A program made the position numbers and the translations under genes. Positions 1 through 36,656 of a stretch of 36,656 nt of DNA are shown here, in pieces. How positions within the stretch are numbered: position 1 is the first letter of the stretch; each line of letters opens with the position of its first letter. The DNA comes from Bacillota bacterium (GTDB lineage Bacteria > Bacillota > Clostridia > Lachnospirales > Lachnospiraceae), in assembly GCA_029226935.1 (NCBI GenBank), contig JAQXYZ010000058.1:1-36656 (forward strand), read 5' to 3'. The notes under the pieces are model-generated. The model ran no database searches. It was not told where the DNA came from and saw only the letters and a program-made list of their open reading frames with translations.

Positions 1-743
1 TCTTCTCTGCGGGCACGGATGCCGTTTAGAATAACTTCTTTTTTCTCAATGACTTTATTTTTATCCATAGGAGGAACATCCTCTAACTTATAAGGAATTC
101 CAAGTTTTTCGTATTTGGATTTGCCCATAGTGTGATAGGGGAGTACATCCAATGCTTTTAAGTTACTGAATTGTCCGATGAAATAACCTAATTGGAATAA
201 ATACTTATCATCGTCAGTGATACCGGGAACAACCACGTGACGAATCCACATATCTACGTGCTTCTCATTTAGATATGCTGCAAAAGCTAAAATGCCGTCA
301 TTAGGCTGTGAGGTAAGCTCTTTGTGTTTTACCGGATCAATATGCTTAATATCCAGCATAACCAAATCGGTAAGAGCCATCAGCTTGTCAAGCTTTTCAA
401 TAAAGGGTTTGTTACCCGGCTTGAAAGCAATACCGGAGGAATCAATACAGGTGTGCACGTTGTCTTTCTTCGCAAGAGTGAAGAGGTCAATCAGAAAATC
501 TACCTGCATCAATGGTTCGCCGCCTGTCACGGTAATTCCGCCGTTTTTATAAAAATCTTTATTACGTTGAAACTGTTCATATATTTCTTCGGGTTCCATC
601 ATAGTACCGCCTGTCATAGCCCAAGTGTCGGGGTTGTGGCAGTATGCGCAGCGCATAGGGCATCCCTGAACAAACACGACAAAACGTGTACCGGGACCAT
701 CAACAGTACCGAAGCTCTCTAATGAATGAATTCTACCTTGCAT
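1..743 (-). CDS. pflA: Pyruvate formate-lyase activating enzyme, partial (runs off left edge)
   Basis: This is a radical SAM enzyme that installs the glycyl radical on pyruvate formate-lyase in the cytoplasm. The frame is open from the ATG at 743-741 to the window edge, giving about 247 residues; full-length family members are about this size, so only a few C-terminal residues are probably missing. Near residues 27-37 there is the radical SAM motif C-PMR-C-AY-C followed by HNPDTW, typical of PflA, and further on a GGITVTGGEPL motif. A GGGAG ribosome-binding site lies 8 bases before the start. It is the last gene of the pfl block but is separated from the glycyl radical domain gene by a strong hairpin and by promoter-like sequence, so it may be transcribed partly on its own. 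Identification is firm. Confidence 0.95.
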   Translation of the reverse strand, partial: MQGRIHSLESFGTVDGPGTRFVVFVQGCPMRCAYCHNPDTWAMTGGTMMEPEEIYEQFQRNKDFYKNGGITVTGGEPLMQVDFLIDLFTLAKKDNVHTCIDSSGIAFKPGNKPFIEKLDKLMALTDLVMLDIKHIDPVKHKELTSQPNDGILAFAAYLNEKHVDMWIRHVVVPGITDDDKYLFQLGYFIGQFSNLKALDVLPYHTMGKSKYEKLGIPYKLEDVPPMDKNKVIEKKEVILNGIRARRE

Positions 744-768
744 AGTTACATCTCCCTTTTTTTATTTC

Positions 769-784
769 ATTATATAGTATAACA
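769..784 (-). promoter_or_regulatory. Possible pflA promoter (extended -10)
   Basis: On the minus strand TGTTATACT (784-776) is an extended -10 element, and a second TATAAT lies at 774-769. They sit just upstream of the pflA ribosome-binding site and downstream of the hairpin at 827-858. No good -35 is visible. This would let pflA be made independently of the upstream genes. Confidence 0.45.
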
Positions 785-826
785 GAATTTGAGCGAAAAA
801 CCACAAAAATACAAATGTTTCAAATA

Positions 827-858
827 AAAAACCTCCGGCATAATTACCGGAGGTTTTT
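827..858 (-). terminator. Intrinsic terminator after the glycyl radical domain gene
   Basis: A 12-bp perfect inverted repeat (aaaaacctccgg at 827-838, ccggaggttttt at 847-858) with an 8-base loop. Read on the minus strand the stem runs directly into a T-rich tract, so it should stop or attenuate transcription between the glycyl radical domain gene and pflA. Confidence 0.85.
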
Positions 859-873
859 GCCTTATGCATCTGA

Positions 874-1116
874 TTAGATGGATTCGTGGAATGTACGGGA
901 AATAACGTCAGCCTGCTGCTCGGGAGTTAATTTAATGAAATTAACTGCATATCCGGAAACACGGATTGTAAGCTGAGGATAATTCTCGGGATGCTTCTGT
1001 GCATCTAATAATGTATCTCTGTTTAATACGTTTACATTAAGATGATGTCCGCCTTTGGTTGCGTAACCATCTAATAATGATACTAAGTTATCTACCTGTG
1101 CTGAACTAGCTGCCAT
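874..1116 (-). CDS. Free-standing glycyl radical domain of pyruvate formate-lyase
   Basis: An 80-residue protein that corresponds to the C-terminal domain of a normal pyruvate formate-lyase. It contains [13 protein letters not shown] (residues 22-34), [14 protein letters not shown] (47-60), with Gly55 in the place of the radical glycine, and the usual C-terminal ending DVISRTF. The neighbouring large subunit lacks exactly this domain, so the two would have to assemble into one active enzyme. It has its own strong ribosome-binding site (AGGAGG, 9 bases before the ATG) and starts 22 bases after the small protein gene. It resembles the spare-part protein GrcA/YfiD, which rescues oxygen-cut pyruvate formate-lyase, but here there is no intact domain on the main enzyme, so it should be essential rather than a spare. 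Domain identity is firm; the two-component mode of action is inferred. Confidence 0.93.
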
Positions 1117-1138
1117 GGTAAGTTACCTCCTTATAAAA

Positions 1139-1339
1139 TTAATGAAAATCGTCTAAACCGTCTTCCAAGGTAGGTACGCTGCATGCCAGAGGGGTTCTGG
1201 AGCAATCCGTACATCCCATGGTTTGAACGCTTTTTGACTTTTCTTCTTCATTGGTATCCACATTTACGTGACCGACACCCATTGCCATGCCGGAATCCAG
1301 CATTTTTACAAGATCGTCAATCATTTTCTTTTCGTCCAT
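1139..1339 (-). CDS. Small Cys-containing protein between the two halves of split pyruvate formate-lyase
   Basis: A 66-residue protein I do not recognise. Its first half (IDDLVKMLDSGMAMGVGHVNV) can be aligned without gaps to the start of the neighbouring glycyl radical domain ([21 protein letters not shown]), with about 10 identical positions of 23 by eye. It then diverges into a tail with three cysteines (GCTDCSRTPLACSVP) and an acidic end, and it has no RVSGY motif, so it cannot carry a glycyl radical. A strong AGGAGG ribosome-binding site lies 9 bases before the ATG, 35 bases after the large subunit ends. Possible roles are a docking or placeholder partner, an assembly factor or a redox-sensitive regulator of the split enzyme; all are inference. 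Confidence 0.85.
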   Translation of the reverse strand: MDEKKMIDDLVKMLDSGMAMGVGHVNVDTNEEEKSKSVQTMGCTDCSRTPLACSVPTLEDGLDDFH

Positions 1340-1374
1340 TGCATAGTACCTCCTGAAATAGGGTTATTAATCAA

Positions 1375-3414
1375 TTACTTATTTAAATCAACTTCGATGT
1401 CACCAGCAAATACCTGATCTTCTTTACCAAGTGCTCCGGGGATGATGGTGAAGGTATTGGAGATACCATCCTGTGCATCATTGAAAGGAAGCTTGGATAC
1501 GGAGGATAAGGATGCTACTGCACCGTGAGTATCACGTCCGTGCATCGGGTTAGCACCGGGAGCGAAAGGCTGACCTTTCTTACGTCCGTCAGGTGTGTTA
1601 CCTGTTGCCTTACCATAAGTTACGTTAGAGGTAATGGTAAGGATAGATGTTGTAGGAATACCGTTTCTGTAAGTATGATGTCTTCTGATAGCAGTCATGA
1701 ACTTGTGAACAACTTCCTGAGCGATGCTGTCTACGCGGTCATCGTCATTACCATACTTAGGGAAGTCACCAGTTGTCTTGAAGTCAACGATAATGCCGTC
1801 TTCATCTCTGATTACTTCTACCTTAGCATACTTGATTGCTGATAAGGAGTCAGCAACAATGGAAAGACCTGCAACACCTGTTGCGAAGTAACGCTTAACA
1901 TCTCTGTCATGAAGTGCCATTTCAGCTCTTTCATAGCAGTATTTGTCATGCATATAGTGAATGATGTTCAGAGTATTTACATATACATCTGCCTGCCATT
2001 CAAGCATGTCAATGAACTTGCTCATAACATCATCGTAGTCAAGAACATCACCTTCAACAGGACGATATTTAGGACCAACCTGTTTCTTGGTAACTTCATC
2101 AACACCACCGTTTAATGCATACAGTAAGCATTTTGCAACGTTTGCTCTTGCTCCGAAGAACTGCATTTCCTTACCGATAACCATGGAAGATACACAACAT
2201 GCAATACCGTAATCATCGCCGTGAGTCACTCTCATAAGGTCATCGTTCTCGTACTGGATGGAAGAGGTCTGGATAGACATCTTAGCACAGTATTTCTTCC
2301 AGTTTTCAGGAAGTCTTGTGGACCAGAGAACTGTTAAGTTGGGTTCAGGGCTGGGTCCTAAGTTGGTTAATGTATGCAGGTAACGGAAGCTCATCTTTGT
2401 TACCATAGGACGTCCGTCAACACCAACACCACCAAGAGATTCTGTTACCCATACAGGATCGCCAGCGAAGATCTGGTTGTATTCAGGTGTACGAGCGAAT
2501 TTTACGCAACGCAGCTTCATGATGAAGTGGTCTACGAATTCCTGAATTTCTTCTTCGGTAAATGTACCGTTCTTTAAGTCTCTTTCTGCATAAATATCAA
2601 GGAAGGTGGAAGTACGTCCAAGAGACATAGCTGCACCGTTCTGCTCCTTAACGGAACATAAGTATCCGAAATATGTCCACTGAATAGCTTCTTTTACGTT
2701 AGCAGCGGGTTTGGAAATATCGCATCCGTAGGAAGCTGCCATTTCCTTCATCATCTTAAGAGCGACCATCTGCTCAGAGAGTTCTTCGCGAAGACGGATA
2801 ACGTCATCTGTCATAACACGTCCGGTTGAGTCCTTCTGTGCCTGCTTGTCTTCGATCAGTCTGTCGATACCGTACAGAGCAACACGTCGGTAGTCGCCGA
2901 TGATACGTCCACGTCCGTAAGCATCCGGAAGACCTGTGATGATATGTGCGGAACGGCAAGCTCTCATTTCCTGGTTGTATGCGTCGAAGCATCCAGCGTT
3001 ATGAGTTTTTCTGTGTGTTGAGAAGAACTCGCTGATTTCGGGATCTACTTCATAACCGTTGTCAGCACAAGCTTTTTCTGCCATTCTGATACCGCCGTAA
3101 GGCTGAAGAGAACGCTTGAAAGGCTTGTCAGTCTGGAAACCAACGATCTTTTCCTTAGTCTTGTCTAAGTAGCCGGGAGCGTGTGAAGTAATAGTGGATA
3201 CAACCTTGGTATCCATATCGAGAACACCGCCTGCTTCTCTTTCTTTCTTCTGCAGATCCAGTACCATCTGCCATAAGTCTTTTGTGTCCTGTGTAGCACC
3301 AGCTAAGAAGGATTCGTCACCATCATAAGGATGATAGTTTCTCTGGATGAAGTCACGTACATTGACTTCTTTGTCCCACTTGCCGCCTACAAAATCGTTC
3401 CATTCTGGTCTCAT
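1375..3414 (-). CDS. pflB: Pyruvate formate-lyase large subunit, lacking the glycyl radical domain
   Basis: This encodes the catalytic body of formate C-acetyltransferase, which converts pyruvate and CoA to acetyl-CoA and formate. At 679 residues it is shorter than the usual 740-760. Residues 404-408 read IACCV, with the catalytic pair Cys406-Cys407, and the [20 protein letters not shown] region is intact. The protein stops at [23 protein letters not shown], where standard enzymes continue into the glycyl radical domain; that domain is encoded as a separate gene at 874-1116. The break is a clean stop followed by two genes with good ribosome-binding sites, not a one-base frameshift. AGGAGG lies before the ATG. 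It probably starts the pfl transcript from a promoter at 3486-3515. Confidence 0.95.
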
Positions 3415-3456
3415 TTTGTGTAAGCCTCCTAATTTAAATTTGTTTGATTTATTTGT

Positions 3457-3470
3457 GCATAAAATTATGC
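3457..3470. promoter_or_regulatory. Palindrome in the pfl leader, possible operator
   Basis: gcataa-aa-ttatgc, a 6-bp inverted repeat between the pfl promoter and the pfl start codon. Its place suggests an operator, but it does not clearly match a regulator site that I know. Confidence 0.3.
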
Positions 3471-3485
3471 TATTACCGTACCATT

Positions 3486-3515
3486 ATTATATGTTAGAAA
3501 GTTGCTGACAGTCAA
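3486..3515 (-). promoter_or_regulatory. Promoter of the pyruvate formate-lyase genes
   Basis: On the minus strand TTGACT (3515-3510) and TATAAT (3491-3486) are separated by 18 bases, a near-consensus housekeeping promoter. It lies about 70 bases upstream of the pfl start codon and downstream of the sensor gene, so the pfl genes can be transcribed apart from the sensor. Confidence 0.8.
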
Positions 3516-3549
3516 GGCGCATAGTGTACTTTTTTATGAACAAAGTGCC

Positions 3550-5469
3550 CTATATCCGGTTGGTTTTTTCAATCATGGATGTAATCGTCTCAATGATGTC
3601 GCCCACCTGCAAAACAGAGTCCTGAATGTTCTCGCTTCGGGCGGAATTTTCGCGTATATCGGTAATTGCCTGATTAACTACACTTGTCAAAGCATCGATG
3701 CTTTCTGTAAAGCCGTTTACGGTGTCATTAATTTCGCTGATGGACTGATTGATGGAAGCATCATTTTCCTGGGCATTTGCAACGGAGCTCTTGGATTCAT
3801 CGGAAAGGTTACGGATGTTGGATGCAACCACTGCGAAACCTCGTCCGGCTTCACCGGCTCTGGCTGCTTCGATACTTGCATTCAGGGAAAGGAGGTTGAT
3901 GTTCTGGGCAATTTTTTCTACATTCTTTGACATTTCCCTGTAATTATCCACATTGACATTGATGTCCTTCATGGCTGCCAGAATCGCGGTATTCAATTCC
4001 GTCAGACTGGACAGATAAGTAACCACCTTTCCCATCTCATCACTGTTTCGTCTGCCTGCCTCTCCGATGCTGGTGGCTTCGGACTGAACCTCAACGACAC
4101 GCTGCTTCAGGTCTGCAACTATCTTCTGAAGCTCCTGAGTAATTTCATGAACCTGCTCATGGGATCGGGTAATCTGCTTACGTTCCTCCATAATCTGGTT
4201 CATCATATACTGGTGGCAGTTTTCAGGATAATTCAAACCTTGTGCAATGGCCTTTGCCATATCGGTGCAGCTGCTGAAACCACAGGCATGACAGTCAAAG
4301 TGGCGCTCGTTATTGGTCTTTTTACCAAGTGTATTAAACGCCTCTTCCAGCTGAGCATTGCTGACATCAATCTTTTTGGTGTTTTCGGGTGTATAGGTGC
4401 GGAAGAAATCCTCCAGTTTAAGTTCCTTATCAAATTTGGCAAACTGCTTGTCCTTGCCCCGCTTAGTAGTCTTCACACGCTCCTGATGAGTGTACTGTTC
4501 TACGCTATGCATGACAGAGTTCATCTGCATAAAGTTATAGTCCTGTCCGACTGCGGGTCCTTCATTACAGCCGAATTCACAATTCAGGACATCAAGAACC
4601 TGTGGCTTGTAAATGTCCTTTTCTGCTATGTACTTTTCAAGCTCGCGATAAACGTGCGACGGTCCTTCAATATTAAGGATTTCCAGATTGGGGTTATGGT
4701 ACAGGAGGTTGGTGGCAAGTCCACCGGGTCTTGGATAAATTGCACCTTCAAGACCTTGTTCCATGTCAAACTCAAATTCCGAATAGATTTTAACCTCCGG
4801 AAGGTTGATACCGTTTTCTGCAAAATACTGTTTCAAATGATCCATTGTCACATTGTACTGTACAAGACCGGTCTGGCGGAATTCATCGCCCTTGCCGATA
4901 CAGGGGGAGATTGCCGCAATTTTTCCGGTGTAGTTCATGTATTTGCGCAGATAAACAACCTCACAGAGCATAGGGCTGTGAATAGGGGACAAATTCGCAA
5001 GCAGCTGTGGTCTGTGCTTTAAAACGTAGTTGACAATGACAGCACAGGGCTGGGTCATGACTTTGGCATCGGGGTGCTGCTCCAAATACCGTAAATGTGC
5101 CCATGTGCAGATATCAGCGCCATATGCTACATCATAAACGCCTGTTACACCTGCATTGCGGAGCCATTGCAATGCGTGACGCCAGTTGCCGTCGAAGGCT
5201 ATTTTAATGGCGGGCGCTACAATAATGGCAATCTTTTCTCCCTTCTTTAGGTCTTCCAGAAACCGTTGCATATCATCCTCAAAGGTTCTTGCGTGATGGC
5301 TGCAGGCCTTGATGCAGGCACCGCATTTAATACATTTGCTCTCGTCAATTTCTATGACAAGCTTACCGTTATCGTTCTTGACAATGCGGTTGGCATCCCC
5401 TACGGGACAGGCTCGAACGCAAGAGTTACATCCAACACATTTTTCAAGTTCCACAACAATTTTGCTCAT
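3550..5469 (-). CDS. Soluble FeFe-hydrogenase-like sensor with methyl-accepting signalling domain
   Basis: A 639-residue cytoplasmic protein with no membrane segment. Order of parts: two 4Fe-4S motifs (C11, C14, C17, C21 and C46, C49, C52, C56); a hydrogenase large-subunit-like domain, about residues 75-370, with variant H-cluster motifs [21 protein letters not shown] and [10 protein letters not shown]; a Cys motif CHACGFSSC with a later NYPENC (about 390-420); then coiled coil and a methyl-accepting chemotaxis core with the hairpin-tip-like [22 protein letters not shown]. The single-Cys first motif is unlike catalytic hydrogenases (TSCCP) and like the sensory groups, so I infer a hydrogen or redox sensor feeding a signalling partner. 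The start is set by GGAGG just before MSKIVV; a further upstream ATG overlaps that site. It lies directly upstream of pfl. Confidence 0.88.
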
Positions 5470-5524
5470 ATATCCCTCCAATTAGTATATTTTGGAAGCC
5501 ATCATATTGTCATAATCAACAAAT

Positions 5525-5545
5525 AAAGCGGCTCCGCTTTTTATT
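5525..5545. other. Short GC hairpin upstream of the sensor gene
   Basis: aaagcg-gctc-cgcttt followed on the plus strand by ttattttat. It resembles a small terminator but no gene ends into it on the plus strand, so its role is unclear. Confidence 0.35.
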
Positions 5546-5747
5546 TTATCATTAAAATTGACAAAAACCAAGGCTATTTACATTTTTTGGCTTTTTTGTT
5601 GAAAAAAGTATTTGCGTATCAATATGGAGCAAATTGGGAAATCGGGGTTTAGGCTTGCCAGAAAGTGGGCAAAGTATTATACTATAAAAGCCGCAGATTT
5701 TAAGAGGTCTGTTTATGAGCGCATACAATAAAAGGAGGTTACCAGAT

Positions 5748-5939
5748 ATGGCACAGATTACCAAAGAAATGACAATCGGTGAAATTTTAAGAGCGAATCC
5801 CAATGTTGCACCTATCCTTATGGAAGCAGGGATGCACTGTCTCGGATGCCCTTCCGCACAGGCAGAAAGCCTTGAAGAAGCAGCAATGGTTCATGGAATG
5901 GATATAAATGATTTGATGGCTAAGATTGCAGCTTTATAA
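5748..5939 (+). CDS. DUF1858 small redox-type protein
   Basis: A 63-residue protein with the DUF1858 pattern: an [15 protein letters not shown] start, [17 protein letters not shown] with a CxxC pair (Cys31, Cys34), and an ending of [13 protein letters not shown]. Members of this family are associated with hybrid-cluster and redox proteins, and a disulfide or metal role for the CxxC is commonly assumed but not shown here. The start is the ATG at 5748, 9 bases after AAGGAGG; an in-frame ATG at 5715 lacks such a site. It is followed by a shared terminator and is not clearly part of an operon. Confidence 0.88.
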
Positions 5940-5964
5940 GAACTGGAGATAATATTGTATAATG

Positions 5965-6003
5965 AAAACAGCGTGTACCTTGGCGGCACACGCTGTTTTT
6001 GAA
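5965..6003. terminator. Bidirectional terminator between DUF1858 gene and nhaC
   Basis: A 12-bp stem, aaaacagcgtgt (5965-5976) with acacgctgtttt (5988-5999), flanked by a T run on the plus strand and by the A tract that gives a T run on the minus strand. It separates convergent genes. Confidence 0.85.
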
Positions 6004-6021
6004 TCTGTTTATTATTGTTTG

Positions 6022-7638
6022 TTAAGATGCTGCATTTTTTGAATGGACAGACTTAATAATCAGCAGAACTGCAAGAAGCAGAACGATGCCAATTGGAAGT
6101 GAAATCCAGGCATTTTGTGTAAAACCTGCAACGATATATGTAACAAAGGAAACTGCAGCGGCCAATAATGCATAGGGCAGCTGGGTGGTAACGTGATTTA
6201 CATGATTACATTGCGCTCCGGCACTTGCCATAATAGTAGTATCGGAGATGGGAGAACAGTGATCGCCGCATACTGCGCCAGCCATACAAGCTGAAATGGA
6301 AATGATCATCAGCTGAGGGTTGGAGTTTGCAAACACTGCAACTACAATGGGGATCAAAATGCCAAAGGTACCCCAGGAGGTTCCGGTAGAGAATGCAAGG
6401 AAACATCCAACCAGGAAAATGATCGCAGGAAGGAAGTTCATCAGCCCCTCTGCACTTTGCGCCATAGCGGAGGCAACAAACTCAGCAGCGCCAAGGCTGT
6501 CTGTCATGGCTTTTAAGGTCCATGCAAAGGTTAAAATCAGGATTGCAGGAACCATTGCCTTAAAACCGGCAGGAAGACACTCCATGCATTCACTGAAAGT
6601 AAGTACCTTTCTTATTAAGTAAATTATGATGGTGATCAGCATTGCAAAAATACTTCCCAGTGCAAGTCCGACGGATGCATCTGAGTTGGAGAAGGCTGTG
6701 ATGAAATTCTCGCCTTCGAAGAAACCACCGGTGTAAATCATTCCAATGACGCAGCAGACAATCAATGTAACAATTGGAATGACCAGATCAATCACCTTTC
6801 CTTTGGCAGTTGAAGGAGCAGCTTCCTCGCCGGCAGCAGCTTTGCCGTCGGTAAAAAGATCTCCCTTTAAAGCATTGTCCTCATAGGTATTCATGGGACC
6901 AAAATTAATATTTAAAAGAACCAGTGCAATCATCATCACGATAGTGAGGAGCGCATAGTAGTTATAGGGAATTGCCCTGATAAAAATGGAAAATCCGTCT
7001 TCGCCTTCTACAAAACCGGAAACGGCTGCGGCCCAGGAGGAAATGGGAGCGATGATGCAGACGGGGGCAGCAGTGGCGTCAATCAGATAAGCCAGCTTTG
7101 CGCGGGAAACCTTGTGCTCGTCCGTGACGGGTCTCATAACACTGCCTACTGTCAGACAGTTAAAGTAGTCATCTATAAAAATAAGTACACCCAGAGCGAT
7201 AGTAGCCAGCTGTGCGCCTGCCCGGGTCTTGATCTTTTCTTTGGCAAAATGACCGAAAGCAGCGGAACCGCCTGCACGGTTCATCAGGCTTACCATTGCA
7301 CCCAAAATGACGAGGAAAATCAAAATGCCCACATTATAGCTATCGGATAAGACACCGACAAAGCCATCATTAAAGATGTGGGTAATGGTTCCCTCAAAAC
7401 TGAAATTAGAATAGAACAGTCCACCTACTAAAATACCAATAAACAGAGAACTGTAGACCTCCTTGGTAATTAAAGCAAGCACGATTGCAACAATGGGAGG
7501 GACAAGCGCCCAAAATGTAGCATACATGGAAGGCATAGCAGTTTCTTCTTCTGCCGCAAGTGCCATGATTGGCATCAGCAGAAAACAAAGTGACAGGACA
7601 CTTGCGCCGGCAAGCAGTCCGCGTTTGAATTTTTTCAT
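6022..7638 (-). CDS. nhaC: NhaC-family Na+/H+ antiporter
   Basis: A 538-residue polytopic membrane protein. It begins with a hydrophobic signal-like segment (residues 8-28), followed by about 11 hydrophobic helices. Family marks include DDYFNCLTVGSVMRPVTD in the middle, FSTGTSWGTFGILIP and the C-terminal ACMAGAVCGDHCSPISDTT. It should exchange internal sodium for protons and so keep cytoplasmic sodium low, which fits a probable sodium-type ATP synthase in the same window. An AAAGGGG ribosome-binding site lies just before the ATG. It is a single gene between two terminators. The family is clear; the exact substrate (Na+/H+, or an amino-acid couple as in some relatives) is not determined by sequence alone. 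Confidence 0.88.
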   Translation of the reverse strand: MKKFKRGLLAGASVLSLCFLLMPIMALAAEEETAMPSMYATFWALVPPIVAIVLALITKEVYSSLFIGILVGGLFYSNFSFEGTITHIFNDGFVGVLSDSYNVGILIFLVILGAMVSLMNRAGGSAAFGHFAKEKIKTRAGAQLATIALGVLIFIDDYFNCLTVGSVMRPVTDEHKVSRAKLAYLIDATAAPVCIIAPISSWAAAVSGFVEGEDGFSIFIRAIPYNYYALLTIVMMIALVLLNINFGPMNTYEDNALKGDLFTDGKAAAGEEAAPSTAKGKVIDLVIPIVTLIVCCVIGMIYTGGFFEGENFITAFSNSDASVGLALGSIFAMLITIIIYLIRKVLTFSECMECLPAGFKAMVPAILILTFAWTLKAMTDSLGAAEFVASAMAQSAEGLMNFLPAIIFLVGCFLAFSTGTSWGTFGILIPIVVAVFANSNPQLMIISISACMAGAVCGDHCSPISDTTIMASAGAQCNHVNHVTTQLPYALLAAAVSFVTYIVAGFTQNAWISLPIGIVLLLAVLLIIKSVHSKNAAS

Positions 7639-7727
7639 GGTTTAACCCCTTTCATAATTGAATAGAACAACTAATTCTAACACTAAAGGCAGTAAAAACC
7701 AAGTATTTTTGCATGATTTCGACAAAA

Positions 7728-7751
7728 AAAGAGCCCGCAGGCGGACTCTTT
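7728..7751 (-). terminator. Terminator of mecA
   Basis: On the minus strand aaagagtccgc / gcgggctcttt forms a stem with one mismatch, followed by a run of seven T. It lies just after the mecA stop. Confidence 0.8.
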
Positions 7752-7763
7752 GATAAAAATCTT

Positions 7764-8558
7764 TTAAATACAGGATAACGACTGCAAAGCAGTATTTTTG
7801 ATGATTGGTTCAAAATGTTCTTCCAGGTATGCTTCTGAAGCGGGAACTGATTTGATGCAGGATGCATATTCGGAAAGAATATTACATACCTTGTTGAACT
7901 CAATCGGCGTGTGCTCACCTTTGGAAAGCACCAGCAGATAAGAACCATCTTTTTGTTTGTACAGAGAATTAATGCCCTGATAATACCCTGACAGCACATG
8001 GGATAAGCTTGTTACTTCACGGAGGCTGCCAAAAGAATAAATTCTGGTAAGCTCAGAGGAAACTGAGGCATCGGAAAGCTTCTTCTGTAAAGCCTTCTTG
8101 AATGACTGCCTGGTAGATTCGCTGTCTGAATCCTCTTCCTTAGAGGTGGCAGGAGAAGCATTGCTTCCTGCCTTACCATTCTGTATCTTCCTAAATAAAT
8201 CTAACACATCATCAGCGCCTTCAGCGATGGTATCCAACACATCATCCAGACCATTGTCATCGTCATGGACGGAAGGGGCAAACTTTGAAAAACGTGTATC
8301 AAGTTCATCGGGATCCTCCACCTTGGTAATAATTAGGACGATGCACTCTGAATTTAAAGGAATCGCTTCTATCATTAATGGAATATCTTCCGCTTCAAAA
8401 CCAAATTCAAAGGATGCCTGCTGCATCATATCACGGAACAAATCTTTGGCTTTTTCGGTACCGTAAGCAAGTTCACTGAGTTTTAGCTCCCTGTCGGCTA
8501 AATCCTCTCTGGTAAGGGTACAGCGAATTTGATGATCATTCACTTTTTCTATTTTCAT
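7764..8558 (-). CDS. mecA: Adaptor protein MecA
   Basis: A 264-residue adaptor that presents substrates to the ClpC-ClpP protease. The N-terminal part starts MKIEKVNDHQIRCTLTREDL, the usual MecA opening with its target-recognition domain. A low-complexity acidic/serine linker (about residues 85-155) leads to a C-terminal ClpC-binding domain containing SLREVTSLSHVLSGY and SLYKQKDGSYLLVL. I chose the ATG at 8558 over a GTG nine bases upstream because AGGATG is better spaced to it. It is monocistronic. In Firmicutes MecA controls competence or stress factors; the target here is unknown. Confidence 0.9.
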   Translation of the reverse strand: MKIEKVNDHQIRCTLTREDLADRELKLSELAYGTEKAKDLFRDMMQQASFEFGFEAEDIPLMIEAIPLNSECIVLIITKVEDPDELDTRFSKFAPSVHDDDNGLDDVLDTIAEGADDVLDLFRKIQNGKAGSNASPATSKEEDSDSESTRQSFKKALQKKLSDASVSSELTRIYSFGSLREVTSLSHVLSGYYQGINSLYKQKDGSYLLVLSKGEHTPIEFNKVCNILSEYASCIKSVPASEAYLEEHFEPIIKNTALQSLSCI

Positions 8559-8629
8559 ATTTATCACATCCTTACTATTAAGATACTGTTATCCTGCCGT
8601 TTGGTGACATTATAATCACTTAAAAGTAT

Positions 8630-8656
8630 ATTATACTTTGAATGAAGTTAAGTCAA
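8630..8656 (-). promoter_or_regulatory. Possible mecA promoter
   Basis: TTGACT (8656-8651) and TATAAT (8635-8630) on the minus strand, but with only 15 bases between them, shorter than optimal. The position about 70-100 bases before mecA fits. Confidence 0.4.
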
Positions 8657-8756
8657 TAGTACAGAAAAACAGTTTAAAAAAATTTAATAAATACCGCATT
8701 TTTAGACATTTATCAAAGAAAATTAGTAAAAATAAATAAAAAATCTAAAATAATGC

Positions 8757-8785
8757 TTGCATAATTTGGTAATAAATACTATAAT
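8757..8785 (+). promoter_or_regulatory. Near-consensus promoter with no obvious large gene behind it
   Basis: TTGCAT (8757-8762), a 17-base spacer, and TATAAT (8780-8785). Transcription would start near 8792 and run into a region without a recognised gene. Confidence 0.7.
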
Positions 8786-8791
8786 GCATTT

Positions 8792-8940
8792 GTGAGGTGC
8801 TTCCGGGTAAATCCAGTATCAAGAAGGAGGCATGGCAGTCAGAGTTTTGTTTACACGAATCTAAGCAATTTTATAGCTCCCATTCAGGGACGTCTTACAA
8901 GCTTGTGCTTGTCGCGAATATTTCTATGGATTTTCACCAG
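8792..8940 (+). ncRNA. Candidate small RNA or leader-peptide transcript
   Basis: This follows the promoter at 8757-8785. It contains AAGGAGGC directly before an ATG with only ten codons (MAVRVLFTRI, 8833-8865), then two small hairpins: tccc-attca-ggga (8878-8890) and acaagc-ttgt-gcttgt (8897-8912). It does not match 6S, SRP or tmRNA signatures that I looked for. It may be a small RNA, a leader peptide, or decayed sequence; no clear terminator is visible. Confidence 0.3.
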
Positions 8941-9113
8941 TTATAATTCAACCCTTTAGAATTTCGCAGTGGTAGTTAAATTTTAGATACGTATCCGGCA
9001 TCTTACCTGTTTTTATTATCGTCATAATCAGCAAAACTATAATCAGTTCCAGAATTAATTTTTGTTTTGGCGCGCATATCACGGAATCCTTTTGGAATTG
9101 CCAGGATATAATT
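8941..9113. other. AT-rich stretch without a recognisable gene
   Basis: No convincing coding frame with a ribosome-binding site on either strand. It may hold decayed mobile DNA, but I found no intact inverted repeats or transposase motifs. Confidence 0.4.
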
Positions 9114-9134
9114 TTGGAGCAGATGGGAGAAAAT

Positions 9135-9350
9135 ATGACTTCAATAAGCAAAAGCGATGCAGATGCACTAAAGTCACAGCTTGAAGGAATGGAAAAGCAG
9201 GGTGTTAAGCTGTACTTAAATGGCGTTCCGTCCACAACGGAATTTATTATCAGTAATTGTGTGAATGAAGACACAGTTTACATGCCTGACTATGTGACTG
9301 ACGAGCATGGAAAAATTAAAGAGGTAAGGTACGACAGAATTCTTCTTTAA
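9135..9350 (+). CDS. Small hypothetical protein
   Basis: A 71-residue soluble protein starting MTSISKSDADALKSQLEGM and ending EVRYDRILL; I do not recognise the family. GGGAG lies 5 bases before the ATG at 9135, which is preferred over in-frame ATGs upstream that lack a site. A short amphipathic helix is followed by a mixed strand-rich part with NGVPSTTEFIISNCV. It stands alone between the gene-poor stretch and the GH18 gene. Codon usage looks like that of the neighbours, so it is probably a real gene. Confidence 0.6.
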   Translation: MTSISKSDADALKSQLEGMEKQGVKLYLNGVPSTTEFIISNCVNEDTVYMPDYVTDEHGKIKEVRYDRILL

Positions 9351-9495
9351 TTAGTTGAGCCTCTATCTGACCATCTCTCATATTACGGATTGTTTCGTGA
9401 CAGAAAGCCCCTGAAAACGATGATGGATGTCCGGTATGGGAGATGGAAAATTGTAATAAAAAGTCAAAATTGATAATGACGGTATAGGAATAGTC
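9351..9495. other. Intergenic stretch sharing a short sequence with the right end of the window
   Basis: No gene seen. It contains tcatattacggatt (9378-9391), found again at 36479-36492. Confidence 0.4.
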
Positions 9496-9504
9496 TGCTA
9501 TAAT
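9496..9504 (+). promoter_or_regulatory. Extended -10 promoter of the GH18 gene
   Basis: TGCTATAAT, an extended -10 (TGnTATAAT), 27 bases before the start codon. No well-spaced -35 is seen, as expected for extended -10 promoters. Confidence 0.5.
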
Positions 9505-9530
9505 ATAGGGCGATTGGAGGTTATTACAGG

Positions 9531-11228
9531 ATGAAGAAAAAAATGATACCGGTTTTGATTGCAATTGCCCTTATTATAGTGGTAGCAGGGGTAAGCTTTG
9601 GAACAATCCTGCTGGAAAGATATTCCTACACCAAAGACCGCGCTGACCTGAATGATTATTTTCATATGTCAGGGGATGCGGATGTGGCGATTGTGCTTCA
9701 GAATGAAATAATAGAAGAAAGAGCCAGATTATTTGACGGTGTTTATTATATGGATTTGGATACGGTTCATAAATATTTTAATGACCGTTTTTATGAAGAT
9801 AAAGGAGAGGGACTTTTACTTTATACGCTGCCTGATGATATCATTCGGACAGTGATTGGCAGCAGTGAAATGACCGCTGGCGGGGAGACGGAAGCGCTTT
9901 CCTATATACCAGCCAGATATGATGGGGAAACACTTTACGTTGCCCTCGATTATGTAAAGAAATACACCAATTTTTCATATGAAGGTTTCACGGAACCCAA
10001 CCGCCTGCAGATTTATACGGCGTGGGATGAACGTCAGGTTGCAGATATTAAGAAGGCAACTTCGGTAAGAGTTTTGGGTGGAGTGAAAAGTGAAATTCTA
10101 GAGGATCTGGCAAAGGGAGATAAGGTTACTGTCCTGGAACAGATGGAAACATGGAGTAAGGTTAAAACAAGTGATGCCGTGATCGGGTATGTGGAGAACA
10201 AACGATTGACAAATATCAGAGCAGAACTGCCGATTCCGGTAACAGACTATGAGGAGCCGGAGTATACCAGTATTACAAGAGACTATAAAATCAATCTGGG
10301 ATGGCATGTGGTTGCGGGAACGACTGGAAATGATACGTTTGATTCTGTAGTTGCCAACACCAAAGGGTTGAATGTAATCTCACCTACATGGTTCAAATTA
10401 AGTGATAATAACGGTGGTTTTACAAGCTTTGCAAGTCAGGACTATGTGAACAGAGCGCACAATAAGGGACTTGAGGTATGGGCACTGGTAGAAAATATTG
10501 AATATGCGGACAGCATTGATATGTATGAGATTCTGTCCTCCACAACTACAAGAGCAAGGCTGATTGATGGACTGGTAAATCAGGTGCTTGACTATGGCAT
10601 AGATGGCATCAATGTGGATTTGGAACAAATCAGCATGGATTGCGGAGAACACTACATTCAGTTTATTAGAGAATTGTCCATTCCCTGCCGCAAATATGGA
10701 ATTGTTCTGTCCGTGGATAATTATGTGCCTACAGGTTATACAGACCACTATGACAGGAAGGAACAGGGGGTTGTGGCTGACTATGTAGTCATTATGGGAT
10801 ATGATGAGCATTACGCGGGCAGTCCGGAAGCGGGAAGTGTTGCTTCTATTGATTTTGTGGAAGAAGGAATTGAGAAGACGGTAAATCAGGTGCCGGCAAA
10901 CAAAGTTATTAATGCGGTTCCCTTTTATACAAGGATTTGGGAGACGTCTGACGGAAAGCTCAGCAGTCAGGCAGTCGGAATGGATATGGCAGAAGAGTTT
11001 GTTAAAAGCCATAACATCACAGTGGAATGGGATGAGGAGACCTGCCAGAACTATGGGGAAATTCAGGAAGGCACAAGATTGTATCAGGTGTGGCTTGAGG
11101 ATGAGAAGTCAATAGAAGTAAAGCTGAACATCATGGACAAGTATCAGATTGGTGGTGTTGCAAGCTGGAGATTGGGGTTTGAAAAGCCGGAAATTTGGGA
11201 GATCATAGAAGCCTATATGAATAAGTAG
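9531..11228 (+). CDS. Membrane-anchored GH18 hydrolase with SH3 domain
   Basis: A 565-residue exported protein anchored by an N-terminal hydrophobic helix (about residues 5-27). Residues 45-170 look like the copper-amine-oxidase-N-like stalk domain found in Firmicute wall proteins. An SH3-like domain follows (about 178-228: SVRVLGGVKSEIL, GDKVTVLEQMETWSKV, GYVENKRL), then a GH18 TIM barrel (about 255-560). The catalytic motif reads DGINVDLE with Glu365 as the expected acid; the first Asp of the usual DGxDxDxE is Asn. Later motifs include DYVVIMGYDEHY and a final IGGVASWRLG. Relatives act on spore cortex or peptidoglycan (YaaH/SleL-like) and lie near other wall enzymes, as here (CwlD-like and SleB-like). 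Substrate is inferred, not shown. GGAGG precedes the ATG by 10 bases. Confidence 0.88.
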   Translation: MKKKMIPVLIAIALIIVVAGVSFGTILLERYSYTKDRADLNDYFHMSGDADVAIVLQNEIIEERARLFDGVYYMDLDTVHKYFNDRFYEDKGEGLLLYTLPDDIIRTVIGSSEMTAGGETEALSYIPARYDGETLYVALDYVKKYTNFSYEGFTEPNRLQIYTAWDERQVADIKKATSVRVLGGVKSEILEDLAKGDKVTVLEQMETWSKVKTSDAVIGYVENKRLTNIRAELPIPVTDYEEPEYTSITRDYKINLGWHVVAGTTGNDTFDSVVANTKGLNVISPTWFKLSDNNGGFTSFASQDYVNRAHNKGLEVWALVENIEYADSIDMYEILSSTTTRARLIDGLVNQVLDYGIDGINVDLEQISMDCGEHYIQFIRELSIPCRKYGIVLSVDNYVPTGYTDHYDRKEQGVVADYVVIMGYDEHYAGSPEAGSVASIDFVEEGIEKTVNQVPANKVINAVPFYTRIWETSDGKLSSQAVGMDMAEEFVKSHNITVEWDEETCQNYGEIQEGTRLYQVWLEDEKSIEVKLNIMDKYQIGGVASWRLGFEKPEIWEIIEAYMNK

Positions 11229-11259
11229 AGGATATGCCGGGTGCATAAACGAATCTGAG

Positions 11260-11291
11260 ATAAGCTGTGGGCATACCTGCAGCTTATTTTT
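11260..11291 (+). terminator. Terminator after the GH18 gene
   Basis: Arms ataagctg (11260-11267) and cagcttat (11280-11287) followed by a T run to 11291. Confidence 0.75.
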
Positions 11292-11329
11292 CATAAATAT
11301 AGGTAAGACTATTGTTTGCGAGGCAGCAG

Positions 11330-12043
11330 GTGTCAGAAGAACAGAACAGGGTTTTGAAGCTGGTAATGCTGGGGATTTTAATGGTATCCATGTTTGTGGT
11401 GGCAAGAGAAGGCGCTGTGCAGGTTAGTTCCATGCAGGCAGAAAGCAGGGAAGGGCTCTGCGTGGTTATCGATGCAGGTCATGGAGGCTCAGATCCTGGC
11501 AAAGTGGGAATCAACGACCAGTTAGAAAAGGATGTGAATCTGAAAATTGCGAAGATGCTTAAACAGTTTTTGCAGGCAGAGGGAATTTCGGTGGTCATGA
11601 CAAGAGAAGGGGACGGCGGACTGTATGATGAAGGGGCATCCAATAAGAAGGTTCAGGATATGAAAAAGCGCCTTGAGATTATCGAAAAGGCTGACCCGGT
11701 CATGGTGGTAAGCATTCATCAGAACAGTTACCATGAAGAATATGTGAAGGGAGCTCAGGTTTTTTATTATAAAACCAGTGAAAGCAGCAGATGTCTTGCG
11801 CAGGTATTGCAGGAACAGCTTCGCAGACTGGATCCGGACAATAAGCGGGAGGCGAAAGGAAATGACAGTTATTTTTTGCTGAAAAAAACTGCAAAACCTA
11901 TTGTGATTGTAGAGTGCGGCTTCCTTTCCAACCGGGAGGAGGCAGAAAAATTGTCCACTGCACTCTATCAGGAGAAAATGGCATGGAATATCCATATGGG
12001 TATTATGAAATACTTAAATGGAGTAAAAATAGAGGAAAACTAA
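11330..12043 (+). CDS. cwlD: N-acetylmuramoyl-L-alanine amidase, CwlD-like
   Basis: A zinc amidase of the Amidase_3 family that cuts the bond between muramic acid and the stem peptide. After an N-terminal membrane segment (VLKLVMLGILMVSMFVV) come the zinc-site motifs VIDAGHGGSDPG, DVNLKIAKML with a Glu-containing loop before it, SIHQNSY, and the terminal VECGFLSNREEAEKL. The length of about 237 residues fits CwlD, which makes muramic-delta-lactam in the spore cortex. I prefer the GTG at 11330, 6 bases after GAGG; a TTG at 11312 is the alternative. The presence of spoIIID in the window supports a spore role, though a vegetative amidase cannot be excluded. Confidence 0.85.
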   Translation: MSEEQNRVLKLVMLGILMVSMFVVAREGAVQVSSMQAESREGLCVVIDAGHGGSDPGKVGINDQLEKDVNLKIAKMLKQFLQAEGISVVMTREGDGGLYDEGASNKKVQDMKKRLEIIEKADPVMVVSIHQNSYHEEYVKGAQVFYYKTSESSRCLAQVLQEQLRRLDPDNKREAKGNDSYFLLKKTAKPIVIVECGFLSNREEAEKLSTALYQEKMAWNIHMGIMKYLNGVKIEEN

Positions 12044-12106
12044 TAAAGGTAGTCAAAAAAGCGGAAATATGTTAGAGTAAAATAGAAAAAGTTCTGGGTA
12101 GGAAAA

Positions 12107-13156
12107 ATGAATACAAAGATTTTGAAAATGGATGAAGAAAATATAGATGCTGATGCTATCCGTGAAGCAGGAAATATTCTTCGCAATGGAGGACTGGTCG
12201 CATTCCCAACTGAGACAGTATATGGTCTTGGCGGGGATGCGCTGAATGCTGAGTCATCCGGGAAAATATATGCTGCAAAGGGACGGCCTTCTGACAATCC
12301 GCTGATTGTTCATATCGCGGGGATGGAGGAATTATCAAAAATTGTCAGAAAGATACCTGAGGAAGCATACCTGCTTGCCGAACATTTTTGGCCGGGACCG
12401 CTTACTATGATTTTTGAAAAATCAGATTGTGTTCCGCTAGAGACTACAGGCGGGCTGGAAACAGTGGCAGTCAGGATGCCTTCCAACAAGATTGCGAGGG
12501 CACTCATTCACGCATCGGGCGGATATATTGCAGCTCCCAGTGCCAATCTTTCCGGACGACCAAGCCCTACGGTGGCAAAATATGTGATTGAGGATCTGGA
12601 TGGCAGAGTGGACATGATCATTGACGGCGGCGAGGTAAATATTGGATTGGAGTCCACGATTATCGATTTGACAGGGGACAAGCCTATGATTTTGCGTCCC
12701 GGCTATATTACGGAAGAAATGCTGGAAGAAACCATAGGAAGTGTTGAGATTGATCAAACGATTATAGAAGGAAATTCGAAACAGGCGCCCAAAGCCCCCG
12801 GAATGAAGTACAGGCATTATGCACCTAAAGGAAACCTCACTATTATAGAGGGAGAGGCAGACCGGGTAGTAGACTATATTAATGAACAGCTCCGCATCTA
12901 TCGGAAGAACGGAAGTAAAACGGGTGTCATTGCAACAGATGAAACTGCTACAAAGTATCAGGCGGACAGCGTAAAAAGCGCAGGGAAGCGGAAAGACGAA
13001 GACCAGATTGCACACCAGTTGTTTCGTATTCTCAGGGAATTTGACGATGAGAGTGTGGAGATTATCTACGCGGAGAGCTTTGAAGGCAGAGGAGTAGGAC
13101 AGGCAATTATGAACAGGCTGCTAAAGGCAGCAGGTCATCAGGTCATAAAATTATAA
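12107..13156 (+). CDS. sua5: L-threonylcarbamoyladenylate synthase (Sua5 type)
   Basis: This makes threonylcarbamoyl-AMP from threonine, bicarbonate and ATP, the first step of the t6A37 tRNA modification. At 349 residues it is the long Sua5 form: an N-terminal YrdC domain (LVAFPTETVYGLGGDA, KIYAAKGRPSDNPLIVH, AAPSANLSGRPSPT, ESTIIDL, LRPG) and a C-terminal Sua5 domain after a linker with APGMKYRHYAP. TAGGAAAA lies before the ATG. It is followed within 25 bases by rpiB and probably shares a transcript. The identification is firm. Confidence 0.95.
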   Translation: MNTKILKMDEENIDADAIREAGNILRNGGLVAFPTETVYGLGGDALNAESSGKIYAAKGRPSDNPLIVHIAGMEELSKIVRKIPEEAYLLAEHFWPGPLTMIFEKSDCVPLETTGGLETVAVRMPSNKIARALIHASGGYIAAPSANLSGRPSPTVAKYVIEDLDGRVDMIIDGGEVNIGLESTIIDLTGDKPMILRPGYITEEMLEETIGSVEIDQTIIEGNSKQAPKAPGMKYRHYAPKGNLTIIEGEADRVVDYINEQLRIYRKNGSKTGVIATDETATKYQADSVKSAGKRKDEDQIAHQLFRILREFDDESVEIIYAESFEGRGVGQAIMNRLLKAAGHQVIKL

Positions 13157-13176
13157 TCATGATGGGAGGAAGAAAA

Positions 13177-13605
13177 ATGATAGCATTAGGCAGTGATCAT
13201 GGCGGATATGATTTGAAATGTCAGATCATAGATTATTTGAAGGAAAAGGAAATTGCGTACAAGGATTTTGGCTGCTATGACAAGCAGTCCTGTGATTATC
13301 CGGAATTTGGCAAGGCAGCGGCAAAGGCGGTTGCCAGTGGCGAATGTGACAGGGGGATTGTGGTGTGCACTACCGGAATCGGTATTTCTATTGCGGCAAA
13401 TAAGATTCCCGGTGTGCGCTGTGCTCTTTGCACAGATTCATACCTTGCGAAAATGACAAGGCTTCACAATGATGCAAATATGCTGGCTCTTGGAGGTGGG
13501 ATTGTTGGCAAAAATCTTGCCATTGAAATTGTGGAGACCTTCCTGAATACAGAATTTTCAGAGGGTGAGAACCATATCCGCAGAATTGGAAAACTGGAAG
13601 AATAA
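13177..13605 (+). CDS. rpiB: Ribose-5-phosphate isomerase B
   Basis: This interconverts ribose-5-phosphate and ribulose-5-phosphate in the pentose phosphate pathway. The 142-residue protein opens with MIALGSDHGGYDLK (active-site Asp8-His9), and has DYPEFGKAAAKAV, GIVVCTTGIGISIAANK with the catalytic Cys, and ARLHNDANMLALGG-like sequence (TRLHNDANMLALGGG). The start is the ATG at 13177, behind GGGAGG; an in-frame ATG at 13159 is upstream of that site. Co-transcription with sua5 is common in Firmicutes (the ywlC-ywlF type neighbourhood). The RpiB/LacAB family is certain and RpiB is the best call. Confidence 0.95.
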   Translation: MIALGSDHGGYDLKCQIIDYLKEKEIAYKDFGCYDKQSCDYPEFGKAAAKAVASGECDRGIVVCTTGIGISIAANKIPGVRCALCTDSYLAKMTRLHNDANMLALGGGIVGKNLAIEIVETFLNTEFSEGENHIRRIGKLEE

Positions 13606-13640
13606 CGATAGAATTTGTAAATAAAAAGGCAGGTGAGGCG

Positions 13641-14813
13641 ATGAAAAGAGCAATAAAAAGAGGAATTGCTGTATTTATGACAGCAGTTGTTTTAGTGTGC
13701 GCTTTTCCGATGACTTCTTATGCCGACAATGACAAAATCTCGAATTTGGAGAGCCAAATTGAACAGAAAAAAAAGGAGAAGGAAGAGACTGAGCAGAACA
13801 TCAATGAAACCCAAAATGAGTTAAATGGCTTACAGGAAACCACCGAAGGCCTGAAGGGAAAACTAAATAATCTCAATTCAGACCTGACGACGGTAAGCAA
13901 TAATCTGGCTGATCTTGAGGAGAAGATTGCTGTTAAGAATGAGGAGATAGAGACCACTCAGGAGGAACTTGATGAGGCGAGATGCGTGGAAGCAGATCAG
14001 TATGCAGCCATGAAGAAGCGTATCCAGTTCATGTATGAAAAACGGGATTATGTGATGATGGAAATGCTCTTCGGCGCCGCCAATTTCTCAGACTTATTGA
14101 ATCGGAACGATTATATCGAGCAATTGTCTGAATATGACAGAAACCAGCTGGAAATGTTCAAGGCAACCAGACAGGAAATTGAAGAAAAGGAAGCCCAGCT
14201 TGAAGCGGAAAAGAAAGAACTGGATGAACTGAAGGTTTCTGTGGAAGCAGAACAGAGCCGCGTGGCAGGAATGATCAGCCAGACTTCAGGGCAGATTACC
14301 AGCTATCAGCATGAAATTTCAGCTGCTGAAGCGGAAATGCTGGAATATGAAAAGAAGCTGCAGGAGCAGAAGAACAGCATTGCAGCTCTCCAAAAAGAAC
14401 TGGAAGAAGAAAGAAGGCTGTCACAGTTGGCAGCAAGATCGGCATGGAGAGATATTTCGGAAATATCCTTCGCGGATGGTGACAGGTATCTTCTGGCAAA
14501 CCTGATCTATTGCGAGGCGGGAAACCAGCCTTTTGAGGGACAGGTAGCGGTAGGCGCAGTGGTAATGAACCGTGTTATGAGCTCTGTATTTCCTGATACC
14601 GTGGTAGGGGTAATTTATCAGAACAAGCAGTTTTCGCCTGTGGCAAGCGGACGCCTCGCACTTGCTCTTGCGGAGGATCACGCTACAGCCGCATGTTATC
14701 AGGCGGCAGATGCAGCGATGTCAGGGCAGACGACTGTAGGAAACTGTCTGTTTTTCAGAACGCCTATTGAAGGACTTACAGGTATCCAGATTGGCGGACA
14801 TATCTTTTATTAG
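13641..14813 (+). CDS. Exported coiled-coil protein with SleB-type cell-wall hydrolase domain
   Basis: A 390-residue secreted protein. A signal peptide (IAVFMTAVVLVCAFPMTSYA, about residues 10-29) is followed by a long heptad-rich coiled coil (30-270), similar to the N-terminal region of PcsB/CwlO-like proteins, with the insert FMYEKRDYVMMEMLFGAANFSD. The C-terminal domain (about 285-390) is Hydrolase_2/SleB: LLANLIYCEAGNQP with the probable catalytic Glu, VAVGAVVMNRV, VVGVIYQNKQFSP and FRTP. SleB-type enzymes are lytic transglycosylases on spore cortex or wall peptidoglycan. Here the coiled coil suggests a regulated vegetative wall enzyme, but a spore role is possible. AGGTGAGG precedes the ATG. 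A terminator follows. Confidence 0.88.
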   Translation: MKRAIKRGIAVFMTAVVLVCAFPMTSYADNDKISNLESQIEQKKKEKEETEQNINETQNELNGLQETTEGLKGKLNNLNSDLTTVSNNLADLEEKIAVKNEEIETTQEELDEARCVEADQYAAMKKRIQFMYEKRDYVMMEMLFGAANFSDLLNRNDYIEQLSEYDRNQLEMFKATRQEIEEKEAQLEAEKKELDELKVSVEAEQSRVAGMISQTSGQITSYQHEISAAEAEMLEYEKKLQEQKNSIAALQKELEEERRLSQLAARSAWRDISEISFADGDRYLLANLIYCEAGNQPFEGQVAVGAVVMNRVMSSVFPDTVVGVIYQNKQFSPVASGRLALALAEDHATAACYQAADAAMSGQTTVGNCLFFRTPIEGLTGIQIGGHIFY

Positions 14814-14826
14814 AAGAGAAAAAGAA

Positions 14827-14868
14827 ATGAGCCCTTTTCCCATTTGGGAGAAAGGCTCATAATTTTTT
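14827..14868. terminator. Terminator after the SleB-type hydrolase gene
   Basis: atgagcc (14827-14833) pairs with ggctcat (14854-14860), with further inner pairing, and a T run follows. It lies between convergent genes and may serve both. Confidence 0.8.
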
Positions 14869-14887
14869 AAAATAAATTGTCTGTGCT

Positions 14888-15358
14888 TCAACAGTCAATG
14901 TAAGATTTTAATTCTTCAAAGCTGCCGGAATAAATGATGTTAAGCAGCCTGTCAAGGCGCATCAGACTCGACTTCAGGGTATCCAGGGAAATGGAGCAGG
15001 ATTCCAAAGCGGTTACCAGTTCATCCAAATCTACTACCTTGACGAATCCATCAGGATATATGATTACATCTGCCAGAAGATCCGTTACAATCATGGTATT
15101 GGTGTCGGGTGTGTAATTGAAATCCACAATATCGCAGTACCAGTACAGGAGAGAACCGTCTTCGCGGCAGAATTTACTTACCTTAAAGCCTTCTTTCAGA
15201 AAATAACAGGAAGAACCATGGTGCAGATCCTTCTTGGGATGAAGCGCATGCCAGGTCGTGACAATGCGGTCTTCATTACAGAAAGTGATTACATCATCCT
15301 TCAGAAGAATACATTCCTCCGGAATAATACGTCTGCGGTATAAAATGGGATTTTCCAT
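14888..15358 (-). CDS. DUF402 domain protein
   Basis: A 156-residue cytoplasmic protein matching the DUF402 pattern: LHPKKDLHHGSSCYFLKEG, YWYCDIVDFNYTPD, IVTDLLADVIIYPDG, VKVVDLDEL. Better-known relatives (YgaC/Ntdp) hydrolyse nucleoside di- and triphosphates using acidic residues on such strands; whether this member does is unknown. The ending is a helical tail. AAGGAGG stands before the ATG. It is a single gene, divergent from the ATP synthase operon. Confidence 0.8.
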   Translation of the reverse strand: MENPILYRRRIIPEECILLKDDVITFCNEDRIVTTWHALHPKKDLHHGSSCYFLKEGFKVSKFCREDGSLLYWYCDIVDFNYTPDTNTMIVTDLLADVIIYPDGFVKVVDLDELVTALESCSISLDTLKSSLMRLDRLLNIIYSGSFEELKSYIDC

Positions 15359-15492
15359 AAAAACCTCCTTGTCGGTAACCGGAATTGCCTTACAAAAATC
15401 TTACTCTTAAACGGAGGTAAAGTCAACGAATTCCGGGAAATATGTAAAAGGAAAGTTTATCAAAATTTATGTGCGATTTTACCAATATTTTA

Positions 15493-15521
15493 TAGACATA
15501 AAATGAAAAAATGGGTATAAT
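15493..15521 (+). promoter_or_regulatory. Promoter of the ATP synthase operon
   Basis: TAGACA (15493-15498), a 17-base spacer and TATAAT (15516-15521), about 50 bases before atpZ. This is a good match for a housekeeping promoter. Confidence 0.75.
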
Positions 15522-15571
15522 AAATAAGTGTATGCAAATAGCAAAAATGACACTTTGAAAGGGAGAAACAT

Positions 15572-15868
15572 GTGAAATTCAATCGAAGCGTATATCAGGC
15601 ATTAACGATGATAGGACAGTTTGGAATTAACATGTTGGTCCCTGTTTTTATTTGTTCCTTTCTGGGGATGTTTCTGGATAGAAAGCTGGGGACAAACTTT
15701 CTGGTAGTAATCTTGTTTTTTGTGGGGGCGGTAGCCGGCGGCTATAATGTATACCGCTTTGCAAGACAAATCTTCCAAAGCGAAAGTGACCAGTCTGCTT
15801 ATTTACATAAGAGCAGAAGAAACAGGAAAGATGGAAACAGAAATGAAAGAAAAGATTATCAGGATTAA
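15572..15868 (+). CDS. atpZ: AtpZ/AtpI-type membrane protein
   Basis: A 98-residue protein with two membrane helices (about residues 17-36 and 44-62) joined by FLDRKLGTN, the pattern of AtpZ. Together with AtpI it is thought to bring in Mg2+ or to help assemble the membrane rotor; the role is not settled. It starts with GTG behind GGGAG and is first in the ATP synthase operon. The basic tail (residues 75-98) overlaps the start of the next gene. Confidence 0.85.
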   Translation: MKFNRSVYQALTMIGQFGINMLVPVFICSFLGMFLDRKLGTNFLVVILFFVGAVAGGYNVYRFARQIFQSESDQSAYLHKSRRNRKDGNRNERKDYQD

Positions 15869-16289
15869 CAGAACGCTGTTTGAGCTTGAAACAGGCATCC
15901 TTATATTCGGAGTCTTGTGTCAGCTGTTTGTTTTTTTGCCAATAGATAAGGGCGCTTACAGCCTGGGGCTCTGGGCGGGAATACTGATTGCCATGGTCAG
16001 TGCCTTTCATATGTGGTGGTCACTTGACCGTGCGTTAAATCTGGAAGAACATCAGGCGGTAAAAGTCACAAGTGCCCATAACATTCTCAGATATTTTCTG
16101 ATTACCGTGGCGCTCATACTGATTGCCGTAAGCAGAATTGCAAACCCACTGTCTGCATTTTTAGGGATTATGGGCTTGAAGGCTTCTGCATATATGCATT
16201 TTATTACTAAGAAAATAAGCACATTGATTTATGGGGAAGAAATTCTTCCTCCGCTTATAGAAGAACCTGCCGGGGAGCAGGATATGTAA
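15831..16289 (+). CDS. atpI: ATP synthase subunit I
   Basis: A small membrane protein of about 152 residues with four hydrophobic segments, in the position of AtpI between atpZ and atpB. It probably aids assembly of the c ring. Upstream in-frame codons reach 15747, but the ATG at 15831 (or 15843) fits best because the earlier part is the basic tail of AtpZ read in another frame. The ribosome-binding site is weak, so translation may be coupled to atpZ, which it overlaps. Sequence in this family is poorly conserved; the call rests on position and topology. Confidence 0.7.
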   Translation: METEMKEKIIRINRTLFELETGILIFGVLCQLFVFLPIDKGAYSLGLWAGILIAMVSAFHMWWSLDRALNLEEHQAVKVTSAHNILRYFLITVALILIAVSRIANPLSAFLGIMGLKASAYMHFITKKISTLIYGEEILPPLIEEPAGEQDM

Positions 16290-16301
16290 GGAGGTGAAGA
16301 A

Positions 16302-17024
16302 ATGGAGCAGGGAATTCTCTTGTCGGGAGAAACGGAAGTCGATTTTATGATTCATGGGGTCTTTTCCTATGAATTGTTTGGACAGACCGTATGGATTACA
16401 ACCACACACATCTGCGTGTTGATTGTCATGCTGATTATTATTGGTTTTTGTATCGCGGCAAACCGCGCAATCAAGCATGCTACGGAAGTGCCCGGTGCAT
16501 TTCAGAATGTGGTAGAACTGATTGTAGAGATGCTTGATGGAATGGTCGGCGGCGTCATGGGTAAGCAGGCAGTCCGTTTTCGGAACTACATTGGAACGAT
16601 TTTTATCTTTATTTTTATCAGCAATATTTCCGGACTTCTGGGCTTGCGTCCGCCTACGGCTGATTACGGAGTGACCTTTGCCTTGGGGATCATTACCTTT
16701 ACGTTGATTCATTTTAATAAATTCAAGTATCAGAAGGTTTCAGGTGTACTTAAGGGATTATGCGAACCGTGGCCAATTTGGGCGCCAATCAACATTATCA
16801 GTGATCTGGCAGTTCCGGTTTCGCTATCACTTCGTCTGTTCGCCAATATTTTGTCGGGAACAGCGATTATGGCATTGATATATGCATTGCTGAATAAAGT
16901 GGCCATTATCTGGCCGGCAGCACTTCATGTATATTTTGACCTGTTTTCAGGTGCAATCCAGACCTATGTTTTCTGTATGCTGACCATGACGTACATTACG
17001 GATGCATGCAACACGGGAGACTAG
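16302..17024 (+). CDS. atpB: ATP synthase subunit a
   Basis: A 240-residue integral membrane subunit of Fo that forms the ion half-channels next to the c ring. The conserved stretch SLSLRLFANILSG carries the essential arginine (Arg178). Five to six hydrophobic helices are visible, plus NISGLLGLRPPTAD in the middle. AAGGAGG precedes the ATG. It is third in the operon, 12 bases after atpI. Confidence 0.96.
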   Translation: MEQGILLSGETEVDFMIHGVFSYELFGQTVWITTTHICVLIVMLIIIGFCIAANRAIKHATEVPGAFQNVVELIVEMLDGMVGGVMGKQAVRFRNYIGTIFIFIFISNISGLLGLRPPTADYGVTFALGIITFTLIHFNKFKYQKVSGVLKGLCEPWPIWAPINIISDLAVPVSLSLRLFANILSGTAIMALIYALLNKVAIIWPAALHVYFDLFSGAIQTYVFCMLTMTYITDACNTGD

Positions 17025-17360
<336 letters not shown>

Positions 17361-17361
17361 A

Positions 17362-17483
17362 ACGAGAAAGAGCATTTCTAAAGCAGCAAAGGACGCTGCT
17401 TAAGAAAAGCTAAAGCTTTCTCGTGAAGAATGTCTCTGGAGAGACATTCTTCTGAAGAAGAGCCGGGGATATGATATCCGGCT
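17362..17483 (+). promoter_or_regulatory. Cluster of three hairpins between atpE and atpF
   Basis: Three stems in a row: acgagaaag/ctttctcgt (17362-17370, 17416-17424), enclosing aagcagc/gctgctt (17381-17387, 17395-17401); gaagaatgtctc/gagacattcttc (17425-17436, 17441-17452), a perfect 12-bp stem with a 4-base loop; and agccgg/ccggct (17461-17466, 17478-17483). None is followed by a T run, so they look like mRNA-stability or processing elements rather than terminators. Confidence 0.75.
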
Positions 17484-17519
17484 GACGAGTGAGAAATATT
17501 GGAGAAAGGAGGTTTACGG

Positions 17520-18025
17520 ATGGAACCCAGATTGTTTGACCTTGACCTTCAGCTGCTTGCAGACGCAACGCTTATGATTATAGCGGTTTTTGTCCTTTTC
17601 CTGGTGGCATCATATTTTCTGTTTAACCCCGTAAGGGAAATGATGGCAAAGAGACAGGCAAAAATAAAAAATGAACTGGACAGCGCAGCAAAGGACAAGG
17701 AAGATGCTTCCAAGCTTCGTATGCAGTACGAAGAGAAGCTTAAGAGCATTAATAAGGAAGCAGAAGAAATTTTGAGCGATGCCAGAAAGCGTGCACTGGA
17801 AAATGAAAACAAGATTGTAGCCGAAGCTAAGGAAGAGGCTGCAAGAATTATTGACAGGGCAAGGGTGGAAGCCGAACTTGAGAAGCAGAAGGCGGCAGAT
17901 GATGTAAAACGTGAAATGGTAGTGCTTGCATCCATGATGGCGGGAAAGGTAGTAAAAGCATCTATCGATACAACCGTACAGGAAAGCCTGATAAACGACA
18001 CATTAAAGGAAATAGGTGAGAGCAC

Positions 18026-18038
<13 letters not shown>
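17520..18038 (+). CDS. atpF: ATP synthase subunit b
   Basis: A 172-residue peripheral stalk subunit with one N-terminal membrane helix (about residues 13-37) followed by a long charged coiled coil with VREMMAKRQAKIKNELDSA. It links the membrane part to the F1 head. The ATG at 17520 has AGGAGG 8 bases before it; an in-frame ATG at 17499 is upstream of that site. Its end overlaps atpH by 13 bases. Confidence 0.95.
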
Positions 18039-20106
<2,068 letters not shown>

Positions 20107-20128
20107 GATAAGGATAAGGTGATATTTT

Positions 20129-21001
20129 ATGGCTTCAATGCGTGATATAAAGAGGCGTAAAGGCAGTATCCAAAGCACCCAGCAGATTACCAAAGCCATG
20201 AAGCTTGTTTCCACTGTCAAGCTGCAGAGAGCAAAACTGAATGCAGAGAAATCAGACGACTATTTCCACTGTATGTATGAGACGGTAAATTCCATCCTTC
20301 AGAGGACAAAAAATCTGGATCACAAGTATTTGAAGGCGGGAACGTCCGGCAAGAAGGCAGTGATTGTGATTACATCTAACAGAGGACTGGCAGGAGGCTA
20401 TAACTCCAATATAGTCAAGCTGATTACAAGAGGAGAGCTGGCAGATGAGGAACTGGCAATCTATGCAGTCGGTAAAAAGGGAAAAGAAGCGCTGCAGAGA
20501 CAATATGAGATCAAGACCGATTATTCGGATATGATTGAAGAACCTGTTTATGCAGATGCCATGGCAATCAGCAAGGAAGTGCTGGAGGCTTTTGCCAACG
20601 GAGAAATCAGCGAGATTTATCTTGCTTACACTGCATTTAAGAACACAGTCGTTCACATTCCCACCCTGTTAAAGCTGCTTCCGGTGGAAGTAAGCGGGGA
20701 AGAAGATGTGAAAGGATCAGAGGATGCAGAGATAGAAGATAAGGCACTCATGAATTTTGAACCCGAGGATGAAGAAGCTTTAAATCTGCTGATACCCAAG
20801 TATATAACCAGCCTGATCTATGGCGGTATGATTGAAGCGGTGGCCAGTGAAAACGGAGCCAGAATGCAGGCAATGGATTCGGCTACCAGCAATGCAGAAG
20901 AAATGATAGACAAGTTGACCCTGCTGTATAACAGAGCTCGTCAGGGTTCTATTACGCAGGAACTGACAGAAATTATTGCAGGAGCAAATGCAATTTCATA
21001 A
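20129..21001 (+). CDS. atpG: ATP synthase subunit gamma
   Basis: The 290-residue central shaft of F1. It has the N-terminal SMRDIKRRKGSIQSTQQITKAMKLVS and the C-terminal ARMQAMDSATSNAEEMIDKL that form the coiled-coil rotor. An acidic stretch (about residues 190-220) is a common variable insert. AAGGTGAT precedes the ATG. Confidence 0.96.
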   Translation: MASMRDIKRRKGSIQSTQQITKAMKLVSTVKLQRAKLNAEKSDDYFHCMYETVNSILQRTKNLDHKYLKAGTSGKKAVIVITSNRGLAGGYNSNIVKLITRGELADEELAIYAVGKKGKEALQRQYEIKTDYSDMIEEPVYADAMAISKEVLEAFANGEISEIYLAYTAFKNTVVHIPTLLKLLPVEVSGEEDVKGSEDAEIEDKALMNFEPEDEEALNLLIPKYITSLIYGGMIEAVASENGARMQAMDSATSNAEEMIDKLTLLYNRARQGSITQELTEIIAGANAIS

Positions 21002-22456
<1,455 letters not shown>

Positions 22457-22473
22457 TTGCGGGGAGGGAACTT

Positions 22474-22878
22474 ATGGCAGACAACAATTTATTTAAACTT
22501 AGAATAATTACTCCTGACCGTGTTTTTTATGAGGGAGAGGCTTCTATGGTGGAGTTCAACACCACTGAGGGCGAAATTGGTGTCTATAAGAAGCATGTCC
22601 CCACTACAGTGATTATAAGTCCGGGAATCCTGACAATCACGGAAGCGGAAGGAACGAAGGAGGCGGCTCTCCACGCAGGGTTTGCGGAAATCCTGCAGGA
22701 TGAAGTGGTTATTCTGGCTGAAATCGTGGAATGGCCTGAAGAAATTGACCTTGACCGTGCGGAAGCCGCAAAAGAGCGTGCGGAGGAGAGACTTCGCAGT
22801 AAGACGCCTGAAACAGATTTGCTCAGGGCAGAAACAGCATTGCAAAGATCTCTGGCACGTATTCATGTATTAAAATAA
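22474..22878 (+). CDS. atpC: ATP synthase subunit epsilon
   Basis: A 134-residue F1 subunit with an N-terminal beta sandwich (LRIITPDRVFYEGEA, VEFNTTEGEIGVYKKHVP) and a C-terminal helical pair rich in Glu and Arg. It regulates ATP hydrolysis. GGGGAGGG precedes the ATG. It ends the operon. Confidence 0.95.
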   Translation: MADNNLFKLRIITPDRVFYEGEASMVEFNTTEGEIGVYKKHVPTTVIISPGILTITEAEGTKEAALHAGFAEILQDEVVILAEIVEWPEEIDLDRAEAAKERAEERLRSKTPETDLLRAETALQRSLARIHVLK

Positions 22879-22886
22879 ACAAAACG

Positions 22887-22914
22887 AAAGAGGATGTGAT
22901 TGCATCCTCTTTTA
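22887..22914 (+). terminator. Terminator of the ATP synthase operon
   Basis: aaagaggatg (22887-22896) pairs with catcctcttt (22903-22912), with a T-rich end. Confidence 0.85.
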
Positions 22915-22994
22915 TTGTACCCTATCCTATGGCATTTGCACAGGAAGTATAAAATTGCATATGATAGCTGTAAAGATAGAAGGAAGTTATCCAT

Positions 22995-23384
22995 ATGTAT
23001 GAGCGTAAAATTTTGCCCTTTTATATGACATATCCCCTGCCCATGTATTATCAGGAGGAAGACTCCATCATCAGGGATCTGGAGTATCTGCAGCAGATGT
23101 ATCCCTCCGAGGCAAAGAGGTATCAGAAAATCATCAGCGATATTCTGGATAAACTGGACTATGAGGGCAGCATGATTTATGATGAATACCCGGATAAATG
23201 GCAGCTTTACAAGCTGTCGAGAGATATATTGGACCGGATTAAGAGAGAAGAGAAACAGAAAAATCCGGATCAGGATGTGCCCGAAGAAAAATGGGAATGG
23301 CTTGGTGATATGGTGCAGATTTTGCTATTTTATGAAATTTATAAAAGAAGACACAATACCAGAAGAGGAATCCTCAGGTTCTGA
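22995..23384 (+). CDS. Hypothetical protein
   Basis: A 129-residue soluble protein that I do not recognise. It is rich in Tyr and charged residues and mostly helical, with DLEYLQQMYPSEAKRYQKII and a C-terminal basic end (KRRHNTRRGILRF). AGAAGGAAG lies before the ATG. It stands between the ATP synthase terminator and the methyltransferase gene in the same direction; no function follows from this. Confidence 0.75.
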   Translation: MYERKILPFYMTYPLPMYYQEEDSIIRDLEYLQQMYPSEAKRYQKIISDILDKLDYEGSMIYDEYPDKWQLYKLSRDILDRIKREEKQKNPDQDVPEEKWEWLGDMVQILLFYEIYKRRHNTRRGILRF

Positions 23385-23475
23385 CAAAGTTTTAGTTGTG
23401 ATTTTAGGGTATAATAAGTAAAATATAGTCATGACGCAAACGTTATGGCTATATTTATGTGAGGAACAAGCAAAA

Positions 23476-24633
23476 GTGGAAGAATTAAGAGAAGCGCTAT
23501 CAGATTTTCTTTCGGATAGATTATATCAGATCATTATAAGCAATCCCCGAAGCAAAGAAGGAGCATTTAAAGTAAAGATACGTCCTGTAATGGTAAGGGA
23601 GAGCATCTGCTTTCAGGAAACCATCTGGAAAGGAACTCAGGTATTTCATGAAAATTATGGAAAGAATGAAATGCTTGATAAGCTTCTTTTGCATATGGAA
23701 TGTGATTTTAAGCAGATGGAGGCAGAAAGCATGGACGGACGGCTCCATGTGCTTGTCAGCAAAAAGGGGAAAATAACCATCAAACGGCAAAGAAATGCAC
23801 AGAATACGCCACAGGAAAGACCTGACATGTCCCACAACCGTGCCAAGAGATATATCCTGAAGGAGGGTGTGGTCATTCCGTTTCTGGTGGATTTAGGAGT
23901 ACAGACCCGTGAGGGGAAGATTGTGCATTCCAGATATGACAAATTTAAGCAGATTAACCGTTATCTGGAATTTGTTGAAGATATTCTGCCCACACTGAAT
24001 AAAGGCGGGACAGTTCATATTATCGACTTTGGATGTGGAAAATCTTATCTTACGTTTGCATTATATTATTATCTGCATGAGCTTAAGGGGATGGATGTGC
24101 AGATTACAGGATTGGACTTAAAAACTGATGTTATAGATCACTGCAATTGTCTGGCAGAAAAATATGGATATGACAAACTGCATTTTGTGAAAGGTGATAT
24201 CAGTACCTTCGAGGGTGCAGAAAAGGTAGACATGGTGGTAACCCTTCATGCCTGTGACACGGCGACGGATTATGCAATTAAGAAAGCGGTGGAATGGAAT
24301 GCCAAAGTCATTTTTACAGTCCCCTGCTGCCAGCATGAAGTAAACGGACAGATAGAAAACGAACTGCTTTCCCCTGTCTTAAAATATGGACTCTTGAAGG
24401 AAAGAATGGCAGCGCTTATCACGGATGGCATTCGGGCTAATTTGCTGGAAGAGTGTGGATATGACACTCAGGTGCTCGAATTTATTGATATGGAACATAC
24501 TCCTAAGAATATACTAATCAGAGCCGTTAAGCGCGATGAGGAGGAAAAACGTCAGGAGGGAAAGAGAATGCTTGAGCGTATGACTGAGGAATTGGGTGTA
24601 GAAACTACACTGCAGAGGCTTTTGAAGAGATGA
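23476..24633 (+). CDS. SAM-dependent methyltransferase (Methyltransf_32 type)
   Basis: A class I methyltransferase of about 385 residues. The SAM-binding motif is VHIIDFGCGKSYLTFALYYYL, followed by ITGLDLK, VTLHACDTATDYAI and VIFTVPCCQHE, a pattern of the Methyltransf_32 family. The N-terminal third is unassigned. Substrate is unknown; RNA is a reasonable guess. I prefer the GTG at 23476, 9 bases after GAGGAA; an ATG at 23431 has no ribosome-binding site. The stop codon overlaps the next start (ATGA), so the two genes are probably translated together. Confidence 0.8.
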   Translation: MEELREALSDFLSDRLYQIIISNPRSKEGAFKVKIRPVMVRESICFQETIWKGTQVFHENYGKNEMLDKLLLHMECDFKQMEAESMDGRLHVLVSKKGKITIKRQRNAQNTPQERPDMSHNRAKRYILKEGVVIPFLVDLGVQTREGKIVHSRYDKFKQINRYLEFVEDILPTLNKGGTVHIIDFGCGKSYLTFALYYYLHELKGMDVQITGLDLKTDVIDHCNCLAEKYGYDKLHFVKGDISTFEGAEKVDMVVTLHACDTATDYAIKKAVEWNAKVIFTVPCCQHEVNGQIENELLSPVLKYGLLKERMAALITDGIRANLLEECGYDTQVLEFIDMEHTPKNILIRAVKRDEEEKRQEGKRMLERMTEELGVETTLQRLLKR

Positions 24634-27164
24634 AAAGAACGATTATTAAGGCAAGCATCGTTGTATGCGTTTTTTTTGCAACGCTGTTTATTGTCAGTAC
24701 AGTTATGAATAAAGACAATGCTGATATGACTACCGAGATGAGTAAAGCCAGCTATCCGGTCATCTGGTTTGACTATGAAGGCTTCCGCATTAATGAAATG
24801 CATGGATATTCCGATGTCATGGAAGTCAATCAGATGCGTGAGGGAATTACTCCTCTTTCTTCCGGCAGAAAGGTTCATCTTGAGATTCAGCCTTATGGAA
24901 GAGGGATTAAACGGATTACTTACGAAGTGAGGAGCTTAAGCGGCAATCGGCTGATTGAAAGTACGCAGCTACAGGACTTTGAGGAGAATGAAAATGAAAT
25001 TTCCGTGTCTTTTGCCCTGAAGGATTTGATTGAGACTAATCAGGAATACATGCTGGTAATCATTCTGACGCTGGATAATGGAAGCGATGTCAGATATTAC
25101 TCCAGAGTCATCAGCGCAGAGGACTATTTTGTAGGTGATAAGCTGGATTATGTATGTGATTTTTCAGACAGAACCTTTGATAAGGAAGCAGCAAAGGAAC
25201 TGACCAAGTATCTGGAAACCAACGCAGAAGGGGATAATACCACTTACGGCAAGGTAAACATCCACAGCAGTTTTAACCAGGTAACTTGGGGAAATTTGAA
25301 TGTCAAAAGGGAAACAATGCCCAATATTACGATCAGGGAAATGGGAACCCAGACAGGCAGCATTCTCTTAGACTATTATGTTTCTACTGCTGATGGAAGT
25401 GAAAAGAATTATTACAGAGTTAAAGAATTTTTCAGAGTGCGTTATACTGCGGACAGAATTTATCTCTTAGATTACGAGAGAACCATGAACCAAATGTTTG
25501 ACGCAACGGCAGATGTGTATGCGAACAACAAGATCATGCTTGGAATTACCGGAGAGGATGTAACACTTGAGGAAAGTGATGGAGGAAATGTGCTGGCATT
25601 TATTGTCGGAAACCGCCTTTACAGTTATAACGTGGTGGACAATAAAATGGCACGATTGTTTGGCTTCTATAATAAAGGCAATCAGGACGAGAGAACGCTA
25701 TATGACAGTCACCGGATCAAGATTCTGAACATGGACGAGGGCGGGAATATTACCTTTCTGGTGTATGGCTACATGAATAGAGGCCGCCATGAGGGAGAGG
25801 TTGGTGTCTCTGTATACTATTATGACAGTGGGGTAAATACCGTAGAAGAGATGGTTTATATTTCCAGCACCAAATCCCAGGCAATTTTGATGGAGGAGGT
25901 GGAGCAGCTGTCCTACCTTAATAAGAAGGGAATGCTCTACTTAAAGTGGGAGAATCAGATTTATGAAATCAATGTTGTAGAGAGAAGCTGTGAGCCAGTG
26001 GTATCTAATCTGGCTGAAGGAAGTTATAAGGTTTCAGACAGTAACAAGATGGCAGTTTGGCAGAAGGATGGAAGCCTTTACCATGGAAAAGAGCTTGTAT
26101 TGATGAATCTGACCACCGGAAATCAGACCAGCATCAGAGCAGGAAGCGGCGAGGTCATTGCACCAATCGGTTTTATGGGAGAAGATCTGATTTATGGAAT
26201 TGCCAGGGAAAGCGACATTGTGGTGGACTCTGTGGGAAACACAATTTTTCCCATGTATTGTGTGAAAATTGAGAATGAGGGGCAAGGTGTACTCATGTCC
26301 TATCAGCAGGACAATGTTTATGTTACGGGCGGTGAGGTCAGCGGCAATCAGATTATTCTTTCCCGAATGAAAAAGGAAGAAGACGGATCTTATGTAGAAA
26401 TCAAAAATGATCAGATCATGAATGCAGAAACAGAACCCGCAAGCCGCAATACAATCGAGGTGGCAGTTACTGAAAACTATGAAAAATTGACGCAGATAGC
26501 GCTGAAAGGGGATATTGATACGGCTGCCATGAAGCATCTTACGCCCAAAGAAGTACTCTTTGAAGGTGGAAGAAGTATCGGACTTATTTCTTCTGATGAG
26601 GAGATAGAAAGATATTATGTGTACGGAAAGAACGGCATTGAAGGAATTTATACAGATGCGGCGAGAGCAGTCAGTCTGGCGGACAGCATTTCGGGAGTCG
26701 TTCTGGGAGAAGATGGTTATTATATCTGGCAGAAGGGAAACCGAAGCCTGAAAAACCAGATTATGGCGATACAGGGCGAGTCGGCAACAGAGGAAAAGAA
26801 CTCTCTTGCAGTCTGCCTGGATGTCATGCTGGGCTATGAAGGGGTTGTAAGAAACTCGGAATATATGCTGGAACAGGGGAACTCCGCACTTTCAATTTTA
26901 AAGGAAAGTCTTACGGATAGACGGGTGCTTGACCTTAGCGGATGCTCGCTGGATGCAATGCTTTATTATGTGAACAAGGATATTCCCGTTTTGGTTACAA
27001 TGAAAGATGGAACAGCAGTGCTCCTGATTGGATTCAATGAAAAAAATACAGTCGTTATGAATCCGGAAAGCGGTACAGTCTACAAAGTTGGTATGAATGA
27101 TTCCAGAGAATGGTTTGAAGAAAATGGAAATTGTTTTATTACCTATGTAAGAAATATGGAATAG
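24630..27164 (+). CDS. Large membrane-anchored extracellular protein with degenerate C39-like domain
   Basis: An 844-residue protein with one N-terminal hydrophobic helix (about residues 6-26), the rest predicted outside the cell. The middle (about 170-680) is strand-rich with repeated patterns such as GNVLAFIVGNRLYSYN and GMLYLKWENQIYEIN, which suggest a beta-propeller-like fold. The last 120 residues resemble a C39-like cysteine peptidase: a Cys in AVCLDVMLGYEG (Cys729) and VLLIGFNEKNTVVMNPESG, but the position of the usual catalytic His (GH before VVVxGY) is GTA (Ala796). It is therefore probably not an active peptidase. The function is unknown; a wall-associated binding or sensing role is a guess. 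Its start overlaps the methyltransferase stop. Confidence 0.8.
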   Translation: MKRTIIKASIVVCVFFATLFIVSTVMNKDNADMTTEMSKASYPVIWFDYEGFRINEMHGYSDVMEVNQMREGITPLSSGRKVHLEIQPYGRGIKRITYEVRSLSGNRLIESTQLQDFEENENEISVSFALKDLIETNQEYMLVIILTLDNGSDVRYYSRVISAEDYFVGDKLDYVCDFSDRTFDKEAAKELTKYLETNAEGDNTTYGKVNIHSSFNQVTWGNLNVKRETMPNITIREMGTQTGSILLDYYVSTADGSEKNYYRVKEFFRVRYTADRIYLLDYERTMNQMFDATADVYANNKIMLGITGEDVTLEESDGGNVLAFIVGNRLYSYNVVDNKMARLFGFYNKGNQDERTLYDSHRIKILNMDEGGNITFLVYGYMNRGRHEGEVGVSVYYYDSGVNTVEEMVYISSTKSQAILMEEVEQLSYLNKKGMLYLKWENQIYEINVVERSCEPVVSNLAEGSYKVSDSNKMAVWQKDGSLYHGKELVLMNLTTGNQTSIRAGSGEVIAPIGFMGEDLIYGIARESDIVVDSVGNTIFPMYCVKIENEGQGVLMSYQQDNVYVTGGEVSGNQIILSRMKKEEDGSYVEIKNDQIMNAETEPASRNTIEVAVTENYEKLTQIALKGDIDTAAMKHLTPKEVLFEGGRSIGLISSDEEIERYYVYGKNGIEGIYTDAARAVSLADSISGVVLGEDGYYIWQKGNRSLKNQIMAIQGESATEEKNSLAVCLDVMLGYEGVVRNSEYMLEQGNSALSILKESLTDRRVLDLSGCSLDAMLYYVNKDIPVLVTMKDGTAVLLIGFNEKNTVVMNPESGTVYKVGMNDSREWFEENGNCFITYVRNME

Positions 27165-27166
27165 AA

Positions 27167-27300
27167 AAACCGCGTATCTTAGCGGTTTGCAACCGATGGT
27201 TGCCGAAGCTCAAACCAGAGTTGGTAGTGCAACCATGGGGGGAATGCATATAATCGGCTCATAAGGCAGGCCGAAAACAAACAGCCTTAATAGGATATAT
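27167..27300 (+). promoter_or_regulatory. Structured leader before the XRE regulator gene
   Basis: Hairpins aaaccgc/gcggttt (27167-27173, 27182-27188) and gcaacc/ggttgc (27189-27194, 27198-27203) stand next to each other. atggttgc (27196-27203) can instead pair with gcaaccat (27229-27236), which excludes the second hairpin. A TATAAT lies near 27250. No T run follows the first hairpin. It may be a regulatory leader. Confidence 0.4.
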
Positions 27301-27328
27301 GAGGCGGAAGTTGAGGAGAGAGTAGAGA

Positions 27329-28192
27329 ATGAATATTGAAATTGCAAATCGACTTGTGAACTTAAGGAAGAGTAATAACCTTTCTCAGGAAGCGCTGGCA
27401 GAAAAGCTGGGGATCAGCAGACAGGCGGTGAGTAAATGGGAAAGAGCGGAGGCATCGCCCGATACGGATAATCTGATATTGCTGGCACGTCTTTATGGTG
27501 TATCACTGGACGAATTACTGAAAACGGATGACGAGATTCCGAGACCGGAAGCGGAGGAAGCTTCATCATATACGGAAAGTGAGACATGGGGAGAGGGAAG
27601 CGCTTCTGAGCAGGATGAAGATAATCAGGAAGAATATGTACATGTAGGTCCCGGAGGCGTTCATGTGAAGGATAAGAATGGGGAGGTCCATGTGGGCTGG
27701 GATGGCATCCATGTGGATGACAAGAAAAAGGGAGACAATGTTCATATTGATAAGAAGGGAGTCTATGTGAACGGAGAAAAGTACGATAAGGAATGGATCT
27801 CACATCATGCACATTTTCCCATGTTTCTGGTTATTATGATTGCATACATTGTTATTGGATGCATGTGGAATGCATGGCATCCGGGGTGGCTTTTGTTCCT
27901 TTTGGTGCCAATCTGGTATTCTCTGGTGGATGCCATTGAAAAGAAAAATGCCCATCACTTTGCTTATCCGGTTCTGGCAACACTGATTTTTCTGTGTCTG
28001 GGAATTTTCTATATGGCATGGCATCCCGGCTGGGTGGTATTTTTGACAATCCCTCTTTACTATTCGCTGGTATCTTACATACAGGCTGTCAGGGGACGGC
28101 ATAAGGCAGGTAAAGAAAACGCAGGCATGCAGGGGGATGGATATTGTCAGAGCAACTATACGGAAGGGACAGGTGACACAGATGAAGAATAA
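27329..28192 (+). CDS. XRE-family regulator with membrane domain
   Basis: A 287-residue protein. Residues 1-65 are a helix-turn-helix of the XRE type (LRKSNNLSQEALAEKLGISRQAVSKWERAEASPD). An acidic linker is followed by a strand-like repeat (HVGPGGVHVKDKNG, HVGWDGIHVDDKK, HIDKKGVYVNGEK; about 105-150) and then four hydrophobic segments in two similar halves, marked by NAWHPGWLLFL and MAWHPGWVVFL. It is probably a membrane-tethered transcription regulator. GAGGAGAG precedes the ATG. It overlaps the next gene, a DUF4097 protein, by 11 bases, a pairing that suggests an envelope-stress unit. Confidence 0.85.
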   Translation: MNIEIANRLVNLRKSNNLSQEALAEKLGISRQAVSKWERAEASPDTDNLILLARLYGVSLDELLKTDDEIPRPEAEEASSYTESETWGEGSASEQDEDNQEEYVHVGPGGVHVKDKNGEVHVGWDGIHVDDKKKGDNVHIDKKGVYVNGEKYDKEWISHHAHFPMFLVIMIAYIVIGCMWNAWHPGWLLFLLVPIWYSLVDAIEKKNAHHFAYPVLATLIFLCLGIFYMAWHPGWVVFLTIPLYYSLVSYIQAVRGRHKAGKENAGMQGDGYCQSNYTEGTGDTDEE

Positions 28193-29171
28193 GATAGCAC
28201 TGTTGATAGCCGCTCTTGTCATGTTTTTAATGATTGGAGTGATCTGTGCTATGAGTGTAGGTGCAGCAGGAGGAAGAGTGACCATGGGAGAGCTTGACCT
28301 GACTTTTGGCGGAAATGCGGATTTGAGAAATACGATCGAACTTCCCCTGTCAGAGGTCAGCAATTTAAAGCTGGAGTATGGCAGCAAGGATATTGTTGTT
28401 TTACCCGCTGATGGAGATAAAATTATTATTAAGGAATACTTGTACAGTGACCGGGAGAAAGCAAAGGCAACCGTGACGATGCTGGAAGATGGAGAGGTAA
28501 TAGTGACCGGAGGGCGTGTTACTTCCTTTGTGTTCTTTGGATTTGGCTTGCTGCGGGGTGGAGAGCGGATTGAAGTGTCCATTCCTGACAGAGCGCTTAA
28601 AAACCTTTTTATAGGAACAGGCAGCGGAAATATCCGAGGCAATCATGATTGTGTCGCTGAGGATGGAAGGATGATTGCTCAATCGGGAAGCGGAAATATA
28701 AAGTGGAAAAATATATCCTGTAAGGAACTTTTGTTCCAGGCAGGGAGCGGTAATGTACATGTATCTGATGTCACAGGAGCGGTGGAAATTCAGACCGGAA
28801 GCGGTAACATTACGGGAGAGGCTATCTGCGGCAGCCTGAATGCAGACGCGGGGAGTGGAAATATTACACTGGAGGAGTTTGTAGGAAGCGGTGAGCTTTC
28901 AGCGAACAGTGGCAATATCAATGTGGATGCAAGCACCATTAATGATGATTTGGCGCTGGAAACAGGGAGCGGAAATATTCATCTTGGACTGCCTACAAAC
29001 CTGGAATTTCATCTGCAAGTTAATACCGGAAGCGGTTCAATAAGAACTAATTTTGATGATGCCCTGTCCTACAATCAGAAGGGAAACAGTGCAGAGGGGG
29101 ATGTTGGAGATGCTCCCACATTGACAATTCACGCGAAAGCGGGCAGCGGAAATGTAAAAATTGTAAAGTAA
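28182..29171 (+). CDS. DUF4097 surface protein with GSGNI repeats
   Basis: A 329-residue protein with an N-terminal membrane helix (about residues 4-26) and an extracellular beta-helix-like DUF4097 domain. The motif GSGNI or a close variant recurs about nine times at roughly 17-20-residue spacing (GTGSGNIRG, QSGSGNIKW, QAGSGNVHV and so on), one per predicted coil. The start is the ATG at 28182, 6 bases after AGGTG; an earlier ATG at 28137 lies inside the upstream gene. It is coupled to the XRE regulator gene and ends at a shared terminator. The function is unknown; adhesin-like is the usual label. Confidence 0.85.
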   Translation: MKNKIALLIAALVMFLMIGVICAMSVGAAGGRVTMGELDLTFGGNADLRNTIELPLSEVSNLKLEYGSKDIVVLPADGDKIIIKEYLYSDREKAKATVTMLEDGEVIVTGGRVTSFVFFGFGLLRGGERIEVSIPDRALKNLFIGTGSGNIRGNHDCVAEDGRMIAQSGSGNIKWKNISCKELLFQAGSGNVHVSDVTGAVEIQTGSGNITGEAICGSLNADAGSGNITLEEFVGSGELSANSGNINVDASTINDDLALETGSGNIHLGLPTNLEFHLQVNTGSGSIRTNFDDALSYNQKGNSAEGDVGDAPTLTIHAKAGSGNVKIVK

Positions 29172-29180
29172 ATAAAAATT

Positions 29181-29215
29181 ACCGGGCGATAAGTCAGATT
29201 ATCACCCGGTTTTTG
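29181..29215. terminator. Terminator between DUF4097 gene and queT
   Basis: accgggcgataa (29181-29192) pairs with ttatcacccggt (29199-29210) with one mismatch, followed by a T run. The genes converge on it. Confidence 0.85.
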
Positions 29216-29218
29216 CTT

Positions 29219-29719
29219 CTAGAAACTGGCAGGAAAAATCTTGTCCCGACGCTTCTCAAGAGCAAATAAAAGGAGCATGCCCAGTACACCGCAGGAAATA
29301 ATTTCTCCGATGGTAACCGTTATAAAGGAAAACCAGAGAGGTTGGATCCCATAAGCATAAAGCAGTACGAAAGGAACAATCACTGCGTTGGCAGCAATGG
29401 GAGGAACCGGTGCCAGCCATTTGAATTTACGAAGTTTATAAGTAAGAACCGCTCCAATCAATGTAGCAAGGCTGCCAAAAATAATATCAGGGAGCGCACA
29501 GCCTGTCAGAATATTGGACAGCAGACACCCGATGAAAAGTCCCGGTATGGCAGCAGGAGTAAAGTAAGGCAGAATGGTAAGTGCCTCAGAGAAACGGATC
29601 TGGATTGCCTGACTGGCAAGTCCCAGTTCATTGGCAATAAAGGTGAGCACTATGTAAAGTGCAGCAACCATTGCAGCTTGAACAAGCCGCAATACTTTAG
29701 TAGTGTTTTTGTTATTCAT
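29219..29719 (-). CDS. queT: QueT-family queuosine precursor transporter
   Basis: A 166-residue membrane protein with five to six helices, the substrate-binding S component of an energy-coupling-factor transporter. Family marks are VRLVQAAMVAALYIVLT-like N-terminal sequence (LRLVQAAMVAALYIVLT), IQIRFSEALTILPYF and PGLFIGCLLSNIL. It should take up preQ1 or a related base for queuosine tRNA modification. AAAGGAG lies 8-10 bases before the ATG. It is a single gene with a consensus promoter and a structured leader. Confidence 0.92.
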   Translation of the reverse strand: MNNKNTTKVLRLVQAAMVAALYIVLTFIANELGLASQAIQIRFSEALTILPYFTPAAIPGLFIGCLLSNILTGCALPDIIFGSLATLIGAVLTYKLRKFKWLAPVPPIAANAVIVPFVLLYAYGIQPLWFSFITVTIGEIISCGVLGMLLLFALEKRRDKIFPASF

Positions 29720-29726
29720 TTTTCTT

Positions 29727-29811
29727 CTCCTTTAGTTTTGTTTTAGGTGAGGAAGGTCTCGAACTCACCGTGCGTTTTTGGAAAAACCTTGAATTTGCTG
29801 GCATTTCCAAA
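29727..29811 (-). promoter_or_regulatory. Structured queT leader, possible preQ1-type riboswitch
   Basis: On the minus strand the transcript would begin near 29810. Stem 1 pairs tttggaaa with tttccaaa (29811-29804 with 29784-29777). Stem 2 pairs ggtgag with ctcacc (29769-29764 with 29751-29746). The first bases, cctttgg, include ccttt (29813-29809), which could pair with aaagg of the ribosome-binding site (29733-29727 region). queT genes are often under preQ1-II or preQ1-III riboswitches, but I could not match the conserved core of either. Confidence 0.45.
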
Positions 29812-29816
29812 GGATT

Positions 29817-29844
29817 ATTATACTGGAAATAGGGAGAATGTCAA
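29817..29844 (-). promoter_or_regulatory. queT promoter
   Basis: A perfect TTGACA (29844-29839) and TATAAT (29822-29817) with a 16-base spacer on the minus strand. Confidence 0.85.
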
Positions 29845-29970
29845 GGAAAAGTGTTATGAAGCATTGAATCTTGCTTAGAGGCAGCAGATTAGCAGATATT
29901 GCGAAAAAATCTTCTCCATGATAAATTATTAGTAATTGATGTACATGTAAAAGCAGGAGGGCTTTTCTTT

Positions 29971-31614
29971 ATGTATCAGGAAAACAAAATCTGGATTGGC
30001 AAAGCAGGAGAAGAAAAAATATACATATATCCGAAGATGGCAAACCGCCATGGAATGATTGCGGGAGCCACCGGAACGGGAAAGACTGTTACCTTAAAGG
30101 TATTGGCAGAGTCCTTCAGTGACTGCGGAGTACCGGTCTTTTTGGCAGATGTGAAGGGAGATCTGGCAGGAATGTGTAAACCGGGCGCAGAAAGTGAGAG
30201 CCTTCAAAAGCGGATTGATGCCATGGAGCTTGTGAAGGAAGGATATGGTTTCCATGCTTATCCCACTACCTTCTGGGATGTGTACGGTGAAAAGGGAATG
30301 CCCCTTAGAGCTACCATTTCTGAGATGGGACCGCTGCTGCTTAGCAGAATTATGGAATTGAATGACACTCAGACGGATATCCTTACAATTATCTTTAAGA
30401 TAGCGGATGATGAAGGATTACTTCTTTTAGATACGAAAGATCTTCGCTCCATGCTTCAGTATGTAAGTGAGCATGCAAAAGAATACGGAGCAGAGTACGG
30501 AAATCTTTCAAAGCAGAGTCTGGGTGCAATTATGCGTGCAGTTGTTGCGTTGGAGGCAGAAGGTGGAGATCAGTTCTTTGGGGAACCTGCCCTCAATCTT
30601 GCAGATTGGATGTGTACAGATTGCAATGGCAAAGGTGCGATACAGATTTTGGATTGTCAGAAGCTGATTAACAATCCTACCATGTACGCGACCTTTATGC
30701 TTTGGATGATGTCAGAGCTTTTTGAGACCTTGCCGGAGTCGGGCGATCGGGAGAAGCCCAAGATGGTGTTCTTTTTTGATGAGGCGCATCTGCTTTTTGA
30801 TACCGCATCCAAGACGCTGCTTACCAAGATTGAGCAGGTGGTTAAATTGATTCGTTCCAAAGGTGTGGGCATATATTTTATTACTCAGAATCCTAAGGAT
30901 ATTCCTGATGGAGTGCTGGGTCAGCTTGGAAATAAAATTCAGCATGCTCTTCATGCATATACTCCGGCAGAACAAAAGGGAGTAAAGGCAGCTGCTCAGT
31001 CTTTTCGTGAAAATCCTGAGTTTGACACTTATGAGACGCTGACACAGCTGGGAATCGGGGAGGCATTGATTTCTGTTTTGGATGAAGAAGGAATTCCTAC
31101 GATTGTAAAGAGATGTCAGATTCTGCCGCCACAGAGTCAAATGGGAGCATTGGACGATGGAACTAGAGATGAGCAGATTAGGAGCAGCCTTCTTTACACG
31201 AAATACGCACAGATGCTTGACAGGGAGTCTGCCTATGAAATTCTGGAAAAGAAATTCTCTGAGGAAGAGGAGAGCGAGCGCAAGGCAGCGGAGGAAGCTG
31301 CCGCTGAGAAGCAGCGACAGAAGGAGGAGACAGCGGCAGAAAAGCAGAGGCTGAAGGAGGAAGCTGCCGCCGAAAAACAGCGTCAACGGGAAGAGGAAGC
31401 GGCGAGAAAAGCCAAGGAAAAGGCAGATGAAGCAAGAGAAAAACAGGTGAAGCGCGCTGTGAAGAATGCGGCAAGCTCGGCAGCAGGAACGGTGGGTAGA
31501 GAATTTGGGAATACGATAGGCAAATCCTTAGGAGGAAGCTTTGGAAAGAAGATTGGAGGCAATGTAGGCGCATCACTTGGGAGAGGTATCTTAAGCACAC
31601 TGTTTAAAATGTAA
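29971..31614 (+). CDS. HerA-like ATPase (DUF853)
   Basis: A 547-residue cytoplasmic ATPase. Walker A is GATGTGKT (about residues 31-38), Walker B is KMVFFFDEAHLLF, and IYFITQNPKDIPDGVLGQLGNKIQHALHAYTP is typical of the DUF853/YjgR family. The C-terminal 110 residues are a charged coiled coil with three near-identical 11-12-residue units (AAEKQRQKEE and variants), followed by a glycine-rich end (GREFGNTIGKSLGGSFGKKIGG). HerA-like enzymes move DNA, but the role of this family is not established. The ATG at 29971 lies 10 bases after AGGAGG; upstream in-frame sequence has no site. Confidence 0.85.
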   Translation: MYQENKIWIGKAGEEKIYIYPKMANRHGMIAGATGTGKTVTLKVLAESFSDCGVPVFLADVKGDLAGMCKPGAESESLQKRIDAMELVKEGYGFHAYPTTFWDVYGEKGMPLRATISEMGPLLLSRIMELNDTQTDILTIIFKIADDEGLLLLDTKDLRSMLQYVSEHAKEYGAEYGNLSKQSLGAIMRAVVALEAEGGDQFFGEPALNLADWMCTDCNGKGAIQILDCQKLINNPTMYATFMLWMMSELFETLPESGDREKPKMVFFFDEAHLLFDTASKTLLTKIEQVVKLIRSKGVGIYFITQNPKDIPDGVLGQLGNKIQHALHAYTPAEQKGVKAAAQSFRENPEFDTYETLTQLGIGEALISVLDEEGIPTIVKRCQILPPQSQMGALDDGTRDEQIRSSLLYTKYAQMLDRESAYEILEKKFSEEEESERKAAEEAAAEKQRQKEETAAEKQRLKEEAAAEKQRQREEEAARKAKEKADEAREKQVKRAVKNAASSAAGTVGREFGNTIGKSLGGSFGKKIGGNVGASLGRGILSTLFKM

Positions 31615-31643
31615 AATACTGAGAATTAAGTGAACAGGCATAA

Positions 31644-31687
31644 CCCCTCACAACGCTTCATAGAATGTAAAAAAGCGTTCTGAGGGG
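31644..31687 (+). promoter_or_regulatory. Hairpin that buries the spoIIID ribosome-binding site
   Basis: cccctca-c-aacgctt (31644-31658) pairs with aagcgtt-c-tgagggg (31673-31687), 14 base pairs with one C-C mismatch and a 14-base loop. The right arm contains GAGGGG, the ribosome-binding site of spoIIID, 7 bases before its TTG start. No T run follows, so it is not a normal terminator. Confidence 0.7.
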
Positions 31688-31694
31688 ATTTCCT

Positions 31695-31964
31695 TTGAAA
31701 GACTATATCGAGGAAAGAGCAATCGATATTGCCAATTATATTATTGAAAACAATGCCACGGTAAGGCAGACCGCCAAGGCTTTCGGCATCAGTAAGAGTA
31801 CGGTACATAAGGATGTCACGGAAAGGCTGGAGCAGATCAATCCGACACTGGCAAAGGATGCCAGAAAGGTGCTGGATGTAAATAAGCAGGAACGGCATAT
31901 CAGGGGTGGGATGGCTACAAAAGAAAAATACCAGCATATGCACCATGAGGCAGAAGCTTATTAA
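31695..31964 (+). CDS. spoIIID: Sporulation regulator SpoIIID
   Basis: An 89-residue DNA-binding protein that adjusts mother-cell gene expression during sporulation. The helix-turn-helix (ATVRQTAKAFGISKSTVHKDVTERL, about residues 22-46) and the following NPTLAKDARKVLDVNKQERHIRGGMATKEKY are characteristic. It starts with TTG, read as Met, 7 bases after GAGGGG, which lies in the right arm of a strong hairpin. The gene follows the HerA-like ATPase and shows that the organism can sporulate or descends from a spore former. Confidence 0.95.
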   Translation: MKDYIEERAIDIANYIIENNATVRQTAKAFGISKSTVHKDVTERLEQINPTLAKDARKVLDVNKQERHIRGGMATKEKYQHMHHEAEAY

Positions 31965-31992
31965 ATCGTCTGAGTGAGAGAAAACAGTGGTT

Positions 31993-32042
31993 ATGCACAG
32001 CCAAGATAAAGGCATCATTGCAGGGCGACCTGCAATGTGCAT
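31993..32042. other. Nested hairpin between spoIIID and guaA
   Basis: A perfect stem, attgcagg/cctgcaat (32017-32024, 32029-32036), closes on a GCGA tetraloop and is flanked by atgcac/gtgcat (31993-31998, 32037-32042). There is no T run. It lies upstream of the guaA promoter, so it belongs to the spoIIID 3' end or to a separate RNA. Confidence 0.45.
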
Positions 32043-32083
32043 GAGGTAATCCCAGGAAGATGTGCAAATAAGATAAGAATATT

Positions 32084-32113
32084 TTGACAAGCTTTCTACC
32101 TATCTTATATAAT
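32084..32113 (+). promoter_or_regulatory. guaA promoter
   Basis: TTGACA (32084-32089), an 18-base spacer, TATAAT (32108-32113), close to guaA. No guanine riboswitch core is visible in the short leader. Confidence 0.8.
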
Positions 32114-32151
32114 AGAAGATAAATCTTATATATATGGCGAGGAGCACATCT

Positions 32152-33693
32152 ATGGAAAAGGAAACAGTCATTGTACTTGACTTTGGCGGACAGTATAATC
32201 AGCTGATCGCAAGAAGAGTAAGAGAATGTAATGTTTACTGTGAGGTACACCCTTACAGCATGAGTCTGGAAAAATTAAAGGAAATGAACCCTAAGGGTAT
32301 TATTTTTACAGGAGGGCCGAACAGTGTGTATGCGGAAGAGTCTCCCAGATGCCCTAAGGAGATTTTTGAACTGGGCATTCCCATTCTGGGCATTTGCTAC
32401 GGTTCCCAGCTGATGTCGTATCTGCTTGGAGGAAGCGTAAAGACAGCACCGGTTAGTGAATACGGAAAGACAGAAGTAGATGTAGACACAGACAGCGTCC
32501 TTTTTGAAAATGTGTCACCTAAAACAATCTGCTGGATGAGCCACACTGACTATATTGAAAAGGCACCTGCAGATTTTAAAGTAATTGCACATACACCTGT
32601 GTGCCCTGTGGCAGCTATGGAAAACGTGGACAAGCAGCTGTATGCAGTGCAGTTCCATCCCGAAGTAATGCACACTCAGGAAGGTATGAAAATGCTTTCC
32701 AATTTCGTATATAATGTCTGCCACTGTAAAGGTGACTGGAGAATGGATTCCTTTGTAGAGACCACCATTCAACAGATTAGAGAGAAGGTAGGGGATGGCA
32801 AAGTGCTCTGTGCTCTGTCCGGTGGTGTAGACTCCTCCGTGGCGGCAGTCCTTCTTGCAAAGGCAGTAGGCAAACAGCTGACCTGTGTATTTGTAGACCA
32901 TGGCCTGCTTCGCAAGAATGAAGGCGATGAGGTGGAAGCAGTATTTGGACCGGACGGTCCTTACGATTTGAATTTCATCCGTGTCAATGCACAGGAGCGT
33001 TTCTATGCAAAGCTTGCAGGTGTGGAAGAGCCTGAAAGAAAGCGCAAGATTATCGGAGAGGAATTTATTCGTGTCTTTGAAGAGGAAGCAAAGAAGATTG
33101 GTGCGGTGGATTTCCTGGTTCAGGGAACCATTTACCCTGACGTAATCGAGAGTGGGCTTGGCAAGAGCGCAGTGATCAAATCCCACCACAATGTAGGGGG
33201 ACTTCCCGACTATGTTGATTTCAAGGAAATCATTGAACCCTTAAGGCTGCTCTTTAAGGATGAAGTGCGCAAGGCAGGTTTAGAACTTGGTATTCCTGAA
33301 TACCTGGTATACAGACAACCTTTCCCCGGTCCGGGGCTTGGCATCCGTATCATTGGTGAAGTAACTGCCGAGAGAGTACGTATTGTGCAGGATGCAGACG
33401 CAATCTACAGAGAGGAGATTGCCAAGGCTGGTGTAGACAAGGGACTTGGTCAGTATTTCGCAGCCTTGACCAATATGAGAAGTGTGGGAGTTATGGGGGA
33501 TGAGAGAACCTATGACTACGCGGTTGCCCTTAGGGCGGTTAATACTTCTGATTTCATGACTGCTGAGGCAGCACAGATTCCGTGGGAGGTCTTAAGCGTG
33601 GTGACCAGCAGGATCGTGAATGAGGTAAAGGGAGTTAACAGGGTAATGTATGATTGTACCGGGAAACCACCGGCAACGATTGAGTTTGAATAG
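32152..33693 (+). CDS. guaA: GMP synthase (glutamine-hydrolysing)
   Basis: This converts XMP to GMP with glutamine and ATP. The 513-residue protein has a class I glutamine amidotransferase domain ([18 protein letters not shown] with the catalytic Cys, AVQFHPEV with the His) and an ATP pyrophosphatase domain ([14 protein letters not shown]), then the dimerisation domain with [14 protein letters not shown]. It ends PPATIEFE, where many GuaA proteins end IEWE. The ATG at 32152 follows GAGGAG by 7 bases. The 3' end of guaA is a known insertion point for genomic islands, and an integrase remnant lies downstream. Confidence 0.97.
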
Positions 33694-33750
33694 AGGCGAC
33701 AAATCAAAAAAATTAGTATTTATGCGGGTTTGCGATGCCTTGAAAATCAG

Positions 33751-33771
33751 TTTGATAACAATTTGATAACA
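33751..33771 (+). repeat. Short direct repeat near the guaA 3' end
   Basis: tttgataaca occurs twice (33751-33760, 33762-33771). Such short repeats near an attachment site can be integrase arm-binding sites; this is inferred from position only. Confidence 0.45.
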
Positions 33772-33828
33772 CTTTGCTAAACATGATTGTTTAAGAATAG
33801 CAAGTGGTTTTGAAGTAAAGTCCAATAG

Positions 33829-33869
33829 AAAAGGTCTTACTGAACTAAGTTTTCAGTAGGACCTTTTTT
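33829..33869. terminator. Terminator between guaA and the XRE repressor gene
   Basis: aaaaggtcttactga (33829-33843) pairs with tcagtaggacctttt (33853-33867), with one G-T pair and a T run. It lies 135 bases after guaA. No gene is seen in the rest of 33694-34007. Confidence 0.85.
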
Positions 33870-34007
33870 GCGTGCTTTAAAAACAAAATTTTTGGAACTC
33901 TGTTTAAAAGTCTATTCACAATGGACAAGTTGTCTATTATTTGGGGAACGACAAAATCATTTGTTTTCCATAGAATATTGCTTGAAAGAATAATAACCAG
34001 CTTTGCG

Positions 34008-34490
34008 TTAGTGGTTGGTATTGGAAGAAGCACTGATGCCGGAAGAATTTGCCATAGAGTAGTGATAACGCCAGTCGTCATATTCTTCCTTTGAAATAAG
34101 GCCTTCACGAAGTTTGTTTGCTTGTTCATACCAAGCCGTGAAGTTGTCAAAAAGCTGAGGATAGGATGGATTATCATATTTCTTAAGGCTAAGACAGATT
34201 TCTCCATCAATATTTGTAATCTTGAAGCCGTAAATATCTTCCAATGCAAAAAGCGTATGCATTAGACCATCATAGCTATCTATGTTAGGTACTGATAACG
34301 CGAGGGGTGACACCCCCAGCGTATCTGCAAGTAAAGCAAGATAATTATCTTTGGGAGAACGGGTGCCGGATTCATATTGAGCGATGCGGACATCTGCTGA
34401 TTTTTCATCAAAGCCAAGACGAGCACCAAGATATTTCTGAGTCATACCACGCAAGGTACGGAAAAAATGTATTCTTTCACCAATAGCCAT
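34008..34490 (-). CDS. XRE-family repressor of the integrated element
   Basis: A 160-residue DNA-binding protein. The N-terminal helix-turn-helix (IHFFRTLRGMTQKYLGARLGF, AQYESGTRSPKDNYLALLADTLGVS, about residues 7-65) is followed by a helical C-terminal part with ALEDIYGFKI and WYEQANKLREGLISKEEYDDW. The ATG at 34490 lies 8 bases after AGGAA; the open frame extends upstream but without a site. It is divergent from the excisionase and integrase genes with inverted repeats between, the usual layout of an element's control region. Confidence 0.82.
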   Translation of the reverse strand: MAIGERIHFFRTLRGMTQKYLGARLGFDEKSADVRIAQYESGTRSPKDNYLALLADTLGVSPLALSVPNIDSYDGLMHTLFALEDIYGFKITNIDGEICLSLKKYDNPSYPQLFDNFTAWYEQANKLREGLISKEEYDDWRYHYSMANSSGISASSNTNH

Positions 34491-34513
34491 AGAAAATATT
34501 CCTTTCTTAGTGA

Positions 34514-34667
34514 TGTATAGTTTGTATCTAATATAAACTATAACAAATATGTTTAGATAATTCAAGATAAACTAAACATAAAAGTTAAATTTTTTAGCGC
34601 GTGGGTATTGAATTAAACAAAAATGTATAGTGCTCTAAAGAAAATAGAACTATGCAAATATGTTTAG
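34514..34667. promoter_or_regulatory. Operator-like repeats in the divergent control region
   Basis: An AT-rich gap with the palindrome tatagttt/aaactata (34516-34523, 34535-34542), the pair tgtttag/ctaaaca (34550-34556, 34572-34578) and another tgtttag at 34661-34667. tgtatagt occurs at 34514 and again near 34624. These are likely binding sites of the adjacent XRE protein. Confidence 0.5.
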
Positions 34668-34692
34668 TGACAATAAAAGGGAGGTGAAGCAA

Positions 34693-34896
34693 ATGAGTAC
34701 AATGTTTATTGGAGTAACTGAAGTGGCTGAGATTTTAGGAGTCTCAGAGTCTTACGCATATAAGCTGATTCAGAAAATGAATAAGCAGATGCGTGAAGAA
34801 GGTTATAAAGGTCCGATTATTCGTGGCAGAGTGGATAGAACATATTTCTATCAGCAGTTTTACGGCACAAGAGATTATGAAAGGAGAGATGTATAA
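34693..34896 (+). CDS. Excisionase-like helix-turn-helix protein
   Basis: A 67-residue protein with a winged-helix pattern of excisionases: FIGVTEVAEILGVSESYAYKLIQKMNKQ followed by a basic strand and YFYQQFYG. It is commonly found just before the integrase of Firmicute integrative elements, as here. The ATG at 34693 follows GGGAGGTG. The stop overlaps the integrase start (TAATG), so they are translated together. Confidence 0.85.
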   Translation: MSTMFIGVTEVAEILGVSESYAYKLIQKMNKQMREEGYKGPIIRGRVDRTYFYQQFYGTRDYERRDV

Positions 34897-35834
34897 TGCC
34901 GATTTACAAGGACAAGAAAAATGGTACATGGTATGTGATGGTTCGTTATAAAGATTGGATCGGAGCAAATAAACAGAAGTGCCAAAGAGGATTTGAAACA
35001 AAGCGTGAGGCACAGAAATGGGAGTGTCAGTTCAAACTTCAAAAGAAAGCGGATATAGATATGACACTTGCCGCATTTTGCGAGTTGTATGAGATGGATA
35101 TGAAACCGAAGCTCAAATTAAATACATGGCTTACAAAAGAACACATTATTAAGACAAAAATAGTTCCCTATTTGGGGAATCGAAAGATTTCGGAGATTAC
35201 TGCGAAGGATATTATAGACTGGCAGAATACAATGAGAGCACTTAAGACAAGTAATGGAAAAGCAATGTCACCAACTTACTTGAAAACAATACATGCGCAG
35301 TTAAGTTCCATATTTAATCATGCCATCCGCTATTATGACTTAAGCCATAATCCTGCGAAGAAAGCCGGCACGATGGGAGAGGAAGAAGGCAAGGAGATGC
35401 TCTTCTGGACAAAGGAAGAATATATGAAATTTGCCGAAGAGATGATGGATAAACCACTTTCCTACTATGCATTTGAAATGCTGTACTGGTGTGGAATACG
35501 AGAGGGCGAGCTATTGGCCTTGACGCCTGAAGATTTTGATTTTTCAGCAATGACGGTTCGTATCAATAAATCTTATCAGAGGTTAAACCGGAGGGATGTA
35601 ATAACAACACCCAAAACTAAGAAAAGTAATCGTATTGTGAAAATGCCGGAGTTTTTGGTTGAGGAAATGCAGGAATATATGAAGATGTATTACAGACTAA
35701 CACCTAAGGACAGAATTTTTCCGGTGACGAAGAGTTATCTAAAACATGAAATGATTAGAGGATGCAAAGCTTCCGGTGTGAAACAGATAAGGATTCATGA
35801 TTTAAGGCATTCTCATCTTCCAAATGACGATTAA
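34896..35834 (+). pseudogene. int: Tyrosine integrase, truncated at the 3' end
   Basis: 312 residues of a site-specific recombinase of the Tn916-like/phage integrase family. An AP2-like arm-binding region (YKDKKNGTWYVMVRYKDW, about 4-21), a SAM-like core-binding domain (about 60-165) and the first part of the catalytic domain are present, with the first Arg in GIREGELLAL and the HxxR motif in RIHDLRHSH. The sequence then breaks to LPNDD and stops; the following His/Trp and the catalytic Tyr (about 50-60 residues) are missing, and no other frame restores them. It should be inactive. The junction near 35815 suggests a deletion that joined it to later genes. Confidence 0.82.
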
Positions 35835-35847
35835 GGAAAGGATATAG

Positions 35848-36054
35848 ATGTTGGTATTAGGTGTAAATAAAGTGCTTAATTGGTGTCAGGTTCTATCAAA
35901 TGGCCGCAAATATACGTGCCCAACAAAGGTTGTGGATGGAGAATTATGCTTTGCCTTCAAAAAGGGGTGGCATAGTGTTGGAAAGTATATTTCAGAACAC
36001 GCAGAGGAACTTGTAGCAGAAGGTGGCAAAACATTTTTAAGACCATATAAATAG
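35848..36054 (+). CDS. Small hypothetical protein of the element
   Basis: A 68-residue basic protein that I do not recognise, with VLNWCQVLSNGRKYTCPTKV and FAFKKGWHSVGKYI. AAGGAAAGG lies before the ATG, 13 bases after the truncated integrase. It ends just before the next gene and probably shares its transcript. It may be an accessory gene of the former element. Confidence 0.65.
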   Translation: MLVLGVNKVLNWCQVLSNGRKYTCPTKVVDGELCFAFKKGWHSVGKYISEHAEELVAEGGKTFLRPYK

Positions 36055-36066
36055 GAGGAATAAACA

Positions 36067-36267
36067 ATGGCACAGTACAAGGTTATTTTTGAAGATGAAG
36101 AGCAGGATGAGGTTTTTGATTCAGAAGAAGCAGCAGAAGAATATGCATTATATCTTTGCTCTTGTTCACGAGAAGGAGCTGAGATTCTTCATATGAGTAA
36201 TCCAGGAGATTACGATTATGATGAAGACGAAGAGTATGATTACGAAATAGTGGAAGTCGATGACTAA
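36067..36267 (+). CDS. Small, very acidic hypothetical protein
   Basis: A 66-residue protein of which more than a third is Asp or Glu, with a tail of NPGDYDYDEDEEYDYEIVEVDD. It has no membrane segment. AGGAGG lies before the ATG. Very acidic small proteins of mobile elements sometimes mimic DNA and block defence proteins, but no sequence match supports that here. It is coupled to the previous gene and ends at a strong terminator. Confidence 0.7.
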   Translation: MAQYKVIFEDEEQDEVFDSEEAAEEYALYLCSCSREGAEILHMSNPGDYDYDEDEEYDYEIVEVDD

Positions 36268-36290
36268 ATTATCATTTATTTATTTTGGCC

Positions 36291-36330
36291 GGGATGAAAC
36301 TCTGAAGAAAAGAGTTTCATCCCTTTATTA
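36291..36330 (+). terminator. Terminator after the acidic protein gene
   Basis: A perfect 13-bp stem, gggatgaaactct (36291-36303) with agagtttcatccc (36311-36323), followed by tttatt. Confidence 0.85.
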
Positions 36331-36656
36331 TTGTTCTCTTCCGGGAGTAGGGAAAGGGTGGTTCGGAATGGTGCCATTAGAAAACAGAATACATTTAAAA
36401 ATTTGAAAATGTTAAAACCGCACAAAATTAGACCTTGAACATGTAAGTCTCTAGATAGAGATAACTTCATATTACGCTTCATATTACGGATTTTGTCCAA
36501 ACTTCTATATTGAGAAGCTGACTTGAAATTTTAAATTCCAGTGCAGAGGTAAATTCCACCACACCTTAAAATTTCTTGATTTTATTGAATTATATAAAGC
36601 ATAATCAGCAGAAAACTGATATAATTAGCTCAACTTCCCATAAAATATCTGAATTC
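36331..36656. other. Gene-free AT-rich tail
   Basis: No gene with a ribosome-binding site is seen on either strand. It contains a 12-base tandem repeat, cttcatattacg (36465-36476 and 36477-36488). It may be the non-coding edge of mobile DNA. Confidence 0.5.
36465..36488 (+). repeat. Tandem 12-base repeat
   Basis: cttcatattacg occurs twice in direct succession; the second copy continues into a 14-base sequence also found at 9378-9391. Confidence 0.7.

Follow-up and report, generated by a model that had tools for sequence, protein, structure and literature searches.

Glycyl radical enzymes share a weak point, since oxygen destroys them at one residue of one chain. Some of them, namely 4-hydroxyphenylacetate decarboxylase and benzylsuccinate synthase, contain extra small subunits, some of which bind Fe-S clusters, and in both enzymes the catalytic subunit retains its own radical domain. 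Pyruvate formate-lyase (PFL) of E. coli, PflB (PDB 1h16), consists of one chain. Glycyl-radical domains that stand free are known as GrcA/YfiD (PDB 6owr) and GrcA2. According to one report, YfiD completes PFL in trans and in this way repairs an intact enzyme that has been cleaved by O2, and it carries about 60 extra disordered N-terminal residues that are used to bind the cleaved PFL (PMC8683613). In the same report, E. coli PFL truncated at residue 695 and combined with YfiD had wild-type activity once activated but was poorly activated; binding of YfiD to the truncated body was too weak to measure and the radical content was 32-fold lower than that of PFL that had merely been cleaved (PMC8683613). 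This experiment supports the feasibility of a two-chain PFL. On the other hand, a break in the chain is not automatically workable, because the truncated body with YfiD showed weak binding and little radical.

The locus described here is, by its sequence and ancestry, a PFL, yet it does not have the one-chain feature of the E. coli enzyme. Where PflB is one chain, there are two chains here and a third conserved small protein, with the break at about residues 681/682 of PflB. We consider it quite probable that the locus encodes a functional pyruvate formate-lyase whose parts are made as separate chains. Parts of such a system are already known: the smaller chain, an 80-mer, carries the NCBI name GrcA3, and two relatives of the body are present in the PDB (38la and 38lb). 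Others have therefore probably handled such proteins. A paper on a split PFL or on GrcA3 was not found in the open-licence PubMed Central literature, although one may exist as a preprint or subscription paper. New here is the middle gene, the product of which has a radical-domain-like start and an end with the motif C...C..P(T/N).

The locus and its parts

The window (the whole stretch of DNA that was analysed, 36,656 nucleotides) is contig C58 of a genome of 2.59 Mb, which is distributed over 161 contigs and is 98.14% complete. The features of the locus are collected in Table 1. An earlier note on this DNA had claimed that a PFL body is followed two genes later by a separate radical domain and that each chain has its own ribosome-binding site. 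Three minus-strand open reading frames were indeed found there, with an AGGAGG-type site before each of them, and the cysteine pair that the note had called catalytic aligns with C418/C419 of E. coli PflB. The middle gene had been passed over; it is no bystander and looks like a third component of the system.

Table 1. Features of the split PFL locus (positions in the window)
Feature	Position	Strand	Remarks
PFL body	1375..3414	minus	679 aa; barrel and Cys406-Cys407
Middle protein gene	1139..1339	minus	66 aa; between body and radical-subunit gene
Glycyl-radical subunit gene	874..1116	minus	80 aa; RVSGY, Gly55
PflA, PFL-activating radical-SAM enzyme	3..743	minus	TIGR02493 298.2 bits, cut-off 231.75; runs off contig end
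Body ribosome-binding site AGGAGG	3425..3430	minus	read directly in sequence
Middle-gene ribosome-binding site AGGAGG	1349..1354	minus	read directly in sequence
Radical-subunit ribosome-binding site AAGGAGG	1126..1132	minus	read directly in sequence
Promoter-like site TTGACT-18-TATAAT	3486..3515	minus	upstream of body; 11/12 matches
Hairpin with U tail, likely terminator	828..857	minus	3' of radical-subunit gene, before pflA

With pflA beside the split genes, a dedicated activating enzyme is present. The hairpin has a folding energy of -21.6 kcal/mol (z -5.5, 0/200 shuffles, fold of 822-873), and it was not among the matches of a simple terminator scan. It should be noted here that promoter-like sites of the class found upstream of the body are not commoner than chance, with five found against 6.6 expected in shuffles.

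The body scores 1105.6 bits with TIGR01255, above the cut-off of 994.2, and 731.5 bits with PF02901. The TIGR01255 match covers model positions 2-665 of 744 and stops there; the radical domain is absent from this chain and the remainder of the model is a separate gene. In a search of solved structures the body covered residues 10-681 of 1h16; its PFL sequence stops at about residue 681 of E. coli PflB and is followed by a short acidic tail without cysteine. The 80-mer matches PF01228 (Gly_radical) with 83.4 bits over model positions 50-106 and, among solved structures, residues 682-758 of 1cm5 and 67-127 of 6owr (E 1.6e-25 for the latter). The earlier note had the body ending exactly where the radical domain should begin. 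The body does lack the rest of that domain, but the break lies inside the Pfam Gly_radical model and not exactly at its edge, because the end of the body matches model positions 1-51 and the 80-mer positions 50-106.

When body and 80-mer were taken together, they could be aligned end to end with PflB of E. coli K-12, and 470 of the 742 aligned residues are identical; at the seam there is an insertion of 17 residues, directly followed by a gap of 5 residues. Gly55 of the 80-mer corresponds to Gly734 of PflB. R176, A272, W333 and R435, substrate-site residues of the E. coli enzyme, are all kept in the body. The locus belongs to the same family as PflB over its whole length and shares with it the cysteine pair, the radical glycine and the substrate-site residues checked. 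Mean pN/pS was 0.107 for the body, 0.133 for the radical subunit and 0.266 for the middle gene (72-73 loci). At the level of sequence, a complete active site distributed over two chains, purifying selection and a conserved gene set can be recognised; enzyme activity, the position of the radical on Gly55 and exchange of the subunit after damage are inferred. The body would supply the barrel, the substrate site and Cys406/Cys407, and the 80-residue subunit would dock at the C-terminal edge of the body, bearing on Gly55 a radical that PflA would install. As in E. coli PFL, the radical would then pass from Gly55 to Cys407, to Cys406 and to pyruvate. With the oxygen-sensitive residue on a small chain of its own, a subunit cleaved by O2 could be discarded and a fresh one put in place. 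An oxygen-sensitive residue would thus have been moved to a cheap, separately made part, and the fragile radical part could be swapped without remaking the whole enzyme. The split architecture could also ease the biotechnological use of PFL.

The free-standing domains GrcA/YfiD and GrcA2 are of the same kinship as the 80-mer. The match of the 80-mer to YfiD begins at YfiD residue 67, and it is without the extra N-terminal residues of YfiD. Its partner body, unlike that of YfiD, never had a radical domain. GrcA had been named in the earlier note as the nearest parallel: this stands as far as kinship is concerned, as the 80-mer belongs by score to NF038360, 'autonomous glycyl radical cofactor GrcA3' (161.6 bits, cut-off 158), but not for the partner, which here is not an intact enzyme. 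The family name implies a spare part; against this, no radical domain of any other kind was found for the single PFL of the genome. The C-termini of three full-length PFLs (genomes G252, G096 and G074) also score above the NF038360 cut-off. There is an annotation problem here, since bodies pass the curated formate C-acetyltransferase cut-off despite the missing radical domain and the radical subunit bears the name of an autonomous cofactor.

Distribution and origin of the split

A scan of contigs with the body revealed at least 589 relatives, of which the best 80 (81-97% identity) were kept. Six of these loci end inside the body and 74 are readable. All 74 have a middle gene and a body that stops short of the radical domain; 73 also show a separate radical gene, the exception (L012) ending 412 nt past the body. 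The three-gene order, the recurrence of which in relatives had been raised in the earlier note, is conserved among these readable close loci; L056 deviates, with the order body, radical gene, middle gene. The claim that the split is not a sequencing frameshift holds as well: no sequencing error joins the reading frames, because every one of the 74 readable relatives has the split and the relative frames vary. A programmed frameshift or stop read-through is out, since a gene lies between and the frames vary.

In an even sample of 299 Lachnospiraceae genomes, TIGR01255 had matches in 254. The profile of the middle protein matched 78 of the 299, or 77 after removal of one genome (G288) whose weak match falls in its radical subunit. 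Among these 77, split bodies or fragments only (E up to 1e-60) were found in 73, a full-length PFL was present in addition in three (G132, G265 and G284), and one (G006, 67% complete) had no PFL match. Separately encoded PFL pieces are present in many gut Lachnospiraceae. In a sample of the class (341 genomes) the middle-protein profile had 10 matches, of which five belong to this family and four to three other families, while the remaining one (G625) is weak and lies within a full-length PFL. The loci of the four genomes outside Lachnospiraceae (L207, L208, L209 and L211) are split systems, and in L208 the middle-profile match falls between body and radical gene. TIGR01255 matches in the 341 class genomes were full length throughout among the matches listed, which are the best-scoring ones; because split bodies score lower, some split bodies in the class may be hidden.

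Trees were built from thinned sets of 98, 72 and 92 rows. In the 92-row tree, with E. coli PflB as the root, the 68 split rows are all placed in a single clade with SH-aLRT 98 (99 in the 98-row tree), within which seven full-length PFLs are found as well. Several of the branches that nest full-length PFLs among the split bodies have SH-aLRT values of 95 or more and some have lower ones, e.g. 83. By parsimony there were three changes between the full and the split state. A clade of split rows alone was weakly rejected by the AU test (p 0.021 with 72 rows and 0.047 with 92 rows), and with L147 counted as split it was not rejected (p 0.134). L147 is one of the seven full-length PFLs; a linker rich in cysteines connects its body to its radical domain, as if a split system had been re-joined. 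The simplest reading is a single split followed by one re-fusion or more, and several independent splits are possible. For the six-row group of full-length PFLs a re-fusion is suggested but not firm, because the AU rejection is weak and is lost with L147 as split.

Pyruvate enzymes and radical domains of the genome

A full-length PFL elsewhere in the same genome, which the earlier note had regarded as decisive against a two-chain enzyme, was searched for and none was found. PF02901 has one match in this genome, which is the body, and the split body is the sole PFL-like match. There was no match in the genome to TIGR02176 (single-chain pyruvate:ferredoxin oxidoreductase) or to the POR_N domain. 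A search with E1_dh gave no pyruvate dehydrogenase E1 in this genome; the two matches above cut-off are a two-gene transketolase and DXS, and pyruvate dehydrogenase was rejected as an alternative. Among the families searched, the split PFL is the only enzyme found for the step from pyruvate to acetyl-CoA, though a gene could have been missed in an assembly gap, the genome being in 161 contigs.

Gly_radical has three matches in the genome. Two are the end of the body and the 80-mer, and the third, on contig C12 and beside a Crp/Fnr-type regulator, is another free-standing copy. In at least 21 of the 77 genomes with a middle gene, the radical subunit is encoded a second time, either far away or on a different contig. 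Twenty second copies were read, and five of them (that of this genome included) are near a Crp/Fnr-type regulator and three are at most 1 kb from a rubrerythrin gene, these neighbours having been picked by eye and without a background rate for such proximity. The neighbours fit a resupply of the radical subunit under oxygen stress.

Two other explanations of the split have to be weighed against these data. In the wider class PFL is full length as a rule, among the matches listed for the 341 genomes, and the body might on this ground be taken for a single gene that was broken by a sequencing or assembly error or has recently decayed. The identical break in 74 of 74 readable loci, including four records not labelled as MAGs (L015, L039, L062 and L069), the own start sites, the conserved gene between and the differing relative frames stand against this, and a broken gene, which is refuted by the conserved break, retains virtually no probability. 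The 80-mer could instead be a GrcA-type spare part for an intact PFL, the truncated body being a decayed or secondary copy. It would be in keeping with this that the 80-mer is in the same family as GrcA/YfiD, that second copies on other contigs, with Crp/Fnr regulators and rubrerythrin genes close by, have the look of spares for a stress response, and that three of the 77 genomes with a middle gene also hold a full-length PFL. However, an intact PFL was not found in this genome, as many as 73 of the 77 related genomes have split bodies or fragments only and G006 is without any PFL match, and the bodies are under strong purifying selection with a full active site. We regard a spare part with a decayed body as very unlikely; with no intact PFL partner found, the locus does not count as a GrcA repair system. 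A two-chain enzyme remains the reading that we prefer.

The middle protein and its cysteine motif

The middle protein consists of a radical-domain-like N-terminal part of about 28 residues and a C-terminal part with CxxCx6C..PT. It matched no named family, the best being weak matches, far under the cut-off, with the beginning of GrcA3, and it had no Gly_radical match; the radical glycine loop is absent. Comparison with the radical-domain profile by hhalign gave E 5.6e-5 and a probability of 66 over 28 columns, with shallow profiles, and the likeness stops after about 28 residues. An alignment of 30 sequences has 15 invariant columns, which include three cysteines.

The motif C...C..P(T/N) was found in 97 of 100 middle proteins that adjoin a body, a set from which the duplicates of the window (L003 and L004) are excluded and in which the identical-body pairs L042/L122 and L065/L118 are included. 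The three misses are L011, which has ambiguous bases, and L103 and L112, which stop after the first CxxC. None of the 100 bodies adjoining a middle gene has a tail cysteine, and none of 23 full-length PFLs has the motif. A further 39 split bodies (loci L125-L144 and L212-L230) are without an adjacent middle gene; they come from G002 and from 38 genomes with a free-standing radical gene, among the matches listed, and no middle-gene match, the weak match of G288 being taken as none. In 36 of these 39 the body has its own tail with at least two cysteines, in a C...C..P(T/N) setting in 28 of the 36 and without the P(T/N) part in the other eight. One of the 39 (L144, genome G002) has a middle gene elsewhere in the genome (L204), and two (L219 and L230, of genomes G130 and G288) have neither middle gene nor tail cysteines. 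The cysteine element is not absolutely required, because G130 and G288 are without both of its forms. The middle gene was also unlinked for L113 (G282), where it is at L203, and for L206 (G297), where it is at L205, and the bodies are without the motif. Three genomes in all thus encode a middle protein that is unlinked to the body (bodies L113, L144 and L206). In the body of L113 one cysteine lies close to the seam.

The exchange between middle gene and cysteine tail was followed on a tree of 92 body cores, with L113, L144 and L206 coded as having an unlinked middle gene and no tail. Seven independent pairs could be drawn on well-supported branches, and all seven showed it (p 0.016 in a two-sided sign test, 0.016-0.031 depending on the pairing). 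These comparisons, in which middle protein and body tail replace each other, are good evidence that the element with the cysteines is part of the split enzyme, be it in cis or in trans. The middle protein or, in sister lineages, the fused cysteine tail would be a third and nearly universal element of split PFLs.

What this element does may be connected with the experiment on truncated E. coli PFL. The natural break lies about 14 residues earlier than 695, and the problem of subunit binding must presumably have been solved, for which the middle protein or tail is an obvious candidate. The middle protein or tail would most likely act at the docking edge, and its cysteine pair could be a redox- or metal-dependent latch. 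It is a guess, and a somewhat doubtful one, that the middle protein serves as a placeholder while no radical subunit is bound and is displaced by that subunit. It could equally be a docking aid, in which case the middle protein or tail would bring in the radical subunit or PflA and take the place of the segment 696-733. Residues 696-733 of cleaved E. coli PFL are reported to be required for YfiD binding (PMC8683613). The split bodies are without this segment, and the N-terminal part of the middle protein corresponds to about residues 683-709, which overlaps the start of the segment. The tail form, however, holds the cysteine part alone and not the radical-domain-like part, and a docking aid can be put forward only tentatively. 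The middle protein might also be a mere evolutionary remnant of the radical domain without function in the enzyme. Its start resembles that of the radical domain, its gene is under weaker selection than that of the radical subunit (pN/pS 0.27 and 0.13), and two split genomes are without middle gene and tail. But its 15 invariant columns with three cysteines among them, its retention when unlinked from the body and its repeated exchange for a cysteine tail on the body make a remnant improbable. A three-part enzyme, with a body, a renewable radical subunit and a cysteine placeholder (separate protein or body tail) that occupies the docking edge and couples loading of the subunit to oxygen or redox state, and with a history of one split, in an ancestor of a large clostridial group, and at least one re-fusion (L147), is the furthest-reaching proposal, which we hold as possible but less likely than not. 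The split PFLs offer a natural test case for the exchangeability of the radical domain, for its loading and for the role of the cysteine element.

The closest solved chains to the body are the two PDB entries named 'Formate acetyltransferase', 38la (1089 bits) and 38lb (1145 bits). Neither was among the radical-domain matches at E 1e-5. 38la stops at the split point and might be an artificial truncation, whereas 38lb runs on into a DCAC-bearing tail, like the tail-type bodies.

Full-length and split pyruvate formate-lyases

In a full-length pyruvate formate-lyase (PFL) at the related locus L147, body and radical domain are joined in one chain by a cysteine-rich linker, and in trees this enzyme nests within the split PFLs. 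In three genomes (loci L203, L204 and L205) the gene for the middle protein, the small cysteine-bearing protein, lies distant from that for the PFL body, in different neighbourhoods. PDB entries 38la and 38lb, deposited as 'Formate acetyltransferase', contain chains that resemble split-type bodies.

Coordinates of the features discussed (G000 denotes the window's own genome)
Feature	Location	Strand	Basis
Full-length PFL with cysteine-rich linker	L147:224-2521	+	
Middle-protein genes	L203:1916-2125; L204:1629-1901; L205:1749-1967		
Second free-standing radical subunit of G000	L001:1441-1713 (contig C12, outside window)	-	
643-aa multidomain protein (4Fe-4S, hydrogenase, chemotaxis domains)	window 3550-5481	-	domain profile matches
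Small DUF1858 protein	window 5715-5939	+	
844-aa ORF	window 24630-27164	+	
Phage-type integrase, close to contig end	window 34896-35834	+	
Transketolase, two adjoining genes	L232:723-1577 and 1577-2518 (G000 contig C156)		

Neighbours of the radical-subunit and PFL genes

The second radical-subunit gene of G000 is adjoined by a Crp/Fnr-type regulator. At seven other loci (L165, L167, L170, L173, L175, L180 and L181) such second genes adjoin apparent spoIIIAA/spoIIIAB genes; the SpoIIIAA identity was borne out by Pfam at both loci tested, L165 and L175.

Immediately upstream of the split PFL lies the gene of a 643-aa protein that combines a methyl-accepting-chemotaxis signalling domain with 4Fe-4S motifs and with the C-terminal domain of iron-only hydrogenases, and which is possibly a sensor of redox or H2. 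A small protein similar to the window's DUF1858 protein is encoded close to the split PFL of the related locus L056 (7390-7578).

Other genes

A Pfam search of the 844-aa ORF gave no match at 1e-5. The transketolase of G000, too, is split over two neighbouring genes.
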